Shown here piece after piece: positions 1 through 64,000 of a DNA stretch of 64,000 bases (position 1 is the stretch's first letter; each line of letters begins with the position of its first letter). The notes under the pieces are model-generated. The model saw only the letters and a program-made list of their open reading frames with translations. It was not told the origin of the DNA and ran no database searches. The DNA is from Candidatus Villigracilaceae bacterium (GTDB lineage Bacteria > Chloroflexota > Anaerolineae > Anaerolineales > Villigracilaceae). Position numbers and translations under genes: made by a program. The stretch is from positions 186,001-250,000 of the forward strand of contig JAPKMP010000003.1 of assembly GCA_026645935.1 (NCBI GenBank). Reading direction: 5' to 3'.

Positions 1-681
1 AAAATTGGAAAGGGCAAATTCGCGAAAGGGCCAGAGGCGCACAAGATAACGATTGGCAAATCCGCCGAACGGCAGGGGCCAGAGGATCTCGTTCGAATTG
101 CGGATCGTCTCGAAGCCCGCCAGGTTCAAAAGGTTAGTCACATCGGGAACGGTCAGCCAATTTTGGCTCAGAATGGGCGTTGCAAGGTTCAGGTTTTGCG
201 CGATGGCAAGCGGAAGCTGCCAGAGATGGCTGTAAAAATTCAAGATCAGCCGTGTGTGTGGAACGCAAAATTTACGGATCTGTTCGAGCGCGCGCTGGAC
301 ATCCCACAGATCGTTGATGGCGTCGGAAAAGATGATGATATCGAATTCGCCTTCGAGGTCTGAAAGATCGTGGGCGTCGAGTTGATGGAACTCGAGATGC
401 GGGTGGCGTTCCTTTGCCCGCGAAATGGCTTCGGCGGAAAAATCCACGCCGACGCCGCGCGATGGCTCGAGGCTTGCGACCAGATCGCCAAGCCCGCATC
501 CGACCTCCAGGATGCGCTGTTTGGGACTGACAAGAAACTTGTAACATTCAGCAAGGCGCTTGTGATACCAGCCGCCCATGCCTTTCCAGGCATCGCGTTT
601 GACGGCGTTCCTGTCCCATTGCATCATGCGCGTCCGCTGATATTCGTTCCCGGCTTCGTCGAACAAGGATTTGGAATTCAT
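1..681 (-). CDS. Class I SAM-dependent methyltransferase (3' end outside window)
   Basis: The reading frame stays open from the ATG at 681 to the first base of the window, so the C-terminus (beyond 227 residues) is missing. The Rossmann SAM-binding motif I is visible as ILEVGCGLGDLVAS (about residues 57-70), followed by the acidic ribose-binding residue in GVGVDFS (D80) and a motif near residues 110-125 (FDIIIFSDAINDLWD). This is the usual class I methyltransferase layout. The substrate cannot be read from the sequence. It is the last visible gene of a minus-strand run of membrane glycosyltransferase-like proteins and methyltransferases, with only 18 bases separating it from the upstream gene, so a role in modifying a surface glycan or lipid-linked sugar is likely (inference). 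There is no strong ribosome site ahead of the ATG. Confidence 0.85.
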   Translation of the reverse strand, partial: MNSKSLFDEAGNEYQRTRMMQWDRNAVKRDAWKGMGGWYHKRLAECYKFLVSPKQRILEVGCGLGDLVASLEPSRGVGVDFSAEAISRAKERHPHLEFHQLDAHDLSDLEGEFDIIIFSDAINDLWDVQRALEQIRKFCVPHTRLILNFYSHLWQLPLAIAQNLNLATPILSQNWLTVPDVTNLLNLAGFETIRNSNEILWPLPFGGFANRYLVRLWPFREFALSNF

Positions 682-699
682 AGCGGCGGTGATTTTACC

Positions 700-3159
700 T
701 TATCCGTCCTTGCGGTGAAGGTCCGGCTTGCGAATGAGAAAATACATGAAAAGCCCCGCCAAGCCGGCACTAAAGCCAAGCCATTGATAGCGCAAGCGGA
801 TTCGAGCCGGATATTCGAGTTCGTATGTTCTGCCGTTTGTCTCCGGGTCGCTGTTGTCGGATGCGGAGAAAAACAGGAATTTTTCCTTCAAGATGTAACT
901 GCCCCTTCCCAGTTCGATGATGAACGACTGACTTTCATGCGGCTGGTAGAGCAGAACCCCGTCTTCATACAGGTAGGTAGGGTAATCCCTGTAGTTCGTG
1001 TCGCTGATTCGGCTGTCACCTGTGTTGTATGCGTACATAAATCCGTCACGGTGCTGGACCTTTTCCGGCTCGATGATTCTCCGCTCCCATGCAAGCGGGA
1101 CGAGCCCGGTCATGTGCAAAATCATCAACAAACCGCAAGCCATCAAAACAGCCGACACAATGCCCAATGGCATTTTTCGGGTGGAGAGTCTCCAGAATCC
1201 TATCATCGATACAAAGAGAATGCCGAAGACAAGCCACAATCCTCCCGAGCGGAGAGACCGAATGAACACTTGCGCCGAAGCCGATAATGGACCCGAATCC
1301 ACAACCTGATATTCAGGTTGTGGCGCGGTGTAGAAACCGGGATATTGCGGTTCCTCCACACACCAGGTATAAACCCCCGCCTTTGGTATCCCTTTTGTGA
1401 TCACAAAACTACTCACAGCCAAAGGCGGCGTATCGAAATCATCAAGTACCATCCTTGGTATTGTGATGGTCGTTCCCGGTTCCAGTTGAAGCACCATCTC
1501 CTTTTCTTCCGGGGTCAATTGCTGTTCAGGGTTGACGAGCTTTCCATAAAACCGGAGCCGGTCGAGATTGGGAACAATCGAATTTTCTTTTTCAGACGCA
1601 AGCGTAATGCTCGACCCTCCTGCAATCACAAACACAAGTTTTTGCCCGCCAACCCCGCAATCGATGACCGGGTTGGGCTTGGGAGGCTGTCCCGTCATTT
1701 TTATCAAAACTGGCAGGATGAAAGAGGAGGCAAGGATGATCACGCTCAACACCAATGGGATGGAAAACCCCGCCTCATTCCCCGCCGAAAGCTTCGCTCC
1801 CGGCAGGAATTTTCCCGGTAAAGCGACTCCCATCGCGACAATGTAACAGGTCATCGGAATGGTTGCGGCATAGGCACGCATTTGGGTCGAATCGGCCGGC
1901 GGGACCAACGCCACCGAAAACAAGATGCCGAGGAAAAAAACAAACGAGATACTATACTCCGATTTCTGCCGGTGTATGAGCCCGGAAATCAGACCGGTGA
2001 AAGTCAATATCCACAGGACGGTATTTGCAATGTCATTGCGGTCGTGCTTCATCAAAAGAAAACTGAACGCGCCCTTCGAAGCGATAAAAAAATCCGCATA
2101 TGCCCCGGCCACGCCGCGGGCAAAGAGAGCCGGATTCTCGCGAATGGACTGGAACGCAAGTTCATAAACTTCAGCCGGGCTGGCAGAGGGGTGGTCGATG
2201 CCGGCCTGTTCCCAGCCTTTGTTTCCAACGGCGATCCCGTAAAACGTGTACGAATAGTTCGAGAATGCCGCGGACGGTGCCGCGCTGACCAGTCGATTCA
2301 AAACCGAGTTTCCGGCCATGCCGATGACCACAACCAGCATACCAAGGATGAATGGTCGCCAAAATCCGTTCAATTGGCGAAGGGACAGCCCCATCCATAA
2401 CGCCAGCAAGGGCAGGATCAAGTAAGCGCCTGCCCGGGCATTGAGCCCTGTTGTCAACAGGAACAATCCAAAAAGAAGATGTTTCAAATTTCTTTCCGCT
2501 GCGCCGCGGACTAAAAACACGAGGGCAAATGCCCCAAGACAAAAACCGAGGTTTTCGGTCAAGAGAGTCCCACCGAAACGGCGGTAGAACATGTAACCAA
2601 TCACAACAAAAATGGCGGATGCGATTCCGCCATTGAATATGCGCCTGATCTCGCGCGCCGCAATATATACGCCAAGCCCGTTCAGGATGACAAGAACGAA
2701 TAGAGCCGATTGCAAATTGCCGTTCACCACCCTCATGACAGTTGCAAGAAACGACGTGTATACGGGCCGGAAGGATGCGCTCCCGGTGAAAGAAAATCCG
2801 TGAATTAGATTCTGCGCTTCCTGATAATACGAATTGGCATCGCGCATTGGGAGCAGCCCGCCGAGGGCAGAATAATAATCGGCGGTCTGCCATTTGTAGA
2901 GCAGGGGCATGCAGAACAAGGCAAGTATGAACGTGAAGGTCAGCGCCTTTCCGGCAAATCCTTTCAGGTTGAAAAGCATCGTAAAAATAACGATGAGAAA
3001 CAGGATGCGATCCAGACCAAACTCAAAAAATCCCCGGACGAATTCGACGCCGGGAGGCGCGACAAAGAGCGATGCGATGAATGCGATGGATAACATCGCG
3101 ACAGCGACCCACTTAAGGAGGCTTGTCATTTTGGAGTTGCTGCTCAGAGGAAACTGCAT
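700..3159 (-). CDS. Polytopic membrane protein, GT-C-like, C-terminal soluble domain
   Basis: About 819 residues if translated from the ATG at 3159. The frame extends to 3210, but 3159 has a GGGAG about 12 bases upstream. The first ~480 residues contain many hydrophobic helices; a large extracytoplasmic segment follows, then two or three further helices near the C-terminus (for example LVFGILFVSMIGFWRL) and a basic tail RKPDLHRKDG. Overall it resembles GT-C type membrane glycosyltransferases that use polyprenyl-phosphate sugars, but I do not see a clear acidic catalytic motif, so the enzymatic role is unproven. It sits in an operon-like array with two DUF2298 proteins and a GT39-like protein, which supports a shared role in building a surface polysaccharide or glycoprotein. 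No family can be named with certainty. Confidence 0.75.
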   Translation of the reverse strand: MQFPLSSNSKMTSLLKWVAVAMLSIAFIASLFVAPPGVEFVRGFFEFGLDRILFLIVIFTMLFNLKGFAGKALTFTFILALFCMPLLYKWQTADYYSALGGLLPMRDANSYYQEAQNLIHGFSFTGSASFRPVYTSFLATVMRVVNGNLQSALFVLVILNGLGVYIAAREIRRIFNGGIASAIFVVIGYMFYRRFGGTLLTENLGFCLGAFALVFLVRGAAERNLKHLLFGLFLLTTGLNARAGAYLILPLLALWMGLSLRQLNGFWRPFILGMLVVVIGMAGNSVLNRLVSAAPSAAFSNYSYTFYGIAVGNKGWEQAGIDHPSASPAEVYELAFQSIRENPALFARGVAGAYADFFIASKGAFSFLLMKHDRNDIANTVLWILTFTGLISGLIHRQKSEYSISFVFFLGILFSVALVPPADSTQMRAYAATIPMTCYIVAMGVALPGKFLPGAKLSAGNEAGFSIPLVLSVIILASSFILPVLIKMTGQPPKPNPVIDCGVGGQKLVFVIAGGSSITLASEKENSIVPNLDRLRFYGKLVNPEQQLTPEEKEMVLQLEPGTTITIPRMVLDDFDTPPLAVSSFVITKGIPKAGVYTWCVEEPQYPGFYTAPQPEYQVVDSGPLSASAQVFIRSLRSGGLWLVFGILFVSMIGFWRLSTRKMPLGIVSAVLMACGLLMILHMTGLVPLAWERRIIEPEKVQHRDGFMYAYNTGDSRISDTNYRDYPTYLYEDGVLLYQPHESQSFIIELGRGSYILKEKFLFFSASDNSDPETNGRTYELEYPARIRLRYQWLGFSAGLAGLFMYFLIRKPDLHRKDG

Positions 3160-3241
3160 GATTGGTTGATTCTCCCGCCCGCTCGATACCAGGCGGCGCG
3201 CGACAGCCACATTTTACTTGAAGCAGGTTTGGAACGAACGT

Positions 3242-5728
3242 TTACGGCGTTTCGTAAATGACCGTCCCGCCCTGTTGGAAGATCGGCGTAAGATTGATCG
3301 CGAATTTTTCCTCGTTCACCGGCATGGAATTCCTTTCCAGATTCCCGATGAAGATATAACGAATATTATATCTTTCGATGATGGTCTTAGCCTCCTCCCA
3401 ACGGGCAGTGGCGTAAAGGGTCAGGATGTCGTTTTCGCGAGAGCCATGTAATTCGTAGCCTCCTCTCCATTGCGCTTCGTGACCGGGCCAACCAAGAACG
3501 GTGGGATATCCCGTGAACGTCGAAATGCGCCCGTAATAGCTGTAACTTCCTCCCACCGCTTCGGCGACCACCCCTTTGGGTTGGGTCAGGAGGAATTCGA
3601 TCCCCGCGGCATCGTCGGGGTTTTCACGCTGGATGCGGGCAAAGTCGTCGAGGTTGTAACCGAAGTACGGTTTGAAGTTTTCCGTCCTGGTCATCAGGCC
3701 AAAGACAGGATAAAGCAAGCCGCAGAAGGTCACCAAGCCAATTGCAAGGCGAAACCCGGCATTTGCGAAGGTGAATCCGCGCAGGGATTGTGCGAGATAT
3801 CCGACCCCGAATGCAGCGACGAGGCTCCAAAGCATCCATGCCTGGTAGTAGAACTTGAAAACAGTGTTGATCCGATAACCGAACTGGTCCCGCAGGAAAA
3901 CGAATTCGGGGGCAAGGACGAGGAGAGCTCCAAGGATGAGGAGGAGGAGGGGAAAACGATTTGCGGTTGATAATTGGGGGTCGGCGATCGGTGATTGGTG
4001 GTTGGCGATTTCGGGATCTGCATCCGTTATGCCCGAAATGCCGCGTGAAAAGAGCAATGCCAGTGCGGGGATCAGGATTGCGAGCAGTGTAATAAGACTG
4101 CCGATGTGAATCAACCTGCGCAGGGAGGTCGCTGCCAGAAACTGCGGAGCGGTCATATTATAGGAGGCAAGCGTAGCGTCCACGAGTCCTTTTTCGACAA
4201 TGGAACCGATGAGTCCGAGCAGGAAGGTGAGCAGACCGAGGACAAAGGTAAGACCAAGCCCAATGGTGAATCCTAGCTTCCAGTTCGGGCGAGTCGGGTT
4301 CTTCCTCCATAAATAAAAAATGAAGATAAAGATCGGGACGAGCAGAGTCCCCCACATCACCCAGAAATGTATTCCGCGCGTGGGGTACATGAAGTTCGGC
4401 AGGATGCCGCCTGCCTGGGAAGAGAAACCGAGATAGAAGGGAAGGTAAAGAAGCAGGGAGAATACTCCCAGTGGAATGCCGAGGATGAATATGTCCTCGA
4501 AACGCGAGCCGTTCCAGCCGTTCTCATTCGCGCGCCATAGAATGTATGCAGAGACGATCAACGCAGCAGCGATGAGAATATCCCAGGTGTTGAGGAAGGC
4601 GAGACCGCCAAGAACAAGCGCGGCAAAGAAAAACCCTGCCGGTTTAAAGTCTAGCCGCGCGGTGATGAACGATGCATTGCGGTCCTTCCACCCGCCGAGA
4701 AAGACGTTCAATGCCACGGAGATGGCGAGCAGGCCAAAGGGAATCGCCAGCACATGCGGATGCAGGTCGCCGAGCAGGAAAGAGAAGAAGGGGAATTCGT
4801 CTATCACTTCACGATGGGCGCCCAGCATGTCGTAGTCTTGAATCACGCGGGACGCGCGCCACCACCAGAGATAACGTTCGGGGATCCAGCCAAACGGTTC
4901 GACCGGCGACTGGGAAAGTTCCTTCATGTCGAGCCAGGTCCAAAATGCGCTGGTGAACGTTCCGTCGGGGCTCTTGCTCCAGAATAGTCCGCGGCGATGG
5001 AGGACTTCGAGGACAGTCTCGAAATTGGATACAAGAAGGAGAAAGAGAGGGGCTAGTAAAGCATTGAAGATCGACGATCCACGATTCGAGATTGGAGATT
5101 TGAGATTGGCATTTTTTGAAAGCAGGTTGTAGATGATGCCAAACGAGCCGATCGCGCCGAGGGCAAAGACGAGCGAGGTCATCAGGTTATGCGCCAAACT
5201 TCCCGGAATGGACGAAAGACCGGCAAGCATGGCAGTCATCACGTAGCCAAAGTAATAATAGGAAATGGAGTATCCCGAAAGCCAGGCATCCTGCGGCGGA
5301 AAGGTTTCAGAGCGCATAATGGAATTGATGAACATCAACTCCATCGGCTTTTCCGTGCTAGCCAATTCAGCATTGGCCGAGCGGGCAAATGCAAGGAAGG
5401 CGAAAGCTATAAGAAACAGGATTTCGGTTGTGAGAATGAGGGGAATATTGGACCGTATGAAATTGACAATTGATGAGTGATGAGTGATCAGCGACCAGAT
5501 GCTGAGCGCGATAAGAGTTGCAAGGGCAAAAAGAATGCCGCCAGGGTCGTTGCGGGTAAACCCAAGAGATGTGAACAGCCAAAAGGCGTAACCCCAGATC
5601 AATAATCCTGCCGTGCGGGCCAGGGTGTAGCCGCGATCTGTGAGAGCAGGGAAGAGATGGTAGACCAGGGGAAAGGTCAACCAGCCAAGCAGGGTAAGGA
5701 TGAGGTACCAGGAGAGGAAAGCGGTCAT
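3242..5728 (-). CDS. DUF2298 / Chlor_Arch_YYY membrane protein
   Basis: About 828 residues from the ATG at 5728 (an in-frame TTG two codons earlier is less likely). The diagnostic run of tyrosines lies in GYSISYYYFGYVMTAML (near residues 154-170 counted from the TTG), followed by the family motif EFPFFSFLLGDLHPHVLAIP. These define DUF2298 (TIGR Chlor_Arch_YYY), a GT-C-like integral membrane family found mostly in Chloroflexi and archaea, with no established reaction. There are more than ten predicted membrane helices, and the C-terminal part contains YNIRYIFIGNLE, similar to the end of the 1643-aa paralogue upstream. Three short stretches look like absorbed low-complexity DNA (SLITHHSSIVNF, SPISNRGSSIFNA, ANHQSPIADPQLSTANRF). 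Context points to surface glycan biosynthesis. Confidence 0.9.
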   Translation of the reverse strand: MTAFLSWYLILTLLGWLTFPLVYHLFPALTDRGYTLARTAGLLIWGYAFWLFTSLGFTRNDPGGILFALATLIALSIWSLITHHSSIVNFIRSNIPLILTTEILFLIAFAFLAFARSANAELASTEKPMELMFINSIMRSETFPPQDAWLSGYSISYYYFGYVMTAMLAGLSSIPGSLAHNLMTSLVFALGAIGSFGIIYNLLSKNANLKSPISNRGSSIFNALLAPLFLLLVSNFETVLEVLHRRGLFWSKSPDGTFTSAFWTWLDMKELSQSPVEPFGWIPERYLWWWRASRVIQDYDMLGAHREVIDEFPFFSFLLGDLHPHVLAIPFGLLAISVALNVFLGGWKDRNASFITARLDFKPAGFFFAALVLGGLAFLNTWDILIAAALIVSAYILWRANENGWNGSRFEDIFILGIPLGVFSLLLYLPFYLGFSSQAGGILPNFMYPTRGIHFWVMWGTLLVPIFIFIFYLWRKNPTRPNWKLGFTIGLGLTFVLGLLTFLLGLIGSIVEKGLVDATLASYNMTAPQFLAATSLRRLIHIGSLITLLAILIPALALLFSRGISGITDADPEIANHQSPIADPQLSTANRFPLLLLILGALLVLAPEFVFLRDQFGYRINTVFKFYYQAWMLWSLVAAFGVGYLAQSLRGFTFANAGFRLAIGLVTFCGLLYPVFGLMTRTENFKPYFGYNLDDFARIQRENPDDAAGIEFLLTQPKGVVAEAVGGSYSYYGRISTFTGYPTVLGWPGHEAQWRGGYELHGSRENDILTLYATARWEEAKTIIERYNIRYIFIGNLERNSMPVNEEKFAINLTPIFQQGGTVIYETP

Positions 5729-5749
5729 CAGCAAGAGGTATTCAGTGGA

Positions 5750-6118
5750 TCAGTCGCCAGTAGCCAGTTTCGGGAGTGTAAATTTTCCAGTAACAGGGTC
5801 AGGTTGAAAGTCGAAGACGGAGGCGATGGCATTCAAATTGAGAGGTCCGTAGAGATGCGGGAAAAGGTCCGCTTCAGAGACTTTCTCCGCCGGAGGTCCG
5901 GCGGGAGCTTCCCATTTAAGTTCGGCATCGAGTTTTGTTTCATCGACCACCAAAAGGATCAGATCGGTTCGCCCGCGATAGAAGGCGTTCGCGACATTGA
6001 CCGCCTGTTTATCGGTCGAAAAATGGATGAATCCTTCTGTGGAAAGGCTTCGCGCGGTGTATTCGCCTCTCGACTGCGCGGCAGACCATTCCTGTTTGGA
6101 GGTGATGTGGAGAATCAT
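5750..6118 (-). CDS. DUF952 family protein
   Basis: A complete 122-residue protein beginning MILHITSKQEW, preceded by GAGG six bases ahead of the ATG. The sequence shows the DUF952 pattern: an N-terminal ITS..W..A...G.Y, then EGFIHFST, LVVDETKL and EADLFPHLYGPLN. DUF952 proteins are small, soluble and of unknown biochemical function; some are annotated as glutathione-S-transferase-domain-like, but I see no basis for a catalytic claim. It lies between two DUF2298 genes with 21 and 30 base gaps and is probably co-transcribed, yet a soluble DUF952 protein has no obvious link to membrane glycosylation. The last codons (LATGD) fall in a short repeated motif, ccagtagccagt, that also occurs near 10.2 kb, so the stop region may derive from a dispersed repeat. 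Confidence 0.88.
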   Translation of the reverse strand: MILHITSKQEWSAAQSRGEYTARSLSTEGFIHFSTDKQAVNVANAFYRGRTDLILLVVDETKLDAELKWEAPAGPPAEKVSEADLFPHLYGPLNLNAIASVFDFQPDPVTGKFTLPKLATGD

Positions 6119-6148
6119 GATGGTTCCTCGCTTGTGTGCTTACGCTCG

Positions 6149-9100
6149 CTACTTGACTTCATAGATTGTCGTGTTTGTATCTTGATAAACAGCATCCCAA
6201 TACGTGCCTTCATATGCAGGGAACTTCTCCAGCCCATCCGGGATATCGGGCAGGGCAGAATAGACATTTCGTTCCAACTGGCCAACGACGATGTATCGAA
6301 CATCATACTTATCGATGAAGGCGAGCGCAAGAGTGATATCGGGGTTTGCATAGAACCCGCTGACCTCGCGCACGCGTTCCTCGACCTGCGGCGCAAAAAT
6401 GCCGCGCTGCTGGCGCTGATGCCAATTCCAGCCGACGACGCCCGGCAGGCCAGTGTAAATGGTAAATCGCGTACACCAGCGGTATTCCGTGCAATTCGCC
6501 TCGGCGATGACAGGCGAACCCTGCACGTTATCCTGCATCCAGCGGATGGCGCGATAATCTTCAGCCAGATCCATCATTTGCCCATCCCAGTGCTGGGAGT
6601 GCGCCATGAATTCCATACTGTCGAGGGAATGCGGCGCGTCGGGATTCATCCGGTCGCTGATCTTGTCTGTGGCGGCGGTCAGGGTAAACATGAAGGCGCA
6701 AGCCAGCAGGATGTACACCCCGGTCTGATAAACGGCGCGCCACTTCAAACGCCATTGCGAAAAAGCGGGCAGGAGCCAGCCAAACGCCGCCGCCGCGCTG
6801 ACTGCGAACATCATCCACGCCTGCAAATATAACTTGAAGATGGTGTTCATGCGCCCGATGTCGCCAACAAGCGCAATAAACTCAACGGCGATGGTGATGG
6901 TCAATGCCGTGCCGGTGAGGAAGAGCACAAAACGCTTCGCGTCGTTCTGGTCGGGGCGCAGGATGAGAAGCGCGGACCAGAACGCCAGTGGAAGAGCGAG
7001 AAAGCCGATGACCGCCTTCTCCACGATGAAGAATACGAACAACGCGATGAACGCCGCAAGAGCGATCTCGAGCAGGACGGCATACCGCCGCAGGCGCTTC
7101 AAATGCGAGACAGGCGTTGCCGCCATCCACTCGCGGGTTTCCCAAACCAGCCAGGCTGTGATGATGAACAGGAACAGACCCCATTGCGTGAAATACGATG
7201 AAAGAGAGGTCCGTGAAGCCTGCCAGAAGGAAACCGAGTTGTACGCCTGCCCGAACCACCGGGTGAATGGAAGATAGAAAAGCGACCCGAGAATATACAA
7301 AAGAGCAGATGCGGTAAGCGCCAAACCGGTTTTGACCAGCCAGGCGGGAGCATTTAGATCGCCCTTCAAGTTGAAATAACGGATTATCGTATACGCGACG
7401 GAAATTGCGGCTAAAAGAAAATAGGTGTACAAATCCCAGGTGTTCGTCGGCTTCAACGCGCCGATCATCAACGCGCCAACGCCAAAAGACGCGATCCACT
7501 CGCCGCGGGTCAACTGCGCGCGTCCGCGCACGAATGCCAGCGCCCAGGCGATGATGAACAACGCCAGCGGCATCACCAGCATATGCGCGTGCAGGTCGCT
7601 GTACAGGAACGTGAACAGCGGGAATTCCGTGATCTCGTTGCCGGGTCCCGGCGGGATGACGCGGCTGGGGAACCAATACCAATCCCCGCGGGCGATGGGC
7701 AGAGTCACATTTTCGGTAATTACTTTCCATACTCCCTGGAACGCCCAGGACCAACGCTGAAAGAAACCGGCATCGGCAGGAATGACCCCGCCCGGCGCAG
7801 CAACGCGCTGGAAAGCGCTGAACAATAATTGGATCGTCCCCAGATTGCCGAGCAGGACGGTCAAAAGAGAAGCGGCCAAACCGGTTACAAGTTGAAGGTT
7901 GAAGGGTGAAGGTTGTCCGCTTCCAGCTTCCAACCTGCGCCGTTCAACCGCACCAAACCCGATCATAAATGCGCCCAACGCCACCAACGCGAACCAGGTC
8001 GGCAAAATCAAGTTGTGGGCAATCGAAGGAACGATACCGAGCAATTTCACCGGCGTCCCTGCCAGTACGAAGCCGTAATAGTAATAGTTGATATATCCGC
8101 CCGCGTACCAGGGATCGTACGGCGGAAAACTTGTGCTTTTCAAAACCGCGTTGAAATACGAGAAATCCATCGGCCGTTCGCCGCCTTTGGACGGGTGCCA
8201 CATATCCGGATTTCCCAGCCTGATGAGCAGGTCGATCAGGAAAAATGCCAGGAAGACAATCTCCACCATCACGAAGAACTGACGTTGAGAATTCCAATCC
8301 TCTTTGAATTCCGCCCTGCGCCTCATCCATAAGCCGATGCCTGTCACTGCCACCAGACCGAATGCCACGCCGATACTGATCCGCGTGTACGGCACGCCGA
8401 GCGAACCACCCATCCAGGCCAGCCAGGCGAGCAGGACCAGGCCGACGATTCTGCCCAGTGCATATGAATATTGCCTCAAGCCCGGCAAAGCCAATCTCGC
8501 AATTGGATAGGCGATTACGCCAAGGACGAAGAAGAATGCGTACCAAAGCAACACACCCAGAAGCGGATATTTGTTCTGTAGCCAGTCATAATCGAACAAC
8601 TGCGACCACGTTCCGCCCGCGCGCTGACTTGCCAGGCGCGACTCCGGCAGCATCAATGTTTTGAAGTCGCTGAACTGGGTCGGCGTGAGCGGAACGACCC
8701 TGGATAGATCCACCGAGCCGAGTATCGCGCGGACCCGGTCTGTGGTAAATGTCTCCGTTTTCTTGAAGATCATCACCTTCGGATGGTCATAAAAAGTAAA
8801 AGCCTCCTCCGCCCGCTGGTCGTTGATGACGATATTCCCCAGGGTTGGATACGACTCGAAAACCGCCGCCAATTCGAAACCAAGCCTGCCTTCATACGGT
8901 CCCGGCTGGGCGACACGATAGCATTCGATGATGTCTTCACCTTCAGGGCAGCCGATCAATTCACGGTAATAGAGAGTCGTGAGCGGATAACGCTCAGGCA
9001 AACGGGTGATCTGTGCGTATTGATGGTTGGTCGGAATGACGATGTAATCGGCCTTCGACAGGATTTCGATAAACCGGTTGAGCTTATTGGCATCGTCGGG

Positions 9101-11080
9101 CCAATAGACCTGCAAGACAAGGTCGTCGTTGCTGAACATCCCGCCGTAGGGGTCGTAGCCGTCGATGCGGAATGGCAGACCCCAGTCGTAATCCGATTCG
9201 TTGACGACAGCCGAGCCTTGGATGAAGAGAGCCTGACCGAGCGTTTCGATACTGATGGTGTAAGACTCTTTCGTGGAAAGCGGGATGACCTTATCGAAAG
9301 TAAACGTCAACGGCACGCCGCGCGGATTCGTCGTCTGAGAGGTATCGAGCAGCGTGGAGGCGCGACCCAGCACAAGGTCCGGTTGTGAGGCGGAAGTGAG
9401 AGTCAGGTTGACCGGGGCGGGTATCCCGGAATCGTCGCGGGCATATGCAAAAGTCACTTCGGTCAATGCGCCGTCCTCTTTTGGGATGAAGGGAATTGTG
9501 TAGGGAGTCCCGTTCACGATTGGAAAGCCCGGTAATACTGCAAGAGGCTGGCTGTATGCGTTGTGACCTGTTTCGACGACAAGGTTGACCGACGATGGCA
9601 CGTTCTGGAACATCCAACGCGAGGCCGCCATGCGAGTCTCGTCGCGCAGGTAAATGCTTTGGAAGGCGAACGCCCAGATGGCGGTGAGGGCGAGGACAAC
9701 CGTGCCAACCACTGCGGTTAAATAACGCATTACGGAATATGTATTACGGAATTTAAACTGCTTCGGGAACTCGAACAACACCCAAGCCGCCATCATGCAA
9801 AGCAGGGGATAGATCGGCAGTTGATAACGCATGGTGGCGTTGAACTGAAGCGATTGCCAGGTGAAATAGAAAGCCGTCCAACCCCAAAGTAGAAGATGGC
9901 GGTATTCGCCTTTGAAGACGCGCCAGCCCATATACAGGAATCCCGCCCATGCCAAAATGCCGAGCGGAAGCCCAAGCCCCCACAAGGTGAGATTCTCGAA
10001 TGAATATAGATGCGAACGGCGCGCCCATTGAAGATTCCATGGCAGGTCCGCCTTTCCGGTGGCTTGCAGGCGTTGTTCCGAGATACCCGCGATCCATTCC
10101 TTATCGAGCATCAAGCCGTCGAAGGCGTAAGGCTGGAAGATGCGGAAGGAAAGGATGCAGGCGAGTCCGCCTGCGACCAGCGAGAAGATGATCAGTGACC
10201 AGTAGCCAGTCGTCAGGGTTTTTCTGCGGTCGTGAACCAGCCAACGGACGAAGAACGCGAACGGAAGAACGACCGCCATCGCCGCGGCATTGATCTTGGA
10301 TGCCATCGCCATGCCGAGCGCGAAGCCGAAGCCCGCAGAGAGATAGAAAAGCGGTTGGTTGAAAAGGCTGGTGATCAAAGACAAGCGGGAAGCAACGCGC
10401 AAAGGCTGGACATCCCCGCCATCCACGATTCCCTTTTCACGATCGACTCTTTCCTCATCACTTCCCGCGCCCTTCCATTCCAAAATCCCCACAGCAAAAC
10501 ACAGGGCAAGGAAAAGGAACGAATTCACAAAAAGGTCGGACGTAAAATAATGCGATTGCTGGATCTGCATCACCGCCAGCGATGAAAACAAAGCGGCCAG
10601 CACCCCCACCTTGCGCCCATACAGACGAGACACAAACAAGTACAGGAAAAAGATGGAGAACAGGTCGGCAAGGGCGGACACCTGCCGCGCAAAAAGTTTC
10701 GATGTGCCGATTTCATCATTCCCCGTCGCTTCCAGGAGGATGCGCGTAAGCGTCATCGGCAGATTGCCGTAGACGAAGAATGCATAGCCGCGGTTATAGG
10801 GATTGAGCGTCGATTTCGAGCTGTCGAAATATTCGCCGGGATTCATCCAGCGGCGATCCTCGGGCGGGCAGGCATCCACGGAAATCTCCGCTGGTTGTGC
10901 GCAGACTTTGGCGCGCAGGTTATCGAGAACGCCCATCAAAAATAATTCGTCGGGGTGCTGATGATAGCCTTCACCCCAGTTGTTGCCGCCGAGTCGCAAA
11001 AATCCCGCCAGGAGCAGGACGAAGATCAGGAGTACGTCGTACAGCCACGAGTGTTTTTCGCTGGTCATGATGTTTTGCAT
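6149..11080 (-). CDS. Giant GT39-like/DUF2298 fusion membrane protein
   Basis: A 1643-residue protein with two membrane modules. The N-terminal half resembles GT39/PMT-type dolichyl- or polyprenyl-phosphate sugar transferases: an early extracytoplasmic loop carries YHQHPDELFLMG with the paired acidic residues typical of GT-C enzymes, followed by many helices and a soluble segment. The C-terminal half is a DUF2298 module with YINYYYYGFVLAG and EFPLFTFLYSDLHAHMLVMP, ending in a soluble region containing YDVRYIVVGQLERNVY. Such two-part proteins are known in Chloroflexi. No activity is proven, but transfer of lipid-linked sugars is the natural inference. The start at 11080 lies three bases after a perfect-armed palindrome, and no convincing ribosome site is visible. 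Residues around GSGQPSPFNLQLVTG derive from a ttgaaggttgaaggg-like simple repeat. Confidence 0.88.
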   Translation of the reverse strand: MQNIMTSEKHSWLYDVLLIFVLLLAGFLRLGGNNWGEGYHQHPDELFLMGVLDNLRAKVCAQPAEISVDACPPEDRRWMNPGEYFDSSKSTLNPYNRGYAFFVYGNLPMTLTRILLEATGNDEIGTSKLFARQVSALADLFSIFFLYLFVSRLYGRKVGVLAALFSSLAVMQIQQSHYFTSDLFVNSFLFLALCFAVGILEWKGAGSDEERVDREKGIVDGGDVQPLRVASRLSLITSLFNQPLFYLSAGFGFALGMAMASKINAAAMAVVLPFAFFVRWLVHDRRKTLTTGYWSLIIFSLVAGGLACILSFRIFQPYAFDGLMLDKEWIAGISEQRLQATGKADLPWNLQWARRSHLYSFENLTLWGLGLPLGILAWAGFLYMGWRVFKGEYRHLLLWGWTAFYFTWQSLQFNATMRYQLPIYPLLCMMAAWVLFEFPKQFKFRNTYSVMRYLTAVVGTVVLALTAIWAFAFQSIYLRDETRMAASRWMFQNVPSSVNLVVETGHNAYSQPLAVLPGFPIVNGTPYTIPFIPKEDGALTEVTFAYARDDSGIPAPVNLTLTSASQPDLVLGRASTLLDTSQTTNPRGVPLTFTFDKVIPLSTKESYTISIETLGQALFIQGSAVVNESDYDWGLPFRIDGYDPYGGMFSNDDLVLQVYWPDDANKLNRFIEILSKADYIVIPTNHQYAQITRLPERYPLTTLYYRELIGCPEGEDIIECYRVAQPGPYEGRLGFELAAVFESYPTLGNIVINDQRAEEAFTFYDHPKVMIFKKTETFTTDRVRAILGSVDLSRVVPLTPTQFSDFKTLMLPESRLASQRAGGTWSQLFDYDWLQNKYPLLGVLLWYAFFFVLGVIAYPIARLALPGLRQYSYALGRIVGLVLLAWLAWMGGSLGVPYTRISIGVAFGLVAVTGIGLWMRRRAEFKEDWNSQRQFFVMVEIVFLAFFLIDLLIRLGNPDMWHPSKGGERPMDFSYFNAVLKSTSFPPYDPWYAGGYINYYYYGFVLAGTPVKLLGIVPSIAHNLILPTWFALVALGAFMIGFGAVERRRLEAGSGQPSPFNLQLVTGLAASLLTVLLGNLGTIQLLFSAFQRVAAPGGVIPADAGFFQRWSWAFQGVWKVITENVTLPIARGDWYWFPSRVIPPGPGNEITEFPLFTFLYSDLHAHMLVMPLALFIIAWALAFVRGRAQLTRGEWIASFGVGALMIGALKPTNTWDLYTYFLLAAISVAYTIIRYFNLKGDLNAPAWLVKTGLALTASALLYILGSLFYLPFTRWFGQAYNSVSFWQASRTSLSSYFTQWGLFLFIITAWLVWETREWMAATPVSHLKRLRRYAVLLEIALAAFIALFVFFIVEKAVIGFLALPLAFWSALLILRPDQNDAKRFVLFLTGTALTITIAVEFIALVGDIGRMNTIFKLYLQAWMMFAVSAAAAFGWLLPAFSQWRLKWRAVYQTGVYILLACAFMFTLTAATDKISDRMNPDAPHSLDSMEFMAHSQHWDGQMMDLAEDYRAIRWMQDNVQGSPVIAEANCTEYRWCTRFTIYTGLPGVVGWNWHQRQQRGIFAPQVEERVREVSGFYANPDITLALAFIDKYDVRYIVVGQLERNVYSALPDIPDGLEKFPAYEGTYWDAVYQDTNTTIYEVK

Positions 11081-11082
11081 AA

Positions 11083-11111
11083 GTGACAGTCACTTTGAAA
11101 GTGACTGTCAC
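11083..11111. repeat. Palindrome gtgacagtcactttGaaagtgactgtcac
   Basis: Two 14-base arms (gtgacagtcacttt and aaagtgactgtcac) are exact reverse complements around a single G. It fills most of the 36-base gap between the 736-aa GT39 gene and the 1643-aa gene. A related palindrome with gtgacggtcac arms occurs at 36831-36868, so this appears to be a dispersed family. There is no T-run on the minus-strand side, so it is not a classical intrinsic terminator here; it could act as an mRNA processing or stabilising hairpin. Confidence 0.85.
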
Positions 11112-11116
11112 CTGAT

Positions 11117-13327
11117 TTACTGCTCCACTAAAAAGATAAAAAAGTCTTTACCGGGGAACGCCGAAGTATAGCGGGTGACTTTGCCGTTCGGGTAGAGTTC
11201 CCTGAGAAGCCTCTCAGTTTCCGTGTCCGCATTCCAATAGATGAACATCTTGGGCGGAGGGTAAGCAAGACTGTCCGAGAAACGATCGGGCCAAATGGCA
11301 AAATCTCGATCCGGCACGCCTGCGTAAATGCCCGGCAGGCGGGTATCCACCCAATATGGATAAGGCACGATCCAGACCGTATCGGTCCCGCCGTATTTGT
11401 TCCTGAAATCGGTAATGACCTCGCCCATCTCGGACGAGTTCCAATGCGCCGCCGCAAACGATGTCGAAAATTTGTTGAAGACGATATCGTAATTGGAATA
11501 CGCAATGCCTGCAAAGAGAAGCCCCACCATGCTGTAGGCGATGATCTTGCGCCTCAACCCGGACCCGATACTGGTCACCAATCCATCGAGCGCCATCGCC
11601 GCCATCACGAACACCACCACCGAAGCGCCTCCGGCGCGGTTCAAGGCGGGATTCTCACCCGGGAACGCCAGCGAAAGCACCGATGGCAGAATCAGAATTG
11701 GAATGGTTGCCAGCAAGAACAGATCTCGCCAATCACGCTGGCGGATGTAACGCACAACGACAAAGACCAGCCCCATCAAGAACAAGGAGGCCGTGATCAC
11801 ATCCAATGCGGGACGGTGCGTGACGGAATGCGTGCCGATCTCGCCGTCGTCCCAGTTGAACATCAACAATCCTTTGTACATGTTCGAAAGGAAGACCTGC
11901 CATGCGGGACCGGGCAGCGGGGTTTCCACACTGCTCAGGCGTGTGAAAGCGCGATATCCAAAATGGTCGGGGTGAGCGATCCAATATCGCAGGAGCGGTG
12001 AAAAAACAAAGACCGAAACGACGACCATCAGCAGGAACCAGAAGAACGCGCGACGGCGGTCTTCGCCGGAATTCGTATGAAGAAAGTAGAACAAAAACGC
12101 AACGACCACCAGGATCGGGACAATGCGGAAGGGGCTGTAACCGTGCAAACCGAGTCCGAGAAAGAGACCGGCGAGGATGAAGTCGTTACGGTTCTGGGTC
12201 CGCAGGCCGCGGATGAGATAAAGAAGCGTGGGCGCAGCGAAGAGCGGGTAAAGCGGGAAGCGCAGTCCGATCCGCGAAATGATGTTGGGCCAGCTGGCTA
12301 CTCCAAAGAGGAAAAGCACAAAGAGAGCGACGCGCGCATTCCCGAATTCCCTTCCAAGCATGTACATGAAGGGAAGGGTGAGAATGCCGAGCAGGACCGT
12401 GCCCAATTTAAGGCTGAAGAAGGTATAGCCTGTATTAAAGACGTTGAGGACCAGCAGGGTCCAATACATTTGAAAGGCTTCGCGACCCGTGTTGCGCTCG
12501 AAGAAAATATTGGTATTGCCAAGCGAAGTGATCTCGTATACGTCGAGGATTTTTTCGGCATGGTCGCTGAACGGCTCGATGGGAACTTCGTTGAGTTGAT
12601 GCAGGCGGAAGAAAACCGCAATGACGATCACAGCCGCAAGCAGGCCGTAGCGAAGCCATTTGTTGCGAACGATCTCGAAGTTTTGTATTTTGAGTTCGGC
12701 TCCGCCCCAGGTCCAGACCTTGGTCGGGCTGACTGCGTTTTCTTCCTGGGTCAGAACCCTTGGCGTTCGCACCCAGAAGCTGTAAACCAATAGCCCCATG
12801 GAGAAAAGCCACAAGGAAGTGTTGGTGGCATTGAATTTTCCCTCCCCGAATGCCAGAAAGGCAGAGACGCCCAATGTCGCCGCCAAAATCAGTGGAACCA
12901 ACCGAACGGAAAACAGGTCGGCCATGCGCCAGGAAGCAGGCATCTCGGGCATATGCCATTCTTTGGAACGATACGACCATAAGCCGACACCGAATGCGGC
13001 GAGATAGATCACCACCGAGATCATCCCGAGGCGGAGCGGCGGCTCGACCATGGCCTGCGCGAATAGCGCCAGACCGAACGCCAGCACAGCCCGCCAAGGG
13101 AAGGTTGTGAGGCGGACCGGTTCGATGACTTGTTCCGCGGCAGCGTTCTGAGCCGCCTCGTACGCCAGCGCTCGGTCGAATTCCTCGCGGCGGCGGGCAT
13201 CCCATAGAGAACGGATGAACGTGAAGAACGTACTCCAGTCCTTCGTAAAGGATTTATACAGGTCGAGAACGGTGGGTTCTTTTTCGGGAGCGGGTTCGTG
13301 TTCCATATTATTCACGGCGTGGGTCAT
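11117..13327 (-). CDS. GT39-like membrane glycosyltransferase
   Basis: A 736-residue protein with a ~220-residue N-terminal part (cytoplasmic start rich in Glu, then several helices) and a GT39/ArnT-like core. The core has the extracytoplasmic acidic motif VPIEPFSDHAEKILDVYEI after the first core helix, then FFERNTGREAFQMYWT, a common arrangement in glycosyltransferase family 39 (PMT_2). About twelve membrane helices are visible, followed by a soluble C-terminal domain ending FIFLVEQ. The family moves sugars from polyprenyl-phosphate carriers to acceptors on the outer face of the membrane; donor and acceptor here are unknown. ATG codons at 13327 and 13306 are both possible and neither has a good ribosome site. 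It forms part of the long minus-strand surface-glycan operon. Confidence 0.87.
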   Translation of the reverse strand: MTHAVNNMEHEPAPEKEPTVLDLYKSFTKDWSTFFTFIRSLWDARRREEFDRALAYEAAQNAAAEQVIEPVRLTTFPWRAVLAFGLALFAQAMVEPPLRLGMISVVIYLAAFGVGLWSYRSKEWHMPEMPASWRMADLFSVRLVPLILAATLGVSAFLAFGEGKFNATNTSLWLFSMGLLVYSFWVRTPRVLTQEENAVSPTKVWTWGGAELKIQNFEIVRNKWLRYGLLAAVIVIAVFFRLHQLNEVPIEPFSDHAEKILDVYEITSLGNTNIFFERNTGREAFQMYWTLLVLNVFNTGYTFFSLKLGTVLLGILTLPFMYMLGREFGNARVALFVLFLFGVASWPNIISRIGLRFPLYPLFAAPTLLYLIRGLRTQNRNDFILAGLFLGLGLHGYSPFRIVPILVVVAFLFYFLHTNSGEDRRRAFFWFLLMVVVSVFVFSPLLRYWIAHPDHFGYRAFTRLSSVETPLPGPAWQVFLSNMYKGLLMFNWDDGEIGTHSVTHRPALDVITASLFLMGLVFVVVRYIRQRDWRDLFLLATIPILILPSVLSLAFPGENPALNRAGGASVVVFVMAAMALDGLVTSIGSGLRRKIIAYSMVGLLFAGIAYSNYDIVFNKFSTSFAAAHWNSSEMGEVITDFRNKYGGTDTVWIVPYPYWVDTRLPGIYAGVPDRDFAIWPDRFSDSLAYPPPKMFIYWNADTETERLLRELYPNGKVTRYTSAFPGKDFFIFLVEQ

Positions 13328-13334
13328 TATGAAT

Positions 13335-13366
13335 TACGGATTACGCGTCCTATTGCGTAATCCGTA
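13335..13366. repeat. Stem-loop tacggattacgc/gcgtaatccgta
   Basis: Twelve-base exact inverted repeats around an eight-base loop lie directly upstream of the GT39 gene's start (13327). The unit resembles the attacg/gattacg simple-repeat stretches seen in several other gaps (around 9.73, 19.61 and 39.2 kb). No T-tract follows, so I call it an intergenic palindromic repeat rather than a terminator. Confidence 0.7.
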
Positions 13367-13388
13367 CCGCGATTCTATACCATTTTTA

Positions 13389-14102
13389 TCATTTCTTCCT
13401 TGCAATCACGATAATGCTTTCCCCCCAGCGCATCGGCAGAAAGACCCAGCCAGTGACGGCTTGAAAACCGCCGAGCGACCCGAAGAATAATTTCTGTATC
13501 TGCTTCGGTACAAAGCGAACATAGGGCACATCCCAAAATCCGTCGGAAAAGACGCGGATGAATTCAAAACCCGCTTCTTTTATCAGCCTCAGCCATTCTT
13601 CCGGTTCCTTCAATGAAATATGGGTCGGGTCCTGGTAACCGATCCATTTATCGCCCTTCCAAGGCTTGAGCAGCGAGCCGAGGTTTGGCGTGGCAAGAAT
13701 CAGAACGCCGTCTTTCCCGGTAACGCGCCCAATTTCCTTCAGCGCTTTTTCCGGGTCGGGCAGATGTTCGACGATATGCTTGATGATCACGGTGTTGAAC
13801 GCACCATCGTTATAGGGCAATTCCTGCGCCGATGCCACTTGCAGCGACGCCCCCTCCGCCGCGTCTTTGGATTTACTCACCGCCCAATGATTCAAGTCCA
13901 TGCCGTACGCCTCGAACCGCGATGATAACTGACCGACGAGATGCCCCATGCCCGATCCCACCTCGAGCAGACGCGCTCTGCGCCGCCCATATCGCCGCGC
14001 CAATGTGGCGAAGAATCGATTCGACCACCAATACATGCTGTATTTGGCGAAGGTAATGTCTTTGTAAGTATGCGTGGAAAAATAATTTTCGTCGAAGGGC
14101 AT
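13389..14102 (-). CDS. Class I SAM-dependent methyltransferase
   Basis: A complete 237-residue protein, MPFDENYFSTHTYKDITFAKYS..., with motif I LLEVGSGMGHLVGQL (about residues 45-59), the acidic YGMDLNHWA segment, FNTVIIKHIVEHLPDPEKAL as motif IV/post-I region, and GVLILATPNLGSL. This is the Methyltransf_11/23 type fold common in sugar- and lipid-modifying enzymes. The C-terminal tail (FLPMRWGESIIVIARKK) is hydrophobic and could associate with membrane, but it is also typical of the final strand of the fold. Its place between membrane glycosyltransferases and another methyltransferase suggests methylation of a glycan or its lipid carrier; the substrate is not identifiable. Confidence 0.9.
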   Translation of the reverse strand: MPFDENYFSTHTYKDITFAKYSMYWWSNRFFATLARRYGRRRARLLEVGSGMGHLVGQLSSRFEAYGMDLNHWAVSKSKDAAEGASLQVASAQELPYNDGAFNTVIIKHIVEHLPDPEKALKEIGRVTGKDGVLILATPNLGSLLKPWKGDKWIGYQDPTHISLKEPEEWLRLIKEAGFEFIRVFSDGFWDVPYVRFVPKQIQKLFFGSLGGFQAVTGWVFLPMRWGESIIVIARKK

Positions 14103-14151
14103 GGGGGAAACCCGATATTCGGTTTAGGTTATTCGAAGAACGAATAACGAA

Positions 14152-14910
14152 TTATCGCTTTCTAGCAATATAAAAAGTGAACGTTCCATCCTCAACCGCT
14201 TGAGGCGAGGCGTATTTTTTGACGTACGCTTCCGTCGCGGCAAGGTTCCATTTGGTGGGAGAGATGATCCATTTTCCGGTGAGTGCTTTGGCAAGGACAG
14301 ACGGCAATCCAAAATAATGTCCCCATTCTAACACCCGCATCGCGGCGGGCGAGAAGTAATGCCACCATCGTTCGAGGGCAAACCCTGCATCGCTCAAACG
14401 ATTTTCCCACACATCCGGCTCATCCGCATGATGGACGCGCGAAATTTTCCGGAACCAATTTTCGTAGGGTCTGCCAAAAACTTTGGTCAGTGAGAGGGCA
14501 GAGAAGTAACGGGGGTTCGGCACACAAAAATAGAAAGGCGCGCCGGGTTTGAGCACGCGGGCTGTTTCTTTGAGAACGGAGTCGATGTGAGGAATGTGCT
14601 CAAGAACGGAATTGCTCAACCCGCTGGCGAAATAATTTGAGGGAAAGGGAGTCTGCGCGCCATCGGCCTCGACCAGGGATTCATATGCGCCATATTTCTT
14701 CGCTTCGCGCATCGAATAACGCCACGGGTCGAGACCGACGTCGAGTTTTCTGTCGAAAGTCAGCGAAGCAAAATGGCCGTCGCCGCAGCCTACATCATAG
14801 ACCGGTGATGGCAGGGGCAGGTCCTGATAGTAGGACGACTCGATTGCGCGGAGAAAAGCGCGAAAGTAGGGAAGGTCGCGGAGTTGGAGGAAGAGAAAAT
14901 CCTTGGGCAA
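14152..14910 (-). CDS. Class I SAM-dependent methyltransferase
   Basis: The SAM-binding core is clear: VYDVGCGDGHFASLTF (motif I), LDVGLDPW (acidic loop), FASGLSNSVLEHIPHIDSVLKE and GAPFYFCVPNPRYFSAL, typical of Methyltransf_11 enzymes that act on isoprenoids, lipids or sugars. No ATG occurs ahead of the core. Two TTG codons are possible: 14964, which would overlap the preceding gene by 53 bases and has no ribosome site, and 14910, which follows that gene's TAA by one base and has AGAG upstream. I chose 14910, giving about 252 residues; the alternative gives 270. The gene is tightly packed with its neighbours, indicating co-transcription with the GT4 gene upstream. Confidence 0.85.
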   Translation of the reverse strand: MPKDFLFLQLRDLPYFRAFLRAIESSYYQDLPLPSPVYDVGCGDGHFASLTFDRKLDVGLDPWRYSMREAKKYGAYESLVEADGAQTPFPSNYFASGLSNSVLEHIPHIDSVLKETARVLKPGAPFYFCVPNPRYFSALSLTKVFGRPYENWFRKISRVHHADEPDVWENRLSDAGFALERWWHYFSPAAMRVLEWGHYFGLPSVLAKALTGKWIISPTKWNLAATEAYVKKYASPQAVEDGTFTFYIARKR

Positions 14911-14911
14911 A

Positions 14912-15127
14912 TTATTCTCTACTTTCAACGGAAGGTTTGACGATCCAGTATGCCAAAGCGCCAAGAACAGGGATAAGGCAAATGGTTAGCGCCCAGACGG
15001 CCGTGGGCAAATTCCCGAGTTTCTTTTTGCCGAGATCGATCAAGGCGCTGACGGGCAGCAAAAGCAGAAAAAGCGCAGCCGCCAATTGAACGATCAAGAA
15101 TCCCATATTGATCCCTAATGCATCCAA
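14912..15127 (-). CDS. Small two-helix membrane protein (PLDc_N-like)
   Basis: A 71-residue protein with two hydrophobic helices (IVQLAAALFLLLLPVSALI and AVWALTICLIPVLGALAYWI) separated by the short basic turn DLGKKKLGN, ending VKPSVESRE. The pattern of two helices with a Trp-Ala-Leu and a P.LGalaYWI motif matches the PLDc_N (phospholipase D-nuclease N-terminal) family of small membrane proteins, whose function is unknown. It starts one base after the stop of the GT4 gene and ends one base before the proposed start of the methyltransferase, so it is firmly inside the operon. It may anchor or regulate a partner; this is inference only. Confidence 0.75.
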   Translation of the reverse strand: MDALGINMGFLIVQLAAALFLLLLPVSALIDLGKKKLGNLPTAVWALTICLIPVLGALAYWIVKPSVESRE

Positions 15128-15128
15128 G

Positions 15129-16289
15129 TTATTTTCCCTTCTTTAATCTTTCGAATAATCTTTCGTATTCCTGCGCAATCGAGTCGGGATCGTAGGCGGT
15201 TTTGATGGCGCCCACATCTCCGCGGTACTTATCCTTGTTATCCAGCACTTCGAGGATGGCGGCTGCAAGACTCGCGGCATTGCCGACCTCAGAGACGGCC
15301 CCCATAGCGTGCATCTTCACCGGCTGACGCACGCCCGGCAGTGCCGATGGAACACTGGGCACGCCGTTCATCATCGCTTCGATCTGAACCAGCCCAAACG
15401 CCTCGGTCGAATTCAGCGATGGAACGGTAATGACATCCAGATTTGGATATACAGCGGAAAGCTGAACCGGGTCGAGGTTGCCGAGGAAGGTCCATTGTCC
15501 CTTCAGTTCGTATTCGCGAATGCGCGGAATCAGGCGGTTGAAATACGCCTGTTCGCCCATCACATTTTCATGCTGGCCTGCATACAGGACCTGGGCATTC
15601 GGGTATTTTTTCAGGACCATCGGCAGGGCGTCGAGCAGGACCTCCACTCCCTTCTCGGATGCGAAACGCGTGACCATGCCGATGACGGGTTTGCGTTCCT
15701 TTGTGTGGAATCGCTCCGAGAACGCGGAGACCGCTTCCGGCTTGGCATCCGGCATTTGGACAGGCGGCAGGATCGGGGTCAGTTTTGAGGCGTATTTCGA
15801 CAGGTAGGGGGAGTGATCGGCATAATCCCGTGTGTAGGTGACGATGTGATTCGCGAGGAGTCCGGCCATGTGGTTTTGAAAATCCAGCACGGTGTTGACG
15901 ACGCGGTTGAACATCCCTTGCGGGAGCTGCACGTCGCAGTGATAGGTAAGGACGGCGGGTTTGCCAAAGAGACGGGCGCGCAATGCAACGCCGGGCGCGT
16001 CGAATTGGGGCAGGTGAAGTTGAACGACATCGTTCTGCCAGACCAGTTTTGTGGCGACGAGACCAAAGGTCGGCGCAAGCACCCCCTTGCTGACGCGCGC
16101 AAGGACAGGCACGCGAAGGATGCGCACGCCGTCCATCGTTTCTTCGAGCGGAAGGGACGGGTCGTACTGCGTGGTCATCACCGTGACCTGGTGCCCGCGC
16201 TTTGCAAAGGCGCGCGCAAGGCGCTCGGCGTAGATGGTCAACCCGCTGGTGTGCGGACGGTAATACGTGAGGACAGTAAGAATTTTCAT
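15129..16289 (-). CDS. GT4 family glycosyltransferase
   Basis: A complete 386-residue GT-B fold enzyme starting MKILTVLTYYRPHTSGLTIYAERLARAF, the classic N-terminal pattern of family GT4 (G[G/L]x..Y...LA..L..RGH.V.V). The C-terminal donor-binding domain includes VIGMVTRFASEKGVEVLLDA, a FLGNLDPVQLSAVYPNLDVITVPS segment and the donor-binding EAFGLVQIEAMMNG (the E-x7-E motif). Enzymes of this family transfer nucleotide-activated sugars on the cytoplasmic side to lipid-linked or other acceptors. It appears to be the first gene of the large minus-strand surface-glycan operon that runs to the left end of the window, and has a -10-like TATAAT close upstream. Sugar and acceptor cannot be deduced. Confidence 0.93.
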   Translation of the reverse strand: MKILTVLTYYRPHTSGLTIYAERLARAFAKRGHQVTVMTTQYDPSLPLEETMDGVRILRVPVLARVSKGVLAPTFGLVATKLVWQNDVVQLHLPQFDAPGVALRARLFGKPAVLTYHCDVQLPQGMFNRVVNTVLDFQNHMAGLLANHIVTYTRDYADHSPYLSKYASKLTPILPPVQMPDAKPEAVSAFSERFHTKERKPVIGMVTRFASEKGVEVLLDALPMVLKKYPNAQVLYAGQHENVMGEQAYFNRLIPRIREYELKGQWTFLGNLDPVQLSAVYPNLDVITVPSLNSTEAFGLVQIEAMMNGVPSVPSALPGVRQPVKMHAMGAVSEVGNAASLAAAILEVLDNKDKYRGDVGAIKTAYDPDSIAQEYERLFERLKKGK

Positions 16290-16300
16290 AAGGCGAGGGG

Positions 16301-16306
16301 ATTATA
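16301..16306 (-). promoter_or_regulatory. Putative -10 element of the surface-glycan operon
   Basis: On the minus strand TATAAT is followed 11 bases later by the ATG of the GT4 gene at 16289, which would place transcription start only a few bases before the start codon. A weak TTTTTA lies 17 bases upstream as a possible -35. The very short leader agrees with the absence of a clear ribosome site. Confidence 0.45.
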
Positions 16307-16396
16307 ACCCACGCAATTTTCCTTAAAAAAGAGGAAACCATCGGGTTGGGGAGGTGTTTTCATATGTAACAGGTTCCATTCAAAAAGGAGAGAAAA

Positions 16397-16795
16397 ATGG
16401 CAACAAGCAAAAAATCCCAATCCAAAGCCCCGGCAGCCAAGGCATCGGCAACATCTTCCAGTAACAGCATGGAGATGGTCTGGAAGTGGTTGTATGTGAT
16501 CGGCATCCTCGCCGCCAGCGTTCTGGGCGCGTTCGGAGTCAGGAATGATGTGCTATCGATCGTGTTCGCGGTCATCGGGGTGCTTGTCGGTCTATTCTAT
16601 TTTGACTCATCCGACATCATGAACTTTGGTCTGCGATTCCTGATCGCAACCGCGGCTGCGCCATCCTTAAGTGTGCTCCCGGTCGTGGGAACTTATCTTA
16701 CAGGATTCTTCACCGCGTTTGCCGCCTTCCTCGGACCGATCGTCCTCGCCATGGCAGTCATGTTCTTCTGGAAGAAATACTTCGGAAGCATGTAA
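16397..16795 (+). CDS. Small membrane protein with basic Lys/Ser/Ala N-terminus
   Basis: A 132-residue protein with AGGAGAG four to five bases before the ATG, so the start is well supported. The first ~24 residues (MATSKKSQSKAPAAKASATS) are Lys/Ala/Ser-rich and probably cytosolic. Three or four hydrophobic segments follow: WLYVIGILAASVLGAFGV, VLSIVFAVIGVLVGLFYF, FLIATAAAPSLSVLPVVG and FLGPIVLAMAVMFFW, ending KKYFGSM. No family is recognised. It stands alone on the plus strand between two minus-strand operons and is followed by a strong stem-loop, so it is a single-gene unit. The basic tail is reminiscent of, though not homologous by eye to, the histone-like protein at 25 kb. Confidence 0.8.
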   Translation: MATSKKSQSKAPAAKASATSSSNSMEMVWKWLYVIGILAASVLGAFGVRNDVLSIVFAVIGVLVGLFYFDSSDIMNFGLRFLIATAAAPSLSVLPVVGTYLTGFFTAFAAFLGPIVLAMAVMFFWKKYFGSM

Positions 16796-16801
16796 TACGC
16801 A

Positions 16802-16834
16802 GACCGGGAGCCGCGGGGATTGCGGCTCCCGGTC
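16802..16834 (+). terminator. Strong GC hairpin after the small membrane protein
   Basis: Thirteen-base perfect arms gaccgggagccgc and gcggctcccggtc flank a seven-base loop six bases past the stop codon. There is no T-run on either side, so termination would not be classically intrinsic, but the position and stability suggest a 3'-end structure. Confidence 0.55.
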
Positions 16835-16878
16835 GTACATCAAAACTCTTCATTTCTGGGGTTTATTTCTTCGCGTCG

Positions 16879-17898
16879 TTAGAAGAGATTCCTGTTGGCC
16901 TTCACCCATTCGAACAACATAGTCACCCCTTCCTCCACGTTGATCTTCGGCTCCCAGCCGAGTTCGCGTTTTGCCTTTGAAATATCGGCATAGAAAACCT
17001 TTTGGTCGCCGGGCCGCCAATCACCGCGCGTCACTTCGATCGTATCGCCGAGCAGTTTTTCGAGCCGCGGACCGAACTCCGCCCAGATGGACATGACGTT
17101 CGCGGGTCCGCCGCCGAGGTTGTAAACCTGCCCGCGCGCGATATCGATCTTTTCGACTGCGAGGTCGTAGGCGTTCAGCAGGTCCTCTACATGCAGAATG
17201 TCGCGCACCTGTTTGCCGTCGCCGTAGATGGTGATGCCGCGTCCCATCACGGCGGCGATGATGAACCATGCCACCCAGCCCTGGTCTTCGATGCCAAACT
17301 GGCGCGGACCATAAATGCAGGACTGGCGAAAGACAACAGTGGGCAATCCGTAGATCCGCGCATAATCGCGCGCATATTGGTCCCCCGTTCCCTTTGAACA
17401 TCCGTAAGGCGAATGGAAATCGAGCGGCTGGGTTTCGGGGCAGCCGTTCACGAGATCCTTGTAACGCCAGCGGGTGGGTTCTTCGAACAACTCCACTTCC
17501 TCCATGCCGCCGTATACTTTATTCGTCGAAGCATAAATGACGATGGGATTTCTTCCCGATAAACGCGCGGCTTCCATGACGTTGAAAGTACCCAGCGCAT
17601 TGGATTCAAAATCGTCCCGGGGATTCGTCACGGAAGTGGTTACCGCAACCTGTCCCGCCAGATGCGCGATCACATCGGACCTTGAAGCGGCTTCAGCGAT
17701 TCTCGAAGCGTCTCGCACATCCCCAACAACCAAATCGAAAGCGTTGTCACCGAATTCATTCTTCAGCCATTCGATATTGCGCTTCGTGCGCGAAAGATTG
17801 TCATAAATCGTAACCTTTTCCCCGCGCTTCAACAGGCGATGGACATAGTTCGAACCGATAAACCCAGCGCCGCCGGTGACGAGATAATTCCTGCTCAT
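16879..17898 (-). CDS. NAD-dependent epimerase/dehydratase, CDP-paratose 2-epimerase-like
   Basis: The frame is open further upstream, but ATG 17898 has AGGAGA at ideal distance, giving 339 residues. It is an extended SDR: the NAD-binding glycine motif is VTGGAGFIG (residues 7-15), the acidic end of strand 2 is IYDNLSRTKRN, and the catalytic Tyr-x3-Lys is YGCSK (Y165, K169), preceded by YASTNKVYG with the catalytic Ser/Thr. The wording of NLSRTKRN.EWL, NKVYGG, GCPETQPLDFHSPYGCSKG and YGPRQFGIEDQGWVAWF is close to CDP-paratose (tyvelose) 2-epimerases and related nucleotide-sugar epimerases. It probably supplies an activated sugar for the adjacent glycan operon. The exact substrate is inferred only. 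Confidence 0.85.
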   Translation of the reverse strand: MSRNYLVTGGAGFIGSNYVHRLLKRGEKVTIYDNLSRTKRNIEWLKNEFGDNAFDLVVGDVRDASRIAEAASRSDVIAHLAGQVAVTTSVTNPRDDFESNALGTFNVMEAARLSGRNPIVIYASTNKVYGGMEEVELFEEPTRWRYKDLVNGCPETQPLDFHSPYGCSKGTGDQYARDYARIYGLPTVVFRQSCIYGPRQFGIEDQGWVAWFIIAAVMGRGITIYGDGKQVRDILHVEDLLNAYDLAVEKIDIARGQVYNLGGGPANVMSIWAEFGPRLEKLLGDTIEVTRGDWRPGDQKVFYADISKAKRELGWEPKINVEEGVTMLFEWVKANRNLF

Positions 17899-17914
17899 GA
17901 GTTCTCCTGTCTTT

Positions 17915-18568
17915 TTAGTAACGCCTTTGCACAAACAAACTGACGGTGAGCAAGCCGAATACGAACCCGCCGATGTGCGCCCACCAGGCGATGCCGTTTG
18001 AAACGGCCCCCTGCAGGGCGAGCCAGCCTGAAAATAATTGCGATACGAACCAAAAGCCCAGGAAGATGACGGCTGGCAATTCCACAAGGGTGAAAATGAA
18101 AAATATCGGCACGAGGCTGGCGATCCGCGCCCTGGGGTAAAGGATCAGGTATGCCCCCAGCACGCCGGCGATCGCGCCGCTTGCGCCGATCATCGGGACC
18201 CCGCTGGAAGGAAAGAAAAAAGCCTGCAAGTACGCAGCTGAAGCGCCGCCAAGCAGATAGAAGATGAGATAACGCACGCTTCCCATGCGGTCCTCGACGT
18301 TGTCGCCAAAGATGATCAGGATCCACAAGTTGCTGATGATGTGGAACCAGCCTCCGTGCAGGAACATGCTGGTGAGGACCCTGAGCCAGCCACCGGGGGA
18401 GTCCCATGCCAACCGGGCGGGAATCAGCCCCCAGTCATGGATGAAGCGGACAAGTTGCGATTCGCCCAGCGTCAGTTCATAATAGAACACCAGGCTGTTC
18501 AGAATGACAAGCGTCCAGTTCATCAACGGGAAACGGCGTGACCTGGCTGTGTCGTAAAGAGGGAACAT
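17915..18568 (-). CDS. Rhomboid family intramembrane serine protease
   Basis: A complete 217-residue protein with about six membrane helices. The rhomboid catalytic dyad is visible: Ser130 in IGASGAIAGVLGAY (GxSG) and His198 in WWAHIGGFVFGLL. The characteristic FLHGGWFHIISNLWIL motif (residues 69-83), including the HxxxN-like oxyanion region, and the L1-loop residues are also present. These enzymes cleave transmembrane substrates within the lipid bilayer. The ATG at 18568 lies directly after the TAG of the flippase-like gene, and 16 bases separate it from the downstream epimerase, so the three genes form an operon. The substrate is unknown. Confidence 0.93.
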   Translation of the reverse strand: MFPLYDTARSRRFPLMNWTLVILNSLVFYYELTLGESQLVRFIHDWGLIPARLAWDSPGGWLRVLTSMFLHGGWFHIISNLWILIIFGDNVEDRMGSVRYLIFYLLGGASAAYLQAFFFPSSGVPMIGASGAIAGVLGAYLILYPRARIASLVPIFFIFTLVELPAVIFLGFWFVSQLFSGWLALQGAVSNGIAWWAHIGGFVFGLLTVSLFVQRRY

Positions 18569-19588
18569 CTAACTGAATTCTTTGTCCTTTTCCTTGTTTC
18601 TAAAATTCATCAATTGCCGGTACACGCCCGAAAGGGTCTGCCCTTCGCTGGCAAGACCAAGCATGCCGATCACGGTGCTGTTGAGGTAGTTATATAAACG
18701 CATGGTGAGCGCGGCTGCAAGCGCGGTCGATTCATCGGCGGTGAAGCGGGTGAGCGCAAATACGATGGCGCCTTCGAATGTTCCCACGGATCCGGGCGCG
18801 GCGGGGATCGCCCCGCCGAAAGCCGCCATGCCCAGACCGAAAATCGCCCAAAGCAATTCTGCATCCGGAAAGAAGGCAAGGACCATCAAGTAGTATGCGA
18901 CCAGGGCAATGATCCAATTAAAGATCATCCAGAAAAGAAAGCGCAGGAACAGCCAGCCATCAGTAAGCACGCCCAGGCCTTGAAAAAACGACTCGAGAAA
19001 ACTGCCGCCAATCCTTTGCAAGGCTGTGAATCGAGCGCTGAGTTTATGGAACAGGTCCAATGCCCATTGGTTGTTGCGGGCGAGGATGTACAGGAGCGCC
19101 AATCCCATAAGCATCACGCCGCCGATGACGTAGCCAAGCGTGGGGGAACTCTCGGAATTGACCACGTAAGGAAGTGCGCCGAGAAAGATAACCGCTGAAA
19201 TGATCAAATCCACGACGCGCTCGATGACAATGGTGGGAATGATCTCGGCAAAGGTCAGACCGCCGGACTTGCGGCTGAGCAGAAACGCGCGGCCGATTTC
19301 ACCCAGGCGAAATGGCAGGAAGTTATTGAGCAGGTAGCCTTCACCAGCGGTATAGAACACATCCTTATATGTGGGCTTGTTGCGCAGCAAGGTGCGCCAG
19401 ACGATGGCGCGCACCGCCAGCCAGACAAAGGAAAGGGAAGCGGCAATTGCAATCAGCCCATAATTTGCATTGCGCATGGCGGTCAATGTGGTCTTGATAT
19501 CCACGAAGTAAAGGATGACCGCAATCAACACAATGCTGACGAGAATGCCGGGGAGGATTCGTTTTATGGTGTTTCGAGATTCGGACAT
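18569..19588 (-). CDS. Flippase-like / UPF0104 membrane protein
   Basis: Starting at ATG 19588 (GGGA six bases upstream) gives 339 residues; an in-frame start ten codons earlier lacks a ribosome site. Eight hydrophobic segments are visible. The family features LPFRLGEIGRAFLLSRKSG, PTIVIERVVDLI and GGAIPAAPGSVGTFEGAIVFAL match the lysylphosphatidylglycerol synthase membrane-domain family (UPF0104/YbhN, AglD-like), in which only the flippase domain is present. Such proteins are associated with translocation or transfer of lipid-linked groups. Its neighbours (epimerase, rhomboid) and the nearby glycan operon fit a role in lipid or polysaccharide export, which is inference. The C-terminus ends RNKEKDKEFS. 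Confidence 0.88.
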   Translation of the reverse strand: MSESRNTIKRILPGILVSIVLIAVILYFVDIKTTLTAMRNANYGLIAIAASLSFVWLAVRAIVWRTLLRNKPTYKDVFYTAGEGYLLNNFLPFRLGEIGRAFLLSRKSGGLTFAEIIPTIVIERVVDLIISAVIFLGALPYVVNSESSPTLGYVIGGVMLMGLALLYILARNNQWALDLFHKLSARFTALQRIGGSFLESFFQGLGVLTDGWLFLRFLFWMIFNWIIALVAYYLMVLAFFPDAELLWAIFGLGMAAFGGAIPAAPGSVGTFEGAIVFALTRFTADESTALAAALTMRLYNYLNSTVIGMLGLASEGQTLSGVYRQLMNFRNKEKDKEFS

Positions 19589-19627
19589 TTGATTCCCTGC
19601 GTTTTGCGTTTTGCGCATTACGCAAAT

Positions 19628-21427
19628 CTATTCGTCTTCCAGTTTCAAGACCGCCATGAAGGCGTCCTGCGGGATTTCCACATTGCCGACCATTTTGAGC
19701 CGCTTTTTGCCGCGTTTTTGCTTTTCGAGCAGTTTTTTCTTGCGGGTGATGTCGCCGCCGTAACATTTCGCGAGCACGTCCTTGCGCGTCGCTTTGACGT
19801 TGGCGCGGCTGATGATGCGCCCGCCGGATGCGGCTTGGATGGCGACATCGTACAACTGGCGCGGGATCAAGTCCTTGAGTTTGGTGATGAGCCGCTGTCC
19901 CTTGTGATACGCATCCTTTTCATGGACGATTGCCGCGAGCGCGTCCACCGGTTCGCCATTGACAAGGATTTCCAGTTTCTGCAACTTGTCGGGGCGGTAT
20001 TCCAAAAACTGATAATCGAGCGAGGCATACCCTTTGGTGCGCGATTTGAGATGGTCGAAGAAATCAACGATAATCTCGGAGAGCGGGATCTCGAAATCGA
20101 GTTGCACGCGGTGCGGGGCGGGATGCTCCTGCTGTTTGAAGATGCCGCGCCGCTTGGTGACCAGATCCATGATGGGACCATAGAACTCCGTCGGCGTGAT
20201 GATCTCGATGTTCATCCACGGCTCGCGCACTTCGACGATCGTGCCGGGGTCGGGCAGTTCTGCGGGCGAATCCACCTTGACGACTTCGTTCGTGTTCGTC
20301 AGCACTTCATACTCGACCGACGGTGCCGTGAACAACACATCGAGCAGGTATTCGCGCTCGATACGTTCCTGAATGATCTCCATGTGGAACAAACCGAGGA
20401 AACCCGCGCGGAACCCGAAGCCCAGCGCCTGCGAGGTTTCGGGTTGATAGGTCAATGAAGCGTCGTTAAGCTGTAGTTTTTCGAGCGAGTCGCGCAGTTC
20501 GGTGTAATCGTCCGCTTCGACGGGATAGATGCCCGCGAAGACCATCGGCTTGGGAAGGAAGTATCCGGGTAAAGGTTCGGCGGCAGGAGACGAGGAAAGC
20601 GTCATCGTATCGCCGACGCGGCACTCATGCACGGTTTTGAATCCTGTCGCCACATATCCCACTTCGCCGGACCCAAGCGAATCAACGGGTTTCATTCCCG
20701 GTGAAAAGATGCCGATCTCCACAGGTCGCAGATCGGTCTTCGTGGAAAACATTCGTAAATTGTCGGTCGCTTTGAGTTTGCCCTCGAACACGCGGATATA
20801 CGCGACGACGCCCTTGTAGGAGTCATAATGCGCATCGAAGACCAGGGCGCGCAGGGGGGCGTTATCTTCATCTTTTGGCGCAGGGATGCGTTGAACGACC
20901 GCTTCGAGAATGGCTTCGACGTTGATTCCTTCCTTGGCGGAGACTTGCAGAACCGCTTCCGGCGGAATCCCAAGCAGGGAGCCGACATCCTCAGCCACTT
21001 CGTCAGGACGAGCCGAGGGCAGATCGATCTTGTTGATTATGGGAATGATCTCGAGGTCGGCATCCAATGCCTGATAGAGATTCGCAAGCGTCTGCGCTTC
21101 GATTCCCTGTGTCGCGTCAACGACCAAGATCGCGCCTTCGCAGGCTTTCAACGCGCGGCTGACCTCGTAACCGAAGTCCACGTGACCCGGCGTGTCGATC
21201 AGGTTCAATTCATATTTTTGCCCGTCTTTCGCCGCGTAGAACATGCGCACAGCCGACGCCTTGATGGTGACGCCTTTTTCGCGTTCGAGGTCCATCGAGT
21301 CGAGCGCCTGCTCGGTCATGTCGCGCTCAGATACCGTCCCCGTCAGTTGAAGGAGACGGTCTGCCAGCGTGGATTTGCCGTGGTCTACATGGGCGATAAT
21401 GCAAAAGTTGCGAATATGGTCGGTCAT
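19628..21427 (-). CDS. lepA: Elongation factor 4 (LepA GTPase)
   Basis: A full-length 599-residue LepA/EF4. The GTPase motifs are G1 AHVDHGKST (residues 12-20), G3 DTPGHVDF and G4 NKIDLP, preceded by the LepA signature VTIKASAVRM. The C-terminal LepA-specific domain is present, including GYASLDYQF, VDALAAIVHEKDAY and RANVKATRKDVLAKCYGGDITRKKKL. LepA binds ribosomes and promotes back-translocation or assists 30S maturation under stress. Length and motif order are canonical. It is separated by about 40 bases from the flippase gene downstream and is followed upstream by the terminator of the GNAT gene, so it probably heads its own transcript. Confidence 0.98.
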   Translation of the reverse strand: MTDHIRNFCIIAHVDHGKSTLADRLLQLTGTVSERDMTEQALDSMDLEREKGVTIKASAVRMFYAAKDGQKYELNLIDTPGHVDFGYEVSRALKACEGAILVVDATQGIEAQTLANLYQALDADLEIIPIINKIDLPSARPDEVAEDVGSLLGIPPEAVLQVSAKEGINVEAILEAVVQRIPAPKDEDNAPLRALVFDAHYDSYKGVVAYIRVFEGKLKATDNLRMFSTKTDLRPVEIGIFSPGMKPVDSLGSGEVGYVATGFKTVHECRVGDTMTLSSSPAAEPLPGYFLPKPMVFAGIYPVEADDYTELRDSLEKLQLNDASLTYQPETSQALGFGFRAGFLGLFHMEIIQERIEREYLLDVLFTAPSVEYEVLTNTNEVVKVDSPAELPDPGTIVEVREPWMNIEIITPTEFYGPIMDLVTKRRGIFKQQEHPAPHRVQLDFEIPLSEIIVDFFDHLKSRTKGYASLDYQFLEYRPDKLQKLEILVNGEPVDALAAIVHEKDAYHKGQRLITKLKDLIPRQLYDVAIQAASGGRIISRANVKATRKDVLAKCYGGDITRKKKLLEKQKRGKKRLKMVGNVEIPQDAFMAVLKLEDE

Positions 21428-21457
21428 TGCGGGGCGAAGTATACCCGATTATAAAAG

Positions 21458-21481
21458 AAGAAAAACGCCGCTTGGGCGGCG
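21458..21481 (-). terminator. Intrinsic terminator of the cyclase/GNAT unit
   Basis: On the minus strand cgccgc-ccaa-gcggcg is followed by TTTTTCTT two bases after the stop of the GNAT gene. This is a textbook rho-independent terminator. Confidence 0.9.
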
Positions 21482-21482
21482 A

Positions 21483-22010
21483 TCAGGCAAGATGACTTTT
21501 TTCTTTTCTTATCGAGTACACCCAAAACGGTCCATATTCATCACTGCTTTCTTTTTCGAACTTCATCCCGATCTTCTCCGCCACTCTTTGCGAAGGGATG
21601 TTCTCCGGGTCGATCAAACAGATGAGACGCGATAGATTCAATTTCTCGAACCCATAATCCAGGATGGCTTGCGCCGCCTCTGTCCCCAAACCATGGCCTT
21701 GATGCGCCCCCGCAATCGTATACGCCACCTCGACCTCATTCTGCCCATCGATCTCCCACAGCAGTAACCCGCAGCGACCGATGAATTTCCCCGTCTCTTT
21801 GTGAATCGTCGCCCACAATCCCAACTCTCGATTCCTGGGATGTCCATGCATGTGCCATTCCAATTCCTCCTGCGCTTCTTCGCGTGTGCGCGGCGCATCG
21901 GGAATGTATTTCGTGATATCCGGGTCTTGATACAACGCCCATAGGTCATTAAGGTCTTCGATAACTTGATGACGCAAAACAAGCCGCGGGGTTTCGAGAA
22001 TGATCGCCAC
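21483..22010 (-). CDS. GNAT N-acetyltransferase, RimJ/RimL type
   Basis: A complete 175-residue protein starting MAIILETPRLVLRH, the standard opening of RimJ/RimL-like GNAT enzymes. The acetyl-CoA binding motif A appears as AYTIAGAHQGHGLGTEAAQAILDYGF (Q/R-x2-G-x-G/A), and the final strand region is GMKFEKESSDEYGPFWVYSI. Such enzymes acetylate protein N-termini, antibiotics or metabolites; the substrate here is unknown. The ATG is three bases after the stop of the large cyclase/NB-ARC regulator, so the two are translationally linked and end at the same terminator. It could therefore be a target or auxiliary of that signalling protein (inference). Confidence 0.9.
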   Translation of the reverse strand: MAIILETPRLVLRHQVIEDLNDLWALYQDPDITKYIPDAPRTREEAQEELEWHMHGHPRNRELGLWATIHKETGKFIGRCGLLLWEIDGQNEVEVAYTIAGAHQGHGLGTEAAQAILDYGFEKLNLSRLICLIDPENIPSQRVAEKIGMKFEKESSDEYGPFWVYSIRKEKSHLA

Positions 22011-22013
22011 AGT

Positions 22014-24767
22014 CTACCCCACCGCCAACCGGATTGCCTTGTCCATTTCCATGGCGCGGCCCCTGCTCCATGCTGCGTTGAAATCCTTCTCGTTCATGTT
22101 ACCCTTCAAATCCGCCACCTCGCGGTCATATTCCATGCGCTCCATCTCGGTCATTTGAATATTGATCTTCTCGCGCAACGCCTCCGCCGCACCGAGGAGG
22201 GTCGCGGCAAGTTCGGGTTGTTCCTTTGCCTTGGCGATGAAGCCAAAACACTCCAGTTGATTTGCCACCGCCGCGCGATGACCGAGCCGCTTCCATTCGA
22301 CGATGGTCTCGCGGTACATGGTTTCGGCTTTGACGTGCTTTCCTTCCGCCCGGTCCATGTGCGCCAATTCGCTTTTGACCATGTTGGTGCGGTGATGATC
22401 GCCCATGCTGAGGAAGACATCCATGAGCGGCGTGAATTGCGCCTTCGCTTCTGTGAAGCGACCATTGTATCGCGCCGCCATGGCTATCCCAAACAACATC
22501 ATGGTGTGACCGAAGATGTTATCGTCCCCTTTTAATACTTCGAGACCTTTTTTCAATAGATCCTGGGCTTTCTCGTCGTCCTGACCCAGCATCATCATGC
22601 GCGTCCCGACTGAACCATAGAACATGCCCAAGGCAAAGGGATTGTTCGAGCCTTCGACAAGACCCTGTATTTCCCCCAAAATGGCATCCACTTCATCGAA
22701 ATGCCCCGACATCATCTTGGACTCCGCTTCAAAAGTCAGCACGAATGCCAGCAGGGGTATGTCATCGATCTGGCGCGCCAATGCCGCGCACTGCTGTGCC
22801 GCTTCGCCTGCAGCGGGAACATCGCCCTGGCTGAAAAATAAAAAGGACATCGCCTGCCAGGTCCTGGCAATGATCCTTTTCCTTTCCCTTCCTTCAGTGT
22901 CATTTCGTTCGGGAAGGTCCTTTGCGTGTTTCAGCGCTTCACGCAGTAATTTCAAAGCTTCCGCTTCATACCCACGCCTGAACCAGAAATACGGCAGCGC
23001 TCCGCCCATCCGCAGGACCAGTTCGATATCCCGCTCCATGCCCCACTCGAACGCAGCGCGGATGTTATCGTAATCCGCCTCCAGCCGATTCACCCAGCGC
23101 AAGGCAGTGGAACTGTATAATTCCTTTTCAGCCTTTTCCGCCAGTTCGACGTGATATTTCAAGTGGCGGTCCCGCATCTCCTCCGCTTCGCCAGCTTCGA
23201 GCAACTTGTCCCGCGCATACTGACGGATCGTTTCGAGCAAATGATAACGCGGTTCATCGCCTTCCTCGTCCATCACCACCAGCGACTTGTTCACGAGCTG
23301 CGGCAACAGTTCCAGCACGTCCGTGTCATGACAAACCGTTTCAGCGGCTTCGAAAACCCAACCACCTGCAAAGACCGACAAATGCCGCAACAGTTTGCAC
23401 TCGGGTGCGCTCAGGATGTCGTAACTCCAATCGATCAGCGCTCGCAGGGTCTGCTGACGCGGCAGGGCCGTCCGCGAACCGCCTGTCAACAATTTGAAGC
23501 GGTCGTCGAGTCGTTTTGCGATCTGTTCGGGGGTGAAGACGCTCACGCGCGACGCCGCCAGCTCGATCGCCAAAGGGATTCCGTCGAGGCGGGAACAGAT
23601 CTGGGCGACGTAAGAAGCGTTCTCATCCGTCAGATTGAATTTGGGATTCGCCGCCGAAGCCCGGTCCGCGAACAATCGAACGGATTCGAATCCCAATCCC
23701 GCTTCACGCGTGACATGGTCTTGATTCGGCATCGAAAGCGAGGGCACCCGGTAGACCGTTTCTCCGTTGATCCCCAACGCCTCGCGGCTGCTCGCAATGA
23801 TCTTTATGTTCGGCGCGTTGTGCAGGAACTCATCCACGAGCGCGGCGCTGGCTTCCACGAGATGTTCGCAGTTATCGAGGATGAGCAGAAGATTCTTGGC
23901 TCGCAGGTAATCGAGAACGAAACCCATCAACGGCATGCCAGCCTGTGCGCGGACGTTCAACACCGAAGCCACCGCCTGTGGGATCAACCCTGGATCGGCA
24001 ACAGGCGCAAGTTCGACAAGCCAGACTCCATCCGCAAAGTGCGGAAGCAAATGCGCGCCGAGTTCAAGCGACAACCGGGTCTTGCCCGTCCCCCCCGGAC
24101 CGATGAGCGTCAACAGGCGCGCGCCTTCGAGTCGTTTGACCGCTTCCGCCATTTCGCGATCGCGCCCGATGAAGGATGTGAGTTGTGCCGGGAGGTTGTT
24201 CGTTACGATCGGGATCGAATTGAGCGGCGGGAAGTCCTTGAGCAATTCAGCCGCGTTGACCTGATGGATCTTCTCCGCCTCGAACAGTCCTTTCAAATAA
24301 TGCTCGCCCAGATCGACCAGGGAAACGTCATTGGGCAAATGTTCCCGCGCCACCTGCGCGGTAAGGTCCGAAAGCAAAATCTGCCCGCCGTGTCCCACAG
24401 ACATGATCCGCTGCGCGCGGTTGAGCGTCTGCCCGTAATAATCGCCGTCGCGCAATTCCGCCTCGCCTGTGTGAAGTCCCATGCGGATTTTGATCGGCAA
24501 TCGACCGTTGTTGTTCGAGGTCTGGAATATTTTTTGCGCCTTGATGGCGGCGTTGACCGCATCGACCGCCTTTTCGAAGACCGCATGAACGCCATCTCCG
24601 GTGGTCTTGATGACATATCCCAGGTGGTTCTCAATGGCTCCCTTTAGCACAGAATCATGCTCTGCCAGCGCAGCTTTCATCGCCTCTGGGTGCTGTTCCC
24701 ACAGCATGGTCGAACCTTCGATATCGGTGAATAAAAATGTGACAGTGCCGGAGGGATAACCGTTCAT
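22014..24767 (-). CDS. Class III cyclase-STAND (NB-ARC) regulator with TPR-like tail
   Basis: The start at ATG 24767 has GGAG six bases upstream; four extra codons are possible. The ~917-residue protein opens with a class III adenylate/guanylate cyclase domain (TVTFLFTDIEGSTMLWEQHP, with metal-binding Asp; ...IKTTGDGVHAVF; RMGLHTGEAELRDGDYYG), residues ~1-180. A STAND ATPase follows with Walker A LIGPGGTGKTRL, Walker B LLLILDNCEHL and a SSREAL arginine-finger-like segment, then AP-ATPase helical repeats and an alpha-helical TPR-type C-terminus. Proteins of this layout are frequent in Chloroflexi and Actinobacteria and are annotated as adenylate/guanylate cyclases or LuxR-like regulators; here there is no LuxR domain. 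It may make a cyclic nucleotide in response to a signal sensed by the helical repeats. Confidence 0.92.
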   Translation of the reverse strand: MNGYPSGTVTFLFTDIEGSTMLWEQHPEAMKAALAEHDSVLKGAIENHLGYVIKTTGDGVHAVFEKAVDAVNAAIKAQKIFQTSNNNGRLPIKIRMGLHTGEAELRDGDYYGQTLNRAQRIMSVGHGGQILLSDLTAQVAREHLPNDVSLVDLGEHYLKGLFEAEKIHQVNAAELLKDFPPLNSIPIVTNNLPAQLTSFIGRDREMAEAVKRLEGARLLTLIGPGGTGKTRLSLELGAHLLPHFADGVWLVELAPVADPGLIPQAVASVLNVRAQAGMPLMGFVLDYLRAKNLLLILDNCEHLVEASAALVDEFLHNAPNIKIIASSREALGINGETVYRVPSLSMPNQDHVTREAGLGFESVRLFADRASAANPKFNLTDENASYVAQICSRLDGIPLAIELAASRVSVFTPEQIAKRLDDRFKLLTGGSRTALPRQQTLRALIDWSYDILSAPECKLLRHLSVFAGGWVFEAAETVCHDTDVLELLPQLVNKSLVVMDEEGDEPRYHLLETIRQYARDKLLEAGEAEEMRDRHLKYHVELAEKAEKELYSSTALRWVNRLEADYDNIRAAFEWGMERDIELVLRMGGALPYFWFRRGYEAEALKLLREALKHAKDLPERNDTEGRERKRIIARTWQAMSFLFFSQGDVPAAGEAAQQCAALARQIDDIPLLAFVLTFEAESKMMSGHFDEVDAILGEIQGLVEGSNNPFALGMFYGSVGTRMMMLGQDDEKAQDLLKKGLEVLKGDDNIFGHTMMLFGIAMAARYNGRFTEAKAQFTPLMDVFLSMGDHHRTNMVKSELAHMDRAEGKHVKAETMYRETIVEWKRLGHRAAVANQLECFGFIAKAKEQPELAATLLGAAEALREKINIQMTEMERMEYDREVADLKGNMNEKDFNAAWSRGRAMEMDKAIRLAVG

Positions 24768-24862
24768 AAAGGACTCCATCCTTCATAAAATATGTCTAAA
24801 GCCAGGAAGGGCAAGCCCGGAAATATCTGCCAAGTGTACACCCAATTCGGACGTTTTTAGGC

Positions 24863-24894
24863 GAAAAAAAACGCGCCAGTCGACCTGACGCGTT
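24863..24894 (-). terminator. Intrinsic terminator of the histone-like gene
   Basis: On the minus strand, aacgcgtcag-gtcga-ctggcgcgtt (ten-base stem with one G-T pair) is followed by an eight-base T-run, 28 bases past the stop of the histone-like gene. Confidence 0.9.
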
Positions 24895-24921
24895 CAAATG
24901 GTTTGGCTTGTAAGTCTTGGG

Positions 24922-25293
24922 CTAGTTGCTGGCGTCATCTCCGCCGCGAGTGGCATCGCCACCACCACGGGTCGCATCGCCGCCCCCGCGGGTGGCGTCA
25001 CCTCCGCCTTTTTCCTCGCTGTCCTGGGTAAAGGTAAGAGGCATGCCGGACCCCATCGGGGTTTCCACTTTTTTGGGGGCGATCTTCTTCGGTGCCCGTT
25101 TTTTCGGAGCGGCTTTTTTGACGGTCTTCTTCTTAACGATCTTCCTGACAGCCTTCTTTACGGTCTTCTTTACAGCCTTCTTCGCCGCGCTCTTGCGGAC
25201 GGCTACCGCCTTCTTCAGCTTGCCCTTCTTGAGTACCTTCTTCGCCTTGCTCTTCTTGGGAGCGGCCTTCTTCTTTTTTCTTGCTGTTGCCAT
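24922..25293 (-). CDS. Histone H1-like Lys/Ala-rich protein with GGGDATR repeats
   Basis: The start is fixed by AGGAG upstream of ATG 25293, giving 123 residues. Residues 2-75 are a Lys/Ala/Arg array with repeated KKAVKK, KKTVKK and PKK units (MATARKKKKAAPKKSKAKK...), as in bacterial histone H1-like proteins that coat DNA through disordered basic tails. Residues ~76-95 are a less basic linker (VETPMGSGMPLTFTQDSEEK). The C-terminus is three tandem GGGDATR units and an acidic end GGDDASN. This last part is unusual for H1-like proteins. It is a single-gene unit with its own terminator. A role in DNA compaction is inferred from composition alone, because such sequences carry no family-specific motif. 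Confidence 0.85.
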   Translation of the reverse strand: MATARKKKKAAPKKSKAKKVLKKGKLKKAVAVRKSAAKKAVKKTVKKAVRKIVKKKTVKKAAPKKRAPKKIAPKKVETPMGSGMPLTFTQDSEEKGGGDATRGGGDATRGGGDATRGGDDASN

Positions 25294-25384
25294 GGGTTTT
25301 CTCCTCTCGGTGAAAAATGAATGGACTTTGTAAATCAAGAATACCACAAAATCACGCGGATGCAATGCACTTGCGCCCCGCCTG

Positions 25385-28300
25385 TCATCTTTCGTACACG
25401 ACCAGGGGCAGCAGGTCGCCGTACATGCGAAAGACGGGCGTCTGGATGCCATTCGTATAATGCAGCACACGGCGCTGGACCGAAGCCATGATGTTCAGCA
25501 TGCTGAAATCGCTCTCGAACTCCAGCGCTTCGAGCACCGCCTTGGTGAACACGCCATGCCCAATGGACGGGTGCTCCCGGGCAAATTCCTCGCTGCGGGC
25601 GGCGTTCAGGATGTAGATTCCGCGTTCGTTGATCGCGTAGATGCGCTTGGCAAGTTCGTTCGGGTCCACGCCGCGGACAACTTCGCTGCCCGCCATGCCG
25701 GAATGGCATGCGTCCGTCGCCAGGATCACATCCACCGGCAGGGCGGTGATCTTTTCCCCAAGTTCGATGAACGACAGCCCGGTGGCGCGCGTGCTGGTCT
25801 TCAACAGGTCGTAACACCAGAAATACAATTCGCGTTCCTTCGCGTCGCTCCGCCTCACACCATGACCGGAAAGGAAGACCATGAGGACATCCCGCCGGGA
25901 ATCGTTTTTCGCCTTTCTCTTCCTGATCTTTTCGCAGATCGCATCCACCTCTTTGAAAATGGCTTCTTTCGTGGCCTGTTCGTTCAGCAGGATGGACGCC
26001 TCGACAGACTTGAACGCCTTGTTCTTCAAGGCGCCCTTGTTTTTCAACGTGCCTTCCAGCATGGAACGAGCGAAGGCGTTGTACATGCTCTCAGCGTCGT
26101 CGTCTGCATAGGTAAGCGACTTGAAATCGACGGTCTCGTTCTTTAGTTTCGAAACCCCCACCGCCAAAAGATACAAAATCCCGTTCTCCCGCCCTTCAAG
26201 TAAGATGTTCGCCTGGGATCGCGCCGCCTCCTCCGCCTCGGGTACGCCGCGCACTGTTCCCATCCTGCCCAAGGCGATCTGCTCCACACCTCTGCTTGTG
26301 AATGGAACCAGAAAACTGTTCTTTCGCTGTTTCTGATCCGGTCCCGGTCCGATCGCTTCGAATTGAAGGGGGATCGACTTCGCTGCATCATTTTCCGCCA
26401 GAATTTTAAATCCGTTCCAACCGGGCTTGAGCCGAAGTTTGACCGTGTAATTCTTTGCGATCTTTTTCGCCTCCCAGACGAAACCTTCGTTCTGGACGAT
26501 CCATACGCGGCGGACTGGATTCTTCGGGCTCAAGTTCTGAACCGAGAACCGGAAGGTGACTTCCCGTTTCGTCCGCTTCACTCCGCCCTTCAGAAACTCC
26601 ACGATGGGCGGCAGGGCATCGATGACATCCACCTTGCCAATTTGGACGCCCTCTTTAGCCAGTTCTTCCAGGGCGCGCTTCTCGTTGCCGTGCTCCATAA
26701 TGGCTTGAATGATATCGGGCCGGTAAAAGGTCTTGCTCAGGCGGTCGCTGGGGATGAACACGGCTTCCATCTCCGAGCCGCGGTTCAAATGATAGCCGAA
26801 GCGCATGTCTCCGTCCTGGCTGGCGTTGTAGTATCCGCTTTCGCTCCAGATCACCCATTCATCGTCCGCGCCGACGAATAAATTCAAGGCGGGGCGTAAA
26901 TGCTCACCGGTATCATTCTCGGCATCTTCCAAAAACCACAGACGCATTACCTGGTCCGCGCCGGCAGTGACCAGCCATTTTCCGCAAGCCGCATGGTCGA
27001 TGACGGATGCCTCATGCCCGACGAGAACACGTTCGGATAATTGATACGTTCCCTCCGGGCTGCGAGGCGCGAAACGAAGTTTGCCGTCCTGCGAGCCGAT
27101 CACCACGGAACCTTTTTCGGTAAACCCATACGTGGACACGTTGTACCAATCGCCGGAGGGAACAGGAAAGTAACTTCCGTCCGGCAGGAGCAATAAATTC
27201 CAATTGCCCTGCTCCGAGAAATCCAGGCTTTGTTCGCCGAATGTTTTTTCGGCGCGGCGGAACTCGGCCGCTTCATGAAACGGAAACGAGCTCAGCGTCA
27301 TGGTGCGCAGGTCAAAGACGCGCTGCAGAACGATCCTGCCATCATCCAAACGCAGGGTATCGCGCGTACCAAAACCGATCTGCTCATTCGGGCTGACGCC
27401 CACAACATGGACGACCCTTCCCACGCCCTTGCTTTCGGCGATGAATTCGCCTTCCATGTGTTCCGTGCTCCAAAAATGGAGTGCATTCTGGTCGCCGCCC
27501 GCGCTGACGGCAAGATCTCCCCCCGGCAAGGCTACGCCGAAAACCTGGGAGTCATGGCCGAAATAAACGCTCTTCAGCGGGAACTGACCAAAAGCCGTGT
27601 CATATACCTTGATCTGGACAATGGAACTATCCCGCCGCTGCCCGACGATCAGCCGGTTTCCGTCGGATGAAAAAGCGGGGTTCGCCGGAGGGGATTCCGA
27701 ATCGACGACGTTCACCAACTTTCCATCGAGATCGTAACAATAGAACTTTTTATTTATATTCTCGTCGAAATCGGCGGGCGAGATCACAATGAACTGGCGG
27801 CTTACTGCAAGAGAGTCCGGCGCGATCCATTCTTCCAAATCCCTGCTGAACAGTCCGGTCAATTTTTTCGAGATGGAAAATGAAAAAGAGTAAAGCCTGC
27901 CCGGCCGATATCCAAACGGCTCCCAGGCGGAGGCAATGATGCGATAGTCGCCGCCCTTGCCAGGCTTTTCCGGCACAAAGCGGACGTAGGAGGGAACCAA
28001 TCCGCTTTCATACAAAACCGTCGAAGCGAACGGCTCCGGTTTTTTACCGAACCCTTTGAGAATATCCTTCGTCTCATGGACCATCAAGAGTCCCCGGCGG
28101 GATTGGTTCGGGTTGCCAGTCAAAGCCAGGTATTTGCCATCCAGACTGAAGTCCAGGTCTTGAAGCGTGCCCGGATAGCGGAATCCGGCTTGAAGGTTGC
28201 CTGTCGCAAGTTCGTACACGCGCAATTCGGTTTCGCGTTCGTTCTGGTCCTGCCGGTCATTGGGGTACATCCACGCGAGGGAAACGATATATTTTCCATC

Positions 28301-28528
28301 GCGGCTGAACGTGAACGCCTGTATCGCTCCTTCGTTCCCTGCGCCCATCTGCCCGAGCAGCATGCCGGTTTGTTTTTGTGCAGGGACATCCCAGAGCCGG
28401 ATGGTCTTATCGATGCTCGAGGAAGCGAGGGTTTTCCCATCCGGCGAGGCGCGCAATTGATTGATAAGCGCGGAATGCGTCCCCGTTTCCAGTTTTAATT
28501 TGGCGGTGAAGTTCGGCTTTTTTGGCAT
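25385..28528 (-). CDS. WD40 beta-propeller / caspase-like (C14) protease
   Basis: A 1047-residue protein with GGAGG just upstream of the ATG. The first ~560 residues hold WD40-type repeats (for example LRASPDGKTLASSSIDKTIRLWDVP and CGKWLVTAGADQVMRLWFLED), a typical interaction propeller. A linker of immunoglobulin-like character follows (KREVTFRFSVQNLSPKNPVRRVWI), then a C-terminal caspase-fold domain from about residue 790. The catalytic dyad is visible: His889 in VFLSGHGVRR and Cys941 in ILATDACHSGMAG. Bacterial caspase-like proteins of this kind act as proteases in regulated cell death or conflict pathways. It lies 20 bases downstream of a giant cyclase/STAND/TPR gene and is probably expressed with it. 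It is a plausible effector; this is inference. Confidence 0.93.
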   Translation of the reverse strand: MPKKPNFTAKLKLETGTHSALINQLRASPDGKTLASSSIDKTIRLWDVPAQKQTGMLLGQMGAGNEGAIQAFTFSRDGKYIVSLAWMYPNDRQDQNERETELRVYELATGNLQAGFRYPGTLQDLDFSLDGKYLALTGNPNQSRRGLLMVHETKDILKGFGKKPEPFASTVLYESGLVPSYVRFVPEKPGKGGDYRIIASAWEPFGYRPGRLYSFSFSISKKLTGLFSRDLEEWIAPDSLAVSRQFIVISPADFDENINKKFYCYDLDGKLVNVVDSESPPANPAFSSDGNRLIVGQRRDSSIVQIKVYDTAFGQFPLKSVYFGHDSQVFGVALPGGDLAVSAGGDQNALHFWSTEHMEGEFIAESKGVGRVVHVVGVSPNEQIGFGTRDTLRLDDGRIVLQRVFDLRTMTLSSFPFHEAAEFRRAEKTFGEQSLDFSEQGNWNLLLLPDGSYFPVPSGDWYNVSTYGFTEKGSVVIGSQDGKLRFAPRSPEGTYQLSERVLVGHEASVIDHAACGKWLVTAGADQVMRLWFLEDAENDTGEHLRPALNLFVGADDEWVIWSESGYYNASQDGDMRFGYHLNRGSEMEAVFIPSDRLSKTFYRPDIIQAIMEHGNEKRALEELAKEGVQIGKVDVIDALPPIVEFLKGGVKRTKREVTFRFSVQNLSPKNPVRRVWIVQNEGFVWEAKKIAKNYTVKLRLKPGWNGFKILAENDAAKSIPLQFEAIGPGPDQKQRKNSFLVPFTSRGVEQIALGRMGTVRGVPEAEEAARSQANILLEGRENGILYLLAVGVSKLKNETVDFKSLTYADDDAESMYNAFARSMLEGTLKNKGALKNKAFKSVEASILLNEQATKEAIFKEVDAICEKIRKRKAKNDSRRDVLMVFLSGHGVRRSDAKERELYFWCYDLLKTSTRATGLSFIELGEKITALPVDVILATDACHSGMAGSEVVRGVDPNELAKRIYAINERGIYILNAARSEEFAREHPSIGHGVFTKAVLEALEFESDFSMLNIMASVQRRVLHYTNGIQTPVFRMYGDLLPLVVYER

Positions 28529-28548
28529 GGAGACCTCCGGGCGAGAGA

Positions 28549-31500
28549 TTATGAATTGAAGCCGCCCGCGAACTCCGCAATGGCGCAGTGCTCGGGGATG
28601 TTCAGGTAACTTGCGCGAAGCGCAGAATCGGGGATTCGGTCACTGCGCGATTTCATCAACCAATTGGCGCGTGCGATGATCTTTTCGGCGCGCGGATCGT
28701 TTCGCGCGAGCAGAATGCGAATACTTGCAAGATATAACCCCATCGGCAGGATAAGGGATTGTTGTGTGGGCGGATCCTGAAGAATTTCATCGGCAAGCGC
28801 CTGGATACGAGCCATCGCACTTTCGGGTGAGTCCGGCCCGCCGCGAGCCAGCGCCACCTGGGCAAGCCCAGCTTGAATCTCAAACATGGGAATCGGTTCA
28901 TTCAATTCACGGCCGATCTCTTCCGCCTCGCTCAACGCGCTTTGAGCGGCGTCGAGTTGCCCCATTTCAAGCCGAAACATTCCAATGCGCGTCAATACGC
29001 TGGTCTCGACCCGCCGAGACGAAATCTCCCGCGCGATCGCCAGGGAAGCCTCGGCATATTCCATTGCCTGCTCATGGTTCCCCTGCGCGAATTCGATCAT
29101 GGCGATGTTTTCCAGTGTATCCGCTTCGCCGGTCTTATAACCGGAAGCCAGCGCCATCTTCAACGCTTCCCCGGCGGACTCTTTGGCTTCGGCATATTGT
29201 CCCAACAATCTGAGCGCTTCGCTACGGTTATGAAGTGCGATGCCCCGCACAGCCGGTTCGTTGACTTCAGCCGCAAGCTGAGCAGCTTGTACGCTGTAGG
29301 CTTCCGATTGAATGTAATCGCGGGCGACCAGGCAGGCGCGCCCCATATTCGCAAGCAGGCTTGCCTCGCCGGAGCGGTCCCCGATCTTTCGTGCGATCTT
29401 CTGGGCAGCCTCGTAATACGCCAGCGCTTTGTCAAATTTGGACATATCCTTGCTGACGATTCCGAGATTGTTCAGAATATCAGATTCCCGGCGGATGTCG
29501 CCTGCCTGGCGGATCAATGCCAGGGACTGCTCCATCAGTTCAACGGCGGATTTGTTATCGCCGTTATACCAGTTCCACAACCCCAGGCTTGCCAGCGCAT
29601 TGTATTCCCCGCGCAGGTAGTGATGTTCGCGGGCTCGCGTCAGGGCATCCTCCAACTGCGGTTTTGCGGCAACCGCCTGCCCGGCGAGGAACATGGCGCG
29701 CGCCTCCAACAAAAGAGCGTCCACGATTAGATCAGGCGACCCTCCGCTGTCTGCACTTGATTCGTGGATCGCAGCCTGGGCGTTCGTTTTTGCGGCGGCG
29801 AAATCGCCTGTATCGATCTCCAGCCTTGCTTTGCGGATGAAGAGTCCGGCACGAAGGTTCGGAGCGTCTTCGAATGAGCCGACGAGGCGGGTCAGTGTCT
29901 CCAAGTCCCTGCGCTGTTCGGGTCGTTTGCCGAGCAAATCATAAATGCGTTCGCGTTTCCATAGGATGTCGAAATACGCCCGCGATCCCTCCCCGGTCAG
30001 GTTTTTCAACGCGCGGTTGAAATATGAAAGCGCCTCTTCGTTGGCGTAATTTGCCGCCGCCTGGTCGCCTGCTTTGGTCAGATAATAAGCCGCCTTTTCC
30101 GGGATCTGCGCCCGGTCATAATGGTGCGCAAGCGGCGCTGCGATCTGTTCCACCCTTTCAGAATATGCCTTTTCGAAATATTCGGCGTACATGCCATGCA
30201 ATTGCACCCGGGTGGCATACGCGATGTTTTCGTAGCTGACCTCGTGGGTGAGGAGATGTTTAAAAATATATACAGATTCCGGTTCCGAGGGATCAGGCAG
30301 GAGCAGGTCGGCCTTTACAAGCCCCTGCAGGTCTGAGGTGATGTTCTGCGAGAGTCCCTGCCACGGATAATATTTGAGCAGATCCTTGAGCCGGAAGGAA
30401 CGACCGATGATGCTTGCCACCCGAAAGGCAAGCTGCTGGGCGGGGGTCAGTCGGTCGATGCGGCTGAGTATGAGACTTTGCAAACTGCCGGGAAGTTCGA
30501 GGCGCGCGAGCGCCTCTTCGTTGTGAGGATCGAAGCCGCTGTCGCGCAGGAAGTTCAGCAGCTCCTCGGCGTAGAACGGATTCCCCTGCGCGCGCGCTGT
30601 GACGCGTTCGATCAGGGAATGTGGAATGCCGCCGCGTTGTTCCGGAAATAATTGCTGGAGCTTTCCGCGGATGACCTGTTCCGACTCCGCTTCGGTCAAA
30701 TCGGTAATCCGAACTTCGGTGAAATGGTCCAGGGCGCGCAGGTTGCTTACACCGGGATCGAGCGTGTCGATCTCCGGAAGGCGATAGGAAAGCAGGATCA
30801 GGATCGGAAGGTTTTCGACGGCGCGCGAGATCAAGTCCAGCAGATTCGAAGAAACGGGGTCGATCCAATGCAGATCTTCCAATACAAGCAGCAATCCCCC
30901 GCCTGTTGCGGATGATTCGCGCGCTGAAAATTCAAGGCAGTGCAATAACAAGGTTTCGAGCTGACTTTTGCGGTCCTTGGGCTGCAATGCGCGGGTAAAT
31001 TCGTTTTCAGGCAGGGGAATGCCAAGAACCGACCCCAAGAGAGGAAGCGCGTCCAAATTCTCCGGCGCCTGGTCTTCCAACTCACGTTCGATGGAGCGGA
31101 TCTGTTTTCGCAAAGGCATGGCGGGATCGAGATCGAAGAAGGCGTTCCAGATTCCGCTCCACACGAGGTAGGGCGTGTCGACTCCGTCCGACTTGCATGC
31201 GCCGCCGTAGCCGGTCAACTTTCCCCGGCGCGCGAGGCGGATTCCTTCCGCGATCAAACGCGACTTGCCCATCCCTGCCGCGCCGGTCACGCCGACGATC
31301 TGTCCCTTCCCTTGAATTGCCAGGGATAGTTTTTCAGAAACAAGCCCCAATTCCTTTTTTCGCCCGATCATCGGGAGCGCATACGCCGGTTCCTGCAAAC
31401 GGACGGCGCGTTGTTGTTTCACCGAAAGGATGGAATACACAGAGAGCGGTTCGGTTTTGCCTTTGACGTTCATCGGCGCGTGGGCTTCGTAAACGAATTC

Positions 31501-32709
31501 ATCGGGGAGCGCTTTGCGTACACGGCCCGAGACCAGGATCTCTCCCGGCGCAGCGGTTGTCATCAAACGCGCGCACAAGTTGACATCATCCCCCAGCGCC
31601 CCGAAGGTTTTTCTTGTTTCGCTTCCATACGGACCGACGAACATGGTCCCCTGCGTGATGCCGATCTGCAGGGACGGTTTGAATCCGTCCGACCCGGGCG
31701 ATTCCCGCAGGCTCAATGCCAGTTTCACCGCCCGGCGCGGACCGTCTTCATGCATGCCGAGCGCGCCAAAGTTGATATAGGCATAACTGCCCTTGTCTCC
31801 CACCGTGATCTGCAACAATGCCCCCCCGAATTCCACCACCCGTGCCTGCATCGACCGGATCAAATTATTCAATTGATCCCCAGCTTCGTCAGAGTCGTAA
31901 TCGATCCCGCTGAAACGAACGAAGATCGCCACGCACGGGCGAAATTCCGTCATCAAGGATCCCTGCCCCGCTCTTTCCCTTTCATAGACGGACCGGTGGA
32001 TCCATGTTTTTAATTCTTCATCGGATGGCAGTCCCGCTCCTTCCAAAGGCGTAAGGGAGAGTCCCTGGGTTTTGAAACCTCTCACTGCCGCAAATGGGAC
32101 GGATTCCGGTTCCGGACTCACGCGCCATTCTGAAATTGTCAATGCGTTGCCAAGCGCATCCGCTGTGGCTTTATCGACCAGCACATCCCCTTTATGCGAA
32201 AGTTTCTCACCCAGGGAAGTGCGCGCAATGGTCTCCCCCGCAAGCACGTCGATGTAGTTCACCGCCGGGTCGCCAACGATGAAGCGCCGTGCCGGTCCGC
32301 TTGTGACAGCGACCTTGACCGCCATCGTGATCGATTTCCCATTCGGCAGGGAGATGGGTTTGAACGCGAGCATTACCTGTTGTAATGACAAAGCACAGGA
32401 GACCGCCCGCGTTTCCATCGAGCCGTGAGCACCGTCGAACCAGCACATGATCGCATCGCCAGCAAAATCGATCACGCTCCCGCCAAAACTCTCCACCTCG
32501 GCGATCAACGCGTTATACACGCGGCTGAGATGCTTGGTCATTTCCTCCGCACCGCGCCGCGCGCCCAGTGAATCGCCGAGGGATTCCGTCAGCGGAGTGA
32601 AGCCGGAGATATCGGCAAACAACGCCGACCCGTAAGTGCGATCCGGCAATTTTCCCCTGTGAGCCAACGCGCGCAGCCGGTCCTGAGGCAGGTAGGTGTG
32701 GAGGGTCAT
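28549..32709 (-). CDS. Tandem class III cyclase / AAA ATPase / TPR giant protein
   Basis: About 1386 residues if translation starts at ATG 32709; two earlier in-frame starts (32718, 32742) exist, but a TATAAT element overlaps the first of them. The protein begins with a cyclase homology domain (GSALFADISGFTPLTESLGD..., SVIDFAGDAIMCWFDG), followed by a second, more degenerate one (PCVAIFVRFSGIDYDSDEA, ALLQITVGDKGSYAYINFGA, LQIGITQGTMFVGPYGSETR). A STAND/AAA ATPase comes next with Walker A GVTGAAGMGKSRLI and LLLVLEDLHWIDPVS, then at least eight TPR-like helical repeats (for example RRESDILNNLGIVSKDMSKF). The architecture is a signal-sensing ATPase coupled to cyclic nucleotide production. It directly precedes the WD40-caspase gene. 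Confidence 0.92.
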   Translation of the reverse strand: MTLHTYLPQDRLRALAHRGKLPDRTYGSALFADISGFTPLTESLGDSLGARRGAEEMTKHLSRVYNALIAEVESFGGSVIDFAGDAIMCWFDGAHGSMETRAVSCALSLQQVMLAFKPISLPNGKSITMAVKVAVTSGPARRFIVGDPAVNYIDVLAGETIARTSLGEKLSHKGDVLVDKATADALGNALTISEWRVSPEPESVPFAAVRGFKTQGLSLTPLEGAGLPSDEELKTWIHRSVYERERAGQGSLMTEFRPCVAIFVRFSGIDYDSDEAGDQLNNLIRSMQARVVEFGGALLQITVGDKGSYAYINFGALGMHEDGPRRAVKLALSLRESPGSDGFKPSLQIGITQGTMFVGPYGSETRKTFGALGDDVNLCARLMTTAAPGEILVSGRVRKALPDEFVYEAHAPMNVKGKTEPLSVYSILSVKQQRAVRLQEPAYALPMIGRKKELGLVSEKLSLAIQGKGQIVGVTGAAGMGKSRLIAEGIRLARRGKLTGYGGACKSDGVDTPYLVWSGIWNAFFDLDPAMPLRKQIRSIERELEDQAPENLDALPLLGSVLGIPLPENEFTRALQPKDRKSQLETLLLHCLEFSARESSATGGGLLLVLEDLHWIDPVSSNLLDLISRAVENLPILILLSYRLPEIDTLDPGVSNLRALDHFTEVRITDLTEAESEQVIRGKLQQLFPEQRGGIPHSLIERVTARAQGNPFYAEELLNFLRDSGFDPHNEEALARLELPGSLQSLILSRIDRLTPAQQLAFRVASIIGRSFRLKDLLKYYPWQGLSQNITSDLQGLVKADLLLPDPSEPESVYIFKHLLTHEVSYENIAYATRVQLHGMYAEYFEKAYSERVEQIAAPLAHHYDRAQIPEKAAYYLTKAGDQAAANYANEEALSYFNRALKNLTGEGSRAYFDILWKRERIYDLLGKRPEQRRDLETLTRLVGSFEDAPNLRAGLFIRKARLEIDTGDFAAAKTNAQAAIHESSADSGGSPDLIVDALLLEARAMFLAGQAVAAKPQLEDALTRAREHHYLRGEYNALASLGLWNWYNGDNKSAVELMEQSLALIRQAGDIRRESDILNNLGIVSKDMSKFDKALAYYEAAQKIARKIGDRSGEASLLANMGRACLVARDYIQSEAYSVQAAQLAAEVNEPAVRGIALHNRSEALRLLGQYAEAKESAGEALKMALASGYKTGEADTLENIAMIEFAQGNHEQAMEYAEASLAIAREISSRRVETSVLTRIGMFRLEMGQLDAAQSALSEAEEIGRELNEPIPMFEIQAGLAQVALARGGPDSPESAMARIQALADEILQDPPTQQSLILPMGLYLASIRILLARNDPRAEKIIARANWLMKSRSDRIPDSALRASYLNIPEHCAIAEFAGGFNS

Positions 32710-32716
32710 TTGTTCC

Positions 32717-32722
32717 ATTATA
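32717..32722 (-). promoter_or_regulatory. Putative -10 element overlapping a start codon
   Basis: TATAAT on the minus strand shares bases with the ATG at 32718. Transcription would begin near 32710, so the ATG at 32709 would be used as a leaderless start. The -35 region is poor (TTTTTG at 17-base spacing), so this is a weak prediction. Confidence 0.4.
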
Positions 32723-32743
32723 TGACAGGTATGAAGCAACAAA

Positions 32744-32767
32744 AAAGCCCTGGAAATCCCGGGCTTT
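32744..32767 (-). terminator. Terminator stem of the aconitase remnant (bidirectional)
   Basis: aaagccctgg-aaat-cccgggcttt forms a ten-base stem with one G-T pair and T-runs on both sides. It corresponds in position and partly in sequence to the acnA terminator at 44973-45000 (both contain gggcttt just beyond the stop codon), which indicates that the remnant next to it was copied with its terminator. Confidence 0.8.
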
Positions 32768-32779
32768 GTTTTTCCTTTC

Positions 32780-32898
32780 TTACTTCACCAAATTCCTCAA
32801 CACCGTATGGAGATTGCCTCGGTTGCGGTAGTAGTTCACTTCCACATCGGTGTTCAGCAGTGCGGTGCCTTGGAATTCGACGACCGAACCGTCAAGGA
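32780..32898 (-). pseudogene. acnA': Truncated 3' end of an aconitase gene
   Basis: Read on the minus strand this piece encodes [20 protein letters not shown] followed by [13 protein letters not shown] and a stop. The intact acnA at 45017-47734 ends [20 protein letters not shown] then [13 protein letters not shown], so the match covers about 35-38 codons and is also strong at DNA level. Upstream of it the similarity stops abruptly and no start codon or rest of the gene is present, so it is a fragment and not expressed as aconitase. It lies in the 382-base gap between the tandem-cyclase gene and the ABC transporter. Orientation is the same as acnA. Confidence 0.9.
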
Positions 32899-32919
32899 TG
32901 ATGCAGAGACAAAACGTTT

Positions 32920-32976
32920 ACAGGATTAGTTCTTTGGACGGGTGGGCTGATTCTGGTGTTCAGCTCATAATCCTGT
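32920..32976. repeat. Inverted repeat acaggatta / taatcctgt
   Basis: Nine-base arms at 32920-32928 and 32968-32976 enclose 39 bases, just beyond the point where aconitase similarity ends. It could be the edge of an inserted element or a regulatory hairpin; nothing else identifies it. Confidence 0.45.
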
Positions 32977-32989
32977 AACACATTTCAAC

Positions 32990-33017
32990 GAGACCGGCTC
33001 ATCGCCGGTCTCATTTT
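32990..33017 (+). terminator. Stem-loop gagaccgg-ctcatcg-ccggtctc + ATTTT
   Basis: Eight-base perfect arms followed by attttcat on the plus strand. No plus-strand gene ends here, so it may be a relic terminator or an attenuator in the leader of the ABC transporter operon, whose ATG lies 108 bases further on. Confidence 0.6.
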
Positions 33018-33124
33018 CATATCCGGCAATATGACTTTCGACATAGTAACAATCCTGCTTCCGAGACTGGGGCGATGCCCGACTTTTTTGTATCATGACG
33101 CTATCAAAAAAGGAGTTTAATACT

Positions 33125-34054
33125 ATGTCTCAACCGATTATTGACGTACAAAATTTGACAGCCGTGTATGGTTCCACGCAGGCGCTTAAAGATGTGAACC
33201 TGAAAGTGGAAAAAGGCGAAATCTTTGGCTTGCTGGGACCCAACGGCGCGGGCAAGACCACCCTGCTCGCTGTTGTGGAAGGCTTGCATAAACCCAAAGA
33301 TGGCAGCGTGCACATTGGCGGAGTTAACGTGCAGGCTGACCCAACCGCGACGAAAAGCCAGTTGGGTATCCAACTGCAAAAGACTGCCTTGATGGACGAT
33401 ATGACGGTGGCTGAGCTTGTCGAAGTCTATGCCGCGCTCTATGAGGTGTATCTCACCTCCGGGCAAATCGACAGACTTCTAGCGCGCATTGACCTGGTCG
33501 AAAAACGGAATACACTGGCGCGCCGCCTCTCCGGTGGACAGCAACAACGCCTTGCACTGGCGGTTGCGATTGCCAACGACCCGCAGATCGTCCTGCTCGA
33601 TGAACCCACCTCCGCGCTCGACCCGCATGCCCGCCGAGCCGTCTGGGACATCGTCCGCCAGTGGCATGATGAGGGCCGCACCGTAGTCCTCACCACCCAC
33701 GCAATGGAGGAGGCAGAGGCGTTATGCGGGCGCATCGCCATCATTGATCGCGGCGAGATCGTAGCCTGCGACAGCCCGAGCGCCCTGATCGCCAATCTGC
33801 AATTGAATTCGATGCTGAAAGCCACCGTTGAATTGCCATTGGATCAAGTGCGGTCGTTGCCCAGCGTGAGCAATGCGCGGTACACCGGTCAGCACCTGGA
33901 AATGGAAACTGCCAAACCCGAACTGACCTTGACCGCCCTCCAGGAATTAGCCGCCTCCGCCGGGCGCTCGGTCCGTGACGTGATGCTGCGCCAGCCCAAC
34001 CTGGAGGATGTCTTCCTGAAATTGACCGGGCGCGCGCTGTCCGAATCCAATTAA
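33125..34054 (+). CDS. ABC transporter ATP-binding protein (ABC-2/DrrA-like)
   Basis: Starting at ATG 33125, which has AGGAG about ten bases upstream, the protein is 309 residues. All nucleotide-binding motifs are present: Walker A GPNGAGKTT (residues 38-46), the Q-loop region LGIQLQKTALMDDMTV, the signature LSGGQQQRL, Walker B IVLLDEPTSALD and the H-loop VLTTHAMEEAEALC. A C-terminal ~90-residue extension typical of DrrA/NatA-type exporters ends LEDVFLKLTGRALSESN. It powers the ABC-2 permease encoded 29 bases downstream. The unit is followed by a NarL-type two-component system on the same strand, a common arrangement for inducible drug or envelope-stress exporters. The substrate is unknown. 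Confidence 0.95.
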   Translation: MSQPIIDVQNLTAVYGSTQALKDVNLKVEKGEIFGLLGPNGAGKTTLLAVVEGLHKPKDGSVHIGGVNVQADPTATKSQLGIQLQKTALMDDMTVAELVEVYAALYEVYLTSGQIDRLLARIDLVEKRNTLARRLSGGQQQRLALAVAIANDPQIVLLDEPTSALDPHARRAVWDIVRQWHDEGRTVVLTTHAMEEAEALCGRIAIIDRGEIVACDSPSALIANLQLNSMLKATVELPLDQVRSLPSVSNARYTGQHLEMETAKPELTLTALQELAASAGRSVRDVMLRQPNLEDVFLKLTGRALSESN

Positions 34055-34083
34055 TTGAGTTGTACTCTGAAAGGAATTTCCCC

Positions 34084-34812
34084 ATGAAAAGATTTTTGAT
34101 CCTCACCAAAGCCATCTTCCTCATGCACTTGCGAAACGGCTTTGTGTTATTCTGGAACTTTGCCTTCCCGGTTCTGTTGATGCTCATCTACGGAGTCGTC
34201 ATGAGTCAGTACATGGACTATATGACCCCCGGAGTCATCGTGTTGAACGCGTTGAGTTTCGGTCTGGTCGGCAGTTCCAACATGATGCTTGAGATGCGTG
34301 AAAAGAGTGTCCTGCGCCGGTTGCAAGCCTCGCCTCTGCCTGCGGAACAATTGATCGGCTCGTATCTCCTGGTCAACCTCCTGATCGGCATTTTGCAAAG
34401 CACGCTGATCATCATCGCCGGTGTTTTGCTCTATAAAGTTCCGGTCAGTGCGTTGAGTCTCGCGCTGGCTTATCCGATGATCCTGGCTGGGCTGATGGCT
34501 TTCATGGCACTGGGCGGCATTATCAGTGGAGTTGCGGCAAAAGCCGGCACAGCGACAGCGGTTGGGATGACCATCTATTCTTCGCTCATGTTCATCAGTG
34601 ACATGGTCTTTCCCCTTGATATGCTGCCGAACTGGATGCGAAATATAGTGCCTTATCTGCCCGCCTATCCAGTAGTTCAACTGGTACGTTCCGCCCTGCT
34701 GGAAGCCACTCTCGATCCCAAATGGCTCACGCATCTGTTCCTGCTCCTTGCTTACGGCTTGGGTGCAACCTTTATCGCCGCAAAGTTGTTCCGCTGGGAG
34801 CCGAAGGCGTAA
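34084..34812 (+). CDS. ABC-2 type transporter permease
   Basis: The start at ATG 34084 has AAAGGA eight bases upstream and yields 242 residues. Six hydrophobic helices are visible, including FVLFWNFAFPVLLMLIYGVV, LLIGILQSTLIIIAGVLLY and AFMALGGIISGVAAKA. The central EMREKSVLRRLQASPLPAEQLI loop and the C-terminal FPLDMLPNWMRNIVPYLPAYPVVQL segment are hallmarks of ABC2_membrane permeases of the DrrB/NatB class. It forms the membrane channel for the adjacent ATPase, exporting an unknown substrate such as a drug, lipid or glycan. The intergenic gap after it holds a dispersed palindromic repeat rather than a simple terminator. Confidence 0.93.
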   Translation: MKRFLILTKAIFLMHLRNGFVLFWNFAFPVLLMLIYGVVMSQYMDYMTPGVIVLNALSFGLVGSSNMMLEMREKSVLRRLQASPLPAEQLIGSYLLVNLLIGILQSTLIIIAGVLLYKVPVSALSLALAYPMILAGLMAFMALGGIISGVAAKAGTATAVGMTIYSSLMFISDMVFPLDMLPNWMRNIVPYLPAYPVVQLVRSALLEATLDPKWLTHLFLLLAYGLGATFIAAKLFRWEPKA

Positions 34813-34816
34813 TAAT

Positions 34817-34898
34817 TCCCCTCATCCCCAACCCTTCCCCCAATGGGGGAAGGGAGTCAATCCCCTCTCCCGTTGGGAGAGGGCTAGGGTGAGGGAGA
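34817..34898. repeat. Dispersed palindromic repeat (cccctctcccgttgggagaggg type)
   Basis: The gap between the permease and histidine kinase genes holds two adjacent stem-loops: cccttcccccaatgggggaaggg (about 34832-34854) and ccctctcccgttgggagaggg (about 34863-34883), with ctcatcccc at the left and gggtgaggg at the right end. The same elements recur inside secA at 52770-52826, so this is a multi-copy repeat family, probably REP- or MITE-like. Confidence 0.85.
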
Positions 34899-34946
34899 GT
34901 TTTGCGCTCGCTTTCCACTTTCCCTCTTCCAGAGTACACTTTCCAC

Positions 34947-36170
34947 ATGACAGAAACTCGCTCATCTCACCTGGGTGATAGCGAACTCCCAATACCTGCC
35001 CAACACTTTAACCTCTATGGCAGGTTTTGGGATGTGGCATCCTTATTGATATTCAGCCTTGCCGCCGCCGCGGTTCTCATTACCAATGCAAATGAACTAA
35101 CCTGGCGCGAGTGGATGGTTGCGGCCTTGTGTATTGGACAGGGGCTGTTATATTTTTTCTGCATCACGCGTGGCGGCTGGCCCATTTCACGCCGAAAGCT
35201 TGCCTTGTATTTCATTGGTGGAGTTGGTATGTGGGGGGTGGCATGTTGGCTCGATCCATTTCCATGGTGGCTGGGTTTCACCTACTTTGGACAAATGTTT
35301 GGATTGTTGCCGCTTCAAGCGGTCATGCCCGGGACAGCCATCGTCACGTTTCTCATCGCCCTGATCACTTCGGATTGGAACCTCAGGCAGATTCCGCTTG
35401 GCGCCGCAATTGGATTTACGTTTCAATGGCTGGCGGGGATCGCTCTCTATCTGTTCATCTACAATATCATCCGCACCAGCGGGGAACGCGCCAAGCTCAT
35501 TGTCCAGTTGGAAGCCGCCCAAAAAGAATTGGAGCTCGCCCGTCAGCGCGATACTGAATTGGCAGCTCTTCAGGAACGTGAACGCCTCGCCCGAGATTTG
35601 CACGATAGTCTGGGTCATGCGCTGGTGGCCCTGTCCGTGCAACTGGAAGCGATTCAACGCCTCTACAAAGTGGATCCTGAAAAAGCCTCGGCACAGGTGG
35701 ATGAACTAAAAAATCTTACCCGCGCCAGCATGGACGACCTGCGCCGCTCCCTGGCAGGTCTGCGCGCGCCAGGCTTGGGCGAACGTCATTTGCGTGAGGC
35801 ATTGCAAGCCTTGAGCGTGAATATGGGCCAGCGGGCGCATCTTGAAATTAAATGTCATGTCGCAGAGCAGGCGGATCAACTCTCACCTGCTCAAGCCGAG
35901 ACTCTCTGGCGCGTGGCACAGGAAGCGCTGGCGAACATCGAACGTCATGCCGCCGCGCGCACCGTTCAACTTCAACTCGATATTGAATCCAGCGCTGCAC
36001 TCCTTTCGATTCAGGACGACGGACTCGGCTTGCTACCCGACGCAGAGAAACAACCCGGACATTACGGTCTGCGCGGAATGCGTGAACGTGTGGAAGGACT
36101 CGGCGGCACATTAACATTAACTGGAAACGGCAACGGCTCACGCGTCGACGTGAAACTGCCCATCCTCTAA
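34947..36170 (+). CDS. NarL-type sensor histidine kinase (HisKA_3)
   Basis: From ATG 34947 the protein has 407 residues; the frame is open further upstream, but the extra part would be encoded within the dispersed-repeat region. About five or six N-terminal helices (residues 28-175) form a membrane sensor with little exposed loop. A coiled-coil linker (LIVQLEAAQKELELARQRD) leads to the HisKA_3 H-box ERLARDLHDSLGHAL with phosphoacceptor His219. The HATPase domain shows the N-box EALANIERHAAA, the G1 box DDGLGL and the G2 box YGLRGMRERVEGLGG. It phosphorylates the response regulator encoded 17 bases downstream. Membrane-embedded sensing next to an ABC exporter suggests monitoring of membrane stress or an exported compound (inference). 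Confidence 0.94.
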   Translation: MTETRSSHLGDSELPIPAQHFNLYGRFWDVASLLIFSLAAAAVLITNANELTWREWMVAALCIGQGLLYFFCITRGGWPISRRKLALYFIGGVGMWGVACWLDPFPWWLGFTYFGQMFGLLPLQAVMPGTAIVTFLIALITSDWNLRQIPLGAAIGFTFQWLAGIALYLFIYNIIRTSGERAKLIVQLEAAQKELELARQRDTELAALQERERLARDLHDSLGHALVALSVQLEAIQRLYKVDPEKASAQVDELKNLTRASMDDLRRSLAGLRAPGLGERHLREALQALSVNMGQRAHLEIKCHVAEQADQLSPAQAETLWRVAQEALANIERHAAARTVQLQLDIESSAALLSIQDDGLGLLPDAEKQPGHYGLRGMRERVEGLGGTLTLTGNGNGSRVDVKLPIL

Positions 36171-36187
36171 AAGGCTTTTCTCAACCC

Positions 36188-36823
36188 ATGCCTGATCCCA
36201 TTAAACTTCTCCTCGTCGAAGATCAGACTCTGATGCGTCAGGGGCTGAAAACGATTCTCGATCTCGAACCAGGCTTGCATGTCGTCGGCGAAGCGGGGGA
36301 TGGTGAAAGCGGCATCCGCCTGGCGCTGGAACTCCGCCCCGATATCATCCTCATGGATGTGCAAATGCCTGTGCTCAACGGCGTCGAAGCGACCGCCAAA
36401 TTGTGCCGTGAATGGGCGCAGGCAAAGGTCATCATCCTCACCACCTTTGACCGCGACGACTACTTGTATCAAGGCGTGCGCGCCGGGGCGATGGGGTATC
36501 TCCTCAAAGACACACCTGCGGACAAACTCATCCAAACGATCCGGCGGGTTCACGAAGGCGAAGTTTTCATCCAACCGGAGATCGCCTCACGTGCCCTGCG
36601 CGAAATGATGCGCCCGACGACCTCCACCATCGAATCGCTCTCCGAACGCGAAAGGGAAGTGCTGGTTTTATTGGCACAAGGCGCCTCCAATAAAGATTTG
36701 GCGGAAAAATTGTTCATCACCGAAGGCACGGTGAAAAACCACGTCTCCAACATCCTTGCCAAACTTCAAGCGGAGAACCGCACGCAAGCCGCGGACATTG
36801 CGCGGAAACAGGGGTTGGTTTAA
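36188..36823 (+). CDS. NarL/FixJ-family response regulator
   Basis: A complete 211-residue protein. The receiver domain has the acidic pair E11-D12, the phosphoacceptor Asp57 in DIILMDVQMPVLNG, Thr in VIILTTFD and the conserved Lys in GYLLKDTPADKL. The C-terminal LuxR-type helix-turn-helix is SEREREVLVLLAQGASNKDLAEKL...EGTVKNHVSNILAKL. It is encoded just after its cognate NarL-type kinase and very probably controls the upstream ABC exporter, although no binding site can be assigned from this sequence. The gene ends at a strong bidirectional terminator. Confidence 0.96.
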   Translation: MPDPIKLLLVEDQTLMRQGLKTILDLEPGLHVVGEAGDGESGIRLALELRPDIILMDVQMPVLNGVEATAKLCREWAQAKVIILTTFDRDDYLYQGVRAGAMGYLLKDTPADKLIQTIRRVHEGEVFIQPEIASRALREMMRPTTSTIESLSEREREVLVLLAQGASNKDLAEKLFITEGTVKNHVSNILAKLQAENRTQAADIARKQGLV

Positions 36824-36830
36824 ACAAAAA

Positions 36831-36868
36831 AGTGACGGTCACATTGAAAGTGACCGTCACTTTTTTCG
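36831..36868 (+). terminator. Terminator/palindrome aaagtgacggtca...tgaccgtcacttt
   Basis: Thirteen-base arms (36831-36843 and 36853-36865) followed by a T-run lie eight bases after the response-regulator stop, with an A-run on the other side, so it can terminate both strands. It belongs to the same palindrome family as 11083-11111 (gtgacnGTCAC...ttGaaagtgac). Confidence 0.85.
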
Positions 36869-36885
36869 GAATTCGCGCCGCGAGT

Positions 36886-36915
36886 TTATTTCACAAAATT
36901 TCTCAGCACCGGGCA
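36886..36915 (-). pseudogene. Very short aconitase 3'-end remnant
   Basis: The minus strand reads PVLRNFVK and stop, against TVLRNLVK and stop in the intact acnA, with DNA similarity over about 28-40 bases including tttatttcac-aaatttctca-caccg. It directly follows the terminator above. The match is short and could be chance, but the same 3' end also occurs at 32780-32898 in the same orientation. Confidence 0.55.
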
Positions 36916-36942
36916 GGGCGCCGCCCCTGCCATGAAGTGATT

Positions 36943-38250
36943 TTATAAAAGTCCTGCCTGGAATAGCATCACCAACAAAAATAACAGGAAGGGAAAACTG
37001 AAAACAAGCAGCCTGCTTTTTATGATGTCCCTTCTATAGGCTTTCATGTAACTGGAAATCTCAAATTCGTCTTCATAAATTCCAAACAGGGTGGGATGGC
37101 GTTTGGCAAGCCCCAATCTCGATGCGAATTCGATCGATCCCACTTCAAATCCAATTTTTTCTTTGCTTCTGCGGTAGGAAAAATCCGCATAGAAGCGCAG
37201 GTCTTTGCCGATCGTGCGGTCATACTCCTGCAAAGCGGACTTTATATCCACGTGCCGGGTGAAGATTTCATGAAAGGAACCGATGGAGGCGATGCCGAGG
37301 TTGATCAGATCGCCGGTGCTCTCGAACCCATGCGCGGCATCTCCCACAAGCAGGACATTATTCAATGTGAACGTCGGCGCGTAAACCTGCTCGAACTTTC
37401 CGGCATATCCACTTTCCCAAGCTGCGTCCAACTCCTCTTTCGATTCCACGAACGGACCAAAGAAAACCTCGTTCAACTCCTTCACGCGCGGCAAGTCCAC
37501 TTCTGCGCCATGTTTGATCAGGATGCTGATCTCCTCCTCCGGCTGCCGCATGCCTGTGGTGACTATGCGGAATTTTTCCTTCGGGAATTCCGCCAGATTA
37601 TCAACAAAAACATTCGATGCCAGAAAACGTTTCCCTCCGGCAAATTTTTCGCGCATGGCTCCCCTAGACGGCAGGCGGTAGGCATACCAGTTATCCAGGA
37701 ATGTCTGACCGAACTCATGTTCATCGAACCCGGGATGTACCTTTGACATGAACTTGCGGGTCAGACTATTAATACCGTCCGCGCCAAGCAGGAGATCGAA
37801 AGGCAGGTCTCCCAACGATGCCTCGCTGCAAAGATTGCCATCAAAATCAATGCTTTCCACCCGGGCATTGAAATGAACCGGAATTCCTTCTTCTACCACC
37901 TTTTCATAGAGTTTTGTGATGGCATGGTTTCTCCAGTGGGAATACACACCTTCCTTTGTGGAGGCAAATTTGAAGTCCATGCCGAGGATGCGTTTGTGGA
38001 CGACAACGCCAAAGAATTCAGACCGCTGTGAATGGATCCCCTCCCAGATGCCGATACTTTTCAGGATTTTTATCGAAGCAGGCGAAAAAACGATCGGGAA
38101 GGTAAATCCGTGGGTTTTGAGAAACGCCTCTTTGGATTGACGCTCGAGGAGAATGACATTCTCGAAATGTTTCCTGAACATCAACGCCGCGACCATCCCC
38201 ACCGGACCCGACCCAACAATTACCAGATTTGCCCGCTTATTGATTGTCAT
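36943..38250 (-). CDS. FAD-dependent oxidoreductase / monooxygenase-like
   Basis: Start chosen at ATG 38250, with GAGG seven bases upstream, giving 435 residues. The N-terminal dinucleotide-binding motif is LVIVGSGPVGMVAALMF followed by the acidic VILLERQ, and the second FAD motif is NVLLVGDAAHGFESTGDLINLGI, both diagnostic of the FAD_binding_3 (p-hydroxybenzoate hydroxylase-like) and geranylgeranyl reductase group. The C-terminus ends in a hydrophobic helix (LLVFSFPFLLFLLVMLFQAGLL), so the enzyme is probably membrane-anchored. It is divergent from a PlsY-like gene across a 214-base gap, and the surrounding lipid-type genes suggest oxidation or reduction of a lipid chain or quinone-like molecule (inference). 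Confidence 0.85.
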   Translation of the reverse strand: MTINKRANLVIVGSGPVGMVAALMFRKHFENVILLERQSKEAFLKTHGFTFPIVFSPASIKILKSIGIWEGIHSQRSEFFGVVVHKRILGMDFKFASTKEGVYSHWRNHAITKLYEKVVEEGIPVHFNARVESIDFDGNLCSEASLGDLPFDLLLGADGINSLTRKFMSKVHPGFDEHEFGQTFLDNWYAYRLPSRGAMREKFAGGKRFLASNVFVDNLAEFPKEKFRIVTTGMRQPEEEISILIKHGAEVDLPRVKELNEVFFGPFVESKEELDAAWESGYAGKFEQVYAPTFTLNNVLLVGDAAHGFESTGDLINLGIASIGSFHEIFTRHVDIKSALQEYDRTIGKDLRFYADFSYRRSKEKIGFEVGSIEFASRLGLAKRHPTLFGIYEDEFEISSYMKAYRRDIIKSRLLVFSFPFLLFLLVMLFQAGLL

Positions 38251-38464
38251 TTTAGACCTCATCAGTTAGATTACGAAAATCCTGCTCAAGCCCTGAGAAC
38301 ATTTTTCCAATATATTTATTACGACCAACCTCATATTGACTCTATATCATTTTTTGCTTTTTACAATAGAAGGGTGTTGTCATCAACCTACTCCCTTTCA
38401 CCTGCGTTTAGCAATAAGGTAACTATGATATAACCAGTAAAATTTATCCTTTTTGGAGCGTCTC

Positions 38465-39181
38465 ATGGATCCTTACCTTGTAATGCTTAGTGCCACGGTG
38501 TCTTATTTGCTTGGCTCCATCTCGTTTGCCCGAATCATTACTTATATCTGGACTACAGGGAAAGATATCACTGACCATGAAATCCCTGTCGACGGAACAG
38601 GTGAAAGTTACAAAGTTTTATCCATCGGTGCAAATTCTGTCAGTTCCCTGCTCGGCGCAAGAGTGGGAACGCTGGTCAGCATCTTTGATATTCTGAAAGT
38701 ATTCCTTCCAACCATATATTTTAAACTTTCCCATCCCGAACAACCTGCTTTACATTTGATCGCTGCCGCATTTGGACTGATCGGTCATATTTGGCCCATT
38801 TATTACAGATTTCATGGCGGCTCTGGGTTTACTGCCATAATGGGCGGGCTCTTCGTCATTGACCCAATCGCAATTTTGATCACATCCATTGTCGGGTTAT
38901 TTCTGGGAATGGTCGTATTCCGCAACATGGTTGTTGCAACGCTGTCGTGGATCTGGCTGCTGATCCCGTGGCTATGGTGGCGGGCAAATGGCAGCTGGGA
39001 ATATATTCTCTACGGCATTGCAATAAATATTTTATTCATATTAGCCATGATCCCAGAGGTCCGGAATTTAATGAAATACAAGGGCAAAACCCTTGAATAT
39101 GCAATGGGTAACTTGAAATCAAACCCGATGGGGCGAGGAATGCTGAAAATCGCAGAGTTCTTCAACGTGGAGATCAAGTAA
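38465..39181 (+). CDS. PlsY-like membrane acyltransferase paralogue (divergent motifs)
   Basis: From ATG 38465 (GGAG six bases upstream) the protein is 238 residues with about six helices. It shows the PlsY layout: motif 1 YLLGSISFARII, a motif-2 region SIGANSVSSLLGARVG followed by FDILKVF, and motif 3 GHIWPIYYRFHGGSGFT. PlsY normally transfers an acyl group from acyl-phosphate to glycerol-3-phosphate. Here the canonical GNIGATN and GGKG residues are replaced, so the substrate or reaction may differ. A second, similarly altered paralogue lies at 40469-41194. It is the only plus-strand gene in this cluster and is divergent from the FAD enzyme. Confidence 0.85.
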   Translation: MDPYLVMLSATVSYLLGSISFARIITYIWTTGKDITDHEIPVDGTGESYKVLSIGANSVSSLLGARVGTLVSIFDILKVFLPTIYFKLSHPEQPALHLIAAAFGLIGHIWPIYYRFHGGSGFTAIMGGLFVIDPIAILITSIVGLFLGMVVFRNMVVATLSWIWLLIPWLWWRANGSWEYILYGIAINILFILAMIPEVRNLMKYKGKTLEYAMGNLKSNPMGRGMLKIAEFFNVEIK

Positions 39182-39222
39182 CAGCAAATAACTCCGTAAT
39201 GCGCAATCCGCCTAATTCGAGA

Positions 39223-40455
39223 TTAGCGCTGCATGGCGGCATATACTTTTTCCCTGATCGCCTGGATGGCGATGGGGTCGTCATTCCATGCCCCGAGGTT
39301 GATAATGGGGATATTGCGAGGGTTGCGCGCTTTCGAGATCAGGTGCGGCACATCCCATTGACTGTGCAGCGCGTCGGCGCTGATGGCGGCAGAGAAGTAA
39401 AAGATCTTTTCCACGCCATTGGCGGTGAACTCCTCGATCTTGGGTGCGGGTTTGGGTTCCTTGAACTCCATCCATGCCAGGCTGAGATTTTCGCGCGCGA
39501 AGCCCGCCTCCTCAAAACGGTCCAGGATCTTGTTGCGGAAAAGCAACTCGTGTTCGGTCTCGGTGGCGAACTCGCGGTCCCATTCATCGGGTTGCCCATG
39601 TCCGACCAGCAGGATGCCGACCTTTGACTTATCGGCGCCGTTCATGTGAGCGTGGACTCGTTCCACGAACATGGAATGCATGATTTCGGAGTCATACATT
39701 GGTCCCGTGTAGATGACCGGTACCCCAAAATCATGCGCGCCTACTTCTTCGATCAAACGCTTCCCTTCAAGCGTATGGTTCGAGTCGGATACAAAGATCT
39801 CCGCCACAACGATCCGGCTGGCGCCCTCGTTGAGCGCGTGGATGAATGCCGCATCGGGGCGGGGATTATCATCCAGGAAACTGATGTAGAAGCGTGTGGT
39901 TGTATCCCCGCTCTTGCGGATCTCATTCTCGAGCGCCTTGACCATGCGCAGGTGAGTCCGGCGATGTTCACTCCGCCCAACATTCAGATAACTGCGCCGC
40001 AAACTATATATGAAGAAGGGACGCGCCACCAATGGCACAAAGGGAATCTTCTGCTCGTCAAATTCGTTGAATTGATTGATCCAGCCGATCGGGTCATAGG
40101 TCTCCGGCTCGCCGTGTGTGAAATAGATGACGGCGGTATGTCCCAGCCCGGTATCGTCCTTTTTACGCGTCAATGCCGGAATGGGACGCGGATCTTCGCG
40201 TGCGAGGAGACGTTTGGTCATCCAGATGTATCCCGCTAAAAAGCCGAGGATAGCCAGGACAGAGGCGCCCACGATCCCCCATCCGTTGAATTTAACGGCA
40301 ATCAGGATGATAGCGGTCACAAGGAACAGGGTGGTAAAAAACATGTACCAACCCATTCGTAGCGGATGCACCGTGAGAAAACGTACGTATGTAATCCCCA
40401 TCAAGATCGAATTGACGGCAATACCAGCCAGACTAACAACATTGATATTGTTCAT
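39223..40455 (-). CDS. Membrane-anchored chelatase-fold protein
   Basis: ATG 40455 has AGGAG upstream, giving 410 residues. The N-terminal ~100 residues contain three hydrophobic helices (NVVSLAGIAVNSILMGITYV, WYMFFTTLFLVTAIILIAV, GIVGASVLAILGFLAGYIW). The rest resembles the ferrochelatase/CbiX superfamily in two halves: VIYFTHGEPETYDP in the first and ILLVGHGQPDEWDREF in the second, each with the His-Gly typical of the metal-binding site, plus NEGASRIVVAEIFVSDSNHT and EKIFYFSAAISADALHSQ. A metal chelatase or heme-related function is possible, but membrane anchoring and the lipid-like neighbours are atypical, so a derived role cannot be excluded. It is 13 bases downstream of a PlsY-like gene. 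Confidence 0.75.
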   Translation of the reverse strand: MNNINVVSLAGIAVNSILMGITYVRFLTVHPLRMGWYMFFTTLFLVTAIILIAVKFNGWGIVGASVLAILGFLAGYIWMTKRLLAREDPRPIPALTRKKDDTGLGHTAVIYFTHGEPETYDPIGWINQFNEFDEQKIPFVPLVARPFFIYSLRRSYLNVGRSEHRRTHLRMVKALENEIRKSGDTTTRFYISFLDDNPRPDAAFIHALNEGASRIVVAEIFVSDSNHTLEGKRLIEEVGAHDFGVPVIYTGPMYDSEIMHSMFVERVHAHMNGADKSKVGILLVGHGQPDEWDREFATETEHELLFRNKILDRFEEAGFARENLSLAWMEFKEPKPAPKIEEFTANGVEKIFYFSAAISADALHSQWDVPHLISKARNPRNIPIINLGAWNDDPIAIQAIREKVYAAMQR

Positions 40456-40468
40456 TGGAAATTCTCCT

Positions 40469-41194
40469 TTAATCGTTATCCGGTCTTTCCCAAAAACGAA
40501 CGCGCCTGGCAAGATCTTTCATCATGCGAGTCTGCGGCGCGGAGTCGAGAATCATCTTGGTGTATTCATCCATTCTGCCCTGCTTTCGGTATTGCATTGC
40601 AAGCCGTATTTCAGGGATCTCGGCGATCATGAAGACCACAAACAATCCAATCGCATAGACCGCAAGCGCCAAATCGTCATTCACCAGCCAGCCCCACAAA
40701 CCCAGGATGGGAAACCAAAGGATGAGCGAAGTGTGCGGCTGATTGATCAGGATCGCCGACAGGACGCCGATCAGCATGCAAACGACCATGCCCAGCGGCT
40801 CGATAACAAGCAAACTGCCCACCATTGGCGAGAGTCCGCGCCCGCCCTGAAAGCGGTAATAAACGGGGTAGTTGTGCCCGAGGATGCAGAGAATGCTAAA
40901 GACGAAGTGATAGATCCCGTCGGGGAAATAGAACCACAGCAACAAGACTGGCACGAAGGCTTTCAGGATATCCAGCAACGCAACGATGCCGCCGTATTTT
41001 TTCCCGAGCGCGACCGAAGCGGTGGATGCGCCGATCCCGCTCACGCTTCCTTCCAAGCCCTGATCTGAGTGGTGCATCCGAGCCTCGTCCAGGCTGAGGG
41101 CTGGTTTCACCCACCCGGCAAAGATGCGTGCAAATGAAAGCGAACCGATCAAGTATCCTGCCAGCACAACGGCGATGAGAATTGAACTATCCAT
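40469..41194 (-). CDS. PlsY-like membrane acyltransferase paralogue (divergent motifs)
   Basis: A 241-residue protein with about six helices and the PlsY frame: GYLIGSLSFARIF (motif 1), GIGASTASVALGKKYG and LLDILKAF (motif 2 region), and GHNYPVYYRFQGGRGLS (motif 3). As in the paralogue at 38465, the GNIGATN box and the Lys of GGKG of standard PlsY are changed, while the HNYP and FxGG scaffold is kept. It starts one base before the end of the upstream dikinase-like gene (its ATG directly follows that stop), so the two are translated as a pair. Transfer of an acyl or related group to a lipid headgroup is the family-based guess. Confidence 0.86.
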   Translation of the reverse strand: MDSSILIAVVLAGYLIGSLSFARIFAGWVKPALSLDEARMHHSDQGLEGSVSGIGASTASVALGKKYGGIVALLDILKAFVPVLLLWFYFPDGIYHFVFSILCILGHNYPVYYRFQGGRGLSPMVGSLLVIEPLGMVVCMLIGVLSAILINQPHTSLILWFPILGLWGWLVNDDLALAVYAIGLFVVFMIAEIPEIRLAMQYRKQGRMDEYTKMILDSAPQTRMMKDLARRVRFWERPDND

Positions 41195-43537
41195 TCACGC
41201 TTCCAAAACGCTGACCGCACCCTGATAACCGTCCACAATGATGTCGCTGCCATCGGGCAGGTTGCACGCGCCGTTGACCGAAACGACGCAGGGAATGCCA
41301 TATTCGCGCGCGACGATGGAGCTATGAGAGAGGATCCCGCCCGATTCCGCCACAACAGCCCCGGCTTTGGCAAAGAGAGGCGTCCACGCCACATCCGAAA
41401 ACGGGATGACGATCACATCTCCTTTTTCCACCCGATGAAAATCTTCGTTGGAGCGTACGACCTTCAGGCGTCCCTGATAATATCCTGAAGAAGTGGGAAT
41501 GCCCGTGAGCTTATTGGCATCGCTTTTCAAAAGATCGAGCGGCGGGGCGGCATTGCCGTAGATGATCTCGGGCAGCACAATATCGCGGCTGCGTTCGATG
41601 TTGTCCTTGTGCGTCTGAATCTTTTTCTTCAACTCCTGCACATTGCCCGTGCCTTCCACCAGCGAGCGGACTTCTTGCCAGGTGAGATAGAAAATATCAT
41701 CACGGGCATCGAGAACGCCATTCTTTGTCAGCCTCTCTGACAGTTCGTTGAAATACACGCGGAACCAGCCATAAGAGGATGTGTATATGGAACTGATTCG
41801 CTCGCGCAATAGACGAAACGTGCGGGCACGCTGATAGATCGGGCGCATTTGCATGCGCAGGAACGCGGATGCTTTCAATGTCTCCCATGTTGTCTTCTGA
41901 CGGTCTCTGGCTGAAACGGCATGATCCAGCGCCATGCGAATGACCTTGTCCGGTTCTTCACGCCAGGGCGTTTTCGAAAAATCATTGCCGCTTTCGCTCA
42001 AATGTCCGAAACGTTTGATGAACTCATCCGCCAATTGCAAAAAGGAACCCGCCTCGGGAAGGGATTTCAATTCGCGGTATCCCAACGTTCGGATCTTCTC
42101 CTGCACAGGTTGCGGAAGTTCATTGAACTTGTTATGCATTTCATCGAGGTGATGGTTCGGGTCATAATCCTCCACCTGGGGCAGTCCATCGGTCAGGTTG
42201 AAATCCACGAACTCGACCCCCGCCCGTTTGAGCTGGGATCTCAAAATCGCGTTGTAAATGCTCATCAGAATCGGGATGACAATATTTTGATACGCCACCA
42301 ATGTATTGAACATGAAATGTTCGTCTATCTTTGCCAGCAGTTCGCGCGACGACAAGGATTTGATATTCTCTGTCTGCGTTTTTTGAATATGCTTTTCGAA
42401 TTCGGTAAGCTCGGCTTTCACGTTTCGGTCATATGTCCATGCCCGCGCGGCGAATCCAAGAATGCGCGGGATGTGCCGGAATGTTTTCAATGACGGACTG
42501 AACGGCGGGCGCTTGCTTTCACGTTTGAAGCCGAGCAGCATTTCCAGACCTTCGCGCGGAAAGCCGAGGATCTCGAAGATCGTGCCGATCGCCCCCATGT
42601 TGAAATAAGCGCGGTAATGGAAAAGGGACGTCAGGTCTTCGGGTTTGAGATGCGTTGTTCCCATCAACGAGTCGAACAAACGGATCCATGCCGTGTTGAC
42701 CAACGGGATGTTGACCGACGCGATCAGCGGCTTGATGATTCCCGGCAGCACCTCCCGCGAAATGCGGTTCGAGTACAGCGGCACATTCGTCAGCGCGGTG
42801 ATGGGACGAACTTGCAGCCAGTAAACACTCTTTCCGTCGTATGCCCATTCCAGGTCGACGGGGGAGCCGTAAAGTTTTTGGATGCGGCGTGCTTCATTGG
42901 CGATCTCACGGATCACGGATTCAAATTCCGCTTCAGACTCCGGTTTGGCTGTGAACTGACCCCAGCGGTAGATCCAACGCTGAGGCGTGACTCCATCCTG
43001 CATCAGCGCTTCGCCGAGACCATGTACCGCTTCAATGACGGCCTCATCCAAACCGGTAGTGGGATTTTTACTAAACACTACACCGGAGATCACCGGCGGG
43101 ACCATTTCCTGGATCAAGACCGCCATCTTCAACTCTTTCCCCTTCTCGCCAAGTTTTTTCATGTACGGTTGCAGGGTTTCAGAGCGGCTGGAGTTGAGCA
43201 CATCGCGAATTGCATCTATTACGGCGTCCAATCCCTGCACGTTCGTCCGGCTGAGGAATTGACCTGCGAATGAGAGTTCCTTGTCGTCTTCCAGATTGGC
43301 GGAAGAGCGAACCGCGTACAACTCTCCGCCTTCGAGTCGGTCTTTTAGCGCATCCTTTAGTTTTGCAAATCCCGTCTGTGAATCACGCTCGATCATTTCA
43401 CCTGCGGAATAGGTCGCGACCAGGGTATTGGGAATCCGCAGGCGATGTTTTGCGAGCCAGTGAAGCCCGATACCCTTTTTTCCGAAACCATCCACATGGC
43501 GTGCGTCTGAAACATCAGCGAGAAAGGAATGATCCAT
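41195..43537 (-). CDS. PEP-synthase-like / rifampicin-phosphotransferase-like dikinase
   Basis: A 780-residue protein with an N-terminal ATP-grasp PPDK_N domain (GKKGIGLHWLAKHRLRIPNT; LYAVRSSANLEDDKELSFAGQF; MVPPVISGVVFSKNPTTG; SPVDLEWAYDG) over about residues 15-260. A ~430-residue central helical region has no PEP/pyruvate TIM barrel. The C-terminal swivelling phosphohistidine domain carries ESGGILSHSSIVAREYGIPCV with the catalytic His. This arrangement is that of rifampin phosphotransferase-like dikinases, not of true PEP synthase, so an alcohol-type acceptor other than pyruvate is expected. Its tight coupling to a PlsY-like gene suggests a lipid or polyol substrate (inference). GGAG lies ten bases before the ATG. 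Confidence 0.85.
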   Translation of the reverse strand: MDHSFLADVSDARHVDGFGKKGIGLHWLAKHRLRIPNTLVATYSAGEMIERDSQTGFAKLKDALKDRLEGGELYAVRSSANLEDDKELSFAGQFLSRTNVQGLDAVIDAIRDVLNSSRSETLQPYMKKLGEKGKELKMAVLIQEMVPPVISGVVFSKNPTTGLDEAVIEAVHGLGEALMQDGVTPQRWIYRWGQFTAKPESEAEFESVIREIANEARRIQKLYGSPVDLEWAYDGKSVYWLQVRPITALTNVPLYSNRISREVLPGIIKPLIASVNIPLVNTAWIRLFDSLMGTTHLKPEDLTSLFHYRAYFNMGAIGTIFEILGFPREGLEMLLGFKRESKRPPFSPSLKTFRHIPRILGFAARAWTYDRNVKAELTEFEKHIQKTQTENIKSLSSRELLAKIDEHFMFNTLVAYQNIVIPILMSIYNAILRSQLKRAGVEFVDFNLTDGLPQVEDYDPNHHLDEMHNKFNELPQPVQEKIRTLGYRELKSLPEAGSFLQLADEFIKRFGHLSESGNDFSKTPWREEPDKVIRMALDHAVSARDRQKTTWETLKASAFLRMQMRPIYQRARTFRLLRERISSIYTSSYGWFRVYFNELSERLTKNGVLDARDDIFYLTWQEVRSLVEGTGNVQELKKKIQTHKDNIERSRDIVLPEIIYGNAAPPLDLLKSDANKLTGIPTSSGYYQGRLKVVRSNEDFHRVEKGDVIVIPFSDVAWTPLFAKAGAVVAESGGILSHSSIVAREYGIPCVVSVNGACNLPDGSDIIVDGYQGAVSVLEA

Positions 43538-43552
43538 ATTCGAAAGGCTCCA

Positions 43553-44149
43553 TCAGGGCGAAGGGGTCGGTGTTGAGGCGGTCAGATAGCGGATGTTTTC
43601 TTCCATGGGAAGGATGCCGTACAGCCCCGTATCTTTCAGTTCAAGATGTTCGAAGAGGAAGATGTTCGGCGGGTAGAAAGTGAAGGTGGAGAAAGCCGCG
43701 AATATGACCAAAAAGACGCCGATGGCATATTGGGTATATTTCTTTTCCAGCGGCGCCCGGGATAACAGTTTATAACTCACCCATTGCCCGATAAAAACCG
43801 CCAGATAAAAAAGGAATAGGTCTGCCGGGAAATAACTGCGTCCCAATATTGGGGCATAGATATACCAACCGACTGCAATCACCAGCGGCATGATCAAAAG
43901 CCCCGAAACCTTGGCGACGATATAGTTATTGACCACATCCCGCACGTAGGTGTATTGGATCAAGGCGAAGACCAGCCCGGGGAAGAATACCATCTTAAGA
44001 TGCTCCCAGGTGCTCTCGTTGACCGCTGAAAAATAGGCAACTTCCATGCTGGAGAAATTGCTCATTTCGAAGGTGAAGTGCAATGCCGCGCCGATCAGCC
44101 CGATAAAAAAGAAGCCCCCGATTTCCCATTGCAAAAGTTTGGTCATCAT
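43553..44149 (-). CDS. Polytopic membrane protein, DUF6512-like
   Basis: A 198-residue protein with about six membrane helices. The first loop holds a conserved-looking block FEMSNFSSMEVAYFSAVNESTWEHLKMVFFPG, which recalls DUF6512 proteins (WEHLKM..FPG) of unknown function; that family name is from memory and needs a profile search. The protein ends shortly after the helix YAIGVFLVIFAAFSTFTF with a long soluble tail, LTASTPTPSP. It lies 16 bases from the dikinase gene and 9 bases from HupE, so all appear co-transcribed. The C-terminal region sits next to terminator-like runs only on the far side of the operon. Confidence 0.7.
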   Translation of the reverse strand: MMTKLLQWEIGGFFFIGLIGAALHFTFEMSNFSSMEVAYFSAVNESTWEHLKMVFFPGLVFALIQYTYVRDVVNNYIVAKVSGLLIMPLVIAVGWYIYAPILGRSYFPADLFLFYLAVFIGQWVSYKLLSRAPLEKKYTQYAIGVFLVIFAAFSTFTFYPPNIFLFEHLELKDTGLYGILPMEENIRYLTASTPTPSP

Positions 44150-44158
44150 GGGAATTCC

Positions 44159-44761
44159 CTATAGGAAGCCAAAAATGAACAATACGCCTATCAGTGAGAT
44201 TAACGCGCCGCCAACTCGCAGAGAGATCTTCCCGCGCTCATAGTGACGGGCAATATCCCCGATCACCACCCCGGTGATGTGAATGAGGGCGGTTCCGAGC
44301 AAAAAGCCCAGGGCATACAGGAATGGCTCCGCGGTTTCCGGAGCCTCCGCGCCGTGGGCATACCCGTGAAAAATGGCGAAGAACCCCACCCCGATCATGG
44401 CAACCAGAATGGAGAGACGGCGCTCGGCGGCGATCACCGAGCCCAATATGACAAGCGATACGGCAATGCCCAATTCAGTGGCAGTCAGCCCAATATCGAT
44501 CAAGCCCAACAATCCACCCACCGCCATGACGCTCACAAACGTGGCTGGGACAGTCCAAATGGCACGCCCGCCGATCTGTGCGCTGAGGATGCCCACACTC
44601 AACATGGCAAGCAGGTGGTCGTAACCCAACACCGGGTGGACGAGTCCGCTCAGGAATCCGCCCAATGCCAGGTTTGTACCATCGTGCGCATATGCGACCC
44701 CCGGTATGACGGCAAACGCGGATGCAAAAATGAAAGACAACAAAACTTTATTTTGTGTCAT
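44159..44761 (-). CDS. HupE/UreJ family membrane protein
   Basis: From ATG 44761 (AAGG nine bases upstream) it encodes 200 residues. A signal-like first helix ends in GVAYAHDGTN; the HupE/UreJ signature GLVHPVLGYDHLLAML follows, with about seven helices. The HupE/UreJ family is linked to nickel or cobalt uptake and to hydrogenase and urease maturation, but no hydrogenase or urease gene is visible in this window. The conserved His and Asp (HP..GxDHLL) are intact. It is the first gene of the minus-strand cluster running to 36.9 kb and lies downstream of the acnA terminator. A role in metal uptake for the cluster's chelatase-like protein is conceivable (inference). Confidence 0.9.
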   Translation of the reverse strand: MTQNKVLLSFIFASAFAVIPGVAYAHDGTNLALGGFLSGLVHPVLGYDHLLAMLSVGILSAQIGGRAIWTVPATFVSVMAVGGLLGLIDIGLTATELGIAVSLVILGSVIAAERRLSILVAMIGVGFFAIFHGYAHGAEAPETAEPFLYALGFLLGTALIHITGVVIGDIARHYERGKISLRVGGALISLIGVLFIFGFL

Positions 44762-44972
44762 AGCAACAACCTTTCTGAATAAGTATTTTTCCAATTACAT
44801 CATTTAACATATTACTATGAGGAACCTCAAATTCCCGCCAACTTTTCGGCTTGAGTCTCTTTCAAAACCTATCAGACTTTTGCTTAAGCAATTCTTAATT
44901 TATATTCCTGCTGTTTGATTTCCTGTTTCTGAATTAGATTTCCATCTGCCCTTAAGAACATAATGACAGGAA

Positions 44973-45000
44973 ACAAAAAACCCCGAGAAAAATCTCAGGG
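44973..45000 (-). terminator. Intrinsic terminator of acnA
   Basis: On the minus strand ccctgaga-tttt-tctcgggg (eight pairs, one G-T) is followed by TTTTTTG, 16 bases after the acnA stop codon. Its gggcttt neighbourhood is shared with the terminator of the aconitase remnant at 32744-32767. Confidence 0.88.
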
Positions 45001-45016
45001 CTTTCATGACTATTAT

Positions 45017-47734
<2,718 letters not shown>

Positions 47735-47862
47735 CGTGTGTCTCCTTTGGAGTGTGAAATTTTGCGGAGGATCCCGCATCACTCACACCACAAAACTACG
47801 AAGAACACAAAGGAGCGCCTTTGATATCCTTGATACTATGTGGTGGGGTAAATCAGACCGGA

Positions 47863-47891
47863 ATTATACTAATTTACGTTCAGTTCAGGAA
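47863..47891 (-). promoter_or_regulatory. Putative acnA promoter
   Basis: On the minus strand TTCCTG, 17 bases, then TATAAT, about 130 bases upstream of the acnA ATG. The -10 is a perfect consensus; the -35 is weak. It starts inside the end of the adenosine deaminase region. Confidence 0.5.
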
Positions 47892-47897
47892 GAGCAG

Positions 47898-48935
47898 CTA
47901 AACAGCCAGCTCGGACTTTAGCGACCGGACCAATTCCCCCTTTTCAGCCTCCGGCAGGAACGATGATTCCGCCGCGAGGATCACGGATTTTTTCAACGTA
48001 TCCATCGAAACATTCAACTTCTCGTGCGTCAATTGGACTTCATTGGAGAGCGTAATGCGCGAAACGCTTGGGTCATCGGTATTGATCGTGACCTTCAGTC
48101 CCTTTTCGAGCATGCGCGGCAGGGGATGTTTTTCCAATTCATTGACCACGCCCGATTGGAAGTTGCTGGTCACGCAAACTTCGAACGTCGTGCCGCGTTC
48201 CTTCGCCAATGCAGTGATGGACTCATCTTCGAGCACACGCACGCCGTGACCGATCCGTTCCGCGCCGAGGTTCTCGATCGCATCGCGGACGTTCTCCGCC
48301 GGTCCCCACTCCCCGGCATGGATGGTGACGCGCAAGCCGGATCCCTTCGCTTCCTTGAAAATTTCATGGAATGGCGCCGATTTGAACTCCGCCTCGTTCC
48401 CAGCCAGGTCCAGCCCGCGCAAGCCGCGCTTCTGATGTTCCACCGCCAGCCATGCCACCTGCTCGGCAAGTTCCGGGCTTTCGTGCCGATTCACCGAAGC
48501 GATCAACCCGACCTTGATATTGAAATCCTTCGCCGCCTCTCCCGCGCTGGTGATGACCCAATCCATCACGTCATGAAGCGGAAAGCCCTCCGCGCGACTC
48601 AACGCCACCGGCGTGAAGCGCAGCTCGAGATAGCGCACGTTATCCCTGGCCGCATCCTCCACCGCTTCACGCGTGACGCGATGAATCACATCCGGCGACT
48701 TGTAGAACAGCCTCAGCGTCTTGAACTTTTCGAGAAAATTGGAAAACGTCAGCGGGTCCTTATCCTGCACCTGCACCAGCCCGCTCAAGTTCAACATCGA
48801 GACGGGGACCGTCACGCCATGCTTTCGCGCAATATCCAGCATGGTGGAGAGACGCAAAGACCCTTCCAAATGGCGGTGAAGTTCCACCTTCGGAAGGGTG
48901 ATGTATTTGTTCAAGGGAGTCGTATCGTCTGCCAA
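47898..48935 (-). CDS. add: Adenosine deaminase
   Basis: A metallo-hydrolase converting adenosine to inosine in purine salvage. The zinc ligands and catalytic residues are present: VELHRHLEGSLR near the N-terminus, HAGEWGP with the catalytic Glu, RIGHGVR and NTDDPSVS with the final Asp ligands. The start is uncertain: TTG 48947 overlaps the secA stop, but TTG 48935 has GAGGAA six bases upstream and is preferred, giving about 345 residues. In either case translation is coupled to secA. The C-terminus (LVRSLKSELAV) is of normal length. Although adenosine deaminase and secA are functionally unrelated, they probably share a transcript here. Confidence 0.95.
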   Translation of the reverse strand: MADDTTPLNKYITLPKVELHRHLEGSLRLSTMLDIARKHGVTVPVSMLNLSGLVQVQDKDPLTFSNFLEKFKTLRLFYKSPDVIHRVTREAVEDAARDNVRYLELRFTPVALSRAEGFPLHDVMDWVITSAGEAAKDFNIKVGLIASVNRHESPELAEQVAWLAVEHQKRGLRGLDLAGNEAEFKSAPFHEIFKEAKGSGLRVTIHAGEWGPAENVRDAIENLGAERIGHGVRVLEDESITALAKERGTTFEVCVTSNFQSGVVNELEKHPLPRMLEKGLKVTINTDDPSVSRITLSNEVQLTHEKLNVSMDTLKKSVILAAESSFLPEAEKGELVRSLKSELAV

Positions 48936-48943
48936 ACGCTTCC

Positions 48944-51900
48944 TCAATTGCGGCGGCGTCTTTTCTTTTTACCGCCGGGTGTTCCGCCGATCTGCACCGA
49001 AGTCTCGCCCGGTGCTGAAGCCGTCTCAGTGGTTTCGATCGGCGTGATCTCCACGCGCCTTGGTCTTGCGGCAAACGCGCGGCTGATCACAAGTCCGCGC
49101 ACCTCTTCAAGCAATTGCGCGAACATTTCCGATGCGCGTCCTTTGTATTGTACCAGCGGGTCACGCTGGGCGTAAGCCTCGAGCCCGATCGATACCCTCA
49201 ACGCTTCGACCTTGGTCAAATATTCCACCCACAACTCGCTGAACGCGCCCAACAGCAACTGGCGATGGACTTCGTTCAACACATACTTACCCAACGCAGA
49301 GGATAGCTGCGCCGCCTCTTCCGCGCCGAGACTGGATACAGCGTCATTGAGTCTCCCCTCCCCGAAAGCGATTCGCGCCGCGGGACCAAAGTCCGCGAGT
49401 TTTGTCGCGTTCTGACTCAGGCGCGTAAATTCGCTCTGACCCCAGGTCTCGCGCAAGGCTTCCTCCGCCGCCTCGAGATGATTCATCACCTCGTCGGCGA
49501 TATCTTCGGCATCGCGCCCATCCAATAATTGCGCGGCGTGGAAGGCATAGGCAAACCGTGTGAAGACCTGTTTCACCTGCCGGTGAGTCTTCTGGTCAAA
49601 AGCAGTCCGCGTGCCCTGCGCGAGCGTGATCAGCAGGCGTAATTTGCCGGAATCCGTCGAAACATCCTCGCGCTGCAGCAGCACGTCGATATCGCGCGCG
49701 ATCTGGCTGTTCAGGCGTTCCCGTTTTTTTGCCAGCGCGTCGCGCGCCGTGTCGAGCAGAATATCCGAGAGATCATCCCAATCCGAAGGGAGCGGGCTCT
49801 GCCATTGAATCTGCTCGCCAACGCGAGTCTGAATCGCGCCGATGACCCTCGTCGCGCTGATGATCGTCAGCTGGCTGGAGAGCAATTCCTGAACATCGTC
49901 TTTTGCATCGTCAGGGTCGTCCGCCAGTTTTTTCAAAAGGTCGTTGTTCGGTTTGATGGCAAGCCTCGCAAGGCTGTTGATCTCTTCGATCAGTTTTTGC
50001 GGCTTGGCGTTATCCTCACGATCCCCAAGCGTTTGGAAGAAGGCATCCAGCGCCTCTTCGCGTTCGGAGATCTGCAGTTCGAGGGTTTCACCCGTTCGTT
50101 CGATCAACTGCTCGATGGCACGCAGGGCGTGGGCATATTCGGTTTCGATGGATTTGGAGATAAGGTCCAAGGTTGCATTTTTTATGCTCCCCGCGGCGGC
50201 TTGCGCGTTAATTTCATTAAGTAGCAGCTTGAACCCATACGAAGGGAATAATCCGTTCTTTGAGTCGAACGCAGGCTGGACCTGGTCCAACCACGCCAGC
50301 AAACGCCACGGACCTTCTTCATCCGCCAGCCCGGCTTCGACGCGTTTGGTCACTTCGGCATCGAGCATTTCCGCCACGTCGGCGCTCAAATCCTCTTTGA
50401 CGAATATCTTGTCGCGCTGTAAATAAATCTGCTGACGCTGGGTGTTCAGGACATCGTCGTATTCCAGGAGATGTTTGCGGACGTCAAAGTTTGCGCCTTC
50501 GATGCGATGCTGTGACTGTTCGATGACGCTCGCCACCATGCGCGCCTCCAGCGGGAGTGAGTCGTCCACTTTGAGGCGTTCCATCAATGCGCTGACCTGT
50601 GCCCCGCCCTGGATGCGCATCAGGTCGTCTTGCAGAGAGAGATAAAAGCGCGAAGATCCGGGGTCGCCCTGGCGGGCGGCGCGACCGCGCAGCTGATTGT
50701 CGATGCGGCGGGCTTCGTGACGTTCCGAGCCGAGGACGTGCAAACCGCCCAGTTCCTTCACGCTTTCCATATCGTCGAAGTAACCAAGGAAGTTTTTGAC
50801 TTCGGCTTCGTACAAACCATAGGCGGACAAATCGAGTTTCTTCAGGGCTTCGCGGCGTTCGTCGTGAGTCATGTCGAACGGGTCTTTGTAGCCGGATTTG
50901 CCCAACACGCGGTTGACCGCGGAGATGACTTCTTCAGCCAACTCACCGCCGAGTTTGATGTCCACGCCGCGGCCTGCCATGTTGGTGGCGATGGTCACCG
51001 CGCCGAACGCGCCCGCGCCTGCGATGATCTGCGACTCTTCGGTGTGGCGGCGGGCGTTCAAAACCTGATGCGCAACACCGCCCTGGAAGATCTTCTTCAA
51101 TCGTTCCTTTGCGGTTTCAGGCAGGCGCAATAATTCGAGCAGGGTGTTGAGATTCGTTTCGTCGTCGAGGCTGATGTTGGTCATGCCGTGCGGCTTGATG
51201 AAGGCGCGCAAGGCGTCGGGGGAGATTTTGTCGATGGGCTCGTTGAAAGGCACGAGGTCCGTAATGAGGCGCCCGTCTTCTTCGATATTATTCGCGCGCA
51301 CGTAGTGATCCCGCACCAGCATATACTGCATCAGGCGGCGCACAGGTTCGGCTTTTAGTCGATTGGAAAGTCTTTCAGAGGATTCAACGGAGGTCGTACC
51401 GACGAGCATCGGGCGGCCCAAGGCATTGAAGCGCACGATCTCCTGCACAATGGCGCGCAGTTTGGCTTCGACAGTGCGATAGATGACATCCGGATAATCT
51501 TTGCGGCGGTAAAAGAGCGCCGCAGTATCGCCAGCCTTTGCAAAATATGAATAGGCATATCCGTCTTCATCTTTGGTTTTGATCTCGACGAGGGAAGCCT
51601 TCTCGCCATATGCAAGATATTCGAGGTTCGGCGGGATCGGCGCGACTTCGAGTTTATAAATTTTGTTGAACTCTTCGGCTTCGGTGAGCGCGGTGCCGGT
51701 CATGCCTGCAAGTTTTTGATACATGCGATAGTAGTTCTGCAAAGTGACCGTGGCATACGTGACCGACTCCGGCTCGACCTTCACGCCTTCTTTCGCTTCC
51801 ACGGCTTGATGCAGACCATCGCTCCATCTTCGACCCGGCATGAGGCGCCCCGTCGACTCATCGATGATGATGACCTTTCCGCCCTGCACAAGATAATCCT

Positions 51901-52999
51901 TGTTGCGATGAAAGAGGAATTGCGCGCGCATGGATTGCTGTAAATATCCCATGAGACGCGCCTGCTCGGGGTTGAGGTCTTCGGGTCGGTCGGGATCGAT
52001 TAATTGCACGCCAAGCAGAGACTCGACCCGGCTCACGCCGATCTCGGTCAGGTTGATCGAGCGGGACTTTTCGTCCATCTCGAAGTCTTCCGGTTTGAGC
52101 TGCTTCGCGATCTGCGCCATGCGCCCGTACCATTCCAGATCGCCCGAGGCGGGACCGGAGATGATGAGCGGGGTACGCGCTTCGTCGATGAGCACGTTAT
52201 CGACTTCATCGACCATGGCGAAGTAATGCCCGCGTTGCACGCGGTTTTCAAGTTTCATCGCCATGTTGTCGCGCAGGTAGTCGAAGCCGAATTCCGAGTT
52301 GGTGCCAAAGGTGACATCCGCGCGGTAGGCATCGACCCGGTCCACCATCTTGAGGTGACGCTGGTCTTCCTGCGGGGCATCACGCTCGAAATCCACGATG
52401 AAGGCTTTCTTGCCGTTCTCGGTCACCGCCGCCATTTGCAGAACGCCAACGCTCAAGCCGAGCGCATGGTAGATGGGCGCCATCCAACGCGCATCGCGCC
52501 GCGCCAGATAATCGTTGACCGTAATCAGATGCACGCCACGTCCAAGCAGGGCATTGAGGTAGACGGGCATGGTGGCGACAAGAGTTTTACCTTCACCGGT
52601 GCGCATCTCCGCGATCGAGCCGCTGTGCAGCGAAGCGCCGCCGATGACCTGCACATCGTAGTGCCGCAAGCCAATTGTGCGCTTGGATGCCTCGCGTACC
52701 GCCGCAAAGGCTTCGGGCATCAGTTCGTCCAATATGCCTTGTTCGGCTTTGAATCTTTCCTTATCATCGCCCTCACCCCCGCCCCTCTCCCAGTGGGAGA
52801 GGGGTGTCCGAAGGACGGGGTGAGGGAGCATCTCTGCGATTCTCGCCTTGAATTCATCCGTTTTGGCGCGCAGGGCATCGTCGCTCAACGCCTCATATTC
52901 GGCCTCCAGCGCATTGACCTGCTCCACGAGCGGACTGTATTGTTCGACGGTCTTCCTTGTAGGGTCGCCGCTGAATAGTTTTACGAAGTTCTTGAGCAT
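48944..52999 (-). CDS. secA: Preprotein translocase ATPase SecA, extra long, with repeat insertion
   Basis: At 1351 residues it is far longer than the usual 800-1000. DEAD-motor motifs are complete: Walker A MRTGEGKTLVAT (about residues 132-143), Walker B VDEVDNVLIDEARTPLI, GMTGTALTEAEEF, LVGTTSVESSERL, TNMAGRGVDIKLGG and GRAARQGDPGSSRFYLS. Beyond the motor, about 450 helical residues follow (coiled-coil-rich wing/scaffold expansion), and the tail ends GGKKKRRRRN without the zinc-binding Cys motif common in SecA. Near residues 59-78 a dispersed repeat is inserted in frame (HPVLRTPLSHWERGGGEG). SecA drives Sec-dependent secretion at the membrane. AAGGGA lies five bases before the ATG, and an extended -10 element is upstream. 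Confidence 0.95.
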   Translation of the reverse strand: MLKNFVKLFSGDPTRKTVEQYSPLVEQVNALEAEYEALSDDALRAKTDEFKARIAEMLPHPVLRTPLSHWERGGGEGDDKERFKAEQGILDELMPEAFAAVREASKRTIGLRHYDVQVIGGASLHSGSIAEMRTGEGKTLVATMPVYLNALLGRGVHLITVNDYLARRDARWMAPIYHALGLSVGVLQMAAVTENGKKAFIVDFERDAPQEDQRHLKMVDRVDAYRADVTFGTNSEFGFDYLRDNMAMKLENRVQRGHYFAMVDEVDNVLIDEARTPLIISGPASGDLEWYGRMAQIAKQLKPEDFEMDEKSRSINLTEIGVSRVESLLGVQLIDPDRPEDLNPEQARLMGYLQQSMRAQFLFHRNKDYLVQGGKVIIIDESTGRLMPGRRWSDGLHQAVEAKEGVKVEPESVTYATVTLQNYYRMYQKLAGMTGTALTEAEEFNKIYKLEVAPIPPNLEYLAYGEKASLVEIKTKDEDGYAYSYFAKAGDTAALFYRRKDYPDVIYRTVEAKLRAIVQEIVRFNALGRPMLVGTTSVESSERLSNRLKAEPVRRLMQYMLVRDHYVRANNIEEDGRLITDLVPFNEPIDKISPDALRAFIKPHGMTNISLDDETNLNTLLELLRLPETAKERLKKIFQGGVAHQVLNARRHTEESQIIAGAGAFGAVTIATNMAGRGVDIKLGGELAEEVISAVNRVLGKSGYKDPFDMTHDERREALKKLDLSAYGLYEAEVKNFLGYFDDMESVKELGGLHVLGSERHEARRIDNQLRGRAARQGDPGSSRFYLSLQDDLMRIQGGAQVSALMERLKVDDSLPLEARMVASVIEQSQHRIEGANFDVRKHLLEYDDVLNTQRQQIYLQRDKIFVKEDLSADVAEMLDAEVTKRVEAGLADEEGPWRLLAWLDQVQPAFDSKNGLFPSYGFKLLLNEINAQAAAGSIKNATLDLISKSIETEYAHALRAIEQLIERTGETLELQISEREEALDAFFQTLGDREDNAKPQKLIEEINSLARLAIKPNNDLLKKLADDPDDAKDDVQELLSSQLTIISATRVIGAIQTRVGEQIQWQSPLPSDWDDLSDILLDTARDALAKKRERLNSQIARDIDVLLQREDVSTDSGKLRLLITLAQGTRTAFDQKTHRQVKQVFTRFAYAFHAAQLLDGRDAEDIADEVMNHLEAAEEALRETWGQSEFTRLSQNATKLADFGPAARIAFGEGRLNDAVSSLGAEEAAQLSSALGKYVLNEVHRQLLLGAFSELWVEYLTKVEALRVSIGLEAYAQRDPLVQYKGRASEMFAQLLEEVRGLVISRAFAARPRRVEITPIETTETASAPGETSVQIGGTPGGKKKRRRRN
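52770..52826 (-). repeat. Dispersed palindromic repeat inserted in frame in secA
   Basis: The 57-base stretch begins ccctcaccc and ends gggtgaggg and contains the inner palindrome cccctctcccagtgggagagggg. It is exactly 19 codons long, so secA stays open, and it encodes most of the peptide HPVLRTPLSHWERGGGEG. The same repeat type is intergenic at 34817-34898. Confidence 0.92.
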
Positions 53000-53020
53000 G
53001 AAATCCCTTTCAGGGAAGGG

Positions 53021-53029
53021 ATTATAGCA
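53021..53029 (-). promoter_or_regulatory. Extended -10 promoter of secA
   Basis: The minus strand reads TGCTATAAT (TGnTATAAT, an extended -10), 21 bases before the secA ATG at 52999. The short leader contains the small hairpin cccttccctgaaaggg that overlaps the AAGGGA ribosome site, so its folding could limit SecA translation. The duplicated copy at ~53.82 kb also retains TGTTATAAT. Confidence 0.6.
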
Positions 53030-53115
53030 TGGCTATTCGAGATATAATCCAAGGCGTGGAAACGATAAAATTTCGCCCGGCAGATGAGATCCTGCGCGAG
53101 TCGGAGGCATTCTTC

Positions 53116-53679
53116 ATGAAAGAAGGCAAGGTTCATCACACGCTGAAACGGCTGGCTCGGGCTCTCGATGAGGAAGCCATTCCCTATGCCATTATCGGCG
53201 GGATGGCGCTTAATCTCTTTGGGTTCACCCGCGAAACAGTGGACGTGGATATTCTATTGACGCGAGAGGGGCTGGAAAGATTCAAGGAACGCCTGATAGG
53301 AAGAGGTTATATTCCCGCTTTTGAAGGGGCGGCGAAAAGTTTCAGGGACGCAGAGACACAAGTAAAAGTCGAAACCCTGATCACCGGCGAATATCCTGGC
53401 GATGGGAAGCCCAAACCAGTCTCTTTCCCCGACCCCCAAGCGACGCACATCGAACGGGACGGCTATCGCGTCATCCCCCTTGAAACTTTGATCGAACTGA
53501 AACTCGCCTCCGGCATGACCGCGCCCCACCGCCTGCGCGACCTTGCCGACGTGCAGGATTTGATCTCCACTCTGGATTTGCCTCTAGCATTGGGAAATGA
53601 GTTGGATGAAAGCGTGAGAGGGGAATATCGGAAGTTGTGGGAGTCGGTGCAGGGAGGGCGGGAAAATCTCCAAGAATAA
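53116..53679 (+). CDS. Nucleotidyltransferase-fold protein (MNT/AbiEii-like)
   Basis: The frame is open from ATG 53029, but that codon overlaps the secA promoter and has no ribosome site. ATG 53116 has GGAGG eight bases upstream and leaves the catalytic motif intact, giving 187 residues. The nucleotidyltransferase core is YAIIGGMALNLFGFTRETVDVDIL (GG at 28-29, acidic D43 and D45 of the DxD pair), followed by VIPLETLIELKLASGMTAPHRLRDLADVQDL. This is typical of the DNA polymerase beta-like family with AbiEii/type IV toxin and MNT relatives. No partner antitoxin, HEPN or AbiEi gene is adjacent. The gene lies between a secA 5' end and a duplicated secA 5' fragment, so it looks newly inserted. Confidence 0.8.
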   Translation: MKEGKVHHTLKRLARALDEEAIPYAIIGGMALNLFGFTRETVDVDILLTREGLERFKERLIGRGYIPAFEGAAKSFRDAETQVKVETLITGEYPGDGKPKPVSFPDPQATHIERDGYRVIPLETLIELKLASGMTAPHRLRDLADVQDLISTLDLPLALGNELDESVRGEYRKLWESVQGGRENLQE

Positions 53680-53681
53680 TT

Positions 53682-53822
53682 GTTGAACCTGGTCCACGAG
53701 CGGATTGTATTGTTCGACGGTCTTCACTTCGACTAGCTCAGTGCAGGCCTTGTGGGGTCGCCGCTGAATAGTTTTACGAAGTTCTTGAGCATGAAATCCC
53801 TTTCAGGGAAGGGATTATAACA
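53682..53822 (-). pseudogene. Duplicated secA 5' end (promoter, leader and start codons)
   Basis: The ~118 bases excluding an insertion repeat 52912-53026 with only a few mismatches. They cover the secA extended -10 region, leader, ATG and codons for MLKNFVKLFSGDPT. A 23-base insertion then breaks the frame, so the copy encodes only MLKNFVKLFSGDPTRPALS before a TAG. It lies in the same orientation as secA, directly after the nucleotidyltransferase gene, and if its promoter is active it would transcribe antisense to that gene's 3' end. Confidence 0.92.
53726..53748. repeat. 23-base insertion acttcgactagctcagtgcaggc
   Basis: This block is absent from the intact secA 5' end and splits the duplicated copy after tcttc. 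It resembles the cttcgac-agctcagtg dispersed repeats common in several bacterial genomes; no second complete copy is seen in this window. Confidence 0.7.
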
Positions 53823-53839
53823 GGCGGGATATTGGAGGA

Positions 53840-54010
53840 ATGTTAGAGGAATTTACCCACCGTTTGCGCGATAAACACCGAGCGTTATTTGACCGGCCAG
53901 GCGTTTGTGGGTTCAGACTACGCGAAGGAAGGCCTATCGGCATTTATCAGGGCGGGGACGAATCGGGCGACGTCCGTGGTGTCAAGATTTGCGAATTTGG
54001 AAGTGAGTAG
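53840..54010 (+). CDS. Doubtful small ORF, 56 codons
   Basis: ATG 53840 is preceded by GGAGG immediately against the codon, which is too close to be efficient. It encodes MLEEFTHRLRDKHRALFDRP and ends DVRGVKICEFGSE with a TAG five bases before a strong terminator. No family is recognised and codon evidence is insufficient. It could be a gene remnant; the terminator makes a transcript through here likely, probably from the nucleotidyltransferase gene. Confidence 0.3.
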   Translation: MLEEFTHRLRDKHRALFDRPGVCGFRLREGRPIGIYQGGDESGDVRGVKICEFGSE

Positions 54011-54015
54011 GGAAT

Positions 54016-54042
54016 GGGACAGCGTGAGGCTGCCCCATTTTT
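54016..54042 (+). terminator. Intrinsic terminator gggacagc-gtgag-gctgcccc
   Basis: An eight-base stem with one mismatch followed by ATTTTT on the plus strand. It probably ends the nucleotidyltransferase transcript. The ~500-base stretch between 53680 and 54186 otherwise holds the secA remnant, the doubtful small ORF above and, from 54043, an AT-rich leader region. Confidence 0.75.
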
Positions 54043-54186
54043 ATGGAATCATGATAAGCCATTTATCGTTTTATTGAATTTGTTGAACAAAGACATGTAC
54101 CTGTTTTGTCTTTCGACCGTTCCTTTGTTGTACCTATAAATGGTTCATACTGTTGTATGATGCATTCAATAAAGGAGACCTGCAAA

Positions 54187-54306
54187 ATGGAAATTCATCA
54201 AAATCCAAGGCCACTTATCCCGTTGGCTGCTTCAGCCAGACCACCGCCGATGGCGAAAGAACTTTCTGATATCAACAACACTCAATTACCGAGAGCAGAA
54301 TTTTGA
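54187..54306 (+). CDS. Small proline-rich peptide, possible RiPP precursor
   Basis: A 39-residue ORF with AAAGGAG at proper distance from ATG 54187: MEIHQNPRPLIPLAASARPP followed by PMAKELSDINNTQLPRAEF. It is proline-rich in the first half and lacks cysteine, and no family is recognised. It is followed by the LysM-protein gene, whose ribosome site lies just downstream in the 35-base gap, so the two form a plus-strand unit. That unit converges on the radical SAM gene 770 bases away. A substrate role for that enzyme is only a guess from position; it could equally be a leader or regulatory peptide. Confidence 0.55.
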   Translation: MEIHQNPRPLIPLAASARPPPMAKELSDINNTQLPRAEF

Positions 54307-54341
54307 CATTCAGAAAAATAAAAAGAAAGGAGAAAGCTAAA

Positions 54342-54971
54342 ATGCGTAACCAAAGATATCAAAACGATTATGATGACTGGGAAGACGAGAGAAGGGATAA
54401 TCAATCTTTCTCAAGGAACCGCAAGGATAATTGGAGAAACAGCTCAGTAAACTATTGTCCCCGATGCGGAGAGCCCATTGACATTTACAGAAAATCACAG
54501 TATCCCCAGCGCCGTTACAATCAGAGCGAGAGGAGTTATACTCAATCTTATCAAAATCGTTCTTCATGCAGTTCGGTTGTGGTCGCAATCGCTGTCATCA
54601 TTGCCCTCGTGGGTATTCTTGCCTCATGCAATGTTGGCAGCTCTTCTGCGTCTTCTGATTTACCAACAGTCCAGGGTATGAATATCAAATACAATAACAT
54701 CGCATCACCCGAAGCAGAAAGCGTAGTCTATCAAATTAGTGAGCCAATATCTTCAATTGAAGGAAATGTTCAGGAAGTAAATCCACCTTCTCAACCAACT
54801 TCCAGGACATATATCGTAAAGCCTGGCGATACTGTATACCGCATAGCAGTAGAAATGCTTGGGGATGGGAGTCGCTGGATAGAGATTGAACAGCTTAATA
54901 ATTTAGGAAGATTGGCGAATGGATCTGTTTTAATTCACCCTGGACAGGTGTTAATATTGCCGGATCAATAG
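54342..54971 (+). CDS. Zinc-ribbon / single-TM / LysM protein
   Basis: ATG 54342 has AAAGGAG eight bases upstream, giving 209 residues; the frame is open further upstream but that part would overlap the small peptide gene. Residues 1-36 are acidic and polar. A two-Cys YCPRCGEP (C39, C42) recalls a zinc-ribbon N-terminal half. Residues ~78-95 form a membrane helix (SVVVAIAVIIALVGILASC), and the C-terminal LysM domain is YIVKPGDTVYRIAVEMLGDG...IHPGQVLILP (about 156-207), which binds peptidoglycan-like glycans outside the cell. The protein is therefore a membrane-anchored cell-wall-binding protein. The 100-base gap after it holds a weak hairpin (gaccaa-aagt-ttggtc) but no clear terminator. Confidence 0.85.
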   Translation: MRNQRYQNDYDDWEDERRDNQSFSRNRKDNWRNSSVNYCPRCGEPIDIYRKSQYPQRRYNQSERSYTQSYQNRSSCSSVVVAIAVIIALVGILASCNVGSSSASSDLPTVQGMNIKYNNIASPEAESVVYQISEPISSIEGNVQEVNPPSQPTSRTYIVKPGDTVYRIAVEMLGDGSRWIEIEQLNNLGRLANGSVLIHPGQVLILPDQ

Positions 54972-55072
54972 ACACAAAACTGTTCTATAATGATTCTGAC
55001 CAAAAGTTTGGTCTACTAAAATGACCAGGATACGCTCAGATTAGTCTAGTTTATGTGGGATTTGCCGAAGAA

Positions 55073-56617
55073 CTACCTATCAGGATCACAATCAAATTTA
55101 ACCGTATTAGTTCGCCGCCTTCTGGTCTTCAACGGTCTCTCATGCTCAATATCTCTTTTCGAATCATCAATTTCTTCTTCCTCATCAGCATCTGTCCGTT
55201 CAGGCGGAGGAATTTTTGGGTCACGAATGACACGTTTTGATTTCTCAGGACCACTATCTGGTTCGCAATCAAACAAAACCTTTCCATCGGAGGGCGGCTT
55301 TATTACGCGTTCAATCGTTGGTTCCGAATCGTCAATCTGTAAAGTTTCTTCTGAACCAATTAGCGGTTTCCACTGTCCTTTGTAAGGATCGTAAGTGCAT
55401 CGCGGCATTGAACCATGTAAATCGCCGCGAGCAATTGCCAGCGGGCGACAATCACCGCAAACGTAGCGGTATTCGCAATCTCTGCATATTTCGATTTGGT
55501 CTTTTGTTAAACCCCATAGCGATTTTAGTTTAGCGCTTTTGAGTATTTCACGAAGAGATTGCATTTTTACGTTTCCAACTACTTCGGTGCGCCCCATGAT
55601 ACAGGGAATGACATCGCCATTATTTGTAATAGTCAGCTTGCCTGCCCAGCAAGGATTCCATTGCCGATTATGCTCGTAGTCTTCACGGTTGGCAGAAAAT
55701 ACGGGAAATGTAAGCCATTTTTTTGATAAGACTTCTGGATTATCTGGCATCAAAGTTGCTTCAGAACCTGATCCAGTTTCACGAACAACATCTAGGCGAA
55801 CTTCTGAAAATCCAAGACTGTTTGCAAACACTGGCAAATTAATAATATCATTTTGGTTGGCAGCAACAGCAACACCAGCAATTCGCACTGGAATTGCATT
55901 TTCTTTTGCCCTTTTTAAACCAGCAAGTGTATACTCAAAACTGCCTCGCAATCCCGTTACAGCTTCATGCGTTTCAGCTTGTGTCCCATGTAAGGATACT
56001 GCCAAATGCACATCCTTTTCCGCAAAGGCTTTAACCTTTTGCTCTGTGAGTAATATACCGTTGGTGTACACTTCGATAAAGTCAAACCCTTTATCCTTGG
56101 CAATGTCAATAAGCGTTATCAAATCACGGTAAAGCAGAACTTCCCCGCCAGTAAACTGCGCTTCATGGCATCCCGACTCGGAAGCTTGTTGCAATACTCG
56201 CTCCCAATCTCGTAGTGTCATAGGTTCGCCAGTAGCATTCAAACGTTTCTGACCAAACAGCGCGGGATTCTGAGCCTCGGCATAACAGTGAGAACAGCCA
56301 AGATTACAGTTTTCCCCTAATTCCAACCAAAGGAAATCCAAAGGATGGTTGTCGGAATTACTTTGCTCACTCTGATTGACAACTGAACCACCACTCAGTT
56401 CAATGAGGCCAAGTCTTTGAAGCCATGTAAGAAACGGGACGTACTTGGAATTGATTTCTTCGACGGGAATTCTTCGATCCACTGACCGAATAATATCAGC
56501 TGCAATACTGTTCAGACTGTAGACATCCTCTGTGTGAAAATCATAAACCGCCGCACGTTGTGCGCCATAAACAACTTGAACATCAGGATGCCAAGCGAAG
56601 AAATGTGTTTTGCGCAT
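55073..56617 (-). CDS. Radical SAM/SPASM enzyme with repeated FDCxPD tail (probable peptide maturase)
   Basis: ATG 56617 has AAAGGAG six bases upstream (514 residues). The N-terminal ~80 residues (VYDFHTEDVYSLNSIAADII...) resemble PqqD-like peptide-recognition domains. The radical SAM cluster motif is ENCNLGCSHCYAE (C104, C108, C111). The SPASM domain has NPCWAGKLTITNNGDVIPC and later ICRDCEYRYVCGDCRP plus a final Cys, ligating auxiliary Fe-S clusters. Such enzymes install cross-links or thioethers in ribosomal peptides. The ~90-residue C-terminal tail is unusual: two units, RVIKPPSDGKVLFDCEPD and RVIRDP...NTVKFDCDPDR, separated by acidic and basic low-complexity sequence. These could be an attached peptide substrate, which is inference. 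It is the last gene of the minus-strand STAND operon. Confidence 0.9.
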   Translation of the reverse strand: MRKTHFFAWHPDVQVVYGAQRAAVYDFHTEDVYSLNSIAADIIRSVDRRIPVEEINSKYVPFLTWLQRLGLIELSGGSVVNQSEQSNSDNHPLDFLWLELGENCNLGCSHCYAEAQNPALFGQKRLNATGEPMTLRDWERVLQQASESGCHEAQFTGGEVLLYRDLITLIDIAKDKGFDFIEVYTNGILLTEQKVKAFAEKDVHLAVSLHGTQAETHEAVTGLRGSFEYTLAGLKRAKENAIPVRIAGVAVAANQNDIINLPVFANSLGFSEVRLDVVRETGSGSEATLMPDNPEVLSKKWLTFPVFSANREDYEHNRQWNPCWAGKLTITNNGDVIPCIMGRTEVVGNVKMQSLREILKSAKLKSLWGLTKDQIEICRDCEYRYVCGDCRPLAIARGDLHGSMPRCTYDPYKGQWKPLIGSEETLQIDDSEPTIERVIKPPSDGKVLFDCEPDSGPEKSKRVIRDPKIPPPERTDADEEEEIDDSKRDIEHERPLKTRRRRTNTVKFDCDPDR

Positions 56618-56667
56618 GGTGGCTCCTTTCATGACCTACCTAACCGACGCCAATGCGCTAAAGTATA

Positions 56668-59424
56668 CTACAAATCATCCATTGCTTTCACTGTCGCGAT
56701 AAATCCAGGATGGATTGACGCTAACTCTGAATGGCTCTCCCAGCACTCAATCAGGCGCTTACAGGCTCGGTGGCGTAATTCATCAGGCAAGCTGGGAAGC
56801 CATTCTCGCAAGAATTCCCGACGTTGGCGATATCTGATTGAGGAATATCTAGCCAGATAGACAAACATTTGGCAATAATGATCAGTCGCCTCATCAAACA
56901 ATTCGTATTTGACTTTTGTTCCCGACTTGGCTTGACGTTCAGCTATCCTACCTAGAATCTCTTCCAAGTCGGCATATGCAGGCTCAAATCGATACCCCTC
57001 ATTTTCGTACTGTCTCAGCCTTTTTTCCCATTGAGAAGTTTTTTCATGTTCGCCGCGCATTTCGGCAATTCTACAGAGTTCAACCAAACAAAGTGCAGAA
57101 TAGAGGGGCTGGTTGTTTTCATCACCTAGTTTTACTCCCTTCAATAGAAGTGCCTCGGCTTTTCCAAGATAACCTAATCGTTCGACATCGTTCAGTGCTA
57201 CACTTGCTTTTCCAATCAACAAGGCTCCCTGTTTTTGTAGCAGGTTAGGCAATTCCCGTTTCAAACCTTTTCCTACAAATACCTCCTCTGCTTCTTTATA
57301 GCGTTCTTCGGCAAATTCATATTTTCCTTCTAAATAATCCAGCCAACCAATATTCCTGGCGACAGATGCCATATCAACATCTGCGCGCAGGCCTTTCCAT
57401 ATATTATATGCCTCGTTGAACGAAATACGCGCCTTATCCAAACGTCCTTCATCTCGTTGCAACATTCCCAAGGCATTGATACTAAAGGCCTCACGTCCTC
57501 GTTGCCCAATCCTTTTTCTAATCGATAAACCCTGATGGATTCGGTCATAGGCGGTAGAAAAATCTCCCTTGTAACGAAGGGTCGTACCTATTTGAGTAGC
57601 AGCGGATGCCTGCCAGGTTTGGTCACCCTCATTATGGCTCAATACAAAACTTTGTTCAAATTCCTTTAGCGCTTCATCGTAATGTCCTCTATTCCTCAAC
57701 AAAAAGCCTATGGTGTTTAGGATTAAATAACGCTCAGGCAAAATACCATGAACGGTGGCAACCCCATTTTCTGAAAGCAAGTCTTTTTGAGCAGTCTCAT
57801 CACCTTTTTCAGCTTTTTGCGCAATCAGAAGAAGATCGTTGTATCCTTTATATGCCTCATGGAGCATTTTTACACCTTCTTCGAACTCTCCTAATCGCCC
57901 AAGTGCTGTAGCATAGGCAACTTTTGCTGTCAATTCGAAACGGCGTACTCCGCCAGAATCGTTCAAAACCTCATTAGCTAAATCTATCGCCCTCTTAGCA
58001 TCCCAGAATATTTCAAGTCCCATCCAGACTCGCGCTGAATTTTCTAGCGCCTTTAGGACTTTATCATACTTTCCAACTGCCTCTAGCGCTTTGTTGACGT
58101 ATTGTGCCATGTCAAGCAAAGAATCCATGTAGTCGTATTTGAATGCATGCCAGGAAACATCCAAGAGATCCCACAATTCCCCGTAAGCGCGTTCACGGTC
58201 TGCAAAAAGAAGATGGTACAGCCACTGATGTCGCAATGTGTCTAATTCGGGTGATTCGCGAGAGTTCTTTTCTCTAATTTTATTTATTTGCTCTTCGAAA
58301 TATTCTGCCAATTGCTGGCTGATATTTGTCCTTGTTTCCAAGGTGGGATCATTCACCGTCCATAGATCTTCGGATAATTTCTCTCGAAAGTAATCATGGA
58401 GGCGAGTTGTTCCTGTATCAGAGTGGTATTTAATATAAGGAAAACGAATTAATTTTTCCAAAAAAACGTCATAGGACTTTGTGTTAAGCTGATCAAAAGA
58501 GTGAATGAGTTTCAATGTTTTTGCTGAATATCCGTGATATACATGGGCCAACTCGAGAATCACAAAATTTTCAACGGTTTTTTCGCTGTGGGGATCAATT
58601 ATAAGTTTTTTCAAGAATTCTGATTCGGAAATAGTTGAAAGATCATTAGATTTAAGTCTGTCTTCTTTTAAAGCGAGGCATGCAAGTGCAACTAATAATG
58701 GCTGCCCTTCCTTCGTTAGTTGATGGAGTCTCTGTAGATGGGTTTTCATCTCATCAATCAGTAATCCACCTTCTTGAAGATACTGACGCATACTTTCCAC
58801 GCTAAGACCCTTAAGCTCGCAAAGGGAAGGTTGCTGTCCCTTCCAGGTGCTTGCATCGCCACCCACGAGGGGTACTCTGCGACCGCCTGCCACTACCCTG
58901 AAATATGGATAAAGTTTCGTTACGAATTTCTCAAAAAACCATATTCCTAGGTTTTCAACGACTTCTTCCACGGTGTCGACAAAAATTACATATGGTTTGC
59001 CTTTTCTTTTGGGGCGAATAGCATTTATCAAAGCCTCTTCGGATTGGTTGAGAGTAAATTGAAGAACATCTTGATCTGCCAGGTCACCTTTAGTTACTTC
59101 AGTTTGATATTGATCGAATGCGCTTTTATAATCTGTACTATTTTCAACTTGAAAACGCCTTGCTAATTCTGTTATCACGCCCCAACGAGTACGCAAGCCG
59201 TCATTGAAAAAGTCAACAATGCCGCTATGGTGTAATTTCCGGTTTTCGCACTCTTCCAAGCAGGCTTCCAGAAACTTCGACTTTCCCTGCCCAGCAGGGC
59301 CGATCACCCACATTAACCATGGAGCGTCTGGTTCATCCAGCATTTCGCGAAACTTCTTCAATTCCTCCTGGCGGCCAACAAATGGCAGACTCACAGGCTG
59401 CGGGTTTACAGATTTCGTTGCCAT
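56668..59424 (-). CDS. STAND-type P-loop ATPase with TPR-like repeats
   Basis: A 918-residue protein with AAGGAGG seven bases before its ATG. The N-terminal ATPase has FVGRQEELKKFREML, Walker A WVIGPAGQGKSKFLEAC and Walker B YVIFVDTVEEVVENL (residues ~15-170), then a winged-helix-like stretch (LHDYFREKLSEDLW). From about residue 400 there are repeated helical units with TPR signatures (ILNTIGFLLRNRGHYDEALKEF, ATQIGTTLRYKGDFSTAYDRI, SINALGMLQRDEGRLDKARISF). Large ATPases of this type act as switchable sensors, binding partners through the repeats. In this operon it lies between the second ATPase and the radical SAM enzyme, 51 bases from the latter, suggesting that it controls or senses the modified product. 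Confidence 0.88.
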   Translation of the reverse strand: MATKSVNPQPVSLPFVGRQEELKKFREMLDEPDAPWLMWVIGPAGQGKSKFLEACLEECENRKLHHSGIVDFFNDGLRTRWGVITELARRFQVENSTDYKSAFDQYQTEVTKGDLADQDVLQFTLNQSEEALINAIRPKRKGKPYVIFVDTVEEVVENLGIWFFEKFVTKLYPYFRVVAGGRRVPLVGGDASTWKGQQPSLCELKGLSVESMRQYLQEGGLLIDEMKTHLQRLHQLTKEGQPLLVALACLALKEDRLKSNDLSTISESEFLKKLIIDPHSEKTVENFVILELAHVYHGYSAKTLKLIHSFDQLNTKSYDVFLEKLIRFPYIKYHSDTGTTRLHDYFREKLSEDLWTVNDPTLETRTNISQQLAEYFEEQINKIREKNSRESPELDTLRHQWLYHLLFADRERAYGELWDLLDVSWHAFKYDYMDSLLDMAQYVNKALEAVGKYDKVLKALENSARVWMGLEIFWDAKRAIDLANEVLNDSGGVRRFELTAKVAYATALGRLGEFEEGVKMLHEAYKGYNDLLLIAQKAEKGDETAQKDLLSENGVATVHGILPERYLILNTIGFLLRNRGHYDEALKEFEQSFVLSHNEGDQTWQASAATQIGTTLRYKGDFSTAYDRIHQGLSIRKRIGQRGREAFSINALGMLQRDEGRLDKARISFNEAYNIWKGLRADVDMASVARNIGWLDYLEGKYEFAEERYKEAEEVFVGKGLKRELPNLLQKQGALLIGKASVALNDVERLGYLGKAEALLLKGVKLGDENNQPLYSALCLVELCRIAEMRGEHEKTSQWEKRLRQYENEGYRFEPAYADLEEILGRIAERQAKSGTKVKYELFDEATDHYCQMFVYLARYSSIRYRQRREFLREWLPSLPDELRHRACKRLIECWESHSELASIHPGFIATVKAMDDL

Positions 59425-59495
59425 GGGTACAACCTCCTTACTTATTAGCGATTACACAATAGTGACAGAAAACGGGAATTATTGCATTTGATTTT

Positions 59496-60980
59496 TCAAG
59501 AAGGGTTACTGAGATTATTTAGAGGCAATAACAATTTCTCCATATCGCCAGGATTTAATAAATTTTTGAATTCACGATCGCTTTTCAATTGCTCCTTCAA
59601 TTCAACGACCTCGTCTCTGCCCCGCACACCTTCAACCATTGGCTCGAGAATAGAAAGCAAATGGTCGGTTACGTTTTCATTCTTTTCGAGCAACAGAACA
59701 TTTAATTTATGATAAAGAGCCTCGACTATGTAATCCAAACGCTTTGCTTCAACGTTCTTCGCCCACTCACGATAGCGATCCGCCGCCCAATGCTGGATCG
59801 CTATATACTTTTCGGGCTGCCGGTACATTAATACTAACGCTACTATTTGGCGCAAGGGTTCTTCAAAAACATAACCTCGGCGCGAACGATCCCATGATAC
59901 AAGTCGCGTCTGCACCATTTTTTGAATTTCATACAGAGCGTCTGCCCCAATAGTCGCGGGCTTAAAATACTCAGGAAGCCATTTTGGTAATAATTCTGTA
60001 ACAACGGCAACGTTAAATAGGCGAAGAGGCGAAAGTATTTCCAAAGCCCGACTCAAATATTGATTCTCCGATTGTCCGAAATAATGTTTTAATTTGAGCA
60101 AATCCTCCAAAGACAAGATCAGACGTTCTTTTACTTGCGTCTCTTCAAGATCTGTGGGTTGTAATGTTTTTTGATTTTCCTGTTCTATCTCAAGAATGAC
60201 TTCCGCCAGCCTTGTCGTCGCCGCAGGTAATCCAAAAGAAATCATCTGGATAGCGTTTACAAGTTCGGGGCGTTCGGGAATCTGAGCTCGAGTTTGTTGC
60301 TCTTTAAAAGGCTCAAGAGGCAGCCAAAAGTACCTTGGGCGCAAAAAGAAGGGTTGGCAGTCAAGTGGTTGGCGGCTGGCCATTATCCATAGCACATACC
60401 CGCTGTCGGTGGTCGGAGCTTGTATTTTTTCCTGGAACCAACCAATAACATCTCGATCAGCCTGTTCAACTGAATCTAATACAAAAATTACAGGGCGTTT
60501 TTCGCGTTTTGATGAAAAAGACGAAACATACTCCACAAATGCCTTTATTAAATCGTTTTCAAGTTGTACTAGTTTCTTCCTTCCTGTAGTCTTGCTGCGG
60601 GCTTTTTCCCACTTCCGCTTTAATCCTTCAATTTCCGCAGATATACTGCTAGCTCTCTCTAATTCTACGATTAGATCAATTAGAATATTTCCGCGAAGTT
60701 CCGCGTCATATCTTCGATCTACATACTCCTTGTCGAAATCAATTCTTGCCAATGGAAGATTTGAATATCTTTCTTTTATGCGTGGATAGAGTGTTTCTCG
60801 AAGGAATGTTGATTTGCCTATTCCAGCCGTGCCAAACAGGGCAATTACGCTTTTAGGCAGAACTGGTTCAGAAATCCTCTTCCTTATTTCAGAATCAATT
60901 ACATCCCATTGATCCTCGCGATGAACAACATGACGTGGGGCATTGGGATACGACACGATAGAATCAGTTGAAGTCAACAT
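59496..60980 (-). CDS. STAND-like P-loop ATPase
   Basis: A 494-residue protein whose ATG at 60980 overlaps the stop codon of the small 48-aa gene, with GAAGGAG six bases upstream inside that gene, so translation is coupled. Walker A is VIALFGTAGIGKSTFLRETL and Walker B is KRPVIFVLDSVEQADRD, typical of AAA/STAND ATPases; a DxxDR-like IMASRQPLD motif follows. The C-terminal half has winged-helix-like and helical segments (LVSWDRSRRGYVFEEPLRQIV) and lacks TPR repeats. It is separated by 71 bases from the next, TPR-bearing ATPase, and the two are probably functional partners. No family name can be given. Confidence 0.82.
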   Translation of the reverse strand: MLTSTDSIVSYPNAPRHVVHREDQWDVIDSEIRKRISEPVLPKSVIALFGTAGIGKSTFLRETLYPRIKERYSNLPLARIDFDKEYVDRRYDAELRGNILIDLIVELERASSISAEIEGLKRKWEKARSKTTGRKKLVQLENDLIKAFVEYVSSFSSKREKRPVIFVLDSVEQADRDVIGWFQEKIQAPTTDSGYVLWIMASRQPLDCQPFFLRPRYFWLPLEPFKEQQTRAQIPERPELVNAIQMISFGLPAATTRLAEVILEIEQENQKTLQPTDLEETQVKERLILSLEDLLKLKHYFGQSENQYLSRALEILSPLRLFNVAVVTELLPKWLPEYFKPATIGADALYEIQKMVQTRLVSWDRSRRGYVFEEPLRQIVALVLMYRQPEKYIAIQHWAADRYREWAKNVEAKRLDYIVEALYHKLNVLLLEKNENVTDHLLSILEPMVEGVRGRDEVVELKEQLKSDREFKNLLNPGDMEKLLLPLNNLSNPS

Positions 60981-61120
60981 TGGTCTTCTCCTTCTTGAGA
61001 GACACCCTCGCTAACCAGGCAAATATTCCAGGAGAGTGAATCGGCGCTAGAATATACTTGTGGTAATGCTTCAAAGCATTGATTAGCAAGATAGCTTGGC
61101 CGGGCAGCGTTCAAATTCAT
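60974..61120 (-). CDS. 48-aa Cys-containing peptide, candidate RiPP precursor
   Basis: ATG 61120 has AAGGA seven bases upstream. It encodes MNLNAARPSYLANQCFEALP followed by QVYSSADSLSWNICLVSEGV and SQEGEDQC. There are three cysteines, one being the last residue, and a hydrophilic end that contains the ribosome site of the next gene. Its last codons overlap the start of the 494-aa ATPase by seven bases. No family is recognised. Being short, well translated and inside the radical SAM operon, it is a candidate substrate for that enzyme, but it could equally be a small regulatory or structural protein. Confidence 0.6.
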   Translation of the reverse strand: MNLNAARPSYLANQCFEALPQVYSSADSLSWNICLVSEGVSQEGEDQC

Positions 61121-61164
61121 TACAAAGTCCTTATTCGTTTTTGCATCAATTAAACACACTGTTC

Positions 61165-62304
61165 TTACTCAAGATACGGAAGAACAATCTTCTTTCCATA
61201 AACTTTCCCGAGGATTTCCTGTAACTCAACTATCAAAGTGATAGCATTATTCTCTGCCTCTTCAAGATTATGAATAATGACTTGAGGGACTAAGGCGCCA
61301 CCCCATTTTGCATATTGTTCTTTTGCGAGGGAAAGGTTTTTCTGGTTAATATCGAGCAATGACAATTTCTCTTCAACCTTGCCCGCCACCAAGAGCCAAG
61401 CAGCTTTTTCGATTTTCTCACTCAAAGCCGAATCTTTTGAGTTGATAGTAACAGTAAGTTCGGAACCAGACTCTTCGGGGGTGTTTGTTTTCACAGAAGG
61501 CGATGATAGATTCTCGGTCTTAGAGATATCTTGTGCCATTCTACGCTCCCTTCGTTCTTGTAATATTTTACTGCCTTCACCGAAAAGAAAATCTAAAATC
61601 TTCATTAGTATTGGGAGTGAAGCAGGATCAATCATTTTCTCATTCCTTTCTGAATCTGGCATAACTGAGAGTTCGTTAATTTTCTCATCAAGGTTTTTCC
61701 ACCATTTTTCATTTGGGTAAACACATCTTCTCAAGATTCTTGAACCGAGAGCAAGGTAATATTGTTTCTTTTTGTCGTCAAGCATATTAAAAAAGGAAAC
61801 CATTAAATCATTTACATGCTTTTCTTCTAGCAACTCAATCAGGTAAAATAACAATTCGTCACCAGGGTACCTTGTGCCATCATCAATAATTTCATTAAAA
61901 AATAGAGGGTTTTTGCTTTCTCCATTCTCATATGTTTCCTTTAGATAATTTGAGGCAAATAAAAATTGAACTGGAAGGCTAGAAAAGCAAATTAGTTTAT
62001 CGTCCTTTATGTCATCGTTGGTCAGCGCATTCATAATAACGTGACGTGATATCCACTCTTTGGTCTCACTCTCGGGATTGCTAGACCTATTTTCCATGAG
62101 TGTATCAATGAACTCTTCCTTTGACGCAATCTGTTTTTTTTCTAGTCGCGTTAGGTCGTGGGCGTATTTACTAATTCGAGCTATGACATCGGGACCCAAG
62201 TCGTTAATCACTAATTGCGGAGCAATCTGACTTAACAGCAAACTGAATTTAGTGCGCTTGTTGTGTTGACGACTTAGGCGCGATCTTCCTGGAAGATTGG
62301 TCAT
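61165..62304 (-). CDS. Unrecognised 379-aa protein in STAND/radical SAM operon
   Basis: No family is recognised. The sequence is rich in Glu, Lys, Asn and Leu and is predominantly helical. Residues ~1-235 look globular (LLLSQIAPQLVINDLGPDVI, WISRHVIMNALTNDDI, FYLIELLEEKHVNDLM), with no membrane helix and no obvious P-loop or catalytic motif. A Ser/Glu/Thr-rich low-complexity linker follows (SKTENLSSPSVKTNTPEESG), then a C-terminal segment with KIEKAAWLLVAGKVEEKLSLL and ILGKVYGKKIVLPYLE. The ATG at 62304 is 17 bases after the upstream stop and lacks a strong ribosome site, suggesting coupling. Possibly an adaptor or structural component of the operon. Confidence 0.72.
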   Translation of the reverse strand: MTNLPGRSRLSRQHNKRTKFSLLLSQIAPQLVINDLGPDVIARISKYAHDLTRLEKKQIASKEEFIDTLMENRSSNPESETKEWISRHVIMNALTNDDIKDDKLICFSSLPVQFLFASNYLKETYENGESKNPLFFNEIIDDGTRYPGDELLFYLIELLEEKHVNDLMVSFFNMLDDKKKQYYLALGSRILRRCVYPNEKWWKNLDEKINELSVMPDSERNEKMIDPASLPILMKILDFLFGEGSKILQERRERRMAQDISKTENLSSPSVKTNTPEESGSELTVTINSKDSALSEKIEKAAWLLVAGKVEEKLSLLDINQKNLSLAKEQYAKWGGALVPQVIIHNLEEAENNAITLIVELQEILGKVYGKKIVLPYLE

Positions 62305-62321
62305 TATATAAATCCATGATT

Positions 62322-63833
62322 TTATTCAAGAACATATCCTTTTTCCGAGACTTTAACTAAGTATTGTGGGTGGCTTGGATCAACTTCCACTACTTTACGA
62401 ATCCTCTTGATTAATTGATCTATTCGACCATTGTCTGTCAAACGGTTGGTTGATGATTCGTTGTAAACTGCATAACGAAGTGAAGAATAAGAACACACCT
62501 TGCCTCTTTGTTCGATAAGGTATTCCAATAACTTACGTTGGAGCGCAGGCAATTGCTTCAGTTTTTTCGAGCCGCGCCAAACATAATGGCTTTCATCAAT
62601 TCTTATTGTCAGAAGCGTTTCCTCAACAACGCTTTGAACAATTCTTGCTTCATTATGGAAGCTCTCAACAGAATTTTCTAAATCTTTTTTTGAAATGAGC
62701 AACTTGTTTGATGCCGATGTTCTTGTATGATGCCAATATAATAACCACTCAGCCAGTCTCATCATGTTTCGTGGCGATCCTTTGGCTAAAGAGGCAAGTT
62801 TGGCAACTAAAGATCCTTCCAAATCGGGTTCGCATACAACATCAAGGCTTGGCAGGGAACCCTTGGTAAAAACTTCCACTCTTCTGTCAAGCAATTGCCG
62901 TAACTCGTCTGCACTCCAGTTAATATGACGAATCATCAATCTGTCCGCGCGAAATCCAGGTTGTTCCATAATAACGTCCATAATCGCTGGAGTAAGGAAA
63001 AATTTAAAAGCCGTCTTCTCAAGTTCCATAAGGTATAAGTTTGTAACCAGGGATGCGAACAAATTGGCCGCGGAATGAGGGTTTGAAGACATGGGCTCCC
63101 GCTCATCTACTCGATCAATTAAGATGTAGACTGCTCTAAAGCCCGCTAATTCCGCTAATAACACAAAGTGACCCAAATCATCGTCTGCCGACGTGCTTTT
63201 CTTACTAAGTTGTTCAGGTGCAAGTTCTAATAGTTCGATCAAAAAACGTATAAAGACATCGCCTCTCAAAATTTTTTTTGAGCGAAGAGCGTCTGAATTT
63301 AATTTTTTGCTATGGTAACCAATCTTGTGCAACCATTTATCTAACCCAACATCGGTGTTCAAATCAGTGTATCTTGCTAAATACTCTGCTAATTTCTTGC
63401 GAAATCCCAATGAAAAGGATTCAATGCTTTTTGGATTCTTTGCCACCCTTTCAAGCAACAGAGGTATGGCTTCTTTTAATATCATTTCGATATGATGGTC
63501 AGTTGTCACCTTCCCGTTGTCATCGGCATGTTGTAAAGGAGCAGAAAACTCAAGATATGGAACCGGAAGAATTAAGCCATTCGGTCGGCTAGCATAACAA
63601 TTCCATTCGATGGCACGACGGGTTGTGGTTTTCCCACAGCCTCTTTCCGCCACCAAAAATGCGCTTGTTGGGTGCAATGCGTCTCCCATGACATCATCAA
63701 AACCAGGGTGCTGAACAAAATACTGTAATAATTCCGGTTCTGGCTCGCGCGATGCTTCTCGAGTTGAGAAAGGGTTTCCTAACTTAAACCCTATTTGTTG
63801 CAGCCATGCATTGGGAACGCGAATGTCTTCCAT
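62322..63833 (-). CDS. P-loop ATPase with C-terminal OmpR-type winged helix
   Basis: A 503-residue protein. The ATPase region has AFLVAERGCGKTTTRRAIEW (Walker A-like GCGKTT, near residue 65) and AVYILIDRVDEREPM as Walker B, followed by a helical lid region and SPRNMMRLAEWLLYWHHT. Residues ~420-503 form a trans_reg_C/OmpR-type winged helix: LPALQRKLLEYLIEQRGKVC...RIDQLIKRIRKVVEVD, ending PQYLVKVSEKGYVLE. It is thus a STAND-like transcription regulator and, as first gene of the minus-strand operon, probably autoregulates the unit. The ATG lies about 40 bases after an extended -10 promoter. An internal restart is not suggested by any ribosome site. Confidence 0.87.
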   Translation of the reverse strand: MEDIRVPNAWLQQIGFKLGNPFSTREASREPEPELLQYFVQHPGFDDVMGDALHPTSAFLVAERGCGKTTTRRAIEWNCYASRPNGLILPVPYLEFSAPLQHADDNGKVTTDHHIEMILKEAIPLLLERVAKNPKSIESFSLGFRKKLAEYLARYTDLNTDVGLDKWLHKIGYHSKKLNSDALRSKKILRGDVFIRFLIELLELAPEQLSKKSTSADDDLGHFVLLAELAGFRAVYILIDRVDEREPMSSNPHSAANLFASLVTNLYLMELEKTAFKFFLTPAIMDVIMEQPGFRADRLMIRHINWSADELRQLLDRRVEVFTKGSLPSLDVVCEPDLEGSLVAKLASLAKGSPRNMMRLAEWLLYWHHTRTSASNKLLISKKDLENSVESFHNEARIVQSVVEETLLTIRIDESHYVWRGSKKLKQLPALQRKLLEYLIEQRGKVCSYSSLRYAVYNESSTNRLTDNGRIDQLIKRIRKVVEVDPSHPQYLVKVSEKGYVLE

Positions 63834-63880
63834 ATGCCGTCATCTACAATTCAACCTCGAAGTTTCAATTTCTTTCCTAT

Positions 63881-63889
63881 AGTATAGCA
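63881..63889 (-). promoter_or_regulatory. Extended -10 promoter of the STAND/radical SAM operon
   Basis: On the minus strand TGCTATACT (extended -10), with the operon's first ATG 47 bases further on. The winged-helix protein may bind near it. The remaining stretch to 64000 has no gene and no further signal that I can see. Confidence 0.5.
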
Positions 63890-64000
63890 CGGGTTATTTC
63901 TTGTTCCTAACCATAGCCGCTTCGTTTGGATATCATCTGATTTTAGCCCTAAGCGACGGAGGGATTATACGCAGATTCCCACAAAGTGATTAGGTACAGT

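What the first reader, a model, noticed from the sequence alone, without database searches (positions are those of the whole stretch)
54187..63889. STAND-ATPase trio + radical SAM/SPASM operon, possibly an undescribed peptide-based signalling or conflict system
Seen: a single minus-strand operon (63833 to 55073) with a winged-helix P-loop ATPase, an unrecognised helical protein, a 48-aa peptide overlapping the next gene, two further STAND-like ATPases (one with TPR-like repeats) and a SPASM radical SAM enzyme. Known: actinobacterial FxsA/FxsB/FxsT systems combine a peptide, a radical SAM maturase and TPR-NB-ARC proteins. Here the peptides lack the FxSxx C-terminus, and a DNA-binding ATPase is present instead of the actinobacterial set. 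Inference: a Chloroflexota counterpart in which a ribosomal peptide is modified and sensed by ATPase switches.
Basis: partly seen in the sequence, partly recalled or inferred. Interest (0 to 1): 0.9.

Follow-up and report, generated by a model that had tools for sequence, protein, structure and literature searches.

The report
ATPase cassette with self-tagged radical enzyme
The operon belongs to a recurring gene cassette, for which no description was found, that pairs ATPase switches with a radical enzyme and a short acid-and-cysteine tag, often on the enzyme itself, which the enzyme probably modifies, perhaps for cell defence.

Summary
The operon is real: winged-helix ATPase, 379-aa protein, AAA_16-type ATPase, TPR-ATPase and radical SAM/SPASM enzyme, all minus strand. 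The 48-aa peptide ORF shows no conservation and is probably not a gene. The AAA_16-ATPase/TPR-ATPase/radical SAM cassette recurs across Chloroflexota and in Cyanobacteria, Actinomycetota and a few others: in 56 of 60 testable loci a TPR-ATPase lies within 1.5 kb of the radical SAM gene. A short acidic-cysteine motif (typically DCAC) goes with it: in the enzyme's N-terminal extension (38 of 46; shuffles average 0.9), at the end of separate small ORFs (4 loci), or once on a neighbouring ATPase. In the window, FDCEPD and FDCDPD sit in the enzyme's disordered tail; their equivalence to DCAC is inferred, and the window enzyme itself is no closer to the cassette enzymes than ordinary radical SAM proteins are. 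Best reading: a RiPP-like, NTPase-coupled signalling or conflict system whose radical SAM enzyme modifies an acidic-cysteine core, often in cis. Chemistry and function are inferred. It resembles FxsABT and AP-ATPase peptide systems but fails the tested criteria.

The parts
62322..63833 (-). ORC/CDC6-like P-loop ATPase with C-terminal OmpR-type winged helix, 503 aa; sub-threshold relative of the DS41_1 anti-phage model
   Evidence: PF24389, PF00486; NF053860 206 bits, cut-off 370; 308 bits against a profile of cassette relatives built without it
61165..62304 (-). 379-aa protein without family hit; its place is taken by larger ATPase-like proteins in some relatives
   Evidence: neighbourhoods
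61186..61647 (-). C-terminal domain (residues 220-373) of the 379-aa protein, adaptor-like, found alone beside TPR-ATPase-like genes in five same-family genomes and fused to an EAD7/AAA_16 protein in a sixth genome
60974..61120 (-).
   Evidence: not conserved, chance length
59496..60980 (-). AAA_16-like ATPase ('ATP2'), 494 aa
   Evidence: 212 bits against a profile of relatives built without it
56668..59424 (-). AAA_16-TPR ATPase, 918 aa
   Evidence: 251 bits against a profile of relatives built without it
55073..56632 (-). radical SAM/SPASM enzyme, 519 aa (or 514 aa from 56617), weak PqqD-like N-terminus (E 0.097)
55256..55273 (-). FDCEPD, first acidic-cysteine motif in the tail of the radical SAM enzyme
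   Evidence: both tail Cys lie in FDC, seen in 1 of 300000 shuffles
55079..55096 (-). FDCDPD, second motif, one residue (R) before the stop
   Evidence: the region is predicted disordered

Best explanation
The window carries a divergent member of a recurring cassette: P-loop NTPases (TPR-ATPase, usually an AAA_16-like ATPase, sometimes ORC-like/winged-helix ATPases) with a radical SAM/SPASM peptide-modifying enzyme. The substrate is most likely an acidic-cysteine core, typically DCxC, carried by the enzyme itself (N-terminus, linker before the radical SAM domain or, in the window, the C-terminal tail) or by a small separate peptide. Shown by sequence: the gene association, the motif and its change of place between genes, and protein-level constraint on it in one set of close relatives. 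Inferred: that the enzyme modifies the motif (a Cys-based cross-link is the first guess), that the ATPases gate or read the modified core, that the winged-helix ATPase controls the operon or senses DNA, and that the output is defence or non-self signalling.
For: Cassette in 5 of 7 loci found through single ATPases (L039 is N-rich and its AAA_16 ATPase was not detected) and in 18 of 26 places found by the ATPase profile. Starting from the enzyme, a TPR-ATPase within 1.5 kb in 56 of 60 testable loci and the AAA_16-like ATPase within 8 kb in 37 of 49. Motif in the N-terminal extension in 38 of 46 (shuffles: mean 0.9, maximum 5 of 46) and 65 of 78 with a wider pattern (shuffles: mean 3.8, maximum 10). 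In seven Nostoc-type loci the motif stretch has 1 replacement-variable and 8 silent-only codons of 16, against 17 and 7 of 35 just after it. Separate small ORFs end in the motif in four type-1 loci, the motif is at the enzyme's N-terminus in six and on an ATPase in one, of 14 looked at. PapB is the best NCBIfam model of two type-2 enzymes (133 and 132 bits, cut-off 340). The L118 model resembles peptide-modifying SPASM enzymes. Related SIR2-like parts with a TIR or a PNP part follow the enzyme in three Ktedonobacteria.
Against: No chemistry was seen. The motif patterns were set after looking. Some enzymes have single acidic Cys only, and L127 none. The window has no DCxC and its enzyme scores 99 bits against the cassette enzymes while two other radical SAM proteins of the same genome score 105 and 85 against a similar profile, so its link to the cassette rests on the ATPases and gene order. 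In L200 the motif-bearing enzyme has no ATPase profile hit in 20 kb. Five ATPase loci have no radical SAM hit. No family recurs in more than 2 of 30 downstream genes, and the window has no evident effector. Type-1 enzymes score best against a heme b synthase model, not PapB.
Confidence: 0.55

Rival explanations
1. The acidic-cysteine element is not a substrate but a flexible metal- or redox-binding arm (extra Fe-S, Zn or thiol switch) that couples metal or oxidative state to the ATPases.
For: The motif is Cys-rich, often two or more CxC copies, in stretches of low model confidence; no modification was observed.
Against: It is also found at the end of separate small ORFs and on an ATPase, and many copies have a single Cys, which suits a core sequence better than a metal site.
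Confidence: 0.2
2. It is a biosynthetic cluster for a secreted modified peptide, with the ATPases as regulators.
For: Radical SAM/SPASM enzyme with RRE-like part and core-like motif.
Against: The core is mostly fused to the enzyme. No transporter or peptidase recurs among 30 downstream genes (single ABC and C39 hits only, 25 of 43 families shown).
Confidence: 0.1
3. The window operon is an unrelated or decayed variant: its enzyme is a generic radical SAM protein beside the ATPases and the FDC repeats have no substrate role.
For: The enzyme forms a long branch of its own, scores like ordinary radical SAM proteins against the cassette profile, and no close homologue was found.
Against: ATPases and gene order match the cassette; the radical SAM and SPASM cysteines are kept; both tail Cys lie in FDC[ED]PD.
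Confidence: 0.15

Closest known systems
Peptide-processing systems with AP-ATPase-TPR proteins (FxSxx, RxD and acidic peptides; Kaur et al. 2020, PMC7159879, passages seen)
   Same: Small peptide, radical SAM-SPASM enzyme in the FxSxx type, and a P-loop ATPase with TPRs in one neighbourhood, read there as a conflict system.
   Different: There a zincin metallopeptidase and vWA/VMAP parts belong to the core. Here the motif is acidic-cysteine, mostly fused to the enzyme, with an AAA_16-like and sometimes winged-helix ATPases.
FxsA/FxsB/FxsT and HaaA/HaaT
   Same: TPR protein with radical SAM peptide maturase; weak TPR-region matches of the window TPR-ATPase to HaaT and FxSxx_TPR (47 and 45 bits).
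   Different: Both far under their cut-offs (1125 and 300); FxsB 60 and 57 bits against 370 for two relatives of the enzyme; no FxSxx C-terminus.
PapB family ranthipeptide maturases
   Same: Best NCBIfam model of two type-2 enzymes (133 and 132 bits); Cys-acidic substrate logic (recalled).
   Different: Below the cut-off of 340; the window enzyme's best model is TIGR04053 (105.5 bits, cut-off 395); type-1 enzymes match AhbD best.
DS-41 anti-phage protein (NF053860; DefensePredictor, PMC13092281, one passage seen)
   Same: The winged-helix ATPase matches over residues 19-396, 206 bits.
   Different: Below the cut-off of 370; a winged helix at the C-terminus; other partners.
Borosins (enzyme fused to its own core; recalled, listing only)
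   Same: Modifying enzyme and core on one chain.
   Different: Methyltransferase, not radical SAM; here modification is inferred.

Membership tests
FxsABT / FxSxx-COOH system | Peptide with FxSxx at the C-terminus | tested here: not met
   Separate ORFs end in DCACG, DCACE, NCACD, DCPACD and DCACSVRR; the window's 48-aa ORF ends in EDQC and the radical SAM tail in FDCDPDR
FxsABT / FxSxx-COOH system | Radical SAM enzyme over the FxsB model cut-off (370) | tested here: not met
   59.9 and 56.8 bits for L092 and L078; for the window enzyme FxsB is not among the 25 of 76 families shown, the best of which has 105.5 bits
FxsABT / FxSxx-COOH system | TPR protein over the FxSxx_TPR cut-off (300) | tested here: not met
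   44.8 bits
AP-ATPase peptide-processing system (Kaur 2020) | Zincin metallopeptidase gene in the cluster | tested here: inconclusive
   None in the window operon; a survey of 30 downstream genes in relatives showed 25 of 43 families, none of them a zincin; upstream genes were not surveyed
PapB ranthipeptide maturase | Score over the NF047865 cut-off (340) | tested here: not met
   133.1 and 131.6 bits for two relatives; the window enzyme's best model is another at 105.5 bits
DS-41 anti-phage system | Score over the NF053860 cut-off (370) | tested here: not met
   206 bits
RiPP pathway | Ribosomal core next to or on a modifying enzyme | tested here: inconclusive
   Conserved acidic-cysteine motif and RRE-like part in relatives; in the window only the FDC repeats
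RiPP pathway | Covalent modification of the core | not testable with these tools
   Needs mass spectrometry

The most novel reading that the evidence does not exclude
A previously unrecognised class of bacterial immune-like system in which NTPase switches are coupled to a radical SAM enzyme that modifies an acidic-cysteine tag on its own chain, so that enzyme, substrate and signal can be one protein, with the tag free to move to small peptides, to an ATPase or, in the window, to the enzyme's C-terminus.
Probability: 0.33. Interest if true: 0.92.

Novelty: new variant of a known kind. Interest (0 to 1): 0.78.

Why it matters
It defines a cassette, recurring across several phyla, whose enzyme, motif and peptides reach no cut-off of the NCBIfam models consulted. 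It suggests radical SAM chemistry in cis on a fused core, for which ten searches of the open library showed no description. It also offers a testable bridge between peptide modification and NLR-like ATPases, in genomes that include named strains of Nostoc, Thermogemmatispora and Dictyobacter.

Tried and rejected
Led nowhere: the first genome-contig scan with the window enzyme confirmed no relative. The window enzyme at E 1e-30 matched only its own genome among 396 class genomes, and the TPR-ATPase at 1e-15 only its own among 61. These did not show the cassette that the ATPase searches and profiles then found, so single-sequence absence is weak here. Plasmid tblastn listed PqqE and TIGR04053 enzymes in the 20 of 361 records shown. 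PADLOC gave weak generic hits to the ATPases and viperin-type hits to the enzyme's radical SAM domain.

Rejected: the 48-aa ORF and the 39-aa ORF as precursors. The tail repeat measured by plain 8-mer identity is not striking (22 of 1000 shuffles as good); only the FDC pattern is, and it was chosen after looking. The model of the window enzyme is poor (pLDDT 60.8), so no docking of the tail can be claimed. Coordinates of the models were not available, so pairing of the L118 N-terminal strand with the RRE-like sheet was not checked.

Papers: PMC13092281, PMC7159879, PMC12710340 and PMC13289182 were seen as passages; all others as search listings. That no description was found rests, in an open-access library.

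Rows dropped or chosen before counts: one search used 46 of the 80 loci, picked by me for full length and variety, with starts set by eye. One search used 78 of 80 (L142, L156 cut off); L153 and L177 are fragments that stayed in and count as misses; its extensions run from stop to stop and may include untranslated codons. One search left out 16 loci with under 3 kb upstream and 4 without a gene call; it counts TPR-ATPases on either side of the enzyme. The query came from loci found through the ATPase, and at least eight of the 80 are the same places as earlier loci (for example L126/L090, L143/L041, L151/L081), so the two starts are not independent. Of 24 genomes with a type-1 match, 3 were already held, 10 were fetched and 11 were not. 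In one search the TPR-ATPase of L042 had no BLAST hit and was placed by position before the profiles were built.
Full report
What is there. Six minus-strand ORFs from 63833 to 55073 lie in a tight operon. Domains: ORC-CDC6-like ATPase with an OmpR-type winged helix; a 379-aa protein without family hit; an AAA_16-like ATPase (just under the Pfam cut-off); an AAA_16-TPR protein; a radical SAM/SPASM enzyme with a weak PqqD-like N-terminus. The winged-helix ATPase is a sub-threshold relative of the DS41_1 anti-phage protein (206 bits, cut-off 370). The flanks are genes that I read by eye as secA and threonyl-tRNA synthetase, so no evident defence island.

The cassette recurs. A single-sequence search with the AAA_16-like ATPase at E 1e-10 gave two other genomes of 249; one with the winged-helix ATPase at 1e-20 gave seven others of 249; two genomes were shared. 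Of the seven loci fetched (L036-L042), five have a radical SAM gene by the ATPases (L036, L038, L039, L041, L042; L039 is rich in N and its AAA_16-like ATPase was not detected), L037 ends at a contig edge and L040 has none. A profile of the AAA_16-like ATPase (A1) matched 42 of 321 phylum genomes, the own one included, at E 1e-8. I fetched 26 of the places: 18 have a radical SAM gene near the cassette, 3 contigs end within it (L080, L083, L089) and 5 have no radical SAM profile hit in the DNA read (L093, L095-L098). Against profiles built without them, the window's proteins score 308 (winged-helix ATPase), 212 (AAA_16-like ATPase) and 251 bits (TPR-ATPase); the enzyme scores only 99, and two other radical SAM proteins of the same genome reach 105 and 85 bits against a similar profile. 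The window's membership therefore rests on its ATPases and gene order, not on its enzyme.

From the enzyme's side. A scan of the 84,980-species collection with a type-2 radical SAM alignment (A3) kept the best 80 of 310 relatives. By record title 60 are Chloroflexota or its subgroups, 9 cyanobacterial, 6 actinobacterial, and one each Nitrospirae, Thiotrichaceae, Albibeggiatoa, 'archaeon' and 'bacterium'. Of 60 loci with a gene call and at least 3 kb upstream, 56 have a TPR-ATPase within 1.5 kb; of the rest L173 and L176 have one at 2.6 and 2.0 kb, L164 and L168 none. The AAA_16-like ATPase is within 8 kb in 37 of 49, a winged-helix/ORC-like ATPase within 9.5 kb in 20 of 46. Eight other radical SAM loci of the own genome (L001-L008, only about 1.5 kb on either side) gave no ATPase hits in the same test. 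The core is thus TPR-ATPase plus radical SAM, usually with the AAA_16-like ATPase; the winged-helix ATPase is optional.

The peptide element. The enzyme's N-terminal extension, before an RRE-like region, carries an acidic-cysteine motif, most often DCAC. In 46 full-length enzymes, [DENQ]CxC occurs in 38 with up to four copies (1000 shuffles: mean 0.92, maximum 5), acid-Cys in 45, and one aligned Cys is invariant. In 78 loci a wider pattern occurs in 65 (500 shuffles: mean 3.8, maximum 10) and acid-Cys in 74 (mean 37.8, maximum 48). Patterns were set after looking. In seven Nostoc-type loci the 16-codon motif stretch has 1 replacement-variable and 8 silent-only variable codons; the 35 codons after it have 17 and 7.

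The motif changes place. A second enzyme lineage (type 1) lacks the long extension. Of 14 type-1 loci (L036, L038, L042, L077, L199-L208): separate small ORFs end in the motif in four (L038, L042, L077, two in L199); it is at the enzyme's N-terminus in six (L036, L200, L202, L203, L204, L206); it is in three copies at the N-terminus of an ATPase in one (L201); two are cut off (L205, L207); and one shows neither (L208). Of the ten fetched, ATPase profiles ring beside the enzyme in L199, L201, L202 and L204 and weakly in L206; L200 shows none in 20 kb, and L203, L205, L207 and L208 are short contigs without a hit. L092, L099 and L101 carry further copies between the RRE-like region and the radical SAM domain. 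A filtered scan of rSAM-less loci L040, L093, L095, L097 and L098 showed no such ORF, and L096 two unconvincing ones. In a 15-row tree the type-1, type-2 and window enzymes are apart, the window on a long branch. The window enzyme has FDCEPD and FDCDPD in a tail predicted disordered; two FDC occur in 1 of 300000 shuffles. Its equivalence with DCAC is an inference, helped by FDCDCAC in the L042 ORF.

Enzyme. The L118 model (pLDDT 88.4) has a short strand at residues 9-11, in the conserved hydrophobic stretch, a low-confidence stretch with the DCAC, then three strands and two helices of RRE-like order, then the catalytic and SPASM parts. The nearest solved structures are anSME, the sactipeptide enzyme 5wgg and ChlB, Z 30 to 32. 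PapB is the best NCBIfam model of two type-2 enzymes, AhbD of three type-1 enzymes, all well under their cut-offs. A Cys-based cross-link is a first chemical guess only.

Conflict context. In three Ktedonobacteria the gene after the enzyme has a SIR2-like part (hits under the cut-off in L126 and L152, none listed for L151) and a TIR part (L126, 24.2 bits, cut-off 28) or a PNP_UDP_1 part (L151, L152, over the cut-off); the N-terminal parts are related to each other. Exchangeable ends are usual in effectors (recalled). Among 30 downstream genes from the relatives no family occurs more than twice. The 379-aa protein of the window ends in a domain that stands alone beside TPR-ATPase-like genes in five same-family genomes (NB-ARC-TPR confirmed by Pfam in L018, with a TIR gene on the other side) and is fused to an EAD7/AAA_16 protein in a sixth. 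No effector is evident in the window.

Mechanism proposed. NTPase switches sense an unknown cue; the TPR-ATPase works with the radical SAM enzyme, whose acidic-cysteine core, in cis or in trans, is cross-linked; the modified core activates or carries the response. Shown: association, motif, constraint, change of place. Inferred: all enzymology and physiology.

Known systems. Kaur et al. 2020 (PMC7159879, passages) describe FxSxx-type peptides with a metallopeptidase, radical SAM-SPASM and AP-ATPase-TPR proteins. The logic is alike, the parts differ. Cut-offs of FxsB, FxSxx_TPR, HaaT, PapB and DS41_1 are missed. The five separate ORFs and the L118 N-terminus have no NCBIfam match and no Pfam match under E 0.2. 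Ten literature searches (listed under Tried and rejected) showed no description of this cassette.

Verdict. It is a new variant of a known kind, with a real chance of something newer.

Noticed in passing
window 61186-61647; L017-L022: C-terminal domain of the 379-aa protein recurs as small standalone ORFs beside TPR-ATPase-like genes (a TIR gene near one) and fused to an EAD7/AAA_16 protein; possibly an undescribed adaptor domain of STAND systems.
   Followed up: partly
L126:11630-13027, L151:11532-13223, L152:11292-13103: Gene after the radical SAM enzyme joins related SIR2-like N-terminal parts to a TIR or a PNP_UDP_1 part.
   Followed up: partly
L038, L077 between TPR-ATPase and radical SAM gene; L101:11836-12711: GNAT-acetyltransferase-like ORF between the peptide and the enzyme (by eye); a Pfam-confirmed GNAT gene lies downstream of the enzyme in L101.
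   Followed up: no
L076:6237-10751: AAA_16-like ATPase and TPR-ATPase profiles both match one 1504-aa protein, a natural fusion.
   Followed up: no
L092 and L201 (same genome, G164): One genome of the window's family holds two cassettes with different enzyme types and the motif on different proteins.
   Followed up: no
L208:4300-4400 (+): Cys-rich small ORF ending near CENCDTKCDCICYSYSDE beside a related radical SAM gene without the ATPases on its short contig.
   Followed up: no
window 54187-54971 (+): 39-aa ORF with a good ribosome-binding site directly upstream of a LysM-domain gene; not clearly conserved.
   Followed up: partly
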